NCBI RefSeq assembly: GCF_014208035.1
Contig: NZ_JACHMK010000001.1
Span: forward strand, 1,178,001 to 1,242,000
Length of the DNA: 64,000 bases
Source of the DNA: Schaalia hyovaginalis
GTDB lineage: Bacteria > Actinomycetota > Actinomycetes > Actinomycetales > Actinomycetaceae
Direction: 5' to 3'
Part shown: piece by piece, positions 1 through 64,000 of the stretch
How positions within the stretch are numbered: the stretch's first letter is position 1
Layout: the number at the start of each line of letters is the position of its first letter
The notes under the pieces: model-generated
Databases searched by the model: none
Seen by the model: the letters and a program-made list of their open reading frames with translations, nothing else
What the model was told of the DNA's origin: nothing
Made by a program: the position numbers and the translations under genes

Positions 1-2
1 CG

Positions 3-800
3 AAGTCGCTCACTCATCCGGGCGCGCGCCTGTCCGACTGGCGGCAGATGGCGGTCAAAGCCGGCGGCTTGACTGCGCTTGCGATCCTCTTCGTCCTTCT
101 GGGGCGGGACATGGGGACCTCCATGATCGTCGTCGCCGCGGCCCTCGGAGCGCTGTGGGTCGCGGGGCTGCCGAAACGCTGGTTCCTCATCCTCGGAATC
201 GCGATGGTTCCGGTGGGGACCGCCCTCGTCTTCTCGAATCCGACGCGCCTGCGTCGCGTGCTCGCGATCCTCCCGGGGGGCTCCTCCCGCGACCTCTCCG
301 CCCCCGAGCAGATCGATCATTCCCTGTGGGCCTTCGGCTCGGGCGGATTGTCGGGCCTGGGACCGGGCGCTTCGCGCGAGAAGTGGAATTACCTCCAGGC
401 GGCGCACACGGACTTCATCTTCGCGATCGTGGGCGAGGAGTTCGGCCTCCTGGGGACGCTCGCGGTGATCATCGCGCTCGGGCTGCTCGTGTGGGGGATG
501 CTGCGCGTCGTCCAGTCGAGTGATGATCTCTTCGTGCAGATCGTGTCGGGGGGCGTCGCATCGTGGATCGGCGCTCAGGCCGTCGTCAACATCTTCTCGG
601 TGACCGGTATCGGACCGGTCATCGGCGTGCCCCTGCCGCTCGTGTCCTATGGCGGGTCGTCGTTCCTCTTCACGGCGATCGCGATCGGCGTGGTGGCTTC
701 TTTCGCGAGGGCGGAAGCAGGGATGACAATGTGGGGGCGCTTCGATGCGGCGACGCGTCGGCGCGACCCCAGGATCGAGCCGAAGCCCAGGCGCATCTGA
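3..800 (+). CDS. ftsW: Peptidoglycan glycosyltransferase FtsW (5' end outside window)
   Basis: Lipid II polymerase of the SEDS family acting in the septal membrane with a class B PBP. The reading frame is open from base 3, so the N-terminal part lies upstream of the window. The visible part has several hydrophobic segments and the SEDS signatures HTDFIFAIVGEEFGLLG and GVPLPLVSYGGSS. It ends just ahead of murG, the usual ftsW-murG order of the dcw cluster, which favours FtsW over RodA. The short Arg-rich C-terminal tail is cytoplasmic by inference. Confidence 0.9.
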   Translation, partial: KSLTHPGARLSDWRQMAVKAGGLTALAILFVLLGRDMGTSMIVVAAALGALWVAGLPKRWFLILGIAMVPVGTALVFSNPTRLRRVLAILPGGSSRDLSAPEQIDHSLWAFGSGGLSGLGPGASREKWNYLQAAHTDFIFAIVGEEFGLLGTLAVIIALGLLVWGMLRVVQSSDDLFVQIVSGGVASWIGAQAVVNIFSVTGIGPVIGVPLPLVSYGGSSFLFTAIAIGVVASFARAEAGMTMWGRFDAATRRRDPRIEPKPRRI

Positions 801-828
801 GGCTTCGGCGCATCGAGGTAGGAGAATC

Positions 829-1944
829 GTGACGTCCAGGATCGTGGTGGCCGGCGGCGGGACCGCAGGCCACGTGAACCCTCTTCTTGCGACTGCAGTC
901 GAACTGCGGGCTCGCGGCTATCGCGTCGAGGCGCTCGGGACGCAGGAGGGCCTCGAGGCCGATCTCGTCGAGCGCGCCGGCTTCGCCCTCAAGGTCATCG
1001 AGAAGGTGCCCTTCCCGCGTCGCCCCTCCGCTTCGGCTCTGCGCTTCCCCGCGAAATGGCGCAGGGCGGTCGACGAATGCGAGAAGGTGATCGAGGGCGC
1101 GGCCTGCGTCGTCGGATTCGGCGGATACGTGTCGACTCCCGCCTACAGGGCCGCGAAGCGTCTCGGGGTGCCCGTCGTCATCCACGAGCAGAACGCCCGG
1201 CCGGGGCTCGCGAATCGAGTCGGAGCGCGCTTCGCGAGGCTCGTCGCCCTGACCTTCGCGAACACGCCCCTGGAGGCGCGTCGCGGCCGGACGGAGGTTG
1301 TGGGGCTCCCGCTGCGTCCCGCGATCCGCGAGCTCGCGCTCGCGCGCAGGAGCTCCGAGGATGCGCTGAGGGCGCGACTGGCGGCGGCCGAGCGCCTCGG
1401 GGTCGACCCCGATCGTCGGATCCTCCTGGTCACCGGGGGGTCCTTGGGCGCGCTCGCCATCAATGAGGCCGTGTGCGCGGCCGCGAAGGCCCTTCCCGAG
1501 GGCGCCGCCGTCGTCCACCTCACGGGCCGGGGGAAGGACGCCCCCGTTCGGGACGCCGTCGAGGCGGCCGGCGTCTCCGATCGCTGGCTCGTCCTCGACT
1601 ACCTGCGGACCATGGAGGATGCGCTGGCGGTGGCCGATCTCGTCCTGTGCCGTTCGGGGGCCGGGACGGTCGCGGAGATGACGGCCCTGGGCCTTCCCTG
1701 CGTCTACGCCCCCCTGCCGATCGGAAACGGCGAGCAGCGGCTCAACGCTCATGATCACGTGGCCTCGGGCGGCGCCCTGCTCATCCCCGATGCCCGGCTC
1801 GATGCGCATGCCGTCGAGACGCGGGTCTTCGCGCTTCTTGCCTCCCCGGAGCTGGATGCGATGGCCCGGGCCTCGCGCGGCCTCGGACGGGTCGACGCCG
1901 CAGCGGACTTCAGCGCGCTCATTGAAGAGGTGATCGGACGATGA
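829..1944 (+). CDS. murG: UDP-GlcNAc:undecaprenyl-PP-MurNAc-pentapeptide GlcNAc transferase MurG
   Basis: Adds GlcNAc to lipid I to make lipid II on the inner face of the membrane. The N-terminal glycine loop GGGTAGH and the later segments VIHEQNARPGLANR and SGAGTVAEMTALGLP are MurG hallmarks (GT-B fold). I chose GTG at 829, behind a purine-rich GGTAGGAG, because the motif then starts about 7 residues in as in the family; an upstream ATG at 745 would overlap ftsW and add an unrelated Arg-rich stretch. About 371 residues, normal length. The stop overlaps the murC start by 4 bases, so translation is probably coupled. Confidence 0.95.
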   Translation: MTSRIVVAGGGTAGHVNPLLATAVELRARGYRVEALGTQEGLEADLVERAGFALKVIEKVPFPRRPSASALRFPAKWRRAVDECEKVIEGAACVVGFGGYVSTPAYRAAKRLGVPVVIHEQNARPGLANRVGARFARLVALTFANTPLEARRGRTEVVGLPLRPAIRELALARRSSEDALRARLAAAERLGVDPDRRILLVTGGSLGALAINEAVCAAAKALPEGAAVVHLTGRGKDAPVRDAVEAAGVSDRWLVLDYLRTMEDALAVADLVLCRSGAGTVAEMTALGLPCVYAPLPIGNGEQRLNAHDHVASGGALLIPDARLDAHAVETRVFALLASPELDAMARASRGLGRVDAAADFSALIEEVIGR

Positions 1945-3350
1945 ACGGATCGAACAGCGCCGCCCCTGTCGAAGGGCGCTTCCACTTCATCGGCATCGGC
2001 GGAGCGGGGATGTCGGTCGTGGCCGAACTGCTCGCGAGCAGGGGCGCGCGCGTGTCGGGCTCCGATCGTTGCGCCTCGGCGGTGCTCGACCGCCTCGGGG
2101 GGCTGGGGATCGAGGTCCACGCGGGCCACGATGCCGTCCACGTCCCGCTCGATGCGACCGTGGTCGTGTCGACGGCGATCCGGGAGTCGAATCCGGAGCT
2201 CGCGGTCGCACGACGACGCGGGCAGCGCGTCATCCACCGTTCGCAGGCGCTCGCCCTGGCCGCGTCCGGCATGCGATTCATCGGCGTCGCCGGCGCCCAC
2301 GGGAAGACGACCACTTCGGGCATGCTCGCCGTCGCGCTGCGCGAAGCGGGCGAGGATCCCTCGGTCGCCGTCGGGGGGATCGTCCCGCAGTTCGGATCGG
2401 GAGCGCATCTGGGCTCGGGGGAGGTCTTCGTCGCGGAGGCCGACGAGTCCGACGGCTCCTTCCTCAACTACGCGCCGGCGATCGAGGTCGTCACGAATGT
2501 CGAGCCGGACCATCTCGACAGGTACGGGAGCGCCCGGGCCTTCGAGGAGATCTTCGTCGAGTTCTCGAGGCGCCTGGTGCCGGGCGGCCTGCTCGTGTGC
2601 TGCGCCGAGGACCCCGGTGCGGCGCGCCTGGCCGGGGCCGCGGGCGGCGAGGGGACGCGGGTGCTCACCTACGGCCGCCCGTGCGAGTGCGAGGGCGTCC
2701 CGGATGTCGCGATCACGGAGGTGACCTCCTCGCCTGAGGGCGTGAGCGCGACCCTCACGGGACCCGGGGGCGAGGTGCGCCTCGAGCTCGCGGTGCCGGG
2801 CGTCCACAACATCCTCAATGCGACGGCCGCGTGGATCGCGGGGGTGGAGTGCGGTGTCGGGGCTGAGAAGATGGCGCGCTGCCTCGCCGCTTTCGGGGGG
2901 ACCTCGAGGCGCTTCGAACTGCGGGGGAGCGTGGGGGCGCGCAGGGTCTTCGACGACTACGCGCATCATCCGACCGAGGTGGCGGCCGCCATCGCGCAGG
3001 CGCGCGTCGTCGCGGGGCAGGGCGGGGTCGCCGTGGTGTTCCAGCCGCACCTGTTCTCGCGCACGCGGATCTTCGCCGCTGATTTCGCCCGCGCTCTGGC
3101 CGCGGCGGATCATGTGGTCCTCACCGACATCTACGCTGCGAGGGAGGACCCCGAACCGGGTGTGACGGCCGCGCTCATCTCCGATGCGATCGAGGGCGCG
3201 CGCTTCGTCCCGGATATGCACGAAGCCGCCCGCCTGGCGGCTCGGCTGTGCCCCGAGGGCGGTCTCGTGGTGACCATGGGCGCCGGTTCGATCACCGAGT
3301 GCGCCCCGGACGTCCTCGATGAGTGGCGCATTCAGGCGGGTCTGGAGTGA
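1941..3350 (+). CDS. murC: UDP-N-acetylmuramate--L-alanine ligase MurC
   Basis: Cytoplasmic ATP-dependent ligase adding L-Ala to UDP-MurNAc. The N-terminal Rossmann motif FIGIGGAGMS, the ATP loop GAHGKTTTSG near residue 115, the central ligase signature EADESDGSFLNY and the C-terminal DDYAHHPTE are all present. 469 residues, usual for the family. Starts with ATG inside the end of murG (ATGA overlap) and overlaps ftsQ at its own end, so murG-murC-ftsQ form one translational unit. Confidence 0.96.
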   Translation: MNGSNSAAPVEGRFHFIGIGGAGMSVVAELLASRGARVSGSDRCASAVLDRLGGLGIEVHAGHDAVHVPLDATVVVSTAIRESNPELAVARRRGQRVIHRSQALALAASGMRFIGVAGAHGKTTTSGMLAVALREAGEDPSVAVGGIVPQFGSGAHLGSGEVFVAEADESDGSFLNYAPAIEVVTNVEPDHLDRYGSARAFEEIFVEFSRRLVPGGLLVCCAEDPGAARLAGAAGGEGTRVLTYGRPCECEGVPDVAITEVTSSPEGVSATLTGPGGEVRLELAVPGVHNILNATAAWIAGVECGVGAEKMARCLAAFGGTSRRFELRGSVGARRVFDDYAHHPTEVAAAIAQARVVAGQGGVAVVFQPHLFSRTRIFAADFARALAAADHVVLTDIYAAREDPEPGVTAALISDAIEGARFVPDMHEAARLAARLCPEGGLVVTMGAGSITECAPDVLDEWRIQAGLE

Positions 3351-4276
3351 AACCGCCCGCCCCCCGACGTCCCGGCACCTCGCCCTCGGGGCCCGAGCGC
3401 CCCGGATCGCGAGAGCCGGGGGCGCAGCACTCGAAGCCCGCGGGCCCCGCCGCCGAATCGGCGAAGCCGACCCGGGCCGCGTCGCCGAAGGATCTCGCCC
3501 GGCCGATCGGGCAGGCGGATGCCGCGGCCGTGCTCGGCCCCGTCGCGGAGCCGACGGACTTCCTCAAGCGGCGAGAGGAGAGGCGGCGCGCGAAGCGCTC
3601 CTACTTCCTCAAGACGGCGCTGATCGCTCTTGCGGGCGCGGTGATGGTCGCCGGGCTGGCGTGGGTGCTCCTCTTCTCCTCGCTCTTCGCCCTGGATCCG
3701 GGGCATGTCACCGTCGAAGGGGCTCAGTCGGGATTGATCTCCGAGGAGGAGGTGAGGGCCGCGGCCGCCCCCTATGAGGGGACCCCCCTCCCCAGGGTCC
3801 CGACCGGGGGGATCGCGTCCGAGATCGCCAAGCTTCCCCCGGTTTCGGCCGTCGAGGTGAATCGGCGCTGGCCGACAGGCCTCGATATCGCGCTGGTTCT
3901 GCGCGAGCCGGCGATGATCGAGGGGGCCGAGGGCGCCTATCGGCTCGTCGACTCGGGCGGCGTGTCCTTCGCGCCGGCCGAGCCTGTGCCCGAGGGGCTG
4001 CCCTACGTCGTCCTCCCCGAGGGGGACAAGCGCCAGGACGCGGCCGAGGACGTCCTCGCGGTGTGGGCGGCGTGCTCCGATTCCCTCAAGGCGCGCATCG
4101 GGTGGGTGAGCGCCGACGGCCTGACCGTGTCCTTCACGATCGACACCGGAGCGACGGTCAAATGGGGGACGGTTGACGATTCCGCCCTGAAGGCCCGCGT
4201 GGTCGAGGTCCTCATCGCTCAACGGGGCGCGTCGGTCTACGACGTGTCGGCGCCGGCCCATCCGGTCACCGTGTAG
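3347..4276 (+). CDS. ftsQ: Cell division protein FtsQ/DivIB
   Basis: Bitopic divisome protein. About 309 residues: a long Pro/Ala/Arg-rich cytoplasmic N-terminus (residues 1-85), one membrane span starting LIALAGAVMVAGLAWVLLFS, a POTRA segment (DPGHVTVEGAQ...) and the FtsQ domain with the P-x-V-x-x-V-x-V-x-R-x-W-P pattern (PPVSAVEVNRRWP). GTG at 3347 is chosen because it overlaps the murC stop as GTGA and begins the conserved Lys-Pro-Pro stretch; ATG 3323 lies inside murC. Followed by a promoter-bearing gap and ftsZ. Confidence 0.92.
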   Translation: MKPPAPRRPGTSPSGPERPGSREPGAQHSKPAGPAAESAKPTRAASPKDLARPIGQADAAAVLGPVAEPTDFLKRREERRRAKRSYFLKTALIALAGAVMVAGLAWVLLFSSLFALDPGHVTVEGAQSGLISEEEVRAAAAPYEGTPLPRVPTGGIASEIAKLPPVSAVEVNRRWPTGLDIALVLREPAMIEGAEGAYRLVDSGGVSFAPAEPVPEGLPYVVLPEGDKRQDAAEDVLAVWAACSDSLKARIGWVSADGLTVSFTIDTGATVKWGTVDDSALKARVVEVLIAQRGASVYDVSAPAHPVTV

Positions 4277-4303
4277 GGGAGTGCGACTCGCCCGCGTGTC
4301 CGC

Positions 4304-4332
4304 TTGATGGAAGGCGATTCCGTCCCTACTTT
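4304..4332 (+). promoter_or_regulatory. Sigma70-type promoter ahead of ftsZ
   Basis: TTGATG (4304-4309), 17-bp spacer, TACTTT (4327-4332). Both boxes fit housekeeping actinobacterial promoters and lie 77 bases before the ftsZ start, which gives ftsZ its own transcript besides any read-through from murC-ftsQ. Confidence 0.55.
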
Positions 4333-4347
4333 TCTCCCGGACATGAG

Positions 4348-4373
4348 CAGGTTGAAGCTCAACCTTCAACCTG
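4348..4373. promoter_or_regulatory. 9-bp perfect inverted repeat in the ftsZ 5' leader
   Basis: CAGGTTGAA and TTCAACCTG separated by 8 bases. It begins about 9 bases after the predicted transcription start of the ftsZ promoter and ends 35 bases before the ATG, so it could be an operator or a hairpin in the leader. The function is inference. Confidence 0.45.
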
Positions 4374-4408
4374 AGGGTGAGGGTCTTCTTCGCAAGGGAG
4401 TACATTCA

Positions 4409-5659
4409 ATGGCGGCACCGCAGAACCACCTCGCAGTGATCAAGGTCGTCGGCGTCGGCGGCGGCGGTGTCAACGCCGTGAACCGCATGATCGAAGTCGG
4501 TCTCAAGGGAGTCGAGTTCATCGCGGTGAACACCGATGCGCAGGCCCTCCTCATGTCGGACGCGGAGACGAAGCTCGACATCGGGCGCGATCTCACGCAC
4601 GGCCTCGGCGCGGGCGCGGATCCGAACGTCGGCCGCAAGGCAGCGGAGGACCACATCGACGAGATCACCGAGTCCCTCGAGGGCGCCGACATGGTCTTCG
4701 TGACCGCCGGCGAAGGCGGCGGTACGGGCACCGGCGCGGCTCCGGTCGTGGCGAAGATCGCCCGCGAAGCCGGGGCTCTCACGGTCGGCGTCGTCACCCG
4801 CCCCTTCTCCTTCGAGGGCAACCGAAGGGCCGCCCAGGCCGAGACCGGCGTCGAAACCCTCCGCGACGAGGTCGATACCCTGATCGTCATCCCGAACGAC
4901 CGCCTGCTCGAGATCTCCGACACGAACATCTCGGTTCTCGAGGCCTTCCGCGCAGCCGATCAGGTCCTCCTCTCGGGCGTTCAGGGCATCACCGAGCTCA
5001 TCACGACGCCGGGCCTCATCAACGTCGACTTCAACGACGTGAAGTCCGTGATGAAGGACGCCGGATCGGCGCTCATGGGCATCGGCGCGGCCACGGGCGA
5101 GGATCGCGCTCTTCGCGCCGTCGAGACCGCGATCTCCTCCCCGCTCCTCGAGGCCTCGATCGACGGCGCGCACGGCGTGCTCATGTTCTTCCAGGGCGGT
5201 TCGAACCTCGGCCTCCAGGAGATCTTCCAGTCCTCGCAGCTCGTGCGCGAAGCGGCCCACCCGGAGGCGAACATCATCTTCGGCAATGTCATTGACGACG
5301 CCCTCGGCGACGAGATCCGCGTGACGATCATCGCCGCCGGCTTCGACGAGCCGACCGACCGCGCCATCGCGGGGATCACCCCCGCGGCCTCGGCGCCCGC
5401 CGCCCAGACCCCGAAGACCGTTCAGGCTCCGGCTCCGGCCGCCCCCGCGCCGGCCGCCACTCGCCGTCCCCTCGGAGAGGTCCCGAAGGCCCAGCACAGG
5501 GCGGTCGTGGATGTCCCCACCCGCACGGGCGCGATCCCGGTCGCAACGCGCCGCGTCGAAGAGCCCGTGCGCGAGGAGGACCAATCGCTCGAGGTCCCCA
5601 GGATCTTCGACGAGGACGAACAGGCCTCCGACCTCGACATCCCCGACTTCCTGCGCTGA
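4409..5659 (+). CDS. ftsZ: Cell division protein FtsZ
   Basis: Tubulin-like GTPase forming the Z-ring. Contains [16 protein letters not shown], the tubulin signature [11 protein letters not shown] and the T7 loop region [11 protein letters not shown], followed by a Pro/Ala-rich linker and the C-terminal peptide DLDIPDFLR, which is the FtsZ tail that contacts SepF/FtsW in actinobacteria. ATG 4409 is chosen over the in-frame 4304 because AAGGGAG precedes it at correct distance and the protein then starts [13 protein letters not shown]. 416 residues. Confidence 0.98.
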
Positions 5660-5663
5660 TCCC

Positions 5664-6416
5664 ATGTTCGCGCTCACCGGTGCCAGGGTCCGTCTCGTCG
5701 AGGCGGGCCCGGGCACCGGGCCTTTGCGCAACAACCCGGCCCATCACGTCGGGGACGACCTCGAGCTGGTCGAAGCGAGGCGCCTCGCCCTCGCGCGCGG
5801 CCTCGGACGCCCCATCGCCTGGATGAATCAGACACACTCCTCGCGCGTGGCGGTGCTGACGAGCACGCCCTCGGGACCGTGCGCGGTGATCGACGGCGAG
5901 ACCGTTCCATTCGATCCCGCCGATCCGCTCGCGAACATCGAGGCCGACGGGCTCATCGTCGATGCGCGCACATGGGCGCAGGCCCCGGCCGCCGCCGTGA
6001 TGACCGCCGACTGCCTGCCCGTCCTGCTCGCCGGGGACTCCGGCCTCATCGCAGCCGTCCACGCGGGCCGCCTCGGCCTCCTCGGGGGGATCCTCCCGAA
6101 GGCGGTCGCCGCCATGCGGGCCATCGAGGACGCTCCCATCCGCGCCTTCATCGCGCCCGCGATCTGCGGGCGCTGCTATGAAGTCCCCGAGACCATGCGC
6201 GCCGCTTGCGAGGACCCGCTCCCGGGCTCGTCGTCGACCACCTCCTGGGGCACTCCCGCCCTCGACCTCGTCGCCGTCGGACGCCGGCAGCTGGAGGAGG
6301 CGGGATGCCGGGAAGTGCGGGTCGATCCCCGCTGCACTTTCGAGGACGAGCACCTGCATTCCTACCGGCGCGACCGGGCCTGCGGGCGCAATGCGGCGAT
6401 CATTTGCCCCGGCTGA
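5664..6416 (+). CDS. pgeF: PgeF/YfiH family peptidoglycan editing factor (DUF152)
   Basis: Family known as multicopper-oxidase-like laccase domain proteins; E. coli PgeF removes wrongly loaded amino acids from cytoplasmic peptidoglycan precursors. Metal/active-site landmarks are present: NQTHSSRV, TADCLPVLL (Cys), HAGRLGLLGG (His) and CGRCYEVP. 250 residues from ATG 5664, four bases after the ftsZ stop. In most actinobacteria a PLP-homeostasis gene (yggS) sits between pgeF and sepF; it is absent here. Confidence 0.88.
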   Translation: MFALTGARVRLVEAGPGTGPLRNNPAHHVGDDLELVEARRLALARGLGRPIAWMNQTHSSRVAVLTSTPSGPCAVIDGETVPFDPADPLANIEADGLIVDARTWAQAPAAAVMTADCLPVLLAGDSGLIAAVHAGRLGLLGGILPKAVAAMRAIEDAPIRAFIAPAICGRCYEVPETMRAACEDPLPGSSSTTSWGTPALDLVAVGRRQLEEAGCREVRVDPRCTFEDEHLHSYRRDRACGRNAAIICPG

Positions 6417-6511
6417 ATCCTCCGACCTCGCGACTCGCCGAATCTCCTGCCGGAGTCGGCGCACCCATCGCACTACCTTGACTTCAGCCGACTCGGGTGA
6501 GGAGAGAAGCA

Positions 6512-6988
6512 ATGGCGGAGTCATTTGGCGCGAAGGCGCGGAAGTTCATGGGCTGGTACTCTGCGGATGACGTCGTGGAGGACCAGGAGCGCTTCGAGGA
6601 CTTCGAGGACATCGCTCCCGTGACCGAGATCGCTCCCGTTGAGCGCCCGGTGGAGCGCCCCCTCGTCGCCCCCCTCCGCAAGGAGAGGCACGACGCCGAA
6701 GCGGGGTCCGACCTGTCGCGCATCGTCACCGTCCACCCGAGCGCCTACTCCGACGCCGTCACGATCGGGGAGGCCTTCCGCTCCGGCACGCCCGTCATCA
6801 TCAACCTCTCGGACATGAATGACGATGACGCCCGCCGCCTCGTCGATTTCGCCGCGGGCCTGACCTTCGGCCTCCACGGGGTGATCGAGCGCGTCACGAA
6901 CCGGGTCTTCCTGCTCTCGCCGAGGACCGTCGAGGTCACGGGCGACGTTCAGGGATCGCGTCGCGGTTCGCTCTTCAACCAGGGCTGA
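6512..6988 (+). CDS. sepF: Cell division protein SepF
   Basis: Membrane anchor and bundler of FtsZ. The N-terminus (AESFGAKARKFMGWYSADD) fits the amphipathic membrane-binding helix; an acidic linker follows, and the C-terminal 85 residues form the SepF fold with VIINLSDMNDDDARRLVDFAAGLTFGL. Start ATG 6512 follows GGAGAG; the upstream ATG 6497 would include the RBS. 158 residues. Sits between pgeF and yggT as usual. Confidence 0.93.
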   Translation: MAESFGAKARKFMGWYSADDVVEDQERFEDFEDIAPVTEIAPVERPVERPLVAPLRKERHDAEAGSDLSRIVTVHPSAYSDAVTIGEAFRSGTPVIINLSDMNDDDARRLVDFAAGLTFGLHGVIERVTNRVFLLSPRTVEVTGDVQGSRRGSLFNQG

Positions 6989-6992
6989 TCGG

Positions 6993-7295
6993 GTGCTCCC
7001 ACTTCTCGGAACGGCGATCACTCTCGTCGCGAACCTCTACCTCCTCGTCCTGGTCGTCAGGATGGTGATCGACTGGGTTCAGTTCCTCGTCCCCGCCTTC
7101 GCTCCGCGCGGCCTCCTCCTCGTGCTCGCGAATGCGGTGTACGCGCTCACGGATCCGCCGATCCGCGCTCTGCGCAGGATCGTCCCGCCGCTGCGGCTCG
7201 GCTCCGGCATCGCGCTCGATCTCGGCTTCATGATCGTCTTCATCGCAGTCGTGCTCATCGCGAATCTCGGCCGTTTCCTCTTCTCGATCGGCTAG
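6993..7295 (+). CDS. YggT family membrane protein
   Basis: 100-residue integral membrane protein with two hydrophobic segments (about residues 3-28 and 72-96) and the YggT signature ALTDPPIRALRRIVPPLRLGSGIALDL. Function unknown in detail; YggT/YlmG proteins are linked to division or chromosome distribution. GTG start 6993 lies four bases after the sepF stop. Confidence 0.85.
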   Translation: MLPLLGTAITLVANLYLLVLVVRMVIDWVQFLVPAFAPRGLLLVLANAVYALTDPPIRALRRIVPPLRLGSGIALDLGFMIVFIAVVLIANLGRFLFSIG

Positions 7296-7316
7296 CACCC
7301 TTCCCGAGTAGAGGTA

Positions 7317-7348
7317 TTCACCACGTTGTGTGAGAAAGACGTGGTGAA
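7317..7348. promoter_or_regulatory. 10-bp perfect inverted repeat upstream of wag31
   Basis: TTCACCACGT (7317-7326) and ACGTGGTGAA (7339-7348) with a 12-base centre. A -10-like TATGAT (7376-7381) lies 27 bases downstream, so the repeat would sit around the -35/-60 zone of a wag31 promoter. It has no T-run, so it does not look like an intrinsic terminator. Operator function is inference. Confidence 0.45.
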
Positions 7349-7480
7349 TGGTGCCTCTGTTGCAGGTGTGTCGGTTATGATGTGCGTTGATGTATCAATG
7401 AGCGGTCATCATCGGCCGTTCGGATGCGCGACCGGCACTCCAATCGGGCCCGCATCGACCCATTACCGAGAGGCGAGGAA

Positions 7481-8080
7481 ATGGCCCTGCTCACCACCGA
7501 AGACGTCTTGAACAAGAAGTTCCAGTACGTCAAGTTCCGCGAGGGATACGACCAGGTCGAGGTCGATGAGTTCCTCGATGAGGTCGTCTCGACCATCTAC
7601 TCCCTGAATGTGGAGAACCAGGATCTCAAGGAGAAGCTCGAAGCCGCCGAGCGCCGCATCGCTGAACTTTCGGGCGGCGCCGAGGCGCTGCCGGTCGAAA
7701 AGACCGTTGAAGAGGCCCCCGTCGTCGAGCCCGAGCCGGTCGCTCCGCTCGTCGCCGCCCCCGCAGTCGTCGAGGATCCCGAGGCCGCCCAGTCCGCGAC
7801 CTCGATGCTCGCCCTCGCGCAGCGTGTCCACGACGAGTACGTCCGTGACGGCAAGGAGGAGTCCGAGCGCATCATCGCCGAGGCTCGCGCCAAGGGCGAC
7901 GAGATCGTCGCCGACGCCCAGAGCCAGCACGAGACGATCCTCGCCCAGCTCGATCAGCAGCGCGGCCTGCTCGAGACGAAGATCAACGAGCTCCGCACCT
8001 TCGAGACCGAATACCGCTCCAACCTCCGCGGCCACCTCGAGGGCCTCCTCAAGGAGGTCGACGGGGGAGTCGGAGCCTGA
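7481..8080 (+). CDS. wag31: DivIVA-type polar growth protein Wag31
   Basis: Coiled-coil scaffold that marks cell poles and directs apical growth. N-terminal DivIVA domain with LTTEDVLNKKFQYVKFREGY and DEVEVDEFLDEV-like sequence, a Pro/Val/Glu-rich spacer (residues 65-105), then a long coiled coil rich in Glu/Ala. 199 residues from ATG 7481 after GAGGCGAGG. Last gene of the division block, ended by a strong hairpin. Confidence 0.93.
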   Translation: MALLTTEDVLNKKFQYVKFREGYDQVEVDEFLDEVVSTIYSLNVENQDLKEKLEAAERRIAELSGGAEALPVEKTVEEAPVVEPEPVAPLVAAPAVVEDPEAAQSATSMLALAQRVHDEYVRDGKEESERIIAEARAKGDEIVADAQSQHETILAQLDQQRGLLETKINELRTFETEYRSNLRGHLEGLLKEVDGGVGA

Positions 8081-8098
8081 TCGGCATCCAGTGTTCCT

Positions 8099-8131
8099 GA
8101 TGGCGGCGGCGCCGGTGGCGCCGCCGCCATC
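8099..8131 (+). terminator. Hairpin terminator after wag31
   Basis: A perfect 15-bp GC-rich stem (8099-8113 with 8117-8131, 3-base loop) lies 19 bases after the wag31 stop. There is no clear T-run, as is common in high-GC actinobacteria. Confidence 0.6.
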
Positions 8132-8151
8132 ATCATGCGAAAGCGAGTCTC

Positions 8152-8658
8152 ATGGAGTCCAGGTCGAAACGAGCGAAGGGCGCCGGCGCACGGGGCATGA
8201 TCCTCGCGGCCCTCGTCGCGGCCTTCGCCGTCATCACGGATCAGCTGACGAAGACATGGGCGCTGTCCGCCCTCGTCGAAGGCCGACGGATCGGGGTGAT
8301 CGGGCAGTACCTCTCCCTGGTCCTCACCCGGAACTCCGGTGCGGCCTTCTCCCTCGGAGCCTCCTCGACGTGGATCTTCACGATTCTCGCCCTGGTCATC
8401 ATCGGAGTGCTCTTCTACGCCCTGGTCCGCGCCCACTCGATGCGCCTGGCGGCCTCGATCGGCCTGCTCCTGGGGGGTGCGATCGGCAATCTCATCGACC
8501 GCCTCATCCAACCCCCCTCCTTCGGCCAGGGGCACGTCATCGACTTCATCGACTACGGCGGGTTCTTCGTCGGCAATGTCGCCGACATCTGGATCGTCCT
8601 CGGCGCGGCCTGGCTCGCGATCGAGATGATCCTCGGCGAGAAGGCGAAGCATGAGTGA
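8152..8658 (+). CDS. lspA: Lipoprotein signal peptidase LspA
   Basis: Aspartyl protease that cleaves signal peptides of diacylated prolipoproteins. Four membrane segments; catalytic Asp motifs [11 protein letters not shown] and [21 protein letters not shown] (the D in NVAD), plus [10 protein letters not shown]. 168 residues. Ends inside the rluD start (8-base overlap), so the two are co-translated; lspA-rluD adjacency is widespread. Confidence 0.95.
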
Positions 8659-9568
8659 CACCCGGCTCCTTCCCGTTCCCGACGCCCTCATCGGGGATCG
8701 CGTGGATGCAGCCCTGGCGCGCATGCTCGGCATGCCGCGCGCGCAAGTCGCGGGACTCGTCGAGGACGGGCTCGTCCTCGTCAACGGCCGAACGGCCCTC
8801 AAATCGACCCGCCTGAGCGCGAGCGACCTCATCGAGGTGACGATCCCCGCGCTGAACGAAGCGCCCCCTCCCGTCATCGGCATGGACATCCTCTACGACG
8901 ATGAGGACATCGTCGTCGTCGACAAGCCCGTGGGCGTCGCCGCCCACACGGGGCCGGGCTGGTCCGGGCCCACGGTCCTGGGCAATCTCGAGGCGGCCGG
9001 ATACCGGATCACCGGCTACGGCCCGCCCGAGCGTCAGGGAATCGTCCACCGGCTCGACGTCGGCACCTCCGGCGCGATGATGGTCGCGAAATCCGAGCTC
9101 GCCTATTCGGTGATGAAACGCGCCTTCAAGGAGCGGACGGTGACGAAGATCTATCACGCCGTCGTCTCCGGGCACATGGACCCCCCGATCGGCACGATCG
9201 ACGCCCCGATCGGCCGTCATCCGTCCCGCGAGTGGCGCATGGCCGTCATCGACGGCGGCAAGCGGGCCGTCACCCACTACGACACACTTGAGCTCATGGC
9301 CGGCGCCTCCCTCCTCGAGGTCCACCTCGAGACCGGGCGCACGCATCAGATCCGGGTCCACACCGCCGCAATGGGCCACCCCTGCGTCGGAGACGTCTTC
9401 TACGGCGCCGACCCGACGGCGGCGGCCAGGCTGGGCCTTGAACGCCAATGGCTCCACGCGGTCGAACTCGGCTTCGCGCATCCTCGCACGGGCGCGCCGA
9501 CCTCGGTGCGCTCGCCCTATCCGGCCGATCTCGAGCGCGCCCTCGACCTCCTGCGCAATCCCGTGTGA
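8651..9568 (+). CDS. rluD: RluA-family 23S rRNA pseudouridine synthase
   Basis: N-terminal S4 RNA-binding domain (residues 13-70) followed by the catalytic core; the active-site Asp lies in [15 protein letters not shown], and the later [10 protein letters not shown] motif is diagnostic. 305 residues. RluD-type specificity (helix 69 pseudouridines) is inferred from lspA adjacency and domain layout; RluA/RluC relatives cannot be excluded. Confidence 0.88.
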
Positions 9569-9590
9569 ATCCCCGCCGCATCCCCCCGAC

Positions 9591-9610
9591 GCTCGCGCCC
9601 GGGTGCGAGC
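9591..9610 (+). terminator. Weak hairpin after rluD
   Basis: GCTCGC and GCGAGC with an 8-base loop, 22 bases after the rluD stop. Short stem, no T-run. The remaining rluD-dnaE gap shows only the dnaE promoter. Confidence 0.3.
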
Positions 9611-9797
9611 CCTCCCCTTCGAACAGGACTGCCGGGGACGAGGGCGCGACCTCATCGGCGATGCGGGGGCGCCTCGCCGATGCGCGTGCGAGCGCACGAC
9701 AGGCCTAAGACCCGTACGGGCGCACGAGGGGCGCTAAGGGGAGCGCGTCAGGATCCCCGGTCCTCGAGGTGAAGGTGCTTGAGCGCCCGGTCGCCAC

Positions 9798-9803
9798 TAG
9801 GAT
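9798..9803 (+). promoter_or_regulatory. -10 box (TAGGAT) of a probable leaderless dnaE transcript
   Basis: TAGGAT is separated from ATG 9811 by 7 bases, so transcription would start at or next to the A of the start codon. No ribosome binding site precedes this ATG. Confidence 0.5.
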
Positions 9804-9810
9804 CGGGGGC

Positions 9811-12800
9811 ATGGCGACCGACTCCTTCGTGCATCTTCACAATCACTCCGAGTACTCGATGCTCGACGGGGCGGCGAAGACGAAGGCGATGGCGGAAGAA
9901 GCCGCGCGGCTCGGCCAGCCGGCCATCGGCCTCACCGACCACGGCTACCTCTTCGGCGCCTTCGACTTCTACCAGAACTGCGTGAAGGCCGGGGTCAAGC
10001 CGATCATCGGCCTTGAAGCCTATGTGACGCCGGGGACTTCGCGCTTCGACCGCCAGAAAGTCACCTGGGGCGAGCCGTGGCAGCGCTCGGACGACGTGTC
10101 GGCCGGAGGCTCCTACAACCACCTCACCCTCATCGCCTATTCGACCGAGGGCATGCACAACCTCTTCCGCCTCGGCTCATACGCCTCGACGGACGGTCAA
10201 TTCGGCAAGTGGCCGCGCGCCGACAAGGAACTCCTCGCGAGGTTCCACAAGGGCCTCATCGTCTTCACCGGCTGCCCCTCGGGCGCCGTCCAGACGCGCC
10301 TGCGCCTCGGGCAATGGGACGAGGCGGTGCGCGAGGCCGCCGAGCTGCGCGACATCTTCGGCCCTGAGAACTTCTACGTCGAGATCATGGATCACGGCAT
10401 CGAGTTCGAGCGCCGCACCCAGAAACAGCTCCTCGAACTGGCCGAGCTCATGGACGCGCCGCTCGTGGCGACCAACGACGCGCACTACGTCCACAAAGAC
10501 GACCGGAAGATCCAGGACGCCCTGCTCTGCATCAACTCGGGCTCGCGCATCTCCGATCCGGACCGCTTCAAGTTCGACGGCGACGGCTACTACATCCGCC
10601 CGAGCGAGGAGATGCGTTCGATCTGGTCCGAGCTCCCGCAGGCCTGCGACTCGACCCTCGAGATCGCCGAGCGCTGCGAAGTGCACTTCACGACGACCGC
10701 AGAGGGCGCGAACTACATGCCCGACTTCCCCGTCCCCGAGGGCGAGGACAAGACCTCCTGGTTCATCAAGGAGGTGGAGCGTGGCCTCAACTACCGCTTC
10801 CCGAACGGGATCCCCGACGATGTGCGCAAGCAGGCCGAATACGAGGAGGACGTCATCATCTCGATGGGCTTCCCCGGGTACTTCCTCACCGTCGCCGACT
10901 ACATCCAGTGGGCGAAGGAGCAGGGCATCCGGGTGGGGCCGGGCCGAGGATCCGGCGCCGGGTCGATGGTCGCTTACGCGATGCGCATCACCGAACTCAA
11001 CCCGCTCGAGCACGGCCTCATCTTCGAGCGCTTCCTCAACCCCGAGCGCATCTCGATGCCCGACTTCGACGTCGACTTCGACGAGCGCAGGCGCGACGAA
11101 GTGATCGCCTACGTCAAACGGAAGTACGGCGAGGACCGCATCTCCCAGGTCGTCACCTACGGCACGATCAAGACGAAGCAGGCCCTCAAGGACTCGGCCC
11201 GCATCCTGGGCAAGGACTTCAAAGTCGGCGAGCAGCTGACGAAGGCCCTGCCGCCCGGCGTCCAGGGCAAGGACATCCCGGTCCACGGCATCTTCGACAA
11301 GGAGCATCCGCGCTATGCGGAGGCCGCGGAGTTCCGCAAGTACTACGAGGACAACCCCGACACCCATGAGGTCGTCCAGTACGCCCTCGGCCTCGAGGGG
11401 CTGACGCGGCAGTGGGGCGTCCACGCCTGCGCGGTCATCATGTCGAGTCACACGCTCACCGACATCATCCCGATCATGAAACGCCCCCAGGACGGCGCGA
11501 TCATCACGCAGTTCGACTACCCGACCTGCGAGACGCTCGGCCTGCTCAAGATGGACTTCCTCGGGCTGCGCAACCTCACGGTCCTGTCCGATGCGCTCGA
11601 GAACATCACCCTCAACGGCAAGTCGGACCCCGATCTCGAGCACCTGGCCTTCGATGACAGGCTGACCTACGAGCTGCTGTCGCGCGGCGATACCCTCGGC
11701 GTCTTCCAGCTCGATGGCGGCGGCATGCGCGATCTCCTCAAGCTCATGAAGCCCGACAACTTCGAGGACATCTCCGCCGTCGGCGCCCTGTACCGTCCCG
11801 GCCCCATGGGCGCGAATTCGCACACGAACTACGCGCTGCGCAAGAACGGGCGCCAGGAGATCACCCCGATCCATCCCGAGCTCGCCGAGCCCCTCGAATC
11901 GATCCTCGGCACGACCTACGGCCTGATCGTGTATCAGGAGCAGGTCATGCAGATCGCGCAGAAGCTCGCAGGCTACACGCTCGGCCAGGCGGACATCCTC
12001 CGCAAGGCGATGGGCAAGAAGAAGCCAGAGGTGCTCGCCAAGCAGTTCGAGGGCTTCCAGGCGGGCATGCTGAAGAACGGCTACTCGAAGGAGTCGATCC
12101 AGGCCCTGTGGGATGTCGTCGTCCCCTTCTCCGCCTACGCCTTCAACAAGGCGCACTCGGCGGCCTACGGCCTGGTGTCCTACTGGACGGCCTTCCTCAA
12201 GGCGAACTTCCCGACGGAGTACATGGCGGCCCTTCTCACTTCGACGAAGGACAACAAGGACAAGCGCGCCCTCTACCTGGCTGAGGCCCGGCACATGGAC
12301 ATCACGGTCCTTCCCCCCGATGTCAACGCCTCGCGCGGCAATTTCGCCCCTGATGGCGAGCGGATCCGCTTCGGCTTGAACTCGATTCAGAACGTGGGGG
12401 CGAACGTCGTCGACGCGATCGTGCAGACCCGCGAGGCCAAGGGGAAGTTCTCGAGCTTTCAGGACTTCCTCGACAAGGTCCCGCAGGTGGTGTGCAACAA
12501 GAGGACGATCCAGTCGCTCATACGCGCCGGCGCTTTCGATTCGCTCGGCTACACCCGACGCGCCCTGCTGGCCCGCTGCGATGAAGCGGTCGATGCGATC
12601 ATCGATGTCAAGCGCAATGAGGCCGTCGGCCAGTTCGATCTTTTCGGCGCGCTCGGCGGGCAGGACGAGTCGAGCGAATCGTCCTTGGCGATCGATATCC
12701 CCGACATCCCGGAGTTCGACCGCAAGTCGAAGCTCGCCCAGGAGCGCGAGATGCTGGGCCTGTACGTGTCGGATCATCCCCTGCGCGGCCTCGAGGGCGG

Positions 12801-13359
12801 GCTCGCGCGGTACCAGGATGTGGAGATCGCCCAGGTCGTCGGCTCCGAGGATTCGATGGCGGATCGCGTCGTGAAGATCGCGGGCCTCGTCTCGGGCGTG
12901 CAGACGAAGGTGACGAAGCAGGGGTCCGTGTGGGCGATTGCGACGATCGAGGACCTGTCGGGTTCGGTCGAGGTGCTCTTCTTCCCGCGCGCCTATGAGA
13001 CGATCCAGACGCACCTGGTCCAGGACGTCATCGTCCAGGTCGAGGGGCGGGTGAATGTCCGCGATGAGGGCATGTCGATCTACGGGCAGTCCTTGACGCT
13101 GCTCGATCTGCGCGAGGACGGGGATTCTCCGCTCGATCTGGAGCTTCCGGTCTCGCGCTGCACGCCCGAGCTGCTTCTCGAGCTCCGCGATGTCCTCCAA
13201 TCCTTCCCGGGCGGATCGCCGGTGCGTCTGCACGTCCGGGAGCCCGGTAGGACCACGATCGTCGAGCTGGATCCGAAGCTGCGCGTCGAGCAGTCGAGCG
13301 CCTTCTTCTCGCAGGTGAAGGCGGTCGTCGGCATCTCCGGGGTCCTCACCTCCCACTAG
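9811..13359 (+). CDS. dnaE: DNA polymerase III alpha subunit DnaE1
   Basis: Replicative polymerase catalytic subunit. N-terminal PHP domain (HLHNHSEYSMLDGAAK, ITDHG-like), polymerase palm with PDFDVDFDERRRDEVI carrying the catalytic Asp residues and GPGRGSGAGSM, then helix-hairpin-helix (QNVGANVVDAIV) and an OB domain near residues 1010-1090. 1182 residues, normal for DnaE1. ATG 9811 is preferred over GTG 9769 because it fits both the family N-terminus (MATDSFVHLHNHSEYS) and the -10 box. Confidence 0.97.
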   Translation: MATDSFVHLHNHSEYSMLDGAAKTKAMAEEAARLGQPAIGLTDHGYLFGAFDFYQNCVKAGVKPIIGLEAYVTPGTSRFDRQKVTWGEPWQRSDDVSAGGSYNHLTLIAYSTEGMHNLFRLGSYASTDGQFGKWPRADKELLARFHKGLIVFTGCPSGAVQTRLRLGQWDEAVREAAELRDIFGPENFYVEIMDHGIEFERRTQKQLLELAELMDAPLVATNDAHYVHKDDRKIQDALLCINSGSRISDPDRFKFDGDGYYIRPSEEMRSIWSELPQACDSTLEIAERCEVHFTTTAEGANYMPDFPVPEGEDKTSWFIKEVERGLNYRFPNGIPDDVRKQAEYEEDVIISMGFPGYFLTVADYIQWAKEQGIRVGPGRGSGAGSMVAYAMRITELNPLEHGLIFERFLNPERISMPDFDVDFDERRRDEVIAYVKRKYGEDRISQVVTYGTIKTKQALKDSARILGKDFKVGEQLTKALPPGVQGKDIPVHGIFDKEHPRYAEAAEFRKYYEDNPDTHEVVQYALGLEGLTRQWGVHACAVIMSSHTLTDIIPIMKRPQDGAIITQFDYPTCETLGLLKMDFLGLRNLTVLSDALENITLNGKSDPDLEHLAFDDRLTYELLSRGDTLGVFQLDGGGMRDLLKLMKPDNFEDISAVGALYRPGPMGANSHTNYALRKNGRQEITPIHPELAEPLESILGTTYGLIVYQEQVMQIAQKLAGYTLGQADILRKAMGKKKPEVLAKQFEGFQAGMLKNGYSKESIQALWDVVVPFSAYAFNKAHSAAYGLVSYWTAFLKANFPTEYMAALLTSTKDNKDKRALYLAEARHMDITVLPPDVNASRGNFAPDGERIRFGLNSIQNVGANVVDAIVQTREAKGKFSSFQDFLDKVPQVVCNKRTIQSLIRAGAFDSLGYTRRALLARCDEAVDAIIDVKRNEAVGQFDLFGALGGQDESSESSLAIDIPDIPEFDRKSKLAQEREMLGLYVSDHPLRGLEGGLARYQDVEIAQVVGSEDSMADRVVKIAGLVSGVQTKVTKQGSVWAIATIEDLSGSVEVLFFPRAYETIQTHLVQDVIVQVEGRVNVRDEGMSIYGQSLTLLDLREDGDSPLDLELPVSRCTPELLLELRDVLQSFPGGSPVRLHVREPGRTTIVELDPKLRVEQSSAFFSQVKAVVGISGVLTSH

Positions 13360-13360
13360 C

Positions 13361-13419
13361 CGAGGTCATCACCTTTCTCCGCCGAGGTCATCACCTTTCG
13401 GCATCGAGAGGATCTCTTG
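13361..13419 (+). repeat. Triple 22-bp repeat, copy 1 (after dnaE)
   Basis: Three units start at 13361, 13383 and 13405, exactly 22 bp apart. Units 1 and 2 share CGAGGTCATCACCTTTC; unit 3 starts CGAGAGGATCTC and folds as CGAGAG-GAT-CTCTTG. It begins one base after the dnaE stop. The same arrangement recurs, inverted, at 14570-14635 and, in direct orientation, at 51817-51876. Confidence 0.85.
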
Positions 13420-13447
13420 CCGGGCGAGGCGATGACCGGCAGGAGAT

Positions 13448-14464
13448 TCAACGGAACCTTGCGCGCTCAGCCGGGGTCCACAGCGCCGCCCGCCCGTGCA
13501 GGTCGCGCTGCTCCGGAAAACTCTCGTCGAGCAGCTTGAGCATCTGCGGCACATCCGCAGTGGCCGAGGCGTCGACGTCACGAACCGTGAATCCGACCTC
13601 CGCGAGATCCACGCGACGAGCCGCTTCCTTCTCCCTTTGAAGTCTTCCGGCCCCGCCCTCGTACTTGATCGCGCCATTGATCTCGATGCCGCGCCGCACT
13701 CCCGGGATCCCCAGATCGACCCAGCGCACGCCGACGCGCGTTCGGACTTCAACTTGGGGTTCGATCCGCGAATAACCCGCCGCGAGGGCGATCCTGCGCA
13801 TCTCGCTTTCGAACGGGGATTCGGCGAGCGCAGTGGTGACTGCGAGCAGTTCCCGGGCCTGACGGTACCCCCGCTGTCCTCGGTGTTTCTCCAGGGAGCG
13901 GAGGATCCGGGTGAGGATGACGCGCGCCTTGCGCTCGAGTGACGGGCGGTCGTCGCGCCAATGGGGGCCGCGTTCTACCGCTATGGCGAGAAGCGAATCG
14001 AGGGCGATGAGCGCGTCGTCGGGTGCGAGGAATCGCGCGGCCAACTCCATGGTTTGAAGGAGATCGGTTGTGAGGATCCCGTCGATGATGATCAGCTGAT
14101 CCTCATCGAGTTCCATGCGGTGGTTGACGACGGGACGCCGGGCCAGGCGTTCTCGTCGCTCGCGAGGACTGAGGGCGAAGAAGGAAGGACCGGTGGTCTT
14201 CATCGGCTTGCGATGCCACGATGCGTGAATATGCGCTTGCCTCGGCGGATGTTTGAGTGACCCGCCGTGAAGGATCACGGCCGACTGCAGGACGGCGATC
14301 GCTTGAGTGCTCCGGCGGGCGACGTCGAGGAGTCTGGCTCGGTGGAGGCGTTCATCCTTCTCCCACCATTCCGCTTCCGCGGGAATGTCGAGGAATCGGC
14401 CTTTTCGGAAGCGCGTGGGGAACGGGGCTGCGTCGGTGGCGTTCGGCGTTGCGAGGAGGTCCAT
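13448..14464 (-). CDS. DUF559/Vsr-like nuclease-fold protein with AbiEi-like N-terminus
   Basis: 338-residue protein. The C-terminal 120 residues match the Vsr-like DUF559 pattern: SPFESEMRRIALAAGY, then RWVDLGIPGVRRGIEINGAIKYEG (Asp, Glu and Lys/Tyr in catalytic-like spacing), then LQREKEAARRVDLAEVGFTVRDVD. The N-terminal 200 residues resemble the helical AbiEi-type region that often accompanies this domain in actinobacteria. Start at 14464 (ATG) is preferred; a longer frame reaching 14905 runs across the S4 gene and is Arg/Pro noise. No obvious toxin partner is next to it. The gene is bracketed by inverted 22-bp triple repeats. Biochemical activity is not known. Confidence 0.7.
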   Translation of the reverse strand: MDLLATPNATDAAPFPTRFRKGRFLDIPAEAEWWEKDERLHRARLLDVARRSTQAIAVLQSAVILHGGSLKHPPRQAHIHASWHRKPMKTTGPSFFALSPRERRERLARRPVVNHRMELDEDQLIIIDGILTTDLLQTMELAARFLAPDDALIALDSLLAIAVERGPHWRDDRPSLERKARVILTRILRSLEKHRGQRGYRQARELLAVTTALAESPFESEMRRIALAAGYSRIEPQVEVRTRVGVRWVDLGIPGVRRGIEINGAIKYEGGAGRLQREKEAARRVDLAEVGFTVRDVDASATADVPQMLKLLDESFPEQRDLHGRAALWTPAERARFR

Positions 14465-14569
14465 GCGCCCAGACTGCCCTCCGAGAAGCGGAGCACCGGA
14501 TCGCCGGGCGCCGGCCTGTGCATTCGGCGCTCCGGCGGAAAGGGTGTGGATACCTGAGCTTGAGGGTTT

Positions 14570-14635
14570 TCCCGCCGACGGGATCCTCTCGGTGAAGAAA
14601 AGTGATGACCTCGAGGGAGAAAGGTGATGACCTCG
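14570..14635 (-). repeat. Triple 22-bp repeat, copy 2 (inverted, after the S4 gene)
   Basis: Read on the minus strand the units start at 14635, 14613 and 14591, again 22 bp apart. Unit 1 matches copy 1 for 20 bases, unit 2 has CGAGGTCATCACTTTTC, unit 3 starts CGAGAGGATCCC and is followed by a TCCCG-TCGG-CGGGA hairpin. It begins five bases after the S4-gene stop, in the same orientation relative to that gene as copy 1 to dnaE. Confidence 0.85.
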
Positions 14636-14640
14636 GTGGA

Positions 14641-14874
14641 TCAGTCGAGGCGGCGCACGCGGGCGGAGAAGCGCCCGGCGGGGGAGTCGACTTCCACGAG
14701 GTCCCCGTCGGCGAGCTGGCGCCCCCGCCTCGTCTCCACCTCCCCATTGACGAGGACGTCGCCGCCCTGAACGAGTTCGCGCGCGAGCGCCCCGTCCTCG
14801 GCGAGGTTCGCGAGCTTGAGGAACTGTCCGAGGCGGATGACGCCGCTGACCTCGACGACGGGTGCTTCGCTCAT
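14641..14874 (-). CDS. Small S4-domain RNA-binding protein
   Basis: 77 residues, almost wholly one S4 domain: VIRLGQFLKLANLAEDGALARELVQ... then VLVNGEVETRRGRQLADGDLVEV. Such YaaA/RlbA-like proteins bind RNA; the target here is unknown. Divergent from hisD, with about 100 bases between them. A frame on this strand spanning both this gene and the DUF559 gene is in a different register and is spurious. Confidence 0.85.
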   Translation of the reverse strand: MSEAPVVEVSGVIRLGQFLKLANLAEDGALARELVQGGDVLVNGEVETRRGRQLADGDLVEVDSPAGRFSARVRRLD

Positions 14875-14960
14875 GAGGGGTCCTTTCCTCCCGGTCCTCG
14901 CGCATCGGTCCGGAAGTGTTCGGGGCGTGGGCGCGGACCCTTGTCGAAGGGCCCTTCGCC

Positions 14961-14966
14961 TATTCT
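14961..14966 (+). promoter_or_regulatory. -10 box (TATTCT) of a probable leaderless hisD transcript
   Basis: TATTCT is followed by exactly 6 bases and ATG 14973. No ribosome binding site precedes that ATG. Confidence 0.5.
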
Positions 14967-14972
14967 GGGCGC

Positions 14973-16307
14973 ATGACTGGCATCATGCGACGCATCGATC
15001 TTAGAGGCGAACGCCCTTCGGCCGCCGAGCTGCGCAAGGTCCTGCCGAGGGCGGCTCTCGACACGGCGAAGGCGGCGGACCGTGTGGCGCCGCTGATCGA
15101 GCGAGTGAGGACCGAGGGTGCGCCCGTCCTCTACGAGCTCGCCGAACGCTTCGACCGCGTGCGTCCCGACCGCCTCCGCGTTCCCGCCGAGGCGATCGCG
15201 CGCGCCCTCGAGGAGCTCGACCCCGGGATCCGCGCCGCCCTCGAAACCTCGATCGCGCACAACCGGGCCGGTCATGTCCAGCAGCTCCCGAGCGCGGCGG
15301 AGGTCGAGATCGTGCCCGGAGGCCGCGTCACCCAGCGCTGGCTGCCCGTGTCGCGGGTCGGCCTGTACGTGCCCGGCGGTCTGGCGGTCTACCCGTCCTC
15401 GGTCGTGATGAACGTCGTGTGCGCCCAGGTCGCGGGCGTCCCCTCGATCGCGCTCGCCTCCCCGCCCCAGGAGGCCTTCGGCGGCCTGCCGCACCCGACG
15501 ATCCTCGCCGCATGCGCCCTCCTCGGCGTCGACGAGGTGTGGGCCATCGGCGGCGCCCAGGCGATCGCCGCCTTCGCCTACGGCGTCGAGGACGGGGAGG
15601 ACGTCCTCGAGCCGGTCGACGTCGTGACGGGCCCGGGCAACATCTTCGTCGCCGCCGCCAAGCGCCTCGTCCAGGGGACGGTCGGCATCGACGCCGAGGC
15701 CGGGACGACCGAGATCGCGATCCTCGCCGACGAGACCGCGATCCCGGCTTATGTCGCCGCGGACCTCATCAGCCAGGCCGAGCACGACCCGGCAGCGGCC
15801 TCCGTCCTCGTCACCTCCTCGGCGGCGCTCGCCGACGAGGTCGAGAGCCTCATCCCCGTCCAGGCGGGGGCGACGACGCACACCGAGCGGATCCTCACCG
15901 CGCTCGCCGGCCCGCAGTCCGGGATCGTCCTCGTCGATGACGTCGACGCCGGGATCGCGGTCGTCGACGCTTACGCCGCCGAGCACCTCGAGGTGCACAC
16001 GGCGGACTCGCGGGCCGACGCGGAGCGGGTGAGGAACGCCGGCGCCATCTTCGTCGGCCCCTACACGCCCGTCCCGCTCGGCGACTACATCGCGGGCTCC
16101 AACCACGTCCTGCCGACCGGGGGGACGGCGCGCTTCGCCTCCGGGCTCAACGTCACCCAGTACCTGCGCTCCCAGCAGGTCGTCGAGTACTCCGCGCCCG
16201 CCCTCGCCGCTCAGTCGGCGGCCCTCGACGTCCTCGCCAACGCGGAGAATCTTCCCGCTCACGGCGCGGCGGCCCTGGTCCGCGAGGGCAAGGGGAGCGC
16301 CTCATGA
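14973..16307 (+). CDS. hisD: Histidinol dehydrogenase
   Basis: Zn-dependent NAD enzyme for the last two steps of histidine synthesis. 444 residues with [19 protein letters not shown], the GPGN.FV..AK segment ([15 protein letters not shown]) and [24 protein letters not shown] 14973 is preferred to 14916 because of the -10 box and because the N-terminus then reads [16 protein letters not shown]. First gene of the his operon; overlaps hisC by 4 bases. Confidence 0.95.
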
Positions 16308-17449
16308 GCGCCGCGCGGATCGACGAGGGCGCAGCCGGGCGCCTGCCGCTGCGCGAGGACCTCGCGGGCCTCGAACCCTACGGGGCGCCCCAGCTGGAGG
16401 TCGCGGCGCGCCTCAACGTCAACGAGAACCCCTACGCGCCCTCGGCCGGGGTGATCGCCGACATCGCGGACTCGGTGGCGAGGGCGGCGGCGGGCCTCAA
16501 CCGCTACCCGGATCGGGATTTCATGGAGTTGCGCTGCGCGCTCGCCGACTACCTCGCCGACGAGTCCGGTGTGCGCCGCGCGCCGGAGCTGATCTGGGCG
16601 GGCAACGGCTCGAACGAGGTGATGCTCCATCTCTTCCAGGCCTTCGGGGGTCCCGGCCGGAGCGCGGTGTCCTTCGCGCCGACCTACTCGATGTACCACG
16701 AGTACGCGCGCGACACGAACACCCGCTGGATCCAGAGGGCCCGCCTGAAGGACTTCATGCTCGACCTCGAGCTCGTCGAGCAGACCCTTCGGCGCGAACG
16801 CCCGGCCCTCCTGCTCCTCGCGAGCCCGAACAATCCGACGGGCACGGCGCTCCCGCTCGGCGACGTCAAGCGGATCCTCGAGGCCGCCGAGGAGAGCGGG
16901 CCCCTCGTCGACGGCGAAGCCGCCTCGACGATCGTCGTCATCGACGAGGCCTACGCGGAGTTCCGCAGGGAGGGCACGCCCTCGGCGCTCGAACTGCTCG
17001 AAGACGCACCGCATCTCGTCGTCTCCCGCACGATGTCGAAGGCCTTCGGGATGGCGGGCCTGCGCCTGGGCTACATGACCGCCGCGAAGGCGATCATCGA
17101 CGCCGTCATGCTCGTCCGCCTGCCTTACCATCTCTCCGCCGTCACGCAGGCCGCGGCCTTGGCGGCCCTTCGGCACGCCGATGAGCTGCGCGCCCAGGTG
17201 GCCTCGCTCCGCGAGGAGCGCGACCGTCTCGTCGAGCGCCTGCGGGCGATGGGCCTGCGGGCAGTGGATTCGGACGCGAACTTCGTCCTCTTCGGCCCCT
17301 TCGAGGATCGCCGCGCCGTCTTCGACGCCCTTGTGGAGCGGGGCGTCCTCATCCGCGTCGTCGGCCCCGAAGGCTGGCTGCGCGTCAGTATCGGAACCCC
17401 CGAAGAAACCGCCGCATTCGTCACCGCACTCGAGGAGGTCATCTCATGA
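16304..17449 (+). CDS. hisC: Histidinol-phosphate aminotransferase
   Basis: PLP enzyme converting imidazole-acetol phosphate to histidinol phosphate. Fold-type I motifs: [34 protein letters not shown] and [17 protein letters not shown] (PLP lysine after SRTMS). 381 residues. ATGA overlaps on both sides (hisD, hisB). Confidence 0.95.
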
Positions 17450-18057
17450 CTACTGCCGCGCACAGGACCGCCGTCATCGACCGGACGACCTCGGAGTCCT
17501 CGATCCACGTCGAGCTCGACCTCGACGGCACCGGGGCGACCGAGGTCTCGACGGGCGTGCCCTTCTACGACCACATGCTCACGGCGCTCGGGAAGCACTC
17601 GCTCATCGATCTCACGGTGCGCGCGACCGGCGACATCGAGGTCGATGTCCATCACACGGTCGAGGACACGGCGATCTGCATCGGGCTGGCCCTCAAGGAG
17701 GCCCTCGGCGACAAGCGCGGCATCAGGCGCTTCGGCGATGCGACCGTCCCGCTCGACGAGGCGCTCGCCCGTGCGGTCGTCGATGTCGCGGGCCGCCCCT
17801 ACATCGTGCACGAGGGCGAGCCCGCCGGCCAGGAGTACCACCTCATCGGGGGGCATTTCACGGGCTCGATGACACGGCACGTCCTCGAGTCGCTGACCTT
17901 CAACTCGGGGATCTGCCTCCACATGAGCGTGCTCAACGGGCGCGACCCGCACCACATCGTCGAGGCGCAGTTCAAGGCGCTCGCGCGGGCCCTGCGCGTC
18001 GCGGTCGAAGCGGACCCGCGGGTCGAGGGCGTCCCCTCGACCAAGGGCGCGCTCTGA
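17446..18057 (+). CDS. hisB: Imidazoleglycerol-phosphate dehydratase
   Basis: Mn-dependent dehydratase of histidine synthesis, monofunctional. Metal-binding motifs [11 protein letters not shown] and [14 protein letters not shown] and the C-terminal [21 protein letters not shown] are present. 203 residues, usual length; starts within the hisC stop. Confidence 0.96.
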
Positions 18058-18124
18058 GCGGTGCGATACGATTCTCCAAGGTCGGCGTGGGCTGACGGGG
18101 CAGAATCGAGAATCGGGGACGAAC

Positions 18125-18820
18125 ATGGCTGATCGCGACGACGATATCGATGCCGCGTTCCGCGATCTCGTCGCCGGCATGGGTGGGGGCGGCGCCGCGG
18201 GCGGGGCTCCCGGATCCCGGGACGGGGCGGGTCTTGACGCCGAACTGGCGGCCTTCGAAGAGGACCTGAAGGATCCGGATGATCGGCCGGTCGACGAGTC
18301 GCTTCATCTGGAGGGCGGGCGCCTGTCGGTCGCCCTGGTCCTCGCGCCGATCCCCCTGCCGGAGGCCCTGCATTCGCTGCTCGCGCTGACGGGGATCTCG
18401 GAGGCGGTCGTGCGCCTCAAGCCCTGGACGGCCGTGTGGCTCCCGGTGGAGACGAAGCCGACGGATGAGGACGAGCTCGAGGCGCTGCTCGCCGATTCGC
18501 GTCCGATGCCGCCGCGTGTCGATGAGGTCGCGCGCGTCGTCTCGCGCCTGTCGAAGTACGGGGCGGTGGCGATGATGTCCTGGCTCGTCGAGGGCGATGG
18601 CGTCGAGCCCGGCGTGTCGGGGCGGATCACGGCCCAGCGCTATGTGTCGGGGGCGCCGGAGGAGCCGATCCCCGCGGGCCTACTGCTTGGATCGATGCCG
18701 CAGGCGACGGAGGATCTGCTGCTGGGCAGGACGACGCCCGAGGATTACGACGATTCGGTGTCGGCGAACGGCACGACGAGGAAGCGACCCGGTCCCATGG
18801 GCTGGCTGCGCAGGAGGTGA
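18125..18820 (+). CDS. Conserved-looking hypothetical protein inside the his operon
   Basis: 231 residues, no recognised domain. N-terminus is acidic with a Gly/Ala-rich patch (residues 20-40), a moderately hydrophobic core near residues 60-110 (LSVALVLAPIPLPEALHSLLALTGISEAVV, shown in part as ALVLAPIPLPEALHSLLAL), and an Arg-rich C-terminal end (KRPGPMGWLRRR). No signal peptide or clear membrane span. It lies between hisB and hisH (67-base gap before, 3 bases after), so it is probably co-transcribed with hisH, but no histidine-pathway role can be read from the sequence. Confidence 0.75.
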   Translation: MADRDDDIDAAFRDLVAGMGGGGAAGGAPGSRDGAGLDAELAAFEEDLKDPDDRPVDESLHLEGGRLSVALVLAPIPLPEALHSLLALTGISEAVVRLKPWTAVWLPVETKPTDEDELEALLADSRPMPPRVDEVARVVSRLSKYGAVAMMSWLVEGDGVEPGVSGRITAQRYVSGAPEEPIPAGLLLGSMPQATEDLLLGRTTPEDYDDSVSANGTTRKRPGPMGWLRRR

Positions 18821-18823
18821 CGG

Positions 18824-19459
18824 ATGGGGCCCAAGGTCGTCGTTTTCGATTACGGTTCGGGCAATGTGAGGTCCGCGTGCCGTGCCCTGGAGCATGTGGG
18901 CGCGCGGGTCGAGCTCACCTCGGATCGCACGGAGGCTTTGGAGGCCCGGGGGCTTCTCGTCCCCGGGGTGGGCGCTTTCGCGGCGGTGATGGAGCAGTTG
19001 CGCGCAGCGGACGGGCCGGCGATCATCGACGCGCGCCTGGCGGGTTCTCGGCCGGTCTTCGGCGTGTGCGTGGGATTGCAGGTGATGTTCGAGTCCTCGG
19101 AGGAGAAGGGGAGGGCCGAGGGCCTCGGTCAGTGGCCGGGCGTGGTGCGCCGCCTCGACGCGCCGGTGGTGCCGCACATGGGGTGGTCCCCGGTCGAGGC
19201 CGCCGAGGGCTCGAGGCTTTTCGAGGGCATCGCCGATCAGCGCTTCTACTTCGTGCACTCCTACGGCGTGCTCTCCGACCCGCTTGAGGCGCTCGGCCCC
19301 GGTCCGATGATCCCGCCCCTGGTCTCCTGGGCGTGTCATGGCGCTTCCCGCTTCGTGGCGGCCGTGGAGAACGGCCCCCTCGTGGCGACCCAGTTCCATC
19401 CGGAGAAGTCGGGCGAGGCGGGGCTGCACCTGCTGCGCAACTGGCTTCAGAGCCTGTGA
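18824..19459 (+). CDS. hisH: Imidazole glycerol phosphate synthase glutaminase subunit HisH
   Basis: Class I glutamine amidotransferase feeding ammonia to HisF. Catalytic triad visible: Cys in [10 protein letters not shown], His and Glu in [18 protein letters not shown] near the N-terminus is typical. 211 residues. The partner hisF is not in the window. Confidence 0.95.
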
Positions 19460-19480
19460 TCCGCCGCGCTCGGCGAATGC

Positions 19481-19512
19481 TTCATCCCCCTGACGATTCA
19501 TCCTCCTGACGA
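19481..19512 (+). repeat. Two tandem 16-bp units before priA
   Basis: TTCATCCCCCTGACGA followed at once by TTCATCCTCCTGACGA, one mismatch. It fills half the hisH-priA gap and ends just before the priA ribosome binding site. Significance unknown. Confidence 0.6.
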
Positions 19513-19522
19513 AAGGTCCGTC

Positions 19523-20260
19523 ATGTCGCGTCTCATCCTCCTGCCCGCCGTCGACGTCGTCGACGGCAAGGCCGTGCGTCTGACCCGGGGCGAGGCCGGG
19601 ACGGAGACGGATTACGGGTATCCGCTGGAGGCGGCCCGCTCCTTCGCGGAGGCGGGTGCGCAGTGGCTGCACCTGGTCGATCTCGACGCTGCCTTCGGGC
19701 GCGGTTCGAACGCCCCTGTCCTCATGGAGATCACGAAGGAGCTGCCGATCAACGTCGAGCTCTCCGGCGGGATCCGTGATGACGCCTCGCTCGCCCGCGC
19801 CTTGGAGGCGGGTGCGCGCCGCGTGAATCTCGGGACGGCGGCCCTGGAGGATCCGGAGTGGACCGAGGCCGTCATCAAGGAGTTCGGCGATCGGATCGCC
19901 GTCGGGCTCGATGTGCGCGGCGAGACCCTGTCGGCGCGGGGCTGGACCCGCGACGGCGGCGATCTCTTCGAGACGATCGAGCGCCTCAATGAGGCCGGGT
20001 GCGTCCGCTACGTCGTCACGGATGTCGCCCGTGACGGCATGCTGTCGGGCCCCAACATCGAACTGCTCGCGCGCGTGTGCGCGGCGACGGACGCGGCGGT
20101 CGTCGCCTCGGGCGGCGTGTCCTCCTTGGCCGATATCGCGGCCCTGCGCGAGCTCGTCGATGCGGGGCTCGAGGGCGCGATCGTCGGCAAGGCCCTGTAT
20201 GCGGGGGCCTTCACCCTGGCGGAGGCGCTCGCGGTCGCTTCGGGTGAGTCGGCGAAGTGA
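19523..20260 (+). CDS. priA: Phosphoribosyl isomerase A (HisA/PriA)
   Basis: TIM-barrel isomerase of ProFAR; in actinobacteria this enzyme commonly also serves as TrpF. Motifs [43 protein letters not shown] and the phosphate-binding [12 protein letters not shown] and [13 protein letters not shown] fit PriA. 245 residues. Dual function is inference from lineage; trpF cannot be checked here. Confidence 0.93.
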
Positions 20261-21018
20261 GGCGTCTTCCGGCTCCGGATGAGGCGCAGCGCAAGAAGCT
20301 CGCCGAGCGCCTCGGGCTCGCGCGCTCGGATCGCAGCGACGACGGGTCGGTCCTCGCGCGCACGGCCGCGGCGCTCTCGATCGATCCGGGCCCGGATGGG
20401 GGAGCGGCGCGCCTCGAGGCGCTCGTCGCGGCGCTCGCGGTCGAGCGCGTCATCGTGCCCGTCGAGGTCGAGGCCGCGCTCGTCCGGCCCGTCGATGCTG
20501 AGCGGGGTGAAGCGAAGCACGGGGACATCGATTTCGCGCGGGTCCGGACCGGGGCGGGTGAGGCCCTGGTCGTCTACTCCTCGAAGCAGACGCTCGCGCT
20601 GAATCGGCCGGCGGATCGGCCGATGGCTTTCGACCCGGTGAGGCTCGCCCTCGTCGCCCTGGTGGAGACGGCGGGGCGGATCGTCATGGATCCGGGCGGT
20701 TCCGAGGTCTTCATCCCCCGTGCGGCGGTGGCCGCGCTCGCGCAGAAGGATTCCTGGCTGCCCGCTTGGAGGGATGGCGAGCTGCTCGACGAGCTCCGCG
20801 GGCTCGTCGGCGCCGGAGCCGAGGGGGTCGTCGACTTGCGGGTGGTCTACGCGGGCGAGGGCGTGGTCCAAGTCGAGCTCCTTGCGGATGCGTCGGTCGA
20901 GGAGGGGGCGCTGCGGGCCCGCATCACGAGGGCCGCGCAGAGGATCGTCTCCTCGAAGCGCCTCGCGGCCGCGGCCGATCGGGTGGAGATCGTCCCGCGT
21001 CTCGTGCATCCGGCCTGA
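20257..21018 (+). CDS. SseB-domain protein downstream of priA
   Basis: 253 residues, GTG start overlapping the priA stop (GTGA). Central part reads [20 protein letters not shown] and [18 protein letters not shown], the pattern of SseB N-terminal domain proteins that follow hisA/priA in many actinobacteria. The C-terminal 70 residues ([21 protein letters not shown]) are a second small domain. Role unknown; co-translated with priA. Confidence 0.8.
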
Positions 21019-21095
21019 TCGTCACGCGCGTCCTTCCGCCGGTGGCGACGCCGTGTCCCTCCTCCCGGCTTCCCGCCCTTCTGGCCTCCTGCTGG

Positions 21096-21225
21096 CAACA
21101 AGTCGGACGTCTGTCCGAGACTTTCGTGCAGAAGCAGAATCTGACCTGGGCAAACGCTCGAATCAGCTTCGAGCGTGTCCGACTTGTTGACGCTCTGCTT
21201 CGGGCGTCGCAGGTCTTGACGCCCG
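21096..21225 (+). ncRNA. Highly structured region, possible infC leader RNA
   Basis: The 526-base gap between the SseB-like gene and infC contains no convincing gene but holds several perfect inverted repeats: a 13-bp pair CAACAAGTCGGAC/GTCCGACTTGTTG (21096-21108, 21177-21189), an internal 8-bp hairpin CGCTCGAA/TTCGAGCG (21155-21175), a competing local hairpin CGGAC-GTCT-GTCCG (21105-21118), GAAGCAG/CTGCTTC (21131-21137, 21195-21201) and CGGGCGTC/GACGCCCG (21201-21225). Such density in 130 bases suggests a folded RNA or a cruciform. Whether it is transcribed is not shown. Confidence 0.45.
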
Positions 21226-21471
21226 AGGCGCCGCCTAAAGCCCCCGCCCCGCCTTGTGTCCGATCCCATACCGGGTGCGTTCGGCGCGGATTCGCCCTCG
21301 TCAACGGCTGCTGATAACCTTGAACAGAACCGTCCGGGCGCCTGCCCGGAATGCAAGCGGAGATTCCTCCCACCTGGATGCCCGCCTCATTCGTGAGGTC
21401 CGCGCCGATGGCGCGATGTTAAAGGGGATCGGGTCGAGCGGTGAGCGCCTCGTGCGTGAGCCGCGAGGTCG

Positions 21472-21507
21472 AGCCTCCGTGCGCATGAAGAGCGCCGGAG
21501 GCTTTTT
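21472..21507 (+). terminator. Intrinsic terminator/attenuator in the infC leader
   Basis: AGCCTCCG (21472-21479) pairs with CGGAGGCT (21496-21503), followed by TTTT. It ends 37 bases before the infC start codon, so it would stop transcription before the operon unless disrupted. An upstream pair CCTCG/CGAGG (21448-21452, 21464-21468) is close enough to be part of an alternative fold. Fits attenuation control known for infC-rpmI-rplT leaders in other bacteria. Confidence 0.65.
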
Positions 21508-21544
21508 CGCCGCTCTTCGCGAAACACCGTGGAAGGAGCCACCC

Positions 21545-22174
21545 ATCAGCGAGACCCGCATCAACGAGCGGATCCGAGTCCCCGAGGTCCGCCTCGTGGG
21601 CCCCGGAGGGGAACAGGTCGGCGTTGTCCGTGTCGAAGACGCGCTGCGCCTGGCCGAAGAGGCCGGACTCGATCTCGTCGAGGTCGCGCCCGACGCGAAG
21701 CCGCCCGTGGCCAAGCTCATGGACTACGGGAAGTTCAAGTACGAGGCCGCCCAGAAGGCTCGCGATGCTCGCCGTAATCAGGCGAACACCCAGCTGAAGG
21801 AGATCCGTTTCCGCCTGAAGATCGATGATCACGACTTCGCGGTCAAGAAGGGGCACGTCGAGCGCTTCCTCTCGGCCGGCGACAAGGTCAAGGTCATGAT
21901 CATGTTCCGCGGTCGCGAGCAGTCGCGTCCCGAGGCGGGCGTCCGTCTGCTTCAGCGCCTGGCCGATGAGATCGCCGAGCTCGGCACCGTCGAGTCGATG
22001 CCCCGCCAGGACGGCCGGAACATGACGATGGTGCTCGCCCCGACCAAGCGCAAGGCCGACGCGCTCAACGAGCAGCGCAAGCGCCGCGAGGCCGAGCGCG
22101 AGGAGCGCCGCGGCAAGCGCGCCGAGCGTGCGAGCAAGGATCAGGCGCGCGCCGCCTCCACGGAGAAGAACTGA
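21545..22174 (+). CDS. infC: Translation initiation factor IF-3 (ATC start)
   Basis: Binds the 30S subunit and controls start-codon fidelity. The protein begins [20 protein letters not shown], the normal IF-3 N-terminus, and the first codon there is ATC (21545) placed 6 bases after GGAAGGAG. Rare AUU/AUC/AUA starts are typical of infC and allow IF-3 autoregulation. N-domain, linker helix and C-domain ([36 protein letters not shown]) present; Lys/Arg/Glu-rich C-terminal tail. 209 residues. Confidence 0.93.
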
Positions 22175-22217
22175 CGCCGTCGATTCATCGACTGCGTAAC
22201 AGAGAAGGAATAGAAGA

Positions 22218-22412
22218 ATGCCGAAGAACAAGACGCACTCCGGTGCCAAGAAGCGCTTCCGCGTGACCGGCTCGGGCAAGATCATGCGCGAGCAGGCCGG
22301 CGCGCGCCACCTGCTGGAGCACAAGTCCTCCCGCAAGACCCGTCGTCTCGCGACCGACCAGGTCCTGGAGACCGCTGACGTCAAGCGCGTCAAGCGACTC
22401 CTCGGCAAGTGA
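22218..22412 (+). CDS. rpmI: 50S ribosomal protein L35
   Basis: 64-residue basic protein beginning [21 protein letters not shown], with the typical [15 protein letters not shown] stretch. ATG 22218 follows AGAAGGAA. Second gene of the infC operon. Confidence 0.97.
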
Positions 22413-22438
22413 GCGGACCGGAAAAGGAGAACTGAAAC

Positions 22439-22819
22439 ATGGCACGTGTCAAGCGTTCTGTGAACGCCAAGAAGAAGCGTCGTACCGTCCTCGAGCAGGC
22501 CTCCGGCTACCGCGGCCAGCGCTCGCGCATGTACCGCAAGGCCAAGGAGCAGGTCACCCACTCCTTCGTCTACTCCTACCGCGACCGCAAGGCGCGCAAG
22601 GGCGACTTCCGCCGCCTGTGGATCCAGCGCATCAACGCCGCCTCGCGCGCGCAGGGCATGACCTACAACCGCTTCATCCAGGGCCTGGGCCTTGCCGGTG
22701 TCGAGGTTGATCGCCGCATGCTCGCCGAGCTCGCCGTCAACGACATCAACGCTTTCAACGCCCTCGTCAAGGTTGCGAAGGACGCCCTCCCCGAGGACGT
22801 CAACGCCCCCAAGGCCTGA
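22439..22819 (+). CDS. rplT: 50S ribosomal protein L20
   Basis: 126 residues, [20 protein letters not shown] at the start and [21 protein letters not shown] in the middle, both diagnostic. L20 is a known repressor of its own operon in other bacteria, which is of interest given the leader upstream of infC. ATG 22439 follows AAAGGAG. Confidence 0.97.
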
Positions 22820-22823
22820 GGTT

Positions 22824-23681
22824 TTGACTGCTTTCGCTGAGCGCCCGGAGGTGCTCGCCAACCCCCGCGCGGAACGCGTGCGGAAGGTGGCGGCTCTTAC
22901 CGGGCGTTCGGCGCGTTCACGTTCGGGGCGAATGCTCGTCGAGGGCCCCCAGGCCGTGCGTGAACTCCTGTCTCATCGCTCGGCCTTCGTCGAGGACGTC
23001 TACCTGTCCGAGAGGGCGGCTGAGCGCCATCGCGATATCTTCTCCCTGGCGCGCACGGCGACCCGCTGGACGCACACGATGACCGACGAGGTCGCTCATG
23101 CGATGAGCCCGGATTCTCAGGGGATCGTCGCCGTTGCGCGCTTAGAGGCCGTGAGCGGTGAATTCGGCGGGGCCGAGGCGGGGGAGACCTTCGTGATCCT
23201 CGCCCAGGGGCGCGATCCCGGCAACGTCGGGACGATCATCCGAACCGCCGATGCCATGGGCGCGAGCGCCGTCATCGCCGTTGCGGGCACGGTCGCAGTC
23301 GATTCGCCGAAGGTCATCCGCTCATCCGCCGGCTCGGTGTTCCACCTGCCGGTCATCGCGGTCCCCGATTTCGATGCGGCTGTCCGCTCGGTGCACGAGC
23401 GGGGCGGCCGGGTGCTGGGGACGAGCGGGGCGGCCGGATCTCGGGATCTGGCGAATCTCATGCTGTCAGCGGCTCTTGAAGCGCGCGGCTGCCTGGCGGG
23501 CACTCATGCGTGGGTTTTCGGCAATGAGGCCAAGGGGCTGTCAGAGGAGGAGCTGTCGGCGTGTGATGCCTTGGTGCGCATCGACATGACCGGCGACGCC
23601 GAGTCCCTCAATGTGGCTTCGGCCGCCGCGATGTGCCTCTTCGCCTCGCAAACGGTGCGCTCCGGGCGAGTCGGCGCCTGA
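22824..23681 (+). CDS. SPOUT (TrmH/SpoU) family rRNA 2'-O-methyltransferase
   Basis: About 285 residues. N-terminal RNA-binding part with NPRAERVRKVAALTGRSAR and FLVEGPQAVRE-like sequence; C-terminal SPOUT knot with QGRDPGNVGTIIRTADAMGA, VFGNEAKGLSEEE and RIDMTGDAESLNVASAAAM. TTG at 22824 is proposed because homologues begin a few residues before the RPEVLxNPRA motif; GTG 22851 is the alternative. Follows rplT by 4 bases, an order common in actinobacteria. Confidence 0.85.
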   Translation: MTAFAERPEVLANPRAERVRKVAALTGRSARSRSGRMLVEGPQAVRELLSHRSAFVEDVYLSERAAERHRDIFSLARTATRWTHTMTDEVAHAMSPDSQGIVAVARLEAVSGEFGGAEAGETFVILAQGRDPGNVGTIIRTADAMGASAVIAVAGTVAVDSPKVIRSSAGSVFHLPVIAVPDFDAAVRSVHERGGRVLGTSGAAGSRDLANLMLSAALEARGCLAGTHAWVFGNEAKGLSEEELSACDALVRIDMTGDAESLNVASAAAMCLFASQTVRSGRVGA

Positions 23682-23701
23682 AATGACTCCGGCGACTCCT
23701 C

Positions 23702-23707
23702 TACCCT
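23702..23707 (+). promoter_or_regulatory. -10 box (TACCCT) of a probable leaderless thiL transcript
   Basis: TACCCT is followed by exactly 6 bases and ATG 23714, with no ribosome binding site between. Confidence 0.4.
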
Positions 23708-23713
23708 GAGGGC

Positions 23714-24718
23714 ATGACCCTCATCAGCGAATTCGACGAGGGCGAGCTCATCGCGAAGTTCGCCGACCTGCTGCCGCGCGGCGAGCGCACCCTCCTGGGC
23801 ATCGGAGACGATTGCGCGCAGGTCGCCGCTCCCGAGGGCTCCTTCATCGTCACGACCGATCTCATCGTCGAGGACGAGCACTTCCACCGCGCGTGGTCCG
23901 ATCCCGAGCAGATCGGAGCGCGCGTCGCCGCGCAGAACCTCGCCGACATCGCCGCCATGGGGGGTCGTTGCTCCGCCCTCGTCGTCGGCGTCGCCTTGAG
24001 GGCCGATACCGAACTGGACTGGATGCTCTCCCTGGTGCGGGGCATCGGGGACCGGGCGCGAGCCGCCGGGGCGGGGGTCGTCGGAGGCGATATGTCCAGG
24101 GGGCCCCTGACCGTCCTCACGATCACGGCGATCGGGTACTGCGAGGGGGCGCCCGTCACGCGCGATGGGGCGGTGCCGGGTGACGTTCTCGCCTTCTCCG
24201 GCCGGGCGGGCCTGTCCAACGCCGGCCTGGACCTGCTGCTCGGCGGGCATGTTGATCCTTCGCTGCGCGATACCGCCGGTCGGGGAGTGCTCGGCGAGGC
24301 CCTCGACGCCTATCGAGCGCCCGAGCCTCCCTTGGAGTCCGGGCCGGCTGCTGCGGCGGCGGGGGCGCACGCGATGATGGATCTGTCCGACGGCATCGCC
24401 AAGGACGCGGGACGCATGGCGCGTTCGTCGAATGTGGTGATCGAACTCGACCGGGAGGCCCTCTTGAGGGAGGCCGCCCCCCTTGCGGGGCTCGGGGCCG
24501 TATGCGGGAAGGATCCGCTCGAATGGGTGATCCGCGGGGGAGAGGATCACGGGATGCTCGCGGCTTTCGCCCCCGATGCGCGCCTGCCCGAGGGCTTTAG
24601 GCCGATCGGCCGGATCAGGGCCGTCGGCGAGGGCGAGGTGGCCGGGCTGCTCCTCGACGGAACCGAGGTGACGGGCGGGTGGGACCACTTCGCGGGACGG
24701 GGCTCCCAGCCGTCGTGA
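23714..24718 (+). CDS. thiL: Thiamine-monophosphate kinase
   Basis: Phosphorylates TMP to TPP. AIR-synthase/ThiL fold: LLGIGDDCAQV, VTTDLIVEDEHF, NLADIAAMGGRCSALVVG, GGDMSRGP and MMDLSDGIAKDAGRM bind Mg-ATP and substrate. 334 residues, family length. No riboswitch is visible upstream. Confidence 0.93.
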   Translation: MTLISEFDEGELIAKFADLLPRGERTLLGIGDDCAQVAAPEGSFIVTTDLIVEDEHFHRAWSDPEQIGARVAAQNLADIAAMGGRCSALVVGVALRADTELDWMLSLVRGIGDRARAAGAGVVGGDMSRGPLTVLTITAIGYCEGAPVTRDGAVPGDVLAFSGRAGLSNAGLDLLLGGHVDPSLRDTAGRGVLGEALDAYRAPEPPLESGPAAAAAGAHAMMDLSDGIAKDAGRMARSSNVVIELDREALLREAAPLAGLGAVCGKDPLEWVIRGGEDHGMLAAFAPDARLPEGFRPIGRIRAVGEGEVAGLLLDGTEVTGGWDHFAGRGSQPS

Positions 24719-25081
24719 CCGCCGCCCTGACGCCGAGGGCGACCGATGAGTTCAAGGAGGCTGCACTCGAGGCTGCGGTGGACTCGTCGAGTCCCGCGGA
24801 TCGGTCTCGGGCAGCCTCGAGGACTCGTGCCCGCATCCCGTGCAAGACACCGATCTCGCGGTTCTGGAGACCCGTACGCTCCCCACGGAGCTGAAGCTCC
24901 CGGGCGAAGAACATCGACTGCTGATCGACCCGCCGGGCACGGTTCTGGACGCCGTCCCGCTGTCTCGTTCATCGACGAGGGCGGGGCGGCGCCTCGCTCC
25001 TCGGGGAGCGAGGAACATCAGGGCGCGAAGGACGCCAGGGCGGGAGGCCTCCAGGCGCGAAGGAATCCCGGAGCACGAAGA
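24719..25081. other. 363-base region without a recognisable gene
   Basis: Two short frames are open here: plus 24840-25100 (86 codons) and minus 24615-24914 (99 codons, overlapping the end of thiL). Neither has a good ribosome binding site, a known domain or a neighbour that supports it. The right half (24960-25080) is a series of GC-rich GAAGGA/GGGCG-type direct repeats. It may be a decayed gene or spacer DNA. Confidence 0.4.
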
Positions 25082-25115
25082 ACGCGGCCCGGAGGAATGA
25101 TCCTCCGGGCCGCGT
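25082..25115 (-). terminator. Hairpin terminator of rpmB
   Basis: Perfect 15-bp stem (25082-25096 with 25101-25115), 4-base loop. On the minus strand it lies about 48 bases after the rpmB stop and is followed by TCTTCG. Confidence 0.65.
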
Positions 25116-25162
25116 CTTGGCCGGATCGGTCCATCAACGGGACCGTGACGGGGACTCGCGAA

Positions 25163-25354
25163 TCAGATCGCGCGCGTCACCTTGTCGGACTTCAGGCACT
25201 TGGTGCACACGTTGAGGCGCTTGGGCGTCCCATTGACCAGAGCGCGAACGCGCTGAATATTCGGATTCCAGCGGCGGTTGGTGCGAACGTGCGAGTGCGA
25301 CACGCTCTTGCCGAAGCCGGGTCCCTTACCGCACACGTCACAAACGGCAGCCAC
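25163..25354 (-). CDS. rpmB: 50S ribosomal protein L28 (zinc-ligand form)
   Basis: 63 residues: [20 protein letters not shown] at the start and [12 protein letters not shown] at the end. Both CxxC pairs are kept, so this is the zinc-binding (C+) type of L28. GTG 25354 follows GAGGAG at the right distance; upstream in-frame ATGs would add unrelated sequence. Confidence 0.95.
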
Positions 25355-25444
25355 GATGATCTCCTCGGTTTCCAGATTTCCTGCGACCCCGCGCTGACGC
25401 GGGATGCTCGCCACGCGATGGGGGCCACCGCAGGCAACTGTGAC

Positions 25445-25474
25445 AGAGTACCGGATCGGCGAGGGCTTCTCCAA
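25445..25474 (-). promoter_or_regulatory. Promoter of rpmB
   Basis: On the minus strand TTGGAG (25474-25469), 18-bp spacer, TACTCT (25450-25445). It gives a leader of about 85 bases. The opposite-strand DAK2 gene has GATAAT near 25543, so the region is a divergent promoter. Confidence 0.45.
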
Positions 25475-25575
25475 GTCTTCCCGCGCCCTCGGACCTGTCG
25501 GATCGCCCACATGAGCGCAGTGGGCATTCGCGGTGGGGCGGGGATAATGGGGGGAGGCGAAAAGAAGGAGGGGCC

Positions 25576-27240
25576 GTGACGATCGATGCTTCGACCCTCG
25601 CACGGGCGTTGGATGCGGCAGCCTGCGAGAGCGCAACCCTGTCGCGCTTCCTCGACGATCTCGACGGCTGGAACGGCTCCGATTGCGACACGGGTTCGAA
25701 TGCGGCGCTCACTCTGGCCGCGATGGCCCGGGCGGCCGCGCGAGTCAAGGGCTCGGCCTCCTTCGCCGAGGGGCTCGAAGCCGTGATCGCCGAGGGACTG
25801 TCGTCGGCCTCCGGGCACATCGGCATGCTCGTGACGGCTCTGCTCGCGTCCTGGGCGCACGAGCTCGGCGCGGCAGAGCCCTCACCCGTCGCGGTGCGGC
25901 GGATGCTGAGGGCCGCTTTGACGGGGCCGATGCTGGATGTCTCGCCCTCGCCCGCGATCACGGCGTGTGTGGCGACGGCCGGCGAGGCGGTTGCGGACCT
26001 GGGCGATACCTTGACGGGCACGCCCTACCTCGTGTCCTGGTATTCGATGTCGATCCAGGAGGGACTGGTCGGGGCGACGGATGATCGCACGGGGCGGATC
26101 GATCCGGGCGCGTCGGTGTTCGCGATCCTCTTCGCGTGCCTGGATGCGGCCGTCGGAGGGGACTCCTCGGTGCTCGAGTCACTGGCGAGGATGCTGTCCG
26201 AGCTCGCCGATGCGCAGGGGCGTGCTCCCAGCCCCGCGCCTCCTGCTCCCGAGCGGGCCTTCGCCGTAGACGTCCTGTGGCGCGCGACTCGCGAGGACGC
26301 CAAGGCGCATGTCACAGCCCTCGGCGCGATGGGCGCGCGGGTGAGCCTGGTGGGCGTCGTGGACCCCTTCGGCGTCGGGACCTGGCGTCTCCACGCCGAC
26401 ACCTCGGCCCCCCTGGCGGCGCGCCCAAGGGGAGGGGCGGTCTTGCGCTTCCAGGTCGCCGACGCGCGGCCCGATGAGGAGCTCGGCGTCGACGAGCTGG
26501 ATGATGAGATCCTCACGCACCGGGGGGTGCGACTCCTGGAGCGCCGCCCGCTCAGGCGCGTGGAGCGCGCGCGCGTGCTCGCCTGCACGAGGGCTCCGGG
26601 GCTCGTGGAGGACCTGGCCCGGACGGGCGCCCTGGTCCTGTTGGATCCTTCGGGCGAGGACGGTGCGGGCATCGCCGCCCTCGCGCGCGCCTCGTTGACG
26701 AGGGCGACCCTGTTCATCCCCTGCGACGAGGCCTCGGCCGCACTGGGCGGGGCGGTTTCCGAGGCGCTGAGCCGTCAGGGCCCGGAGGAGGCGAGCACGC
26801 GGGTCATGGTGGCCGGGAGCCGCGACGACTTGAGCGCTTTCCAGGTCGCCCACGAGTGCGCGGGCTCCTTCGTCCCCCAGCCGGGCGGTGCGGCCGTTCG
26901 CGATCAGATGGCCCAGATCCTCGCCGATTCCGCCCGATCCGCCCTTTCATCGGTGCGCACTCAGAGGATCGACGGGGACACTGCGGGGATCGCGGCCGCG
27001 GTGTCGGCTCTCATGAGCCTCGAACCGAAGGCGTGGAGGCTCCTGCTGTGCCGTTCGGACGGCCCGGACCTCGTCGCCCTCGTGCGCCAGATCCTCGTTC
27101 ACGAGGGCGGCGAGCGATCGATGCTCGGCGGCGTGTACGGCGCGCGCCAGGCGATGCTCGACGAGCCCGTCGAAGGGCCCGACCTCGAAGTGATCGACGG
27201 GGGTCAGGATTCGGGGACCCTCTTGCAGGCGGTGGGGTGA
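25576..27240 (+). CDS. DAK2-domain protein (YloV/FakA-like)
   Basis: 554 residues. The N-terminal 200 residues have the DAK2 helical bundle with [19 protein letters not shown] near residue 36, then [17 protein letters not shown] and a Pro-rich break, followed by a DegV/FakA-like C-terminal half. In FakA a DAK2 domain binds ATP and phosphorylates DegV-bound fatty acids; here the usual DGDTG motif is reduced to CDTG, so kinase activity is uncertain. The rpmB-DAK2-recG-rsmD-coaD order is standard in actinobacteria. Start after AAGGAGG. Confidence 0.8.
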
Positions 27241-29396
27241 TGAGCGCCCTCGATGCGCCCCTCAACCTGCGCCTGCCCGCCGCGACCGCCCGCAAACTGG
27301 CGAAGGCTGGCATCGAAACGGTCGAGGATCTGCTGTTCAACGCGCCGCGCCGCTACTACCACTGGGGCGCGTTGACCCCGATGTCGCTGCTCCACGAGGG
27401 CGAGGACGTGACGATCCTCGCCCAGGTGGAGTCCGCGGCGCTCGTGCCGAACCGCTCGAGGCCGGGCGTTCGGCTCGAGGTCCGTTTGACGGACGGGTCT
27501 TCGAGGATGAACGCGACCTTCTTCGCCTCCTCGGAGCACAAGCTCGCTCCGCACGCGCGGCTTCTCGTCCCGGGGGCCTCCTTCCTCTTCGCGGGCAAAG
27601 TCGGCGCGTATCGGGGCGCCCTGACACTGACCCATCCGAGCTTCGAGGGCATGGACGACGATGCGGAGGCGGCGCGTGCGCAGACGGAGCGGCCGATTCC
27701 GATTTACGCGCAGGCGAAGGGCGTGACCTCCTGGATGGTGGGGCGCTCAGTCGGGATGCTCTTGGACTCACTGGCACCCGGTGACGTGCCCGATCCCGTG
27801 CCGAACGCGCTTCGCCTCTCCTGGAAGGCGCCCTCTCGTCTGGAGTCCTTGAGGATGCTGCATCGTCCGGGGAGCGATGAGGAGGCTCGGCTGGCGCGAC
27901 GGGCTCTGGCGCTGGAGGAGGCCTTCCTCCTCGAATGCGTGCTCGCGGGCCGTCGTTTCGGCGCCCACTCGCTCCTCGCGCCCTCGTGCCCGAGGGCGGG
28001 GGCGGTGAACGACTTCATCAAGGCCCTGCCCTTCGCCCTGACCGCCTCGCAGGATGCGGCGCTGGGGGAGATCCTGGAGGACACAGCATCGACGCGCCCG
28101 ATGCAGCGCCTCCTTCAGGGGGATGTGGGCGCGGGGAAGACGGTCGTGGCGCTCGCGGCCCTGCTCGCGGCCGTCGACGCCGGGCATCAGGGGGCTCTGG
28201 TGGCGCCGACGGAGGTTCTCGCGACTCAGCACGTGGCTTCGATGCGATCGCTGGTCGAGGGCGTCCTCGTCGATGGGGCCGAGGTGGATATCCGTCTGCT
28301 CACGGGGGCGACCCCCTCGGCTGCGCGTCGGGAGATCAATGGACTCATGGCCCGGGGCGCGCCCGTGATCGTCGTGGGCACGCACGCGCTGCTCCAAGAA
28401 TCGGTGTCCTTCGCGGATCTGGGCGTGGTGGTGGTCGATGAGCAGCATCGCTTCGGCGTGGCCCAGCGCGATCGCCTTCGGACCTTCGCCGGGGGACGGG
28501 CCGCGCACCAGCTCGTGATGACGGCGACCCCGATCCCCAGGACGGTCGCGATGACGGTCTTCGGGGATTTGGAGGAGACGCGCATGGAGGGCCTTCCGCC
28601 GGGGCGCAAGCCCGTCGAGACCTTCCTCGTCGATGCCGCGAACGGCCAGTGGATGGGGCGCTTGTGGGAGCGGGCGGCTGAGGAGATCGCCGGGGGCGGC
28701 CGCGTGTACGTCGTCTGCCCCAGGATCGACGAGGGCGATGAGGTCGACGATGCGGATCCTGACGAGTCGGGGGTGCAGCGGCCGCCCCTGGCTTCGGTGA
28801 GCGCTGTTGCGCAGACTCTGCGGGGATCGGGCGTCGTCGATCCTGAAGGGATCGCGGAGTTGACGGGGCGCACCTCCCAGGTCGACAAGGCCGCGATCAT
28901 GGAGGCCTTCTCCGGCGGTGAGATGCCGCTGCTTGTGGCGACGACCGTCATCGAGGTCGGGGTCGACGTCCCCGAGGCGACGATGATGGTGATCCTCGAC
29001 GCCCAGCAGTTCGGGATCGCTCAGTTGCACCAGTTGCGGGGGCGGGTCGGGCGTTCGGAGCGGGCGAGCCTGTGCATGGCGGTGCACCGCCACGATCTCG
29101 GTCCGGGGACGATGGAGCGTCTTAAGGCCTTCGCGGCGACGACGAACGGCTTCGAGCTCGCGGAGAAGGACCTCGAGCTGCGCCGCGAGGGGGATGTGCT
29201 GGGCGCCGATCAGTCGGGCGGGGGCTCTCATCTGAGGTTCTTGTCGGTGAGGCGCGATGCGGGGCTGATCCGGCGCGCGCGCACCGAGGCGATCCGTCTC
29301 ATCGAGGCCGATCCCGGCCTCGTCGATCATCCTTTGCTGGCGGCCGAGCTCCGCCGGACCGGGCGGAGCGACCTGGCGTGGATCTCGCGCTCCTAA
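27240..29396 (+). CDS. recG: ATP-dependent DNA helicase RecG
   Basis: Branch-migrating helicase for stalled forks and Holliday junctions. N-terminal wedge/OB domain, Walker A GDVGAGKTVVALA near residue 300, DEQH box VVVDEQHRFGV, TATPIPRT, and the C-terminal LRGRVGRSERASLC plus the RecG-type FGIAQLHQ segment. 718 residues. ATG 27240 overlaps the DAK2 stop (TGATGA). A much longer frame from 26856 is Arg-rich noise. Confidence 0.95.
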   Translation: MSALDAPLNLRLPAATARKLAKAGIETVEDLLFNAPRRYYHWGALTPMSLLHEGEDVTILAQVESAALVPNRSRPGVRLEVRLTDGSSRMNATFFASSEHKLAPHARLLVPGASFLFAGKVGAYRGALTLTHPSFEGMDDDAEAARAQTERPIPIYAQAKGVTSWMVGRSVGMLLDSLAPGDVPDPVPNALRLSWKAPSRLESLRMLHRPGSDEEARLARRALALEEAFLLECVLAGRRFGAHSLLAPSCPRAGAVNDFIKALPFALTASQDAALGEILEDTASTRPMQRLLQGDVGAGKTVVALAALLAAVDAGHQGALVAPTEVLATQHVASMRSLVEGVLVDGAEVDIRLLTGATPSAARREINGLMARGAPVIVVGTHALLQESVSFADLGVVVVDEQHRFGVAQRDRLRTFAGGRAAHQLVMTATPIPRTVAMTVFGDLEETRMEGLPPGRKPVETFLVDAANGQWMGRLWERAAEEIAGGGRVYVVCPRIDEGDEVDDADPDESGVQRPPLASVSAVAQTLRGSGVVDPEGIAELTGRTSQVDKAAIMEAFSGGEMPLLVATTVIEVGVDVPEATMMVILDAQQFGIAQLHQLRGRVGRSERASLCMAVHRHDLGPGTMERLKAFAATTNGFELAEKDLELRREGDVLGADQSGGGSHLRFLSVRRDAGLIRRARTEAIRLIEADPGLVDHPLLAAELRRTGRSDLAWISRS

Positions 29397-29400
29397 GGCC

Positions 29401-29406
29401 TAGAGT
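29401..29406 (+). promoter_or_regulatory. -10 box (TAGAGT) of a probable leaderless rsmD transcript
   Basis: TAGAGT followed by exactly 6 bases and ATG 29413, no ribosome binding site. Confidence 0.4.
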
Positions 29407-29412
29407 GTCGCC

Positions 29413-29985
29413 ATGACCAGAATCGTCGCCGGCATCGCGAAGGGACGCGTGCTCAAGGTTCCGCCGAAGGGGACGCGACCGACTTCGGAGCGCGTCAGAG
29501 AGGCCCTCTTCTCGCGCCTCGAGCACATGGGGATGCTTGACGGCGCCCGGGTCCTCGACCTCTACGCGGGCACGGGGGCCCTCGGGCTTGAGGCGGCCTC
29601 GCGCGGCGCCGCGAGCGTGGAGCTCGTGGAGAAGGCGCCGGGTGCGGCGAGGATCCTTTCCGAGAACATTCGCGCGACGGGCCTTCCGGCCCGTGCAAGG
29701 CGCTCCTCGGTCGAGTCCTTCCTCTCGGCCCGTGAGGGCCGGCCTCTCGTCGGCGAGGTTGATCTCGTCCTCGTGGATCCGCCCTACGACCTCCCCGAGG
29801 AGGAGCTGGCCGAGGCGCTCGCCCTGCTGGGGCCGTGGCTCGCCCCGGATGCCCTCGTCGTCGTGGAGCGTTCGTCGCGCTCGCCGGAGCCGGAGTGGCC
29901 GGACTTCCTCGTCCTCGAGGATGAACGCCGATGGGGTGAGACGCTCGCCTGGTTCGCAGGGCCCGCGCCCCTCGAGGGGCGTTGA
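29413..29985 (+). CDS. rsmD: 16S rRNA (guanine966-N2)-methyltransferase RsmD
   Basis: SAM-dependent methyltransferase. GIAKGRVLKVPPKGTRPTS at the N-terminus, SAM loop VLDLYAGTGALGLEAASRG, and catalytic DPPYDLP. 190 residues, next to coaD as in many bacteria. Confidence 0.92.
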   Translation: MTRIVAGIAKGRVLKVPPKGTRPTSERVREALFSRLEHMGMLDGARVLDLYAGTGALGLEAASRGAASVELVEKAPGAARILSENIRATGLPARARRSSVESFLSAREGRPLVGEVDLVLVDPPYDLPEEELAEALALLGPWLAPDALVVVERSSRSPEPEWPDFLVLEDERRWGETLAWFAGPAPLEGR

Positions 29986-30013
29986 GCCTTAGCGCCGCAG
30001 GCGCTTCGGAGCC

Positions 30014-30019
30014 TATGCT
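30014..30019 (+). promoter_or_regulatory. -10 box (TATGCT) of a probable leaderless coaD transcript
   Basis: TATGCT followed by exactly 6 bases and ATG 30026, no ribosome binding site. Confidence 0.5.
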
Positions 30020-30025
30020 GTTCGC

Positions 30026-30496
30026 ATGACAACAGCGCTCTTCGCGGGCTCTTTCGATCCGATCACCATCGGTCATGTCGACGTCGTGACGCGGGTTTTG
30101 GGCTTCGTTGATGAACTGGTGGTCGCCGTGGGGGTGAATCCGGCGAAGCGCTACCTCTTCGATCAGCCCCGGCGCGTCGAGATGGTGGAACGAGCCCTGG
30201 AGGGCGTCGAGGGAGTGCGCGTCGTTAGCATGCCGGGCGCCCTGCTCGACTGCGCGCGCGAGGCGGGCGCCGAGATCATCGTCAAAGGCGTCCGCACCGC
30301 TGCCGATTTCGACTTCGAAGTCCCCCAATCGGTGGTGAACCGCGACATCGGGGGGATCGATACGGTCCTCATCCCCGCCCGTCCGGAGCTCTCGGTCGTC
30401 TCCTCCTCCGTGGTGCGCGAGTTGATGGGGCTCGGATTGGACGTCTCCCGGTATGTTCCGACCGCGATCATGCCCTTCTTGCGGAACAATGGTTGA
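30026..30496 (+). CDS. coaD: Phosphopantetheine adenylyltransferase
   Basis: Penultimate step of CoA synthesis. Nucleotidyltransferase motif LFAGSFDPITIGHVDVV (T/HxGH as TIGH), IVKGVRTAADFDFE, and SSSVVREL near the C-terminus. 156 residues, standard. Confidence 0.95.
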   Translation: MTTALFAGSFDPITIGHVDVVTRVLGFVDELVVAVGVNPAKRYLFDQPRRVEMVERALEGVEGVRVVSMPGALLDCAREAGAEIIVKGVRTAADFDFEVPQSVVNRDIGGIDTVLIPARPELSVVSSSVVRELMGLGLDVSRYVPTAIMPFLRNNG

Positions 30497-30541
30497 CAAG
30501 CTGAGTCGCGGTGATCGCGGAGAATCGTAAGGGAGCTGAAG

Positions 30542-31255
30542 ATGTCGAATCCTGAAGAGCCGGTCGGTTCCGACGCGACCTGGGAGGAGAACACCGTTTA
30601 CGGTCCGTCGACCGTGATCGCCGCTCTCGATCAGATCGAGGCGCTCGTCGAGCAGGCGCGGGCGGTTCCTCTTTCGGCGTCGATCATGCTGAATCGCGCG
30701 GAGATCCTCGACCTGCTCGATCAGGCGCGCGAGGCGCTCCCGGAGGACCTGGTGGCCGCCGATGCCGTGGTCGCGGATGCGGACGCCGTCCTCGGGCGCG
30801 CCGATTCGGCCGCGGAGTCCACGATCGCCGAAGCCAATGCCCGTGCGCAGTCGACCGTCGAGCAGGCCGAGGAGAAGGCCGCGCATCTCGTGAGAACGGC
30901 GAATGAACAGGCCGAGCGCACTGTGGCGAAGGCGAAGGAGGAGGCCGAGACGACTGTCGACCAGGCGCGCAAGGAGGCCGAGGCGATCCTCGTCGATGCG
31001 AATGCGCAGGCGGAGCGTCTGGTCGCTTCGGAGAACATCACGCGCATGGCGGAGGATCGCGGGCGCGAGATCGTGGGTGAGGCCCGGCGTGAGGAGAAGC
31101 GCCTGCGCGAGGGCGCTGACGACTACGTCGAGAAGTCGCTCGCCGAGCTCTCCGGCCTGATCGCCGAGCTTCAGCGCAAGACGGAGGCCGGGCGGCGCAC
31201 GCTCGCCGAGCGTCATGGCCAGGATCGTACGGACATCGGCTTGAATGATGACTGA
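30542..31255 (+). CDS. sepIVA: SepIVA-like coiled-coil division protein
   Basis: 237 residues, mostly a long Ala/Glu/Lys coiled coil (about residues 75-215, repeated A-x-x-x-V/L-x-x-A), with a short conserved N-terminal part VIAALDQIEALVEQARAVPLS. Position before DUF177 and rnc matches mycobacterial SepIVA (Rv2927c), an essential DivIVA-like division factor. Assignment rests on synteny and style, so it is moderate. Preceded by AAGGGAG-like RBS; overlaps DUF177. Confidence 0.65.
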   Translation: MSNPEEPVGSDATWEENTVYGPSTVIAALDQIEALVEQARAVPLSASIMLNRAEILDLLDQAREALPEDLVAADAVVADADAVLGRADSAAESTIAEANARAQSTVEQAEEKAAHLVRTANEQAERTVAKAKEEAETTVDQARKEAEAILVDANAQAERLVASENITRMAEDRGREIVGEARREEKRLREGADDYVEKSLAELSGLIAELQRKTEAGRRTLAERHGQDRTDIGLNDD

Positions 31256-31796
31256 TTCCGCGCTCGCCGTCTCTTTGCTGCCCCTGCCCGCGAAGATCGG
31301 GTCGACGTACCACGTGGATCGCGTGTGGGTCGCTCCCGATGATCTCGGCACGCCTTCGATGGCGGTTCGGCCGTCCACTGAGCTCGCGCTCTCGGTGGAT
31401 CTGACGAGCGTTGATTCCGGGGTCCTCGTATCGGTGGGCACGTCCGTTGATCTCGTGGGCGAATGCGTGCGCTGCCTCGACCCCGTGAGTGCGCATCATG
31501 AGATCCGCGCCTGCGATGTCTACTTCGATTCGCCTCCCGAGGACGAGGATCCGGAGGCTGATGAAGTGCTGCTGATCAGCCCGCATGATTCGATCGATCT
31601 TGAACCGCTGCTGCGCGATTCGATCGTCACCCTCGTCGAAGAGCGCCCTTTGTGCCGTCCGGACTGCCGCGGCCTGTGCCAGGGCTGCGGCGTCAAGCTC
31701 GACGAGCTCCCCGAGGATCACCGTCATGATGTGATCGATCCGCGCTTGGCCTCCTTGGCCGCGCTTCTTCCGGATTCGGATATCGAGGCCGACTGA
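31245..31796 (+). CDS. DUF177 (YceD) family protein
   Basis: 183 residues with the C-terminal YceD signature: EERPLCRPDCRGLCQGCGVKL, followed by a region ending DPRLASLAALL. YceD proteins precede rpmF and are tied to 23S rRNA accumulation. Here rpmF is missing and rnc follows 2 bases after the stop. The start (ATG 31245 or 31248) lies within the end of the sepIVA-like gene. Confidence 0.85.
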   Translation: MMTDSALAVSLLPLPAKIGSTYHVDRVWVAPDDLGTPSMAVRPSTELALSVDLTSVDSGVLVSVGTSVDLVGECVRCLDPVSAHHEIRACDVYFDSPPEDEDPEADEVLLISPHDSIDLEPLLRDSIVTLVEERPLCRPDCRGLCQGCGVKLDELPEDHRHDVIDPRLASLAALLPDSDIEAD

Positions 31797-31798
31797 GG

Positions 31799-32518
31799 AT
31801 GGCACGAGCGAAGCATCTTCCCGTTCCGCCGCGCACCGATCTTGAGGGTCTGATCGCTGCTTGGGGTGAGCAGATCGATCCGGAGCTGCTCGAGCGCGCC
31901 CTGACGCATCGCTCCTATGCGAATGAGGCCGGGGGCATCGCGAATAACGAGCGGCTGGAATTCCTCGGCGATGCGATTCTGTCGGTGGTCATCGCCGACC
32001 GTCTCTTCCACGATCATCCCGATTCTGCGGAGTCGGATCTTTCGCGAATGCGTGCGGCGACCGTCTCTCAGGAGCCTCTGGCGCGTGCTGCGCGCCGCAT
32101 CGATCTGGGGTCCTTCATCCGTTTGGGCAAGGGGGAGTCCGCTTCGGGCGGCAGGGACAAGGATTCGATCCTTTCGGATACTTTCGAGGCACTGATCGGG
32201 GCCACGTACCTCACGAGGGGTTTGGAGCCGACGCGCCGCGTGGTCCTCGCGAATCTGGAGTTCCTCCTCGCGCGGGCGTCTTCGCGGAGCGCGCATCACG
32301 ATTGGAAAACGATTCTCGTGGAGCGGGCGAACGAATTGTCCCTGGGCGAGGTCTCTTACGCCGTCGAAGGAGAAGGGCCGGACCACTGCCGGGTCTTCAC
32401 CGCGAAGGCCTATGTGACTGGCCGGGATGAGCCGATCGGGCAGGGAAGGGCTTCGTCGAAGAAGCATGCGGAGAACGCCGCTGCGGAGGCCGGGGTGCGT
32501 CTCCTCGAGGGCGCGTAG
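31799..32518 (+). CDS. rnc: Ribonuclease III
   Basis: Double-strand-specific endonuclease for rRNA and mRNA maturation. Catalytic signature NNERLEFLGDAIL near residue 50, SDTFEALIGATYL with the second catalytic acidic residues, and a C-terminal dsRNA-binding domain (WKTILVERANELS ... GQGRASSKKHAENAAAEAG). 239 residues. Confidence 0.95.
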   Translation: MARAKHLPVPPRTDLEGLIAAWGEQIDPELLERALTHRSYANEAGGIANNERLEFLGDAILSVVIADRLFHDHPDSAESDLSRMRAATVSQEPLARAARRIDLGSFIRLGKGESASGGRDKDSILSDTFEALIGATYLTRGLEPTRRVVLANLEFLLARASSRSAHHDWKTILVERANELSLGEVSYAVEGEGPDHCRVFTAKAYVTGRDEPIGQGRASSKKHAENAAAEAGVRLLEGA

Positions 32519-32598
32519 GCGTCGTCCCCTCTGCTGCCTTCGTGTCGATCCCGGGCGGGACACGGCGGATCATTCACTCTGGGGGACCTTCGACCCGC

Positions 32599-32604
32599 TA
32601 GGAT
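32599..32604 (+). promoter_or_regulatory. -10 box (TAGGAT) of a probable leaderless response-regulator transcript
   Basis: TAGGAT followed by exactly 6 bases (GGCGGG) and GTG 32611. The G-run could also act as a weak ribosome binding site but is directly adjacent to the start. Confidence 0.45.
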
Positions 32605-32610
32605 GGCGGG

Positions 32611-33264
32611 GTGAGTGAGAACGCCCTGTATTCGTCGCCCGTGCGAGTGATGATCGTCGATGACCATGAGATCGTGCGTCGCGGCATCGCTGAAATCGTT
32701 GATCGGGCCGATGAGCTCGAAGTCGTGGCCGAGGCCGGTACGGTTGAGGATGCTCTGCGCCGTGCGGATCTCGTGCGCCCGGATGTCATCCTCGTCGATC
32801 TCCAGCTGCCCGACGGTACGGGCATCGACATCATGAAGTCCTTGGCTCTAACGCATCCTGACATCCTCCCCATCGTTCTCACCTCTTTCGATGATGATGA
32901 GGCGCTCGCCGAGTCCCTCGAGGTGGGGGCGCGCGCCTATGTGCTCAAGACCGTGCGCGGAGCGGAGATCACGGACGTGGTGAAGGCCGTCGCCGCCGGT
33001 CGTGTCCTGCTCGATGAGCGCACTCTCACCCGTCGTCGTGCGGATCATGATGATCCGACTGCGGATCTGACCCCTTCGGAGCGCAAGGTTCTCGAGCTCA
33101 TCGGCGATGGCCTGTCGAACCGTGAGATCGGTGAGAAGCTCGGTGTGGCTGAGAAGACCGTGAAGAATCACATCACCTCGCTCCTGTCGAAGATGGGCCT
33201 TCAGCGCCGTACGCAGGTCGCGGCCTGGGTTGCCGGTCAGCGCGCTGCGGCTTGGCGAAATTAG
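32611..33264 (+). CDS. NarL/LuxR-family response regulator
   Basis: 217 residues. Receiver domain with the acidic pair VMIVDDHE, phospho-acceptor Asp63 in VILVDLQLPDGTG, and the conserved Lys in YVLKTVRG; then a LuxR-type helix-turn-helix LTPSERKVLELIGDGLSNREIGEKLGVAEKTVKNHI. It resembles DevR/DosR-like regulators. No kinase lies next to it; the only histidine kinase in the window (37114-38751, minus) is of the matching HisKA_3 type and lies on the other side of the fucosidase gene, so the two may form a pair. Confidence 0.9.
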   Translation: MSENALYSSPVRVMIVDDHEIVRRGIAEIVDRADELEVVAEAGTVEDALRRADLVRPDVILVDLQLPDGTGIDIMKSLALTHPDILPIVLTSFDDDEALAESLEVGARAYVLKTVRGAEITDVVKAVAAGRVLLDERTLTRRRADHDDPTADLTPSERKVLELIGDGLSNREIGEKLGVAEKTVKNHITSLLSKMGLQRRTQVAAWVAGQRAAAWRN

Positions 33265-33429
33265 AGCGAACCCCGCTTTCAGATCGAGCCCCGATTCGGA
33301 CAGGAGTCGGGACTCGAATCGTGCGTGGTGCGAGGGGCGTCCTTCGCCTTCTCCCCGTTGAATGCGGCTGGTGGCGAATGCTAGATCCGAATGGCTGAAG
33401 GCCGCAGGCGTTCTCGCGGCGCGTTCCTG

Positions 33430-33530
33430 ACATCATTGTTTTCCTCGCTTGGCAATTTCATGATATTTGCGAAATTGTTTCGTTTCGCTTTTGTTGGAAA
33501 CTCAAGGGAAACCTGTTGAAAGCTTTTCCG
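33430..33530 (+). promoter_or_regulatory. AT-rich control region upstream of the fucosidase
   Basis: The 402-base gap after the response regulator has no gene. Its middle is much richer in A/T than the surroundings. It holds a promoter-like TTGTTT (33436-33441), 17 bp, CATGAT (33459-33464), and just downstream GCGAAATTGTTTCGTTTCGC (33469-33488), which contains CGAAA-TTG-TTTCG as a perfect 13-bp palindrome. Position over the expected start of transcription suits a repressor operator. A 7-bp stem CGATTCG/CGAATCG (33292-33321) follows the regulator gene. Confidence 0.4.
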
Positions 33531-33666
33531 GTATTCATGCGCGGTCTCGTTCGAGCGGACAAAAGGCCGTATTTCTGGGCCTTTCCCTCGATAACGTGAC
33601 AGTGCCTTATCGATGTTCGATCGACACTGTGGTCGGTCGGCGAGGCACGTTTCGAAAGGTGCGAAG

Positions 33667-36600
33667 GTGAACCTCAAGAAATCCATCGTGGGAGGCCTGT
33701 CGGCGGCGGCGATCGCGTGCGCCGGCCTCGTCTCCCCGGCGGTTGCGGTGCCGGCGGCGGCGCCTCCCGACTCGTCCGCCCCGGTGATCGGTGTTCCTGC
33801 GGCAGTGCCGAATTCTCCGGTCGAGAAGATCTCCGATTGGCAGGATCTTCAGTTCGGTCTCTTCATGCACTGGGGCGTCTACTCGATGTTCGAGGGCAGC
33901 TTCAAGGGGCAACAGCAGCGGATCGGCTATCCGGAGCAGATCAAGGCCTGGATGAAGATCTCGGATGAGGACTATCTCGCTGAGGCCGCGAAGATGAAGG
34001 CCGAGAAGTGGGATGCGGGCGCCGTGTGTCAGAAGGCCAAGGACACCGGCATGAAGTACGTGATGATCACGACGAAGCACCATGACGGCTTCGCCATGTG
34101 GGACACGAAGACGACGGACTTCAACGTGGTGAAGAAGACCGCCTTCGCCAAGGACCCGATGAAGCAGCTCGCCGACGAGTGCGGCAAGCGCGACATCAAA
34201 CTCGCCTTCTACTTCTCGATCATCGACTGGACCCAGCACGAGGCCGAGCCCTACGGGAACCAGAACCCGATCACCGAGGAGATGATGACGAAGATCATCA
34301 AGCCTCAGATCGACGAGCTCATGACGAACTACGGCCCGATCGCCGAGTTCTGGTTCGACATGGGAGGGCCGACGCCGGATCAGTCGGCGCGCATGGCGAA
34401 GTGGGTGCATGACAAGCAGCCCGCGACGATGGTCAATTCCCGCGTCTGGAACGACAAGGGCGACTTCGAGGTCGGCGGTGACAACCACGTGCCGAGCGAT
34501 TTCCGCGTCGGTCCCTGGGAGTCGATCCTCTCGATCTTCCCGAGCTGCTGGAGCTACTGCTCCGATGGACGGGCTGATCGCTCGGAGTCGAATATCGGGT
34601 ACAAGGTTCGCAACCTCACCAGCGAGCTCGTCACGACGATCTCGGGCGGGGGCCAGTTCGATCTCAACGTCGGCCCGAAGGGCGATGGCTCCTTCGACGA
34701 CTTCGATACGAAGGTGCTCGACGGCATCGGCGCCTGGATGAAGCGTCATCCCGATGCGATCACCGGCGCGAAGGCCACCTGGTTCCCGATCCCCCGCTGG
34801 GGCCGCATCACCACGAAGGGCAATGATCTCTACTTCTTCCCGAGGAGCTGGACGGACGGTGACTCCCTTGTGCTTGAGGGCGTCGGGTCCAAGGCCACTG
34901 CCGTGACGATCGACGGCAAGGGGAGCCCCCTCGAATTCACTCAGGAGGGAACGACCCTCACCGTGAAGATGGCGGGGGAGAAGCCGGACGAGGTTCTTCC
35001 TGTCATCAAGGTCTCCTTCGGTGAAGCCCCCCGGTACGTGTCGACCGCCACCGTCGAGCTCGAGAACGGACTCGGGGTCGTGCCGGCCTCCGCTATCAGG
35101 GGACTGAATTCCGCTAACTCCCGTTACGGCGCTGTCGCGCGCGATGCCTACATCGTGGATCGCTCCGGTAAGAGCTATGAGGATGTGCAGCTCACGCTCA
35201 AAGGCTCCTTCGACTCGGAGACCGAGTACAAGGTGACCTTCGGGGACAAGGAAATGGTGCTTTCCGGCGCCGATATCGCAGCGGGTCCCTTCGGGGACGG
35301 TCTGTCGCTCTCGCCCAATCAGGTGACGCGCGTGCGCATCGAGCTCGCGAATCCCCCCTATTACGCCAATGGCCTGGGGGTGCGCGACGCGGAGCTGACG
35401 GTCGAGGCCTTCGAGAAGAAGCTGTCCGAAACCGCGCCGGCTTTCAGGACTCAGCCGCGTGACGCGGAGGTCGCCTCCGGAGCGAAGGCCTTCTTCTCGG
35501 CCGCCGCTGCATCGAGGCCCGCCGCGACCTACCAGTGGTACCGGATCGCCCCGGGTGCTCAGGACGGCGTTGCCCTCGAGGGCGAGACCGCCTCGCGTCT
35601 GTCCTTCACTGCTGCGCTTACCGACAACGGAGCGCGCTACTACGTGGTGGCGACGAACTCCGTGGGGTCGACTACGTCGGAGATCGCAACCCTCACGGTC
35701 TTCGAGAAGTCGGCGAATCTCGCCCTCGAGAAGCCCTCGATCCAGTCCTCGACCGCGTGGGGCGGCGTTCCCTCGCGTGCGAACGACGGCAACACGGATG
35801 GAGTCTTCGACAACAATTCCGTGTCCCACACGGGCTTCGATCAGGTGGCCTGGTGGCAGGTGGATCTCACCGAGGAATTCGCATTGAAGACCGTCGACGT
35901 GTGGAATCGTTCCTCCCAGGACAAGTGCTCTTACACGACCTGCGATCAGCGTCTGAAGGACTTCTGGGTGGTCGCCTCGAAGGAGGAGCTCGCCTCTGAC
36001 TTCAACCCTGCTGCGGGTGAGATTCCCGAGGGCGTGAAGGCCGTGAAGGTCGAGGGCGTCGGTGGACATCCGTCCACGGTCGCTCTTGATGGAGCCGAAG
36101 CGCGTTTCGTCCGCGTCGTGCTTCCCGGCCCCTATGCTCAGCTGGCTCTGGCTGAGGTGGAGGTCTTCGGTGATCCGATCGTGAAGAGCGTGGCTCCGAC
36201 GATCTCCCCGATTGCGGTGGATTCCGAAGACATGAGCGATGTCGAGATGGCCGGTGACGGTCAGTCCCGGACGGTGACCGCCCCTGCGGGCAAGATCCTC
36301 GATCTCAAGGCCACGGTCACGGGCACCCCGGATCCGGAACTCCAGTGGTGGAAGAAGCCTGCCGGCACCGGGGAATGGGAAGCGATCACCGAGGAGAAGG
36401 GCCCCGACTTCTCCCTCTCCTTCGACGAGTCGACGGATGGTGCTCAGTTCATGCTGAAGGCGACGAATTCGGCGGGTGTTGCGGAGTCGGGTCTCATCGT
36501 GGTGAAGGTGAAGGCGGCTGATCCGAAGCCGAACCCGGATCCTGAGCCGAAGCCGGATCCTGAGCCGAAGCCGAACCCTGATCCGACTCCGGATCCTGCT

Positions 36601-37023
36601 GAGCCTGTGTTCAGCGTTGTTGTGGACAAGGCGTCGGTTGTCGCGGGTGACGAGGTCACTGTTTCGGGTTCGGGTTTTGTTCCCGGTGTTGAGGTTGAGG
36701 CCGTGTTGCATTCGGATCCGGTGAAGATCGGGTCGAAGCCTGCGGGTGCTGATGGCAAGGTGTCGTTCACCTTCACGGTGCCGAAGGATCTGGCTCCTGG
36801 TGCTCACAAGGTGGTTCTCACTCAGAAGGGCAAGAGTGCTGAGGCGGCGTTGACGGTCAAGAAGGCGGCGTCGCAGCCGGCCCCCGTCGTCCCGCCGGCG
36901 TCTCAGGGGAAGACCTCCGCTTCGACGCTCGCCGCCACGGGCGCCGAGACGGGCGCCCTCGTGGGAATCGCGGGCCTGTTCGCACTGGCCGGGGCCCTCG
37001 CCGTGTCTCGTCGCAGGAAGTGA
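33667..37023 (+). CDS. Secreted, wall-anchored GH29 alpha-L-fucosidase
   Basis: 1118 residues from GTG 33667 (after AAAGG). Signal peptide (residues 1-29), GH29 barrel with FGLFMHWGVYS, TTKHHDGFAMWDT and the nucleophile Asp231 in EFWFDMGG, a beta domain, an Ig-like domain (about 588-680), an F5/8 type C/CBM32 lectin-like domain (about 683-835, NLALEKPSIQSSTAW...), a second Ig-like part, a Pro/Asp/Lys spacer of PxPxPDP repeats (about 953-978), another small domain, and a C-terminal LAATG motif (about 1088) with hydrophobic span and SRRRK tail. It should release fucose from glycans at the cell surface. LAxTG-type anchoring and sortase dependence are inferred. Confidence 0.92.
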   Translation: MNLKKSIVGGLSAAAIACAGLVSPAVAVPAAAPPDSSAPVIGVPAAVPNSPVEKISDWQDLQFGLFMHWGVYSMFEGSFKGQQQRIGYPEQIKAWMKISDEDYLAEAAKMKAEKWDAGAVCQKAKDTGMKYVMITTKHHDGFAMWDTKTTDFNVVKKTAFAKDPMKQLADECGKRDIKLAFYFSIIDWTQHEAEPYGNQNPITEEMMTKIIKPQIDELMTNYGPIAEFWFDMGGPTPDQSARMAKWVHDKQPATMVNSRVWNDKGDFEVGGDNHVPSDFRVGPWESILSIFPSCWSYCSDGRADRSESNIGYKVRNLTSELVTTISGGGQFDLNVGPKGDGSFDDFDTKVLDGIGAWMKRHPDAITGAKATWFPIPRWGRITTKGNDLYFFPRSWTDGDSLVLEGVGSKATAVTIDGKGSPLEFTQEGTTLTVKMAGEKPDEVLPVIKVSFGEAPRYVSTATVELENGLGVVPASAIRGLNSANSRYGAVARDAYIVDRSGKSYEDVQLTLKGSFDSETEYKVTFGDKEMVLSGADIAAGPFGDGLSLSPNQVTRVRIELANPPYYANGLGVRDAELTVEAFEKKLSETAPAFRTQPRDAEVASGAKAFFSAAAASRPAATYQWYRIAPGAQDGVALEGETASRLSFTAALTDNGARYYVVATNSVGSTTSEIATLTVFEKSANLALEKPSIQSSTAWGGVPSRANDGNTDGVFDNNSVSHTGFDQVAWWQVDLTEEFALKTVDVWNRSSQDKCSYTTCDQRLKDFWVVASKEELASDFNPAAGEIPEGVKAVKVEGVGGHPSTVALDGAEARFVRVVLPGPYAQLALAEVEVFGDPIVKSVAPTISPIAVDSEDMSDVEMAGDGQSRTVTAPAGKILDLKATVTGTPDPELQWWKKPAGTGEWEAITEEKGPDFSLSFDESTDGAQFMLKATNSAGVAESGLIVVKVKAADPKPNPDPEPKPDPEPKPNPDPTPDPAEPVFSVVVDKASVVAGDEVTVSGSGFVPGVEVEAVLHSDPVKIGSKPAGADGKVSFTFTVPKDLAPGAHKVVLTQKGKSAEAALTVKKAASQPAPVVPPASQGKTSASTLAATGAETGALVGIAGLFALAGALAVSRRRK

Positions 37024-37077
37024 GGACGCGAGCACGACCCGCGCCAGCCGCTTGAGGGCGAGGCGGGTCGCATGAAC

Positions 37078-37108
37078 GGGGCGGGGCATCCATCGGATGC
37101 CCCGCCCC
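37078..37108. terminator. Bidirectional hairpin between fucosidase and histidine kinase
   Basis: Perfect 14-bp GC-rich stem (37078-37091 with 37095-37108), 3-base loop, between two convergent genes. Confidence 0.65.
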
Positions 37109-37113
37109 TCGGC

Positions 37114-38751
37114 TCACCCCAGGGGAGCGCTCCATGAGATCTGCGCGCCCAGTCCGCCGATCCCCGAAGCGAGGGAGAAATCCCCTCCATGCCTGCGCGC
37201 CCGCTCCTTCATATTCGCCAGACCGGAGTTCCGGGTCCGGTCCGGGTCGATTCCCCGACCGTCGTCTGCGATCGTGATGGTGATCGATCCGGCCTCGCCG
37301 ATTCCGAGGACATCGACGGTGACGGCGGCCGCGGTGGCGTGCGCGTGGCGTGCGATGTTCGACAGGCCCTCGCGCACGACGGCGACGATGTCATCGCCCA
37401 GGTCGAGGTCGATCCTCGCGTCGATCTGCTCGATCTTCGACCCCTCCGAATCCTCCGCCTCATTGATGGGGGAGCCGTCGAGGGTGATGAGGAGCGAGGG
37501 CGCGAAGCCCAGGAGGGAGCGGGTGAGGGAGGCCTCTCTTCGGATGCGCTCGACGAGCGCCACCGCTTGATCCGGCTCGCGCAGATTGTGCACGATCTGG
37601 CGGATCTGCCGGACGGCCTCGTCGATGGAGGCGAGCGCTCGGTCGATCGTCCGGTTGAGGGTCTCGGGATTGAGATCGCCCCGGGAGGCTTCCTGCTTGG
37701 CGGCATCGAGCTGCATTCCCGTGGCGAAGAGCTGCTGGATCGCGAAGTCGTGCAGGTCTCGGCCGATGCGGTCGCGTTCGTCGAGCAGAGTGGCGAGATC
37801 CTCGGCGTGGCGCGCGGAGGCGAGTTCGAGCGCGAGGGCCGCCTGGGAGGCGAGGGATTCGGCCAGGGAGAGTTCGGAGCCGTTGAATTCCGGTTGCCCG
37901 ATGCGCCGGAGGAGGATGAGGACGCCCGCGGTGTTCCCCCGGGACAGGAGCGGCGCGTAGAGGGCGGGACCGAATGCGGAGAGCTGGGGGACGCGCATCG
38001 TCTGGGCGCGGGCCATCGAGTCGACGATCATGCCGGTGCCCTCGTGGAGGACCGACATGGCGCGCCCCTCGGGAGGGAAGACGATGCCGAGGAGCGTATC
38101 GGCCAGGTAGCCGTCGATGATCTCCGCCGCCCAGGAGTCCCCGACGGAGGGCAGGACGATGATGGCGGTGTCGGCGCGCGAGACCTCGCGGACGGTGCGG
38201 GCGATGAGTTCGAGGGCCTCCTCCTCGTCCGCACCCTCGAGCATCGTGGTCGTGAGGGATTGCGAAGCGGAGATCCAGCGCTCCGTGCGGCGCGCATCCG
38301 CATAGAGGTGGGCGTTCTCGACGGCGACGCCGGCGGCGGGGGCGAGGGCGGTGAGGACGTCGACATCGGAGTCGGTGAAGCCGCCGGGCTTGCCCGTCAG
38401 GTAGAGGCGGCCGTAGACCTGTTCGTGGACGAGGACGGAGACGCCGATGAAGTCGTCGTCGGCGATGAGCCCGCTGTCCTCGACTGCTGCACCGCGGTCG
38501 AGCCGCAGGTGCCCCTTCGCGGGGATCATGGCGATGATCTCAGCGGGCACCGTGGGACCGGCAGGGCCTTCACTGTGCTCGATGAGGAGGGTCGTCGCCC
38601 CCCATGTGTCGAGGACTCTCAACGCCCCGTAGGCGGCGCGGGTGAGACGGCAGGCCTGATCGACGAAGCTGCGCAGGGCGGACTTGAGGTCGAGCGTGCT
38701 CGTCAGGTCGAGCGCGGCTTCGAGGAGGGCGTGGTCGGTGCGGGCTGTCAT
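37114..38751 (-). CDS. GAF-GAF sensor histidine kinase (HisKA_3), last gene of the cydDC operon
   Basis: 545 residues, cytosolic, no membrane span. Two GAF domains (about 10-160 and 165-320), dimerisation helix with phospho-acceptor His near residue 334 in RIGRDLHDFAIQQLF, and an HATPase with EGLSNIARHAHA and DDGRGI. This is the layout of mycobacterial DevS/DosT. In the first GAF the segment before FIGVSVLVHEQVYGRLYLT lacks an obvious counterpart to the histidine-rich heme stretch I recall from DevS, so the ligand may differ. ATG 38751 overlaps the cydC stop (ATGA), tying its expression to the bd-oxidase assembly genes. Confidence 0.9.
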   Translation of the reverse strand: MTARTDHALLEAALDLTSTLDLKSALRSFVDQACRLTRAAYGALRVLDTWGATTLLIEHSEGPAGPTVPAEIIAMIPAKGHLRLDRGAAVEDSGLIADDDFIGVSVLVHEQVYGRLYLTGKPGGFTDSDVDVLTALAPAAGVAVENAHLYADARRTERWISASQSLTTTMLEGADEEEALELIARTVREVSRADTAIIVLPSVGDSWAAEIIDGYLADTLLGIVFPPEGRAMSVLHEGTGMIVDSMARAQTMRVPQLSAFGPALYAPLLSRGNTAGVLILLRRIGQPEFNGSELSLAESLASQAALALELASARHAEDLATLLDERDRIGRDLHDFAIQQLFATGMQLDAAKQEASRGDLNPETLNRTIDRALASIDEAVRQIRQIVHNLREPDQAVALVERIRREASLTRSLLGFAPSLLITLDGSPINEAEDSEGSKIEQIDARIDLDLGDDIVAVVREGLSNIARHAHATAAAVTVDVLGIGEAGSITITIADDGRGIDPDRTRNSGLANMKERARRHGGDFSLASGIGGLGAQISWSAPLG

Positions 38752-40495
38752 TGCTCGTCCTCCTGGGCGAGGGCCCATCGGTAGGGCGCGGATCGTTCGG
38801 CGAGCTCGGCGTGAGCCCCTCGGTCGAGGATACGCGCGGGCCCGTCGGGCCCGGGGCCGAGCACGATGATCTCATCGGCGTTCTCGAGGGCCGAGAGCCG
38901 GTGCGAGATGAGGAGGATGCCGCGCTCGGCGTCGGAGAGGACATCGGCGATGAGGGCGTCGGCGGTCGAGGCGTCGAGGTGTTCGCCCGCCTCGTCGAGG
39001 ATGAGGAGAGGAGCGGGGGAGGCGAGGGCGCGTGCGATGAGGAGGCGCCGGCGTTCGCCGCCGGACACCGTCGTGCCCTGCGATCCGATCGGCGTGTGCA
39101 CGCCTGCGGGCAGCGCATCGATCCACTGCTCCAGGCCGGCTCGGCGCAGCAGCGCCTCGGCTTCATCCTCGCTGAGGGCGCCGTTCGCGACCCGCAGGTT
39201 CTCCAGGACCGTCGAGGCGAAGACGTGGGCGTCCTCTGCGGTGACGGTGAGGAGGCGGGAGAGGTCCGTCCGCTCGGCCGCCCAGACATCGGTGCCCCCG
39301 ATCGTGACCGCGCCCGCCTTGGCGGGGATGAGGCCCGCGAGAGTGAACGCGAGGGTCGTCTTGCCGATTCCGGAGGGGCCGACGAGGGCGAGAGAGCGCC
39401 CGGGCTCGAGGTCGAGGTCGATCCCCTCGGCGAGGACCGGGCCCTCGGGCCATCCGATGGCGAGCCCGCGGGCCGACAGCGTCGGCGCGGTGGAAGCCGG
39501 GACCGGGTGAGTACCGACGGGGGCGTCGTGGGCGAGGAGCTCGTCGATGCGGGCGGCCGCGTTGGCCGAGCGCACGAGTTGAACCATCGCGGGTGCGAGT
39601 TCCGCGGTGCCTTCGAAGGAGGCGAGGGGCGTGAGGACGAGCACCGCCAGCATGACGGGCGCGACGAGCCCGCCGCTTGTCGAGGGGATGCCGATGAGGA
39701 GGGCCGCGACGACGGCGACGCCCATCGCGGCGCGGTCGATCCCGGCGGCGAGCGCTGCGAGTCGTGCCGCCCGGTTCGAGGCGTCGACGAGACGGGATTC
39801 GCTGTCCGCGATCGCGGAGCGCACTTCATCGATGCGCCCTGCGACTTGCAGTTCCGAGGCGCCTTCGAGCAGGGCGAGGGTGTGAGCCGCGAGCTGCGTG
39901 CGCGCCTCGGTCGTGTCGATCTGGGCGATCCTCGCGGCGCGGGAGGAGAGCAGGGGGGCGAGCGCTCCCGAGATCAAGAGGCTGAGGGCGAGGACGAGTC
40001 CGCTCGCGGGGGAGACGAGCCCGATGCCGATGACGGTCCCGAGCGCCACGACGGCGGCGACGATCACGGGGAGGAAGGTCTTGACGACGAGGTCGCCGAC
40101 GTCGTCAACGTCGCGGCCGGTGCGTGCGAGCAGATCGCCGCGCTTGATCGAGGTGAGGGTGTCGATCCGCTGCATCGAGAGGATCCGGTAGAGGTTCTGC
40201 CGGAGCGAGTCCATTCCTTCGAGGGCGACCCTGTGGCTCGCGAGTCGCTGGCAGTAGCGCAGCACCGCCCTCGACACCCCGAAGAGCCGGACGGACACGG
40301 CGGCGACGGTGAGGAAGAGGACCGGCGGGTGCTCGGAGGCCCGGGCGATGAGCCATGCGGCGGTCGCCGACAGGGCGATCGCGGCGCCGAGGGCGCCCGA
40401 TCCGAGGAGCACGGAGAGGGCGAAGCCCTTCTTGTCGACCTCGAGCAGGGGGATGATGCGGCGGAGTGCTGCGCGTTCCGGATCGGTGAGGATCT

Positions 40496-40499
<4 letters not shown>
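38748..40499 (-). CDS. cydC: ABC transporter CydC (cytochrome bd assembly)
   Basis: 583 residues: six membrane helices, then an ATPase with Walker A GPSGIGKTTLAF, signature VSGGERRRLLIARAL and Walker B LLILDEAGEHLD (Ala in the usual Asp-Glu-Pro/Ala position). CydDC exports thiols and is needed for bd-oxidase maturation. ATG 40499 overlaps the cydD stop by 4 bases. Upstream frame to 41039 is antisense noise. Confidence 0.9.
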
Positions 40500-42286
<1,787 letters not shown>

Positions 42287-42385
42287 CCGTCTATTGTGCC
42301 TCATCGCCTGTGCCTTAAGTCCCGCATGGGCCTGCTCCTTCATCGATTCCTCGTCCCGTGCTCGCGGCTCGAGCGCCCGCAACGG

Positions 42386-42419
42386 CGGGTGGCCCGGTGC
42401 GTGCGCACCGGGCCACCCG
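42386..42419 (-). terminator. Hairpin between cydB and cydD
   Basis: Perfect 15-bp stem (outer pair 42386/42419), 4-base loop, 18 bases after the cydB stop on the minus strand. It suggests cydAB and cydDC-kinase are separate transcripts or that read-through is reduced. Confidence 0.55.
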
Positions 42420-42436
42420 TTCCCTGTTCCGGAGGA

Positions 42437-43555
42437 TCAGCCAGCGAGGAAGTTCTCGCCGAGGCGGATCTGCTTGGGCAGGAGGCCCGTGTTGTGGTCG
42501 ACGTCGTTCACGGAGACGCGCTTGCGGAAGACCCAGTACGACCACGCCGTGTAGGCCAGGACGATCGGGACGAAGCAGAGCGCGACGACCGTCATGACGG
42601 TGAGGGTCGGCTGGGACGACGAGGCCTGCGCGATGGTGAGCGAGTAGGCCGGGTCGATCGACGACTTCATGACGTTCGGGGCCATCGCCGAGAAGATCCA
42701 GGAGACCGTACCGGCGATCGCGACGATCGAGAACACGAAGGAGAGGCCTTCGCGTCGCAGAGCCTTCTGGGAGAAGGCGGCCGAGGCGATGATCGCGAGG
42801 GCCGCGACCAGGAGCGGGATCCATGCGAGGACGTTCGTCGTGTAGGCGAACTGGCCCCACAGGAGGAAGGCCGCTGCGAGGACCGTCGCGAGGACCGTGA
42901 GCGGGGCGGCGAGGCCGTTTGCGCGCTCACGGACGTCGCCTTCGGTCTTGAGCGCGAGGAACTGCGCGCCGTGCGCGAGGCAGACCGCGAGGACCGTGAG
43001 GCCTCCGAGGATCGTGTACGGCGTGAGGAGGGAGAAGAAACCGCCGGTGAGCTGGTGGGCGGCGACGGCGAGGGAGCCCTCCGCCATGTCGGGGGCGATG
43101 ACCTGTCCCGCCGCGTCGACGACCTCGATCTTCATGCCCTGGATGAAGTTCGCGAATGCGACGCCGAGGAGGATCGGGACGAGCCAGGCGCAGACCGAGT
43201 GGAGGACGTCCCAGGTGTTGCGCCACTTCTCAGTCGCGATCTTCGAGCGCCATTCGAATGCGGAGATGCGGATGATGAGCGCGAAGAGGATGAGGAAGAG
43301 GGCGAGGTACATGCCCGAGAACATCGTGGCGTACCACTCGGGGAAGGCGGCGAAGGTCGCGCCGCCGGCGGTGAGGAGCCAGACCTCGTTGCCGTCCCAG
43401 TGCGGGCCGATGGTGCGCACGGTCTGAGTGCGCTCTTCGTCGTTCTTCGCGACGATCTTGAGCAGGGCGCCGACGCCGAAGTCGAAGCCCTCGGTGACGA
43501 GGTAGGCCGTCCACAGGACGGCGATGAGAACGAACCAGAGGATCGACAGTGTCAT
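42437..43555 (-). CDS. cydB: Cytochrome bd ubiquinol/menaquinol oxidase subunit II
   Basis: 372 residues, eight or nine membrane helices. N-terminal VLIAVLWTAYLVTEGFDFGVG, then RRTIGPHWDGNEVWLL-like and FPEWYATMFSG signatures are diagnostic. Partner of CydA in the proton-motive, high-affinity oxygen reductase. Confidence 0.96.
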   Translation of the reverse strand: MTLSILWFVLIAVLWTAYLVTEGFDFGVGALLKIVAKNDEERTQTVRTIGPHWDGNEVWLLTAGGATFAAFPEWYATMFSGMYLALFLILFALIIRISAFEWRSKIATEKWRNTWDVLHSVCAWLVPILLGVAFANFIQGMKIEVVDAAGQVIAPDMAEGSLAVAAHQLTGGFFSLLTPYTILGGLTVLAVCLAHGAQFLALKTEGDVRERANGLAAPLTVLATVLAAAFLLWGQFAYTTNVLAWIPLLVAALAIIASAAFSQKALRREGLSFVFSIVAIAGTVSWIFSAMAPNVMKSSIDPAYSLTIAQASSSQPTLTVMTVVALCFVPIVLAYTAWSYWVFRKRVSVNDVDHNTGLLPKQIRLGENFLAG

Positions 43556-43571
43556 GGGAGTCTCCTAGTTC

Positions 43572-45116
43572 TCAGTAGCCGAAGGCGAGGGCGCCGGCAT
43601 CGCCGGAGTCCTTCTTGGCCGACGCGGAGTGGATTCCCTCTTGCGCGTAGCGCTTGAGGAGGAGGAACCAGATGACGCCGAGGACGGCGTAGAGGACGGT
43701 GAAACCGATGAGCGTGACGAGGACTTGCGCCGCCGGCACGGTGGTCGAGATGCCCGCATCGGTCATGAGGAGCACCGAGCCGACGGGATCGCCCGATTCG
43801 AGGCCCTGGAGGTTCGGGACGACCACCCACGGCTGACGGCCGATTTCGGTGAAGATCCAGCCGAAGGTGGCGGCGATGAAGGGGAGGGGGAGGTTGATGA
43901 GCGCGAAGACGCCGAGCGCCTTCGAGTCGGAGACCGCTCCCTTGCGGGTCGCCCACAGGCCCCATGCGGCGAGGAGGAAGGCGACCATGCCGAGTCCGAT
44001 CATGAATCGGAAGGACCAGAAGGTCACCATCTGCGGGGGCCGGAAGTCGTACTGGGCGGCATCGCCGTACTTGGCCGTGAAGTCGGCGTTGGAGTTGAGG
44101 AGATCGACCATGCGCTTCTGGATGTCGGCGACGCCCTGAACCTCGGCGGTGAAGGAGTTGTGCGACATGAATGCCGCGACTCCGGGAACTTCGATGAACT
44201 TCGTGGGCTGCGCGCCGTCGTCTCCGAGGGGGCAGGAGCCGAATTGGGCGACGGTGAAGGCCGCGCCTTCGGTGTCGACGCAGACGCCCTCGGCGGCCGC
44301 CATCTTCATGGGCTGGAGCTCGACGAGCTCCTGACCCTGGAAGTGGCCGGTGGTCGCCGTGCCGATTCCGCCGATGAGGACGACGACGAGGCCGAATCGG
44401 GCGATCGGGCGCCAGACCCGCTTCGCCTGCTCGGCGCCCTCGTCGGTGCCGGAGCGCTGCGCGCGGACCATCCACCACAGGGCGATGCCGGCGACGAAGG
44501 TGCCGGCGACGAGCCACGAGGAGGTGATGACGTGCGTGTACTCCCAGGCGAGGACCGGGTTGGTGACGACTGCGAGGAAGCCGCCGACCCCGTCGAGTTC
44601 GGCCCGGCCCGTTTCGGGGTTGAAGGTCGCGCCGACGGGGTGCTGCATCCAGGAGTTGGCCCCGAGGATCCAGAGGGCGGAGATCGCGGTGCCGATGGCG
44701 GTGAGCCAGATGGTCGCGAGGTGCATGCCCTTGGAGAGGCGTCCCCAGCCGAAGATCCACAGTCCGAGGAAGGTGGATTCGAGGAAGAACGCGAGGAGGG
44801 CTTCGACGGCCAGGGGGGCGCCGAAGATGTCGCCGACGAAGCGCGAGTACTCGGACCAGTTCATGCCGAACTGGAATTCCTGCACGATGCCGGTGGCGAT
44901 GCCGAGGGCGAAGTTGATGAGGAGGAGTTTGCCGAAGAAGCGGGTGGCCTGGAGCCAGTGCTCCTGGCCGGTCTTGTGCCATGCGGTCTGCATGATGGCG
45001 ACCAGCAGCGAGAGGCCGATGGTCAACGGGACGAGGATGAAGTGGTAGACGGTCGTGATGCCGAACTGCCATCGTCCGATCATGACAGAGTCGAGCGCTG
45101 CTTGCGCGAGGGTCAT
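43572..45116 (-). CDS. cydA: Cytochrome bd oxidase subunit I
   Basis: 514 residues, carries hemes b558, b595 and d. RWQFGITTVYHFILVPLTIG with the His ligand, SEYSRFVGDIFGAPLAVE, FLESTFLGLWIFGW, and GRQPWVV near the end are diagnostic. The Q-loop is of the short type usual in actinobacteria. ATG 45116 is chosen over 45188 since homologues start shortly before ALDSVMIGRWQFG and the upstream stretch contains a promoter palindrome. Confidence 0.96.
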   Translation of the reverse strand: MTLAQAALDSVMIGRWQFGITTVYHFILVPLTIGLSLLVAIMQTAWHKTGQEHWLQATRFFGKLLLINFALGIATGIVQEFQFGMNWSEYSRFVGDIFGAPLAVEALLAFFLESTFLGLWIFGWGRLSKGMHLATIWLTAIGTAISALWILGANSWMQHPVGATFNPETGRAELDGVGGFLAVVTNPVLAWEYTHVITSSWLVAGTFVAGIALWWMVRAQRSGTDEGAEQAKRVWRPIARFGLVVVLIGGIGTATTGHFQGQELVELQPMKMAAAEGVCVDTEGAAFTVAQFGSCPLGDDGAQPTKFIEVPGVAAFMSHNSFTAEVQGVADIQKRMVDLLNSNADFTAKYGDAAQYDFRPPQMVTFWSFRFMIGLGMVAFLLAAWGLWATRKGAVSDSKALGVFALINLPLPFIAATFGWIFTEIGRQPWVVVPNLQGLESGDPVGSVLLMTDAGISTTVPAAQVLVTLIGFTVLYAVLGVIWFLLLKRYAQEGIHSASAKKDSGDAGALAFGY

Positions 45117-45167
45117 GAGTGCTCGCCTTCCCTCAGAAGTGGTTGATGGTTGATCGCTTTCTGACGT

Positions 45168-45181
45168 TGGTCCTAGGACCA
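45168..45181. promoter_or_regulatory. Perfect 14-bp palindrome in the cydA promoter region
   Basis: TGGTCCTAGGACCA, 52-65 bases before the cydA ATG. On the minus strand CATATG and TAATCT lie just upstream as possible -10 boxes, so the palindrome would overlap or follow the transcription start. Its half-site form (GGTCCT/AGGACC) is like, but not equal to, NarL/DevR-type boxes. Confidence 0.5.
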
Positions 45182-45545
45182 TCGTCATATGCTCATGCTT
45201 CAGATTAGCGAGCTTGTTCGCGCTTTTGGGGTGCGAGCCGCGATTTTCGGCGTTTTATGACACAGTCATTCATTCCGCCATGAAATCGGGGCCCTCGGAC
45301 CTTCGTCCCCTCCGTTTCAGAATGCGAACCTGTGACCGGCGCCGCCCGGGTCCGGCATCAACCATGTGCGACAATGGGGGCATCGGACGCCGTGAGCGCA
45401 CCCTCGCGGCGAGTGCGATGTCGAGGACGCCTTGGCGCCGACATCGGCTCCGCAACTGCGAGCGGACCGTAAGGATTTCCGCCCCTCGCGGGCGAGTACG
45501 AGGGCGCGGCCCGGTGCGGGACCGCGACCGGATAATTGGAGAATC
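45182..45545. other. Divergent intergenic region cydA/rne
   Basis: 364 bases with no supported gene. It holds upstream elements for cydA, an ATGAC-ACA-GTCAT palindrome (45257-45269), and a GATAAT (45531-45536) close to the rne GTG with TTGGAGAA between as ribosome binding site. Open frames here are GC shadows. Confidence 0.45.
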
Positions 45546-48182
45546 GTGACCACCGAGACCAACCAGTCGGCCCCTGAGACCCCCGCGGCTTCGCTGCTCT
45601 TCCAGGCGCCGGCGTTCCAGGCCCCCGTTTTCCAGGCGGCCCCGCCCGCCCCGGAGCCGGAGCCCGCAGTCGAAGAGGAATCGCCCAAACCCAAGCGTTC
45701 GCGTCGCAAGGCGAAGGAGAGCGCGCTCGAGTCGCCCGAGCCTCTTGCGCAGGAGGCGCCCGAGGCGGAGGCCCCGAAGCGCAAGCGCCGCACGCGCAAG
45801 AGCGCCGAGGTCAAGGAGGAGGCGCAGGCTCAGGATTCGGCCGATGAATCGAGCGTCGATTCCGATGCCTTAGGCGCGGCCGAGGCTGATCAGGGCGAGC
45901 GCGGCGAGGTCGAAGCCGAAGAAGGCGCCTCGACCAGGCGTCGTCGTCGGCGCCGGACCCGCCCCTCGCTCGCCGAGGAAGAGGGCGATCCGGCCGACCA
46001 GGTGACGGCCCTGAAGGGGTCGACGCGCCTGGAGGCCAAGAAGCAGCGCCGCAAGGAGGGCCGCCGCGAGGGCCGGCGCCGCCACGGCATCACCGAATCG
46101 GAGTTCCTCGCCCGCCGCGAGTCGGTCAAGCGCGAGATGGTCATCCGGGATCAGGACGGTCTCGACCAGATCGCGATCCTCGAGGACGGCCTGCTCGTCG
46201 AGCACTACGTTGCGCGTCGCACCCAGAAGTCGATGGTGGGCAACATCTACCTCGGCCGCGTCCAGAACGTCCTGCCGTCGATGGAGGCCGCCTTCGTCGA
46301 CATCGGACGAGGGCGCAATGCGGTCCTGTACGCGGGCGAGGTGAACTGGGACGCGGTGGGCCTCGAGGGCAAGCCGCGCCGGATCGAGGCCGCGCTCAAG
46401 TCCGGCGATCCCGTCCTCGTCCAGGTGACGAAGGACCCGATCGGGCACAAGGGCGCGCGCCTGACCAGTCAGATCACCTTGGCCGGCCGCTACCTCGTCC
46501 TCATCCCGAACGGGTCGATGATGGGGATTTCGCGCAAGCTCCCCGACCGTGAGCGCACGCGCCTGAAGAAGATCCTCAAGGCCGTCGTTCCCGCGGGCTC
46601 CGGCGTCATCGTGCGCACCGCCGCCGAGGGGGCCAGCGAAGAGCAGATCCGTGATGATGTCGCGCGCCTGACGAAGCAGTGGGCGGACATCGAGGCGAAG
46701 CAGACGCAGACGAAGTCGGCGCCGGTCCTGCTGCGGGGCGAGCCGGAGCTCGCCGTGCGCGTGGTCCGCGACATCTTCAACGAGGACTTCTCCAAGCTCA
46801 TCGTCGAGGGGCGCGAGACCTTCGGCACGGTGAAGGAGTACGTCGACGAGCTCTCGCCCGAGCTGTCCGATCGCGTCGAGCAGTGGGTGGGAACGGAGGA
46901 CGCCTTCCACGCGCATCGGATCGATGAGCAGCTCGCGAAGGGCATGGACCGCAAGGTCTGGCTGCCCAGCGGCGGCACGCTCATCATCGACCGCACTGAG
47001 GCGATGACCGTCATCGACGTCAATACGGGCAAGTACATCGGCGCGGGCGGCACCCTCGAGGAGACGGTGACGAAGAACAATCTCGAGGCCGCCGAGGAGA
47101 TCGTCCGTCAGCTGCGCCTTCGCGACATCGGAGGCATCATCATCGTCGACTTCGTCGACATGGTCCTCGAATCGAACCGCGATCTGGTGCTGCGCAGGCT
47201 CGTCGAGTGCCTCGGACGGGACCGGACGCGCCACCAGGTCACCGAGATCACGTCGCTCGGCCTGGTCCAGATGACCCGCAAGCGCGTCGGCGAAGGGCTG
47301 GTCGAGGCGTTCTCGACGACCTGCGAAGCCTGCGAGGGGCGCGGCTTCATCGTCCACGATCACCCCGTGGAGTCCTCGGGCGCCCATGATCACACCGGCG
47401 GCGCCTCCAAGCAGGCGAAGCGGAAGAAGCAGGCCGAGGCGCGTCGTCTTGACGACGACGTCGAGCATGAGAAGGCGAAGCAGGCCCTCTCGGCCATCGC
47501 GGCGGCGACCCGGAAATCCGAGGAGCATGCATCTGAGGATGCGGCACCACTCGAATCCGAGCCTCAGGCTTCGAAAGCCGATCAGGAGCGGCCGTCGGAG
47601 GCTCCGGAGGGCAGGGGCCCCCGGGCTCGCGACAAGAAGGAGAAGACCCGGACGGAGAATCCGGAGGCTGCGGCCGCGGTCGTCGAGGAGGCTCAGGAGG
47701 GTCCTCGTCGCGAAGAACCGGCTGCCCAGCCCCGTGAGGCCCGCCCGAGGCGCAGGCGCCGCGCGGTCGCGACCGGTGTCGTCGATCCCGGTGCGAAGGA
47801 AGCCGTGGCCGCTCTGGAGGCCGCCACTGCGAGGGCGGCGATCGAGGCCCCCGAGCCCGGTGCGCCGACCGAGAAGGCGCCTCGAGGGGCGAAGGGTGCT
47901 TCGGCCGGGGGTGAGACGGCCGCCTCCGAGGGAGGCGATCCGGCCGAGTCGACTGCGGCGCCGGCGAAGAAGCGCCGTCGCCGTGCGGTGACGAGCGAGT
48001 CGATGGAGCCGAAGGCGGCGCCCGCCGTCGAGATCGAGCTCCCGAAGAAGACCGTGCGGGTCGAGAGCGCTCCGCTTCGTTCGACTTCGGAGATCGATCT
48101 GCCCGAGGCCCACGCCCCGGTGAAGTCGGCGCCGAAGCGCCGTCGCAGGGTGGCGTCGACCGGAATCATCGACGCGGGCTGA
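45546..48182 (+). CDS. rne: Ribonuclease E/G
   Basis: 878 residues. A Pro/Glu/Arg-rich N-terminal extension (1-210), S1-like domain with GNIYLGRVQNVLPSMEAAFVDIG split as GNIYLGRVQNVLPS and AAFVDIGRGRNAVLY, catalytic Asp residues in VIDVNTGKYIG and IIIVDFVDM, zinc-link CEACEGRG, and a long basic/acidic C-terminal tail with RRRRRAV-like repeats. It processes rRNA and degrades mRNA; both tails are probable RNA or protein docking regions as in actinobacterial RNase E. GTG 45546 after TTGGAGAA. Followed by rplU-rpmA-obgE as in related genomes. Confidence 0.93.
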   Translation: MTTETNQSAPETPAASLLFQAPAFQAPVFQAAPPAPEPEPAVEEESPKPKRSRRKAKESALESPEPLAQEAPEAEAPKRKRRTRKSAEVKEEAQAQDSADESSVDSDALGAAEADQGERGEVEAEEGASTRRRRRRRTRPSLAEEEGDPADQVTALKGSTRLEAKKQRRKEGRREGRRRHGITESEFLARRESVKREMVIRDQDGLDQIAILEDGLLVEHYVARRTQKSMVGNIYLGRVQNVLPSMEAAFVDIGRGRNAVLYAGEVNWDAVGLEGKPRRIEAALKSGDPVLVQVTKDPIGHKGARLTSQITLAGRYLVLIPNGSMMGISRKLPDRERTRLKKILKAVVPAGSGVIVRTAAEGASEEQIRDDVARLTKQWADIEAKQTQTKSAPVLLRGEPELAVRVVRDIFNEDFSKLIVEGRETFGTVKEYVDELSPELSDRVEQWVGTEDAFHAHRIDEQLAKGMDRKVWLPSGGTLIIDRTEAMTVIDVNTGKYIGAGGTLEETVTKNNLEAAEEIVRQLRLRDIGGIIIVDFVDMVLESNRDLVLRRLVECLGRDRTRHQVTEITSLGLVQMTRKRVGEGLVEAFSTTCEACEGRGFIVHDHPVESSGAHDHTGGASKQAKRKKQAEARRLDDDVEHEKAKQALSAIAAATRKSEEHASEDAAPLESEPQASKADQERPSEAPEGRGPRARDKKEKTRTENPEAAAAVVEEAQEGPRREEPAAQPREARPRRRRRAVATGVVDPGAKEAVAALEAATARAAIEAPEPGAPTEKAPRGAKGASAGGETAASEGGDPAESTAAPAKKRRRRAVTSESMEPKAAPAVEIELPKKTVRVESAPLRSTSEIDLPEAHAPVKSAPKRRRRVASTGIIDAG

Positions 48183-48266
48183 TCGGCGCCTTTCCCCTCG
48201 GCGTGTCCGGAACTCGCGGGGTGTGGAATCGCACAGTCGAATGGGTGCGATCCGCGCTCCTCCGGG

Positions 48267-48296
48267 TTGCCCGGACGCGCCGAAATCGGCTAAGTT
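48267..48296 (+). promoter_or_regulatory. Promoter of rplU-rpmA
   Basis: TTGCCC (48267-48272), 18-bp spacer, TAAGTT (48291-48296). It gives a leader of about 85 bases before rplU. Confidence 0.4.
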
Positions 48297-48385
48297 TGAT
48301 CGTCGGCGCACCGAGCGCCAGCGGGAGTCCGATTCCCCGCCCAAGAGTTGCGGCGGTCCGGTTCCCGGTCCGTTTTCGAGAAGAG

Positions 48386-48706
48386 ATGAGCTCCAACGTG
48401 GTCTACGCGATCGTCAAGGCTGGCGGCCGGCAGGAAAAGGTGTCCGTCGGCGACGTCGTCGTCGTCGACAAGCTTGCCGAGGAAATCGGCTCCAGCATCG
48501 AACTTCAGCCTCTGATGCTGGTCGATGGCGATGCCATCACCGTTGACGCTGCCAAGCTGGACAAGGTCACCGTTAAGGCCGAGGTCGTCGACTCCGCCAA
48601 GGGGCCGAAGATCTCGATCATCAAGTACAAGAACAAGTCGGGCTACCGCAAGCGCCAGGGCCACCGTCAGAAGATGTCGGTCGTCAAGATCACCGAGATC
48701 GCCTGA
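48386..48706 (+). CDS. rplU: 50S ribosomal protein L21
   Basis: 106 residues with VYAIVKAGGRQEKVSVGDVV at the start and KKSGYRKRQGHRQ-like C-terminal RNA-binding sequence (KNKSGYRKRQGHRQKM). ATG 48386 is used; GTG 48398, giving 102 residues, is the alternative and would match the usual family start. Confidence 0.93.
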   Translation: MSSNVVYAIVKAGGRQEKVSVGDVVVVDKLAEEIGSSIELQPLMLVDGDAITVDAAKLDKVTVKAEVVDSAKGPKISIIKYKNKSGYRKRQGHRQKMSVVKITEIA

Positions 48707-48739
48707 CCTGAGAATCATTCGAGCAGAAAGTAGTTTCTG

Positions 48740-49000
48740 ATGGCACATAAGAAGGGCCTCGGCTCCTCCCGCAACGGCCGCGACTCGAACGCTCAGCGCC
48801 TCGGAGTGAAGCGCTACGGCGGCCAGCTCGTCAACGCCGGCGAGATCCTCGTCCGCCAGCGCGGCACCCACTTCCACCCGGGCGACGGCGTCGGCCGCGG
48901 CAAGGACGACACCCTGTTCGCGCTTCGCGCGGGCGCGGTCGAGTTCGGCGTCAGGCGCGATCGCAAGGTCGTCAACGTCGTCGAGCCGGTCTCTGCCTGA
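48740..49000 (+). CDS. rpmA: 50S ribosomal protein L27
   Basis: 86 residues: [37 protein letters not shown] and [17 protein letters not shown] are diagnostic. No N-terminal cleavage extension of the Firmicutes kind. Confidence 0.97.
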
Positions 49001-49017
49001 GACCGACCGCTCGTGGA

Positions 49018-49048
49018 GGGCGTCCGGCACTGTGCCGGACGCCCTTTT
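49018..49048 (+). terminator. Rho-independent terminator after rpmA
   Basis: 12-bp perfect stem GGGCGTCCGGCA/TGCCGGACGCCC, 3-base loop, then TTTT, 17 bases after the rpmA stop. The clearest intrinsic terminator in the window. Confidence 0.85.
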
Positions 49049-49152
49049 CCACATGATGAGGACGCGCGGCCTCGCAAGCGCACAGCTCGGCGGCGCGCAG
49101 GCCGCATCGCCTCGGCACCGAACACCCCCTTTTCGAGCATTCAGGAGACGAC

Positions 49153-50688
49153 ATGGCAGACTTCGTCGATCGCGTGACGATTCACGCCTCCGGCGGCAAC
49201 GGCGGGAACGGCGTTGCCTCCATCAAGCGCGAGAAGTTCAAGCCGCTCGCCGGTCCTGACGGCGGTGACGGCGGCAACGGCGGTTCGGTGATCCTCGAGG
49301 TCGACCCTCAGACGACGACGCTGCTCACCTACCATCGTTCGCCTCACCAGCGCGCCCAGTCGGGCACGCCCGGCATGGGCGACTTCCGTCAGGGGAAGAA
49401 CGGCCGGGACATCGTCCTGCCGGTTCCCGATGGCACCGTCGTGAAATCGACCTCGGGCGAGCTCCTGGCGGATCTGACGGGCGAGGGCGCGCGCTTCGTC
49501 GTCGCCGAGGGGGGCAAGGGCGGACTGGGCAATGCGGCGCTCGCCTCCAAGGCGCGCAAGGCCCCCGGTTTCGCGCTGCTCGGCGAGCCCGGTGAGGAGC
49601 GCGATGTCGTCCTCGAGCTGAAGTCGGTCGCGGATGTCGCGCTGGTGGGCTTCCCCTCGGCGGGCAAGTCCTCGATCATCGCGGCGATGTCCGCTGCGCG
49701 TCCGAAGATCGCCGACTACCCCTTCACGACCCTCATCCCCAACCTCGGGGTCGTTCAGGCGGGGCAGACCCGCTACACGATGGCCGACGTCCCCGGATTG
49801 ATCCCGGGGGCATCCGCGGGCAAGGGCCTGGGCCTGGACTTCCTGCGCCATATCGAGCGCTGCGGCGTCGTCGTCCACGTCCTCGACACCGCGGCGTACG
49901 AGTCGGAGCGCGAGCCCGTCGCGGACTTGAAGACCATCGAGGCGGAGCTCGCCGCCTATCAGGGGGACCTGGGTGAGATCGAGGGTTACGTGCCCCTCAT
50001 GGACCGCCCCCGCGTCATCGTCCTCAACAAGGTCGACGTGCCCGACGGGCGCGACCTCGCCGAGATCACGCGCCCGGAGCTGGAGGAGTTCGGCTGGCCG
50101 ATCCATGAGGTGTCGGCCGTGACGCACGAGGGCCTGAAGGAGCTCTCCTTCACGCTCGCGCGCCTCGTCCTCGAGCATCGCGCGAGCCTTCCCGAGCGCG
50201 AGGCGGCGCGGCCGGTCATCCGCCCGAAGGCCGTGGGTTCTCGCGATGAGATCACGGTCCGTCAGACCCGCAAGGACGGCGAGGAGGTCTTCCAGGTCCG
50301 CGGTCACAAGCCGGAGCGCTGGGTGCTGCAGACCGACTTCACGAACGACGAGGCCATCGGCTACCTGGCCGACCGTCTCGCCGCCGCCGGAGTCGAGGAC
50401 GCCCTCATCAAGGCGGGCGCCGTCGCGGGAGACACGGTCGTCATCGGCGACCTCGACGGCGGCATCGTCTTCGACTTCGAGCCGACGCTCACGACCGGCC
50501 CGGAGCTCCTGGGCCAGCGCGGGACGGACCTGCGCCTCGACCAGTCGAGCCGTCCGACCCGCAAGGAGAAGCGCGAGGTATACCACCAGGTCATGGATGC
50601 GAAGGCCGCGGCCCGTGAGGAGCTGTGGACCGAACGCCGCCAGGGCGTGTGGACGGACCCCGATGACGCGCCGAGGAGCGGGAAGTGA
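49153..50688 (+). CDS. obgE: GTPase Obg (CgtA)
   Basis: Ribosome-associated GTPase in 50S assembly and stress control. Glycine-rich Obg domain (1-158: [25 protein letters not shown]), G1 [10 protein letters not shown]2/G3 [12 protein letters not shown] and ADVPGLI, NKVD, and a C-terminal OCT domain (about 330-430). 511 residues, with an extra basic tail. Overlaps proB by 4 bases. Confidence 0.96.
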
Positions 50689-51800
50689 GCGATTCGGAAC
50701 ATCCCCGCCTCGACCGGGCGGGCAGGATCGTCATCAAGATCGGCTCCTCGTCGCTGACCAGGGACGACGGGGGCCTCGATCTCAACCGGATCGATTCTGT
50801 GGCGCGGCTGGTCGCGAAGTGGCGGACCGAGGGGAGGCAGACGGTCATCGTCTCCTCGGGCGCGGTGGCCGCGGGGCTCGATCCCCTCGGATTCGCCGGC
50901 CGGCCGCGCGATTTGGCGAGCGTTCAGGCGGCGGCCGCGATGGGGCAGGGGCTGCTCGTGGCCCGTTGGACTTCGGCCTTCCAGGCGCACCATCTCGATG
51001 TCGCGCAGCTGCTCCTGACGACCGAGGACGTGATGCGCCGGGATCATTACACGAACGTGCGGGCCTGTTTGGACAAGCTGCTCGGCCTGGGGGTCGTCCC
51101 GATCATCAATGAGAACGACGCGGTGACGACCCGTGAGCTCCGCTTCGGCGACAACGATCGTCTCGCCTCCTACGTCGCACAGATGGTGGTCGCGGACGCG
51201 CTGGTCCTGCTCACGGATGTCGACGGCCTGTATTCGGCGCCTCCGAGCCATCCCGGGGCCCGTCTCATCGACGAGGTCCGTTCGACGGATGAGCTGCACG
51301 CGGTGCTCGTCACGGGGGCGGGTTCGAAGATCGGTTCGGGCGGCATGGTGACGAAGGTGCAGGCCGCGACGATGGCGGCCTCATCGGGCATCGGGGTGGT
51401 GCTCACCTCTGCCGATCGTCTCGCGCAGGTTCTCGCGGGTGAGAAGGTCGGCACGTGGTTCGCGCCCTCCGCTGTGCGTCCGGCGTCGAGGCGCCTGTGG
51501 ATCGCGCACGCGGCCCCCTCCCGAGGCGAGATCGTCGTCGACGAGGGCGCGGCCCTTGCGATCACGCGGGGGAAGAAGTCCCTGCTCGCCGCGGGCGTCG
51601 CGCGCGTGCTCGGGCACTTCGAGTCCGGCGACGTCGTGGAGATCGCGGGGCCGGCGGGGCTGCTCGCCCGGGGCATCGTCTCCTACGATTCGGACACGAT
51701 CGCCGAGATGGCGGGCTCAACGGCCGAGGATCTGCGCTTGGCCGGTTGGGATCATCCCAAGCCGGTCGTGCATCGCGACGATCTCGCCCCGCTCCTCTGA
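50685..51800 (+). CDS. proB: Glutamate 5-kinase
   Basis: First step of proline synthesis. Kinase domain with [42 protein letters not shown] and a C-terminal PUA domain (about 280-360). 371 residues. GTG start inside the obgE stop. Confidence 0.95.
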
Positions 51801-51816
51801 GCGCCCTCCCTCCCGC

Positions 51817-51876
51817 CGAAGTCATCACCTTCAGCCGTCGAAAGCATCACCTTCGCTCGTCGAGGGGATCTCCCCG
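51817..51876 (+). repeat. Triple 22-bp repeat, copy 3 (after proB)
   Basis: Units start at 51817, 51839 and 51861, exactly 22 bp apart: CGAAGTCATCACCTTC, CGAAAGCATCACCTTC and CGAGGGGATCTCCCCG. The last folds as GGGG-ATCT-CCCC. It begins 16 bases after the proB stop in the same orientation as proB. It is a diverged copy of the repeats at 13361 and 14570. Confidence 0.75.
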
Positions 51877-51979
51877 TGGCCGCTGAAAGCGAATGGGAGC
51901 GACGAGTGGCCGGACGATCCTCCGGCAGCGCGCCGCACCGGGGAACGGGCTCGCTCGCACGGCGCCCGCCCTCGTGTGC

Positions 51980-51985
51980 CATGAT
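51980..51985 (+). promoter_or_regulatory. -10-like box (CATGAT) before proA
   Basis: CATGAT is followed by exactly 6 bases and ATG 51992; no ribosome binding site. Imperfect box, but same spacing as the other leaderless candidates. Confidence 0.35.
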
Positions 51986-51991
51986 GGCCGA

Positions 51992-53272
51992 ATGGACGAT
52001 ACTCCTGATATCTCCGGGCGCACCGACGCCGCGCGCCGGGCCGCTCGCGCCCTCGCCACTGCGAAGACCGCGGTGAAGAACGCCGCACTCGAAGCGATCG
52101 CCGTGGCGATCGTCGAACGCACCGAGGAGATCCTCGCCGCGAACGCCCGGGACCTCGAAAAAGGCCGGGAGAAGGGCATGCCGGAAGGACTGCTCGACCG
52201 CTTGGCGCTGGACGGATACCGGATCGCGGCGATCGCCGACGCCGTCCGCGAGGTGAAGGCGCTGCCGGATCCGGTCGGCGAGGTCATGCGCGGCATGACG
52301 AATGAGCTCGGTCTGCGCATCACTCAAGTGCGCGTCCCGATGGGTGTCATCGGCATGATCTACGAGGCGCGGCCCAATGTCACGATCGACGCGGCGGCCC
52401 TGGCCCTCAAGTCGGGCAACGCCGTGATCCTGCGCGGCGGCAGTGCGGCCGAGGGATCGAACCGAGCGATCATCTCAGTCATGCGGGATGCGCTCTCATC
52501 CGCGGGCCTCCCCGCGGACCTCGTGCAGACCGTGGACGACCTCGGCAGGCCCGGCGCGACCGCGATGATGAGGGCCCGGGGCGGCATCGATGTCCTCATC
52601 CCCAGGGGAGGGGCGGGGCTCATCTCCGCAGTGGTCCGAGAATCCATCGTCCCCGTGATCGAAACCGGCACGGGCAACTGCCACGTGTACGTCGATTCGG
52701 GTGCCGACCTCGAGGCCGCCGAGCGGATCATCATGAACGCCAAGACGCAGCGGGTCGGCGTGTGCAACGCGGCCGAGACGCTGCTCGTCCACCGCGATGA
52801 GGCCGAGCGCTTCCTCCCCGGCGCCCTCACGCGTCTTGCGACCGCGGGCGTGACCCTTCACCTCGACGAGACCAGTCTCGAGATCGCCCGAAGGGACGCC
52901 TCGATCGATGAGGCCATGATCGTGCCCGCAGTCGAGGAGGACTGGGCCGCGGAGTACCTGTCGATGGACCTGGCGGTCAGGGTCGTCGATTCGATCGACG
53001 AGGCGATCGAGCACATCCGGAGCTACTCCTCGGGGCACACCGAGGCGATCTGCACGCCTTCGCTCGCCTCCGCGAATCGTTTCAGGACGGAGCTGGACTC
53101 CGCGGCGATCGCGATCAACGCCTCGACGCGTTTCACCGATGGCGGCCAGCTCGGCCTGGGCGCGGAGATCGGGATCTCAACGCAGAAGCTCCACGCGCGC
53201 GGCCCGATGGGCCTGGCGGAACTGACCACGTCGACGTGGATCATCGAGGGCGAGGGGACGGTGCGCCCGTGA
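51992..53272 (+). CDS. proA: Gamma-glutamyl phosphate reductase
   Basis: Second step of proline synthesis, NADPH dependent. [32 protein letters not shown] and the catalytic Cys in [14 protein letters not shown] are present. 426 residues from ATG 51992; the longer frame from 51893 crosses promoter sequence. Separated from proB by the 22-bp repeat. Confidence 0.95.
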
Positions 53273-53940
53273 CGGGGGCGAAGGGGGGTCTCACCCAGGA
53301 TGAGGGCGTCACGACTTCCGCTGCGAAGGAGTTCTCCGCCGGCCGCCCTCGTCGATCGATCGGCATCATGGGCGGCACCTTCGATCCGATCCACCACGGT
53401 CACCTGGTCGCCGCTTCCGAGGTGATGGAGGCGTTCCATCTGGATCAGGTGATCTTCGTGCCGACGGCCATGCAGCCCTTCAAGGCGGGGCGGCGCGTCA
53501 CCTCGGCGGAGCACCGCTACCTCATGACGGTCGTGGCCACGGCCTCGAATCCGCGCTTCACGGTGTCGCGCGTCGACATCGACAGGGGCGGCACGACCTA
53601 CACGATCGACACGCTCACGGACCTGAGCGAGGAGTACCCGGAGGGCACGGACTTCTACTTCATCACGGGCGCGGACGCGCTCGCGCAGATCGTCCAGTGG
53701 AAGGATTCGGATCGGCTTTTCGAGATGGCGCATTTCATCGGCGTGACCCGCCCGGGCCACACGCTCGACGCCTCGGGCCTGCCGAGCGCCTCGGTGTCCC
53801 TGGTCGAGGTGCCCGCGATGGCGATCTCCTCGACGGATTGCCGTGCGCGCGTCGAGGCGGGCAAGCCGGTGTGGTATCTCGTACCCGACGGGGTCGTTCA
53901 ATACATCAATAAGTATGATCTGTATAAGGAAGTGGACTGA
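53269..53940 (+). CDS. nadD: Nicotinate-nucleotide adenylyltransferase
   Basis: NAD synthesis. [31 protein letters not shown], and [10 protein letters not shown] (ISSTxIR-type) are present. 223 residues from GTG 53269, which overlaps the proA stop (GTGA). The first 33 residues before the core are extra. Confidence 0.94.
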
Positions 53941-53973
53941 TCGGCCCCGGGCCGAGGAGGGGGAAGCGCCGCT

Positions 53974-54366
53974 GTGCCGGTGTTGACGAGTGATCTGGTG
54001 GATGTCGCGGCGAAGGCGGCGTTCGACAAGTTGGCGCAGAACCCGGTGCTCGTGAATGTGGCGGACAGGCTCGCGATCGCGGAGTCCTTCCTCATCGCCT
54101 CGGCGTCCTCCGAGCGCCAGGTGCGTTCGATCGGGGAGGAGATCCTCGACCGGGTGGCCGATGAGCTCGGCGTCGAACCGGATCATATCGAGGGGCGCAC
54201 CGGCAACCGTTGGATCCTGCTCGATTACGGGGAACTCGTCGTCCACGTGCTTCTCGATGAGGAGCGCGACTTCTACCGTTTGGAGAACCTCTGGCCGGAC
54301 GGGGCGGTCGTGCCCTTGGAGGATCCCGCGCTGAGCGATCCGGCGCGTGAGAGGGTCGGCGCATGA
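53974..54366 (+). CDS. rsfS: Ribosomal silencing factor RsfS
   Basis: 130 residues, DUF143/Oligomerisation family: FLIASASSERQVRSIGEEI, EGRTGNRWILLDYGELVVHV and FYRLENLWPDG are diagnostic. Binds L14 to block subunit joining in starvation. nadD-rsfS adjacency is usual. GTG start; overlaps the next gene by 4 bases. Confidence 0.94.
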   Translation: MPVLTSDLVDVAAKAAFDKLAQNPVLVNVADRLAIAESFLIASASSERQVRSIGEEILDRVADELGVEPDHIEGRTGNRWILLDYGELVVHVLLDEERDFYRLENLWPDGAVVPLEDPALSDPARERVGA

Positions 54367-55109
54367 GCGGCGCGTTCGAGGGGGTGCGCGGCGCCTCGAA
54401 GATCGTCTTCGTTCGGCACGGGCAGACGGATTTCAATGTGCAGCGCCGTTTTCAGGGGATCATCGATCATCCCCTGAACGATCACGGGCGCGAGCAGGCG
54501 CGCAGGGCGGGCGAGGTGCTGGCCAGGCGCATCGCGTCGCCGAGCGCGCAGGTGGGGATGAATGTCGGTGCCGCCGCCTCGGGCGTCGCGCGGATCATCT
54601 GCTCCCCGTTATCGAGGGCGCATGAGACTGCTCGGATCCTCGCCGCCGCGCTCTGCGCCGAGGGCGTGAAGGCGGGTGAGCCGAGGGTCGATGAGCGACT
54701 CATCGAACGCTGCTACGGCCTTTTCGAGGGCCTCACGGTGGATGAGGCGATCGCGCGACACGAGGGCGAGGTCGCTCAATGGCGTGCGACGGGGGAGTCC
54801 GAGGCCGCCGGGGTGGAGGCCTCGGATCGTGTCGGGCGCAGGATCATGGATGCTGCGCTGGATGCGGCCGCGTCTGCGCCCGAGGGGTCGACGCTCGTCG
54901 TCGTGTCGCACGGCGCGGCGATCTCGCGCGGGCTTGTCACCTTCATGGGCTTGAATCCTCTGAGCTTCGATGCTCTGCGGGGCCTGGACAACTGCCATTG
55001 GTCGGAGCTGGCCTGTGTGGGCGGGGGAGGCTCGGGCGCGTCCGGGGCTCCGGCATGGCGTTTGACCTCGCACAATGTCGGCTATCGCGAGGACGTGCTC
55101 GGAGCGTGA
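54363..55109 (+). CDS. Histidine phosphatase (phosphoglycerate-mutase-like)
   Basis: 248 residues. Catalytic RHG motif in IVFVRHGQTDFNVQRRFQG, acidic ERCYGLFEGLT, and second His in VVVSHGAAISRG. Between the two halves an insertion (residues 55-80) is rich in Gly/Ala. In actinobacteria a gene of this family often follows rsfS (GpgP-like or cofactor-type phosphatases); substrate unknown. Confidence 0.85.
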   Translation: MSGAFEGVRGASKIVFVRHGQTDFNVQRRFQGIIDHPLNDHGREQARRAGEVLARRIASPSAQVGMNVGAAASGVARIICSPLSRAHETARILAAALCAEGVKAGEPRVDERLIERCYGLFEGLTVDEAIARHEGEVAQWRATGESEAAGVEASDRVGRRIMDAALDAAASAPEGSTLVVVSHGAAISRGLVTFMGLNPLSFDALRGLDNCHWSELACVGGGGSGASGAPAWRLTSHNVGYREDVLGA

Positions 55110-55183
55110 GCGGGTGTGTCGTCGGACTCGGGGCGGTGAGGCGCGCCGAATCGAATGTGTGGTGACCAGCACAGACCTTCGAT

Positions 55184-55213
55184 TTTACGAATCGGCATTG
55201 CGCCCGCTATGCT
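55184..55213 (+). promoter_or_regulatory. Promoter of tRNA-Ala
   Basis: TTTACG (55184-55189), 18-bp spacer, TATGCT (55208-55213). About 30 bases of leader before the mature tRNA. Confidence 0.5.
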
Positions 55214-55249
55214 TAACGGGTCGCCGCAACGGGGACGATAAATGAAGAC

Positions 55250-55322
55250 GGGGCTATGGCGCAGTTGGTAGCGCGCTTCCATGGCATGGAAGAGGTCAGG
55301 GGTTCGAATCCCCTTAGCTCCA
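55250..55322 (+). tRNA. tRNA-Ala (anticodon GGC)
   Basis: 73-base cloverleaf: 7-bp acceptor GGGGCTA/TAGCTCC with one G-T pair, anticodon stem CTTCC/GGAAG with loop ATGGCAT (anticodon GGC), T-arm AGGGG-TTCGAAT-CCCCT, discriminator A. CCA is not encoded (CACA follows). Confidence 0.96.
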
Positions 55323-55327
55323 CAAGC

Positions 55328-55360
55328 GAACCGCGGATCCGGTGGGTCCGCGGTTCTTCG
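55328..55360 (+). terminator. Terminator after tRNA-Ala
   Basis: 10-bp stem GAACCGCGGA/TCCGCGGTTC, 9-base loop, then TTCGTTT; begins 6 bases after the tRNA. Confidence 0.7.
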
Positions 55361-55458
55361 TTTCCGGGCGCGGCCGTGAGTCCGATTCGCGTATCCGGCT
55401 TGCCGCGTCGCTTCTGGTGCTCCTTTCGCGGGCCGGGATTCCCGTCGGCGAGAACCTC

Positions 55459-55487
55459 TTGACAGCCCGTTCCCGTCTGCCTACTCT
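55459..55487 (+). promoter_or_regulatory. Near-consensus promoter of the GH43 pseudogene
   Basis: TTGACA (55459-55464), 17-bp spacer, TACTCT (55482-55487): the best sigma70-type match in the window. Confidence 0.7.
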
Positions 55488-55496
55488 CGTTTCATC

Positions 55497-55524
55497 CACT
55501 TAATTACCGACTGGTTAATAAGTG
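55497..55524. promoter_or_regulatory. Operator-like inverted repeat before the GH43 pseudogene
   Basis: CACTTAATTA ... TAATAAGTG around ACC-GACT-GGT, a palindrome with a one-base bulge located at about +3 to +30 of the promoter above. ACC-N4-GGT centres are seen in TetR-type operators; the regulator is unknown. Confidence 0.5.
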
Positions 55525-55624
55525 TGTTCGCCTCGGACGCGCCGCTCGTCGGATCGGCTCCATGATGCCGAGCGTGACCGCGGCCCGTCCGGCAATGACG
55601 ACGATGACGACGAAGGAGCCCGAT

Positions 55625-57145
55625 ATGAACCCCTGATCTCCGGATTCCACCCTGACCCGAGCGTCTGCCGCGTTGGCGAGGACTACTACCTCGTGAGCTC
55701 GACCTTCGAATACCTCCCGGGCATCCCGATCTACCACTCGAGGGACATGGAGAACTTCGAACTCCTCACCCATGTCATTGTCCGCGACGGCCAGTCCGGC
55801 GTGAAGGGCGTGCCGACCGGCGGAGGCATCTGGGCGCCGACGATCCGCCATCATGACGGCCTCTTCTACCTCGTCGTCCCCGACATGATGGGGACGGGGC
55901 GCGGGAACGTCCTCTTCACGGCCGAGGATCCGGCGGGTTCCTGGTCGGACGGCGTCGTCATGGATGTGCTCGGCATCGATCCCGACATCGCCAGGGACGA
56001 GGAGGGCGCCTGCTACGTCACGATGTCCGGCTTCCTCCTCGATGAGGAGACGAACACTCCTGGTCCACCAGGGCATCACCCAGGTCGAGTTCGATCCGGC
56101 GACGGGCAAGGAGCTCACGAAGCAGAAGCGCCTGTGGTCGGGCACGGGCGGCATGTTCCCCGAGGCGCCGCACCTCTACCGGATCGGCGATTACTGGTAT
56201 CTCATGATCGCCGAGGGCGGGACCGAGCGCGGGCACTCCGTGTCGATCGCGCGCGGTCCTCGCCCCGACGGGCCCTTCACGGGCGCTCCCCACAACCCTC
56301 TCGTGACGGCGAGGGGCACGGATCGTCCCGTCCAGAACTCCGGGCATGGCGACTTGGTCCAGCTCGGCGACGGATCGTGGGGGATGGTCCTCCTCGGCAC
56401 GCGCCCGCGCTCGATGACCCGGGCCTTCGCCCCGATCGGTCGGGAGACCTTCTTCACTCCGGTGACCTGGGTCGATGGCTGGCCGCATGTTGAGCCGGTG
56501 AGGCTCGCCGAGCGCCGTCCGGCCGAGGACCTTGCGATCACCTTCCCGAGCGAGGCCCCCTCCTCGCTCCACTGATTCGACGGCGAGCTCATCTCCGTGC
56601 GGGCCTTCCCCTGGGAGATCGTCGATCTTGAGGCGAGGCCGGGCTTCGCCCGGATCGAAGGCGCCGGCGTCGGCATGGAGGATGCGCACTCGCGCTTCCT
56701 CGGCATGCGCGTACGCACCGAGGAGGTGGTCTTCACCGCCGCCCTCGACCTCTCCGAGGGCGTGGGCGGCATCTGCCTGCGTTACGAGGAGGGGGCGCGT
56801 CTGGAGATCGAGGTCGCGAGCGGGGTTGCGACTGCGACCATGACGATCCGCGGTCTCACCTAGTCGTGGAGCCGCGCCCTCATCTGCGAGGCCTCGTCCG
56901 TCGCGCTGCGCATCAGTGCCGAAGCCCCGCAAGCGGGCAAGGCCGTCATCGGCGCGTCATGCGATCGCCTCTTCGCGCAGATCCGCGAGGGCGGGGAGTG
57001 GGTGACGATCGGAGCGGTCGACGGCGCATTCCTCTCGAGTGACTTCACGGAGTCCTTCGCGGGGCGCGTGATCGGGGCTTACGCCCGATCTGGCAGGGTC
57101 GACGTCGAGCGCTTCAACTACCGAGGGCGGGACGTCGAGCGCTGA
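55625..57145 (+). pseudogene. Degraded GH43 glycosidase (xylosidase/arabinofuranosidase type)
   Basis: Protein sequence of a GH43 enzyme is readable across three frames: GFHPDPSVCRVGEDYYLVSS, YLPGIPIYHSRDM, GGGIWAPTIRHHDGLFYLV, GIDPDIARDEEGACYVT, then MFPEAPHLYRIGDYWYLM and a C-terminal beta-sandwich ending FAGRVIGAYARSGRVDVERF. Four lesions: a missing C in the run after ATG 55625 (so the start reads Met-Asn-Pro-stop), one extra base near 56056, TGA at 56573-56575 (probably a former TGG Trp codon before Phe-Asp-Gly), and TAG at 56861-56863. Start, GAAGGAG ribosome binding site, promoter and terminator look intact. Sequencing error cannot explain all four easily. Confidence 0.88.
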
Positions 57146-57168
57146 GCGCGCGGCGGGCTATGTGCTGA

Positions 57169-57202
57169 ACGGCCCCGGGCCCCGCGCGGGGTCCGGGGCC
57201 GT
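57169..57202 (+). terminator. Terminator after the GH43 pseudogene
   Basis: 15-bp stem with one G-T pair (57169-57183 with 57188-57202), 4-base loop. Confidence 0.6.
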
Positions 57203-57215
57203 GTCTCGTCATCGT

Positions 57216-57244
57216 TTGCAAGTAGTTAAGGATTCAACTAATCT
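57216..57244 (+). promoter_or_regulatory. yceI promoter with an operator in its spacer
   Basis: TTGCAA (57216-57221), 17 bp, TAATCT (57239-57244). The spacer is almost entirely TAGTTAAGGATTCAACTA (57223-57240), an imperfect 18-bp palindrome with TAGTT/AACTA arms of the kind bound by MarR-family repressors. No MarR gene is visible in the window. Confidence 0.6.
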
Positions 57245-57294
57245 GGGTGCCGGGCAGGAACTGCACTGCATCGACAACGAACAAAGGAACCCTC

Positions 57295-57837
57295 ATGACC
57301 GACTTCCCCGCCCTCTCCGGCACCTGGGTGATCGACCCCGCCCACTCCTCCTTCAACTTCACCGCCCGCCACGCGATGGTCACCAAGGTCCGCGGCAGGT
57401 TCGCCGACATTGCCGGCGAGATCGTCATCGACGGCGAGAATCCGAACGCCTCCTCCGTCACCGCGACCGCTCAGGCCGCCTCCATCGACACCGGCAACGC
57501 CCAGCGCGACGGCCACCTCCGCACCGGCGACTTCCTCGAGGCCGAGACCTACCCCGAGCTCTCCTTCACCTCGACCGAGGTCGAGGTCGAGGGCGACGAG
57601 GTCACCGTCACCGGCGACCTCACCATCAAGGGCGTGACGAAGACCTTCACGGTCGAGCTCGACTGGGAGGGCCCCGCCAAGGACCACATGGGCAACGAGC
57701 GCCTCGGCTTCGAGGGCAAGTTCGAGATCAACCGCACCGACTTCGGCGTCAACTTCAACGCCGCGCTCGAGACCGGCGGCGTCCTCGTCTCCGAGAAGGT
57801 TGTCATCACCCTCGACGTCTCGGCCGTCCGCGCCTGA
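57295..57837 (+). CDS. YceI-family lipid-binding-fold protein
   Basis: 180 residues, cytosolic (no signal peptide). YceI lipocalin-like barrel with WVIDPAHSSFNFTARHAMVTKVRG, the internal SIDTGNAQRDGHLRTGDFL and LTIKGVTKTFTVELDW and FGVNFNAALETGG. YceI proteins bind isoprenoids; many respond to stress or pH. ATG 57295 after AAAGGA is chosen; 57247 is inside the leader. Confidence 0.93.
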   Translation: MTDFPALSGTWVIDPAHSSFNFTARHAMVTKVRGRFADIAGEIVIDGENPNASSVTATAQAASIDTGNAQRDGHLRTGDFLEAETYPELSFTSTEVEVEGDEVTVTGDLTIKGVTKTFTVELDWEGPAKDHMGNERLGFEGKFEINRTDFGVNFNAALETGGVLVSEKVVITLDVSAVRA

Positions 57838-57882
57838 TCGACGTGCCGCCCGGCGTGCGCGAGCGCTGAGCCGACACTAACC

Positions 57883-57911
57883 GCGCCCGATGCCCACACG
57901 GCATCGGGCGC
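57883..57911 (+). terminator. Terminator after yceI
   Basis: 12-bp perfect stem GCGCCCGATGCC/GGCATCGGGCGC, 5-base loop, followed by a pyrimidine stretch (CGCTCTTCTCT). Confidence 0.65.
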
Positions 57912-58038
57912 CGCTCTTCTCTTCGGCCCGAGCCTTCGTCGATACGTGCGTCATCCGCCCTTGTCCCTGCGTGTGGGCGCGCCGGAGCATCGCGACCTCG
58001 GGTTTGGCGAGTGTTGTGACGCACGAATGGACAAGGCG

Positions 58039-59034
58039 TCATAGGCGCCCGCGGGCGGTGAACTCCGCGGCGATCTTCTCGCTTGAGGCGCCCTTCGCGA
58101 CGAGAAGATGGAGAAGGAGGCGCGACTTGCGGGCGTCGAGCCACCCCGCGCCGATGAGGCCACGGCGAAGGAGGTCGACCTCCGACCCGGGATACCCGTA
58201 GGAGTTCCGCGTGGTTGTGCCCCCTCCGGTGCGCGAGGCGAAGACGACGGGGATCCCGGCGCGCACCGCCTCCTCGGCGGCATCAGCCATCGGGACGGGC
58301 ACATGACCCGAGCCCATCGCCGACACGACGATGCCCCTCGGGCGGGTCGAGATCGCAGCGCGAAGGAGCTCCCCGTCATCGTCGAGCGCCGCCATAATGA
58401 TCGGGATCCGCGGTTCGGACTTATCGGGCAGGGGGAGCGGGGCCATCCGATCAAGCGGACGGTAGGCGGAGACGACGCGGCCCTCGACGAACTTCGCGAC
58501 CGGGCCCCAGGAGGCTGAACGGAATGCCGCGAGCGCATTCGCATCGACCTTCGTCACGAGCGATGCGAGATGGGCCTCATCATTGAGAACGGCGAGAACG
58601 CCTATCGCGCGCATCCGCTCATCGCTCGCAACGCGCACCGCTGCGAGGAGATTCCCCATGCCCTCAGCCCCCGCATCATCGCTCGCCCGCATCGCGCCCG
58701 TCACGACGAGCGGCTCGTCCCTCGACCACAGGAGATCGAGGAGGTAGGCGACCTCTTCGAGGGTGTCGGTTCCCTGGACGATAACGACGCCGCAGGCGCC
58801 CTCGTCCACCGAGGACTCGGCGAAACTCAAGACCTCAAGGACATGGGCGAGCCTGAGCTGTGGCGAACCGACACGCAGGAGCGTCCTCGATCGGATCTCG
58901 AGGTCGTCCGCCCACAGGGCGAGGGGCGCGGCGAGATCCTCGCCATTGATCGTCGGGGTCGCCGGACCGTCCGGATGAGCGGAGGACATGGAGATTGTCC
59001 CACCGGTCGTCCCGATCGCGACGATCCGCCTCAT
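58039..59034 (-). CDS. L-asparaginase family protein
   Basis: 331 residues. N-terminal catalytic Thr in IGTTGGTISM, second Thr/Asp pair in VIVQGTDTLEEVAYLLDLL, and GAMRASDDAGAEGMGNLLAAV, the asparaginase/glutaminase fold. No signal peptide, so a cytosolic enzyme. On the minus strand TAGGAT (59073-59068) and GAGAAGGGG lie before the ATG. Divergent from the hydrolase gene. Confidence 0.9.
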   Translation of the reverse strand: MRRIVAIGTTGGTISMSSAHPDGPATPTINGEDLAAPLALWADDLEIRSRTLLRVGSPQLRLAHVLEVLSFAESSVDEGACGVVIVQGTDTLEEVAYLLDLLWSRDEPLVVTGAMRASDDAGAEGMGNLLAAVRVASDERMRAIGVLAVLNDEAHLASLVTKVDANALAAFRSASWGPVAKFVEGRVVSAYRPLDRMAPLPLPDKSEPRIPIIMAALDDDGELLRAAISTRPRGIVVSAMGSGHVPVPMADAAEEAVRAGIPVVFASRTGGGTTTRNSYGYPGSEVDLLRRGLIGAGWLDARKSRLLLHLLVAKGASSEKIAAEFTARGRL

Positions 59035-59128
59035 GATGTCCCCTTCTCCCGATGCTCGACGTCGATCATCCTACGAGTTAGGCCCGTGCGACACTGGAGC
59101 CGCCCACACCGTCAGACAAGGGGGACAT

Positions 59129-60034
59129 GTGCTCGCTCGCTCGCTTCGCCTCATCGCCTCGCTCGCGCTCTTCGCGGCGGTCGTGAGGACCGCCTCACTC
59201 GGCGCGAGCGTCCTCCTCGAACTCCATCCGGCGACGATCCTCTGGCTCCTCGTCGCTGCGCTCATCGCGGTCCTCGTCCTCTTCGACGCGGCGCTGCACG
59301 GGAGCGGCGCGCCGAAGAGCGCCCCGAAGAGGTTCCGCCTCCTCCCCTCGATCATCGTCTCCGTCCTCGTCCTCGTCCTCGCGGGGGCGACCTGGTGGCT
59401 GCGCCCGATGCCCGCGACGGTCGAGGTCGCAACCGCCGAGGGCGTCTCGGTCGAGGAGACGTCGACCGAGATCGCCCTCAACGCCGACCGCGGTCTCACC
59501 CGCGGCTTCATCGTCCAGCCCGGAGCGAAGGTCGCCCCGGCCGCGTACGCACCGATCCTTTCCGAGCTCGCCTCCCGCTGCGAGTGCATGATCGTCCTCA
59601 TCAAGCAGCCACTCCAAGTCGGTTTCCTCGCCGCTTCCGCACCCGAGGACATCATCGCCGCCCACCCGGAGGTGACGAACTGGGCGATCGGCGGCCACTC
59701 GCTCGGCGGGGTCGTCGCCTCGCGCAGCGCCCAGGAGGATGAACGGATCGACGAGCTCATCCTCTGGGCGTCCTACCCCTCCGAGGCGGTGACGCGCGAG
59801 GGCCTTCAGGTCGCCTCGATCTGGGGGAGCGAAGACGGGCTCGCCACGGGGGAGAAGCGAGAGGAGACGGCCGGACTCCTTCCGGCCGACGCAACCGTCA
59901 CGGTCATCGAGGGCGGCATCCACTCCTTCTTCGGCGACTACGGGATCCAATCCGGAGACGGGAACGCGACGATTCCACGTGAGGCGGCGCAGGGCCAGAT
60001 CGTCGAGGCGACCCTCGCCGCGCTCGCCGGCTGA
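59129..60034 (+). CDS. Membrane-anchored alpha/beta hydrolase
   Basis: About 301 residues from GTG 59129 (after AAGGGGG). Two N-terminal membrane segments (LIASLALFAAVVRTASLG region and LLPSIIVSVLVLVLAGATWW) followed by an extracytoplasmic-type hydrolase domain: nucleophile in IGGHSLGGVVASR, acid near ASIWGSEDG and His in GGIHSFFGDYG. Resembles dienelactone-hydrolase-like proteins; substrate unknown. A frame from 58988 overlaps the asparaginase start. Confidence 0.8.
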   Translation: MLARSLRLIASLALFAAVVRTASLGASVLLELHPATILWLLVAALIAVLVLFDAALHGSGAPKSAPKRFRLLPSIIVSVLVLVLAGATWWLRPMPATVEVATAEGVSVEETSTEIALNADRGLTRGFIVQPGAKVAPAAYAPILSELASRCECMIVLIKQPLQVGFLAASAPEDIIAAHPEVTNWAIGGHSLGGVVASRSAQEDERIDELILWASYPSEAVTREGLQVASIWGSEDGLATGEKREETAGLLPADATVTVIEGGIHSFFGDYGIQSGDGNATIPREAAQGQIVEATLAALAG

Positions 60035-60046
60035 GGGGAGGGTTGT

Positions 60047-61270
60047 TCAGCCGCGCGACCAGATGACGGCCCCGCCCTCGCTGATTTGGATGCGCGGATG
60101 CTCCCCGGCGAGGTCGACAAGGACCTCGAGCTCGTCGGTGGGGGAGGAGGCCCGGTAGCGGTAGCGCTCGTTTGTCAGCTCGATCGGGATCGTCCTCGCC
60201 CTCGTGAGCCAGGGGCGCGCTCGGCGCAGGGCGATGAGTTCGCGGTGGGCGGACAGGACTGCGGCAGCTTCGGGCCCGAGGGCCTCGTGAGCCAGGGGAA
60301 GGGCAGGCCGGATCGCGTCGTCACCGCCGGGGCGCTCCTCTTTGACTCCGGTCGCTGCGCGCTCGTCCCCGTAGTAGATCGAAGGCGTGCCTCCCACCGT
60401 CATGAGGATCGCGAGGGCGGCGACAGCCCCCTGCGGCCCGAGGGTTGACGCGATGCGCGTGACATCGTGATTGCCGATGAAGGTCTGCGGGACGAAACGC
60501 TCGAGGAACTCGTTGTGACGGCTCAAGGTCCAGTCGAGCTCGAAGAAGTTCGTCGACTGGAGGGAGGACCAGATCGACTTCCACAACTCGTACTGCGTGA
60601 GCGTCGAGAGGGTCCCCGCTTCGACGAGCGCCGGATAGTCGCCGTGGATGACCTCGCCGAGGATGTAGGCCTGGGGGAAGCGAGCGCGGACCCGCGAAAG
60701 GACCTCGTGCCAGAACGCCGGGTCGACCGAGTACGCCGCGTCGAGCCTCCAGCCGTCGATGCCGCGCGCGAGCCAGTGCGTCATGATGTCGGCGACGTAG
60801 GCGATCGTCTCGTCATGGGAGTGATCGAAGCGGACGAGATCATGGTGCCCTTCGAAGTACCACGGGTACGGGCCCGACCAGTCGATGTGCAAGAGTCGGC
60901 CGGCCCACGAGTCCGGGCCTTCGGCGAGGGCGCGGGCGAGGAGGGGGTGGCGGTCCCCGACGTGGGAGAAGACCCCGTCAAGGAGGAGGCGAAGGCCGCG
61001 CTCGCGGCAGGCGGTGATGAGTGCGCTGAAGTCCTCCTCGTCGCCGAGGCGCTCGTCGATCGTGAAGTAGTCGCTTGTGTCGTAGCCGTGGGTGCTCGAC
61101 TGGAAGATCGGTCCGAGGAGGAGGCCGCTCGCGCCGATGTCGAGGGCGGTGTCGAGGGAATCGGTGAGTCGGCGGAGGCGGTGGCCGGGCGTGCGCTCGG
61201 AGCGAATGGGGGCGCCGCACGCGCCAAGGGTGTAGACATGCCACCAGATCGTGTCCTCGCAGGACTGCAC
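60047..61270 (-). CDS. GH13 alpha-amylase family protein
   Basis: 407 residues, no signal peptide. TIM barrel with YDTSDYFTIDERLGD, DGVFSHVG, nucleophile Asp in GIDGWRLDAAYS (about residue 178), acid/base Glu in AYILGEVIHGD (about 205) and FIGNHDVTRI (about 268). Short for the family and cytosolic, so it may act on imported maltodextrin- or trehalose-like sugars. GTG 61270 follows AGGAGG. Divergent from tetR with 68 bases between them. Confidence 0.9.
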   Translation of the reverse strand: MQSCEDTIWWHVYTLGACGAPIRSERTPGHRLRRLTDSLDTALDIGASGLLLGPIFQSSTHGYDTSDYFTIDERLGDEEDFSALITACRERGLRLLLDGVFSHVGDRHPLLARALAEGPDSWAGRLLHIDWSGPYPWYFEGHHDLVRFDHSHDETIAYVADIMTHWLARGIDGWRLDAAYSVDPAFWHEVLSRVRARFPQAYILGEVIHGDYPALVEAGTLSTLTQYELWKSIWSSLQSTNFFELDWTLSRHNEFLERFVPQTFIGNHDVTRIASTLGPQGAVAALAILMTVGGTPSIYYGDERAATGVKEERPGGDDAIRPALPLAHEALGPEAAAVLSAHRELIALRRARPWLTRARTIPIELTNERYRYRASSPTDELEVLVDLAGEHPRIQISEGGAVIWSRG

Positions 61271-61280
61271 GGCGCCTCCT

Positions 61281-61332
61281 AGTGAATCTCATTCAATAAC
61301 TGCTGGTGACTCTAGTTCACTTCCGCTATGCT
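61281..61332. promoter_or_regulatory. Divergent control region GH13/tetR
   Basis: TATGCT (61327-61332) is followed by exactly 6 bases and tetR ATG 61339 (leaderless type). GTGA-N7-TCAC (61306-61320) lies in its spacer and AGTGAA (61281-61286)/TTCACT (61316-61321) form a wider pair, so a repressor bound here could control both genes. Autoregulation by the TetR protein is inference. Confidence 0.45.
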
Positions 61333-61338
61333 GGCAAT

Positions 61339-61950
61339 ATGTCGCGCACCGATCGCACCCCGAGACGGCGCCTCGACCCCGACGCCAGGCGCAGCGCCCT
61401 CCTCGCCGCGGCCACGGCGGCCTTCGCCGCACAGCCCTACGATGCCGTCACCCTCGCCGCCATCGCGAAGGACGCCGGAGCCTCCCCCGCACTCCTCTAC
61501 CGCTACTTCGAGGGGAAAGACGCCCTCTACGCTGCCGTCCTCACCCAGACCTTCGACCGGCTCGCCGAGCGCCACGACGCCGAAATCGACGCCCTCGACG
61601 ACAACACGCCCGCGCGCGACGCCGTCGCACGCCTCATCCACGTGTACCTCGACGCCGTCAAAGCAAACCCCACCGCACTCCTTGGGCCACGGCATTCCGG
61701 CGGCGCTGAACCCGCCGCAGCCGCCCACGTTCGTGCCCAGGCGCGCACGGCCGGCGTTGACCGCCTCGCCACCGTCCTCGCCCCCGCCACAAGCCGCAGG
61801 CACGACATCGCCATCCTCGGCGCCCTCGGCTTCATCGAAGCCGCAGCACTCACCTGGGTCGAGGACGGCTGCCCCGAATCCGACCGCTGGCCAATCGTCG
61901 AGGCCGCGCTCGGCGCCCTCGAAGGAGCCCTCGGAGACTGGGCGGCATGA
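61339..61950 (+). CDS. TetR-family transcriptional regulator
   Basis: 203 residues. N-terminal HTH typical of TetR: ARRSALLAAATAAFAAQPYDAVTLAAIAKDAGASPALLYRYFEGKDAL, here shown in parts as AAIAKDAGASPALLYRYF and GKDALYAAVL. Ala-rich helical ligand domain. Overlaps the MFS gene start by 4 bases, so it probably controls that transporter. Confidence 0.93.
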   Translation: MSRTDRTPRRRLDPDARRSALLAAATAAFAAQPYDAVTLAAIAKDAGASPALLYRYFEGKDALYAAVLTQTFDRLAERHDAEIDALDDNTPARDAVARLIHVYLDAVKANPTALLGPRHSGGAEPAAAAHVRAQARTAGVDRLATVLAPATSRRHDIAILGALGFIEAAALTWVEDGCPESDRWPIVEAALGALEGALGDWAA

Positions 61951-63245
61951 GCGGATCCTCACACCGCCCCCACTCCCATTTGCCCGCCGCCGCCGGACGG
62001 TGTGAATGTGAAGAGATGAACGATGAGGACACTCCCGCCCCCAGCCGCGCCTTCGTGCCGCTCTCCACCCTCATGGCCTTCATCGCCGTCCTCACGATCT
62101 CGCCCTCAATGCGAGCCGGGGCGACCTCCCTGGGCCCCGTCCTCGACGCGATCGAAACGGCCTATGGGATCGGACAGATCGGCTCCGGGATCCTCTCGGC
62201 CCTCCCGTGCCTCGTCTTTGCCGCCGTCGGCGCGCCCGCCGTCCCCCTCGCCACGCGCTTCGGACTCACCCCGACACTCGTCGGCGGCATGCTCATCTCC
62301 ACCATCGGACTCGCCCTCAGACCCTATGTAACGGGCTACGCCGCCTTCATCGCCCTCAGCGTCGCCGCACTCATCGGCCCCGCCCTCGCCAATGTCATCG
62401 TCCCCGCCTGGGTGAAGCTCCACAAGGCCGGACGAGCAGTCCTCCTCCTCAGCGTCTACGGGACGCTCCTGCCCCTCGGAGGCGCGGCCGGCTCCGCCCT
62501 CTCCGCCCCGATCGCCGGCGCGGACGGTGCACAATGGCGGACCGCCCTCGTCATCTGGGCACCCCTCGCCGCGCTCGCCGTCGCCGTGTGGGCGTGGGCC
62601 CAGCGTTTGACCGGACGTGACATCCCCCCGATCGCCGCGCCGCACGGCGGGACGCGCGCTTCGCTACTCCGCTCACCGACGGCGCTCGCCCTCATGACGA
62701 TGTTCGGACTCCAATCCTTCAACGCCTACGTCCAATTCGGTCAGCTCCCCGTCATCCTCGCCTCCCTGGGAATCGAGCGCGCAACGGCCGGGGCAATGGT
62801 CGCCGCGATCAACCTGTGGGCGATGCTCGGCGGCCTCCTCATCCCCAAAGTCGTCGATACCTCGACGCACCTGCCCCTCATCGCCGGCTCCTTCGGCATC
62901 ATCACCGCCTCGGGCTACCTCGGCCTCCTCCTCGCGCCGCTCGCCGCGCCCTGGCTGTGGATCTGTCTCCTCGCGATCGGCGGCTTCGCCTTCCCCCTCG
63001 GCATTGCCCTCATCCCCGCTCGCGCGCGAACGGCCGCGACGACCGCCCGCCTGTCAGGAATGGTCCAGCCCGGCGCCTACCTCCTCGCCGCCATCGGCCC
63101 GATCGCAGTCGGCATCCTCCTCGAATCGACCGGCTCGACGACCCATGTCCTCTGGCTCCTCATCGGCGTCGCGCTCCTCATGGGCGCGATCGGCGTGCGC
63201 GCCGCCCGACCCGGATACGTCGACGACGACATGGAGCGGGGCTGA
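61947..63245 (+). CDS. MFS transporter, CynX/NimT-like
   Basis: 432 residues, twelve hydrophobic segments, starting near VPLSTLMAFIAVLTISPSMRAG; GPVLDAIETAYGIGQ and SGILSALPCLVFAAVGAPAVP match CynX/NimT-type members. ATG 61947 overlaps tetR (ATGA). ATG 62016 after GAAGAG is an alternative: the 23 residues before it are His/Cys/Pro-rich, and the DNA there contains an 8-bp inverted repeat TCACACCG/CGGTGTGA (61959-61966, 61998-62005). Substrate unknown. Confidence 0.85.
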   Translation: MSGSSHRPHSHLPAAAGRCECEEMNDEDTPAPSRAFVPLSTLMAFIAVLTISPSMRAGATSLGPVLDAIETAYGIGQIGSGILSALPCLVFAAVGAPAVPLATRFGLTPTLVGGMLISTIGLALRPYVTGYAAFIALSVAALIGPALANVIVPAWVKLHKAGRAVLLLSVYGTLLPLGGAAGSALSAPIAGADGAQWRTALVIWAPLAALAVAVWAWAQRLTGRDIPPIAAPHGGTRASLLRSPTALALMTMFGLQSFNAYVQFGQLPVILASLGIERATAGAMVAAINLWAMLGGLLIPKVVDTSTHLPLIAGSFGIITASGYLGLLLAPLAAPWLWICLLAIGGFAFPLGIALIPARARTAATTARLSGMVQPGAYLLAAIGPIAVGILLESTGSTTHVLWLLIGVALLMGAIGVRAARPGYVDDDMERG

Positions 63246-63276
63246 GCACTACCGCCGCGATGGGGGCGCAGTGTCC

Positions 63277-64000
63277 TCACGTGCTGAGTGGCGCGTGTCC
63301 TACGCCTTCGATGCGGACGGCGCGGCCTTTGCCCCGTCGGCGTCGACCGCGATGGGCGGCCCGTGGGCGCCGGCCTGTAGGGGCCGTGGGGACCGAGATC
63401 GAGGAATCCTGCGCCGGCGGCTCGTCAGCTGTGTGCCGGCGTGCGCGACGAAGCAGGACGGCTTCACGCACGAGGTAGAGGGAAATCGCGAGGACCACCA
63501 CGGTGAGGATGAGAGCCCACCAGGGGAAGTGAGGCAAGCCCGAGGCATTCCCGGCCTTGTCGAGGTCGGCGGCGGGAGTGGGGAGCACGCGTTCGCCCGT
63601 GACGAGGATTCGGTGAGTGTTGATCCCTAACGGGGTGCAGGTAATGAGGGTGACGAGATCGCGACCTTCCTCAACGAGGACCTCCTCGCTGGCGTCCGGC
63701 TCGACGACTTTCGTCGAAATGACCCGATAGGTGAGGACTTCTCCGAAGACTTCGATCGTGAAGGTGTCGCCGATGGTCACCTTGTCGAGATTCGTGAACA
63801 TGGTCGCGCTCGCCATCCCTCGGTGAGCGCTGATGACCGAGCGGGTCGAGGTGCCGCCGACGGGCAGCGATGTGCCCTCGAGGTGTCCTGCGCCCTTGAG
63901 GAGCGTCTCATCGGATGTGCCGTGATAGACCGGCAGGTCAACATCGATTTTCTCAATGCGCAGGCGAGCCATGAAGCCGTCATCCCCGGCATTGAGTTCC
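63277..64000 (-). CDS. Class C sortase (N-terminal part beyond window)
   Basis: Transpeptidase for pilus or wall-protein attachment. The frame is still open at the window edge. Visible: ARLRIEKIDVDLPVYHGTSD, GTSLPVGGTSTRSVISAHRG (catalytic His), TLITCTPLGINTHRILVTGER with the catalytic Cys in TLxTC and the Arg, then a C-terminal membrane helix (WWALILTVVVLAISLYLV) and a basic tail. The two-helix, C-terminal-anchor form is class C, usually next to pilin genes, which would lie to the right. Confidence 0.93.
   Translation of the reverse strand, partial: ELNAGDDGFMARLRIEKIDVDLPVYHGTSDETLLKGAGHLEGTSLPVGGTSTRSVISAHRGMASATMFTNLDKVTIGDTFTIEVFGEVLTYRVISTKVVEPDASEEVLVEEGRDLVTLITCTPLGINTHRILVTGERVLPTPAADLDKAGNASGLPHFPWWALILTVVVLAISLYLVREAVLLRRARRHTADEPPAQDSSISVPTAPTGRRPRAAHRGRRRRGKGRAVRIEGVGHAPLST

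Follow-up and report, generated by a model that had tools for sequence, protein, structure and literature searches.

Inverted arrays of 22-bp repeats around a gene for a predicted AbiEi/MenT1-like and Vsr-like protein: a possible REP/RAYT-like partnership in Schaalia and Actinomyces

In the window (the whole 64-kb stretch of DNA that was analysed), a single gene lies between two copies of a tandem 22-bp repeat that face opposite ways. Do the gene and the repeats belong together, and what might the encoded protein do to them? The original prediction offered three readings: a non-autonomous cassette, a nuclease that acts on or maintains its own repeats as RAYT enzymes do, and chance insertion of the gene between pre-existing repeats. 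We found that the inverted copies around one gene are real, with slightly corrected boundaries (Table 1), and that the match, first put at about 50 bases, extends over 55 nt at 89% complementarity, with 1167 nt between the arms (blastn-short of flank against flank, E = 1e-13). Each arm consists of two full 22-bp units and, on the gene side, a degenerate third unit (CGAGAGGATC), and similar degenerate inner units also occur in other arrays of the same genome. The whole window contains 4 unit matches with at most three mismatches, against 0.08 expected from shuffles.

The arms occupy both ends of the interval between the stop codon of dnaE (13357-13359) and that of a convergent gene (14641-14643), so that the focal interval ends 4 bases short of the latter. 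We take this neighbour to be an S4-domain gene, following the original prediction. Only one intact ORF lies between the arms. As the original prediction had stated, no transposase was recognised by eye among the ORFs of at least 80 aa in the focal interval. In addition, no intron or intein was seen around the gene, and a plasmid search with dnaE gave distant matches only.

Table 1. Positions of the focal locus, its neighbours and a related array in the window.
Feature	Position	Strand
Left array of two CGCCGAGGTCATCACCTTTCTC-type 22-bp units plus a degenerate one on the gene side	13360..13414	+
Focal gene (338 aa; Vsr-like nuclease domain predicted), stop codon at 13448-13450	13448..14464	-
Predicted nuclease domain, residues 214-320	13505..13825	-
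Residues 43-211, AbiEi-like fold (from AbiEi residue 57 on), MenT1 tied	13832..14338	-
Right array, matching the left one in inverted orientation	14582..14636	-
Gene-less array of the same family elsewhere in the window; array also at the orthologous G004 site	51817..51872	+
dnaE, upstream neighbour	9769..13359	+
S4-domain gene, convergent neighbour	14641..14874	-

The structure comparison (VIA) indicated that the protein model combines an AbiEi/MenT1-like front part with a domain resembling Vsr and the homing endonuclease I-Bth0305I, which supports the Vsr-like fold proposed earlier. Both matches come from VIA; Foldseek alone gave no match at E ≤ 0.001 for the whole model or the front part. 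The sequence of the window protein matched nothing credible in the PDB and 0 Pfam families. The DUF559 label given to it at first thus lacks a Pfam match in this protein, but among 10 homologues one passes the DUF559 (PF04480) cut-off (L086, 22.7 against 20.6 bits) and two fall just below. Furthermore, PADLOC models of AbiEi match 8 of 17 family members. The putative catalytic residues E219, E221, D250, E261 and K267, which correspond to a Vsr-like or PD-(D/E)XK site, are invariant in 25 of 25 homologues. The AbiEi winged helix was not identified in the front part. The AbiEi match at first suggested a winged-helix DNA reader, but it lies mainly past AbiEi residue 57; the front part as a DNA reader is therefore now a guess.

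The repeat unit is dispersed throughout the genome that carries the window (G000), one of 35 genomes of the genus compared here. There were 36 matches to GAGGTCATCACNTTTC with at most one mismatch and 0 to the reversed pattern, and a wider pattern gave 50 matches in 23 clusters. The two ends of contig C1 overlap (about 1-25745 and 2600278-2626023; L032 and L048) by about 25.7 kb, a length inferred from the coordinates, with 15,222 identical bases seen. Since the assembly repeats both ends (site 8.7k is site 2609k), 2 of the 50 matches are double counts, and 48 matches at 22 distinct sites remain. We read 19 distinct sites and found inverted pairs at 7 and one-sided arrays at 12, with just a single unit at two of the one-sided sites; others, such as 353.5k, 513.7k, 1108.6k and 2402.3k, are known from the pattern searches with the G000 and G004 units. 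The inverted pairs enclose a gap of about 60 to about 220 bases, except the focal pair, which holds the gene. Within the arrays the units are spaced at 22 bp, and a variant unit (GAAAGCATCAC) is intermixed with the main one.

The search for related loci gave one relative, A. culturomici. At E ≤ 1e-5, 27 of the 35 genus genomes have some homologue, and a close homologue (E ≤ 1e-80) was found in six only, G000, G004, G034, G030, G013 and G014. The G004 gene occupies the same dnaE site as that of G000. For the remaining four, dnaE and hisD are absent from the gene flanks examined, with dnaE on another contig or 43 kb off. Each of the six close homologues is flanked on both sides by tandem 22-23-bp repeats or by unit pairs; the two flanks are inverted relative to each other, and several different sequences occur. 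Homologues turned up in 114 of 213 genomes when the family was searched with a profile built from 17 proteins.

We compared the two 700-base flanks of such loci with each other, scoring 29 of 30 loci, with L091 dropped at a contig end. Control genes, which were ORFs 220-450 aa long taken from 20 stretches in 11 genomes, were treated in the same way. The best inverted flank match reached E ≤ 1e-4 at 22 of the 29 loci, the focal gene included, and at 0 of 90 controls, whereas direct matches at this threshold occurred at 3 of 29 loci and 2 of 90 controls. At the looser threshold of E ≤ 0.01, inverted matches were found at 25 of 29 loci and 3 of 90 controls. One locus (L052) gave E = 0.095 although 22-bp arrays are present in both of its flanks. 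The 26 close-subfamily loci represent 10 groups of sites when sorted by the proteins encoded beside them. L103 is without arrays, and L084, at the same site, has them.

The picture is mixed among more distant members. For 23 distant loci of the genus (24 given, one dropped for want of an ORF), flank matches at E ≤ 1e-4 were inverted in 4 and direct in 11; for 25 loci from a search of the order (26 given, one dropped for a short flank), 8 were inverted and 7 direct. Among the 25 loci of the order search, 18 come from other families; 5 of the 18 are inverted, one of the five (L214) resting on a doubtful gene call. Some distant members (L104, L105, L208, L216, L217 and L061) carry other flanking repeats, in long direct copies on either side of the gene (up to E = 2e-61).

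The repeats that were counted genome-wide are largely genome-specific. Besides its 50 matches in G000, the G000 unit has 21 copies in G004, where the units are variants, and at most one in each of the 33 other genus genomes (6 in total). The G004 unit has 171 copies in G004 and 34 in G000; none of the 33 others has more than 3, close to the reversed-pattern background of up to 2. Similarly, there are 158 copies of the G034 unit in G034 and 1 in total across 24 others, 33 copies of the G061 unit in G061 and 0 in 24 others, and 414 copies of the G014-type unit in G014, 190 in G013, 7 in G030 and no more than 2 in any of the remaining 22 genomes. A distant paralogue within G000 itself (L078:1056-2751, C1 near 1118.9 kb) is flanked by GGYRACAAGTCSGA, a repeat different from the focal unit, with 20 copies in G000, partly in inverted pairs, and at most 2 in any of the 34 others. 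Thus, five units besides the focal one are each concentrated where the matching gene is found, in one genome or in a close pair. A replichore bias of the repeat strand was suspected in G014 and dropped, as minus-strand units are present in the same stretch.

In addition, repeat and protein co-vary. Across 25 loci (units on one flank only in 4 of them; L103 left out), unit identity was correlated with protein identity, both over all 300 pairs (r = 0.68) and over the 263 pairs at different sites (r = 0.57), species relatedness being uncorrected in both values. None of 5000 permutations reached the unit-protein correlation. The unit finder demanded [CT]GA[AG] at the unit start, so the shared CGAR start is partly imposed; TRF consensus units, with no imposed start, often show it too.

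Pieces of DNA with arrays are present at some orthologous sites and absent at others, and some are duplicated. The G000 array site L045 corresponds to a G004 interval without an array (L198), the G004 array site L193 corresponds to a G000 interval without one (L044), and the array site near 51.8k of the window is common to both genomes (L197). The aligned DNA of the two genomes is roughly 70-85% identical, and the element boundaries are not exact. One gene-less G000 element of 205 bp occurs at two places in opposite orientation (97% identity). Three G004 loci (L188:1795-3730, L189:1602-3510 and L190:2082-5120) each hold, between arrays, a cassette containing a DUF6318 gene and one more predicted ORF. 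The matched pieces of these cassettes are about 95% identical, one copy holds an insertion sequence, and their homology stops at differing points in or near the arrays. Large cassettes were also suspected at L192, L194 and L196 of G004, and naive ORF reading showed no clear cassette gene there. The non-autonomous cassette of the original prediction was therefore right in part, in that gene-less cassettes and cassettes with other genes do exist with the same kind of ends.

Ordinary host genes can be enclosed as well: in the dnaE-S4-hisD interval of G034 (L163), an inverted pair of arrays of G034's own unit surrounds the S4-domain gene. Elsewhere in the genus, dnaE appears to be followed closely by the S4 gene in several genomes, where reading by eye of the first 130 bases of the dnaE-S4 interval (loci of 30 of the 35 genomes) showed no such array. 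A 1278-bp insertion sequence in G004, presumably of the IS30 type, lies within a repeat unit and splits the array; it is identical at L191:3657-4934 and L190:3812-5089, and it may insert preferentially into the repeat units.

What kind of system do these observations resemble? The REP/RAYT system, as described in PMC3116915 and PMC3733652, consists of dispersed short repeats, often in inverted pairs, and one gene dedicated to them, which they flank; the type of repeat is linked to that of the gene, and gene-less copies are scattered. The present loci share the dispersal, the flanking of an enzyme gene by its own repeat, the linkage of types and the scattered gene-less copies. However, the enzyme models as AbiEi/MenT1-like plus Vsr-like, whereas RAYTs are HUH tyrosine transposases of the IS200/IS605 type, and the 22/23-bp repeats here form tandem arrays that are paired in inverted orientation, whereas REPs are single palindromes. 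Most of the related genes tested lie between their own, differing arrays; thus, the enzyme likely recognises its own repeats and would help to spread them. We judge the chances about even that the locus is a REP/RAYT-like pair of gene and repeat with a different class of enzyme, which would bind the units and assist in copying both these and the intervening DNA to other sites. Among the three readings first offered, a nuclease acting on its own repeats, or maintaining them, is accordingly the best fit, its action being a prediction from sequence. The original prediction had also considered that the repeats might be spread through the genome without a link to the gene family. They are spread, but the link holds, because most homologues lie between genome-specific arrays and the repeat type tracks the gene type.

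Other systems share single features with these loci. A Vsr-like catalytic fold with conserved acidic residues, as modelled here, is also that of I-Bth0305I, an EDxHD homing endonuclease. However, the proposed target is a dispersed, repeated array, whereas I-Bth0305I and free-standing homing endonucleases have one unique site; the AbiEi/MenT1-like front part and the lack of a visible intron or intein differ too. MITEs are likewise short elements with inverted ends and an enzyme presumed to act in trans, but the ends here are tandem arrays with fuzzy boundaries, with no target duplication read and no transposase identified.

In the reading that we prefer, that of a REP/RAYT-like pair, the front part of the protein would read the 22-bp unit, and the Vsr/I-Bth0305I-like domain would cut within or beside the array. 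The break might then be repaired from another array-bearing locus, so that the core between the arrays would be copied, with or without the nuclease gene. Gene-less pairs would be MITE-like or REPIN-like derivatives, and one-sided arrays would be decayed or partly converted pairs. The uneven ends of homology together with the shared cores would fit array cutting and repair better than precise transposition.

Among the alternatives, the arrays could be transposon ends moved in trans by a transposase with tandem binding sites, the nuclease gene being the commonest cargo or a helper. The ends of Mu and Tn7 carry tandem transposase binding sites of this kind. We consider this unlikely, if still a serious candidate: no transposase was recognised inside the focal element, the only one in the elements whose ORFs were read is the IS30-type element inside a G004 array, the repeat type tracks the nuclease gene, and the element ends are not sharp.

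It is also rather improbable that the arrays are operators through which an AbiEi-like protein represses its own and other genes, the nuclease part having another role such as defence. AbiEi-family proteins bind 23-bp repeats through a winged helix. AbiEi and Rv2827c regulate their own genes via 23-bp inverted repeats (PMC7319586), and the right focal array is upstream of the focal gene, about 120 bases from its start codon at 14464. However, the second array lies downstream of the stop codon, units number up to 414 per genome, cassettes and gene-less elements are duplicated and species differ at orthologous sites. Furthermore, the putative nuclease residues are invariant, and the winged helix of AbiEi and Rv2827c was not identified in the front part. 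The present family also differs from these two proteins in its added nuclease domain and genome-wide repeats, and no AbiEii (DUF1814) toxin gene was recognised, by reading, beside the focal gene, whose neighbours are dnaE and the S4-domain gene.

There is little likelihood that the protein is a nuclease for defence or self-protection, with the repeats as decoys, brakes or recognition marks spread as a by-product. The PADLOC matches and a nuclease fold common to restriction and repair enzymes agree with such a role, but no toxin or modification partner adjoining the focal gene was recognised by eye, and defence would not require inverted bracketing of the nuclease's own gene. Chance insertion between two pre-existing arrays is hardly credible and is refuted for the family: a dispersed unit does allow some gene to land between arrays, as the S4-domain gene of G034 exemplifies, but 22 of 29 homologues against 0 of 90 controls, in 10 groups of sites and with differing repeats, argue strongly against it.

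The REP/RAYT-like reading can be extended, tentatively and with rather less than even confidence, to the AbiEi-Vsr nucleases of Actinomycetales in general. These would read private 22/23-bp codes, seed hundreds of arrays by cutting and repair, carry host genes along and co-evolve in specificity with their repeats, as a non-transposase counterpart of REP/RAYT. Bacterial partnerships of enzyme and repeat are known chiefly for tyrosine transposases (PMC3116915). The titles and abstract openings returned by a literature search contained no link of AbiEi-like, Vsr-like or DUF559 genes to dispersed repeats and no description of these Actinomyces and Schaalia repeats. If the REP/RAYT-like reading is true, a large and mostly unnamed actinobacterial protein family would gain a function, and the presence of these repeats, which abound in the genomes of Actinomyces and Schaalia, would be explained. 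The matched protein and repeat of each genome would then form a natural series of DNA readers with evolving 22-bp specificities, in which gene-repeat co-evolution and repeat maintenance by an enzyme are directly testable.

Some minor observations concern the arrays and their surroundings. Immediately beyond the outer edges of the arrays there is often a C/T-rich tract (for example, L036:7826-7852, L040:7757-7775, L089:1204-1235 and L138:13660-13683), which may be a preferred target or a part of the element. In addition, the same four-unit array occurs twice at L138 of G014 (3363-3455 and 4949-5041), in direct orientation and 1586 bases apart, which suggests a duplicated segment.
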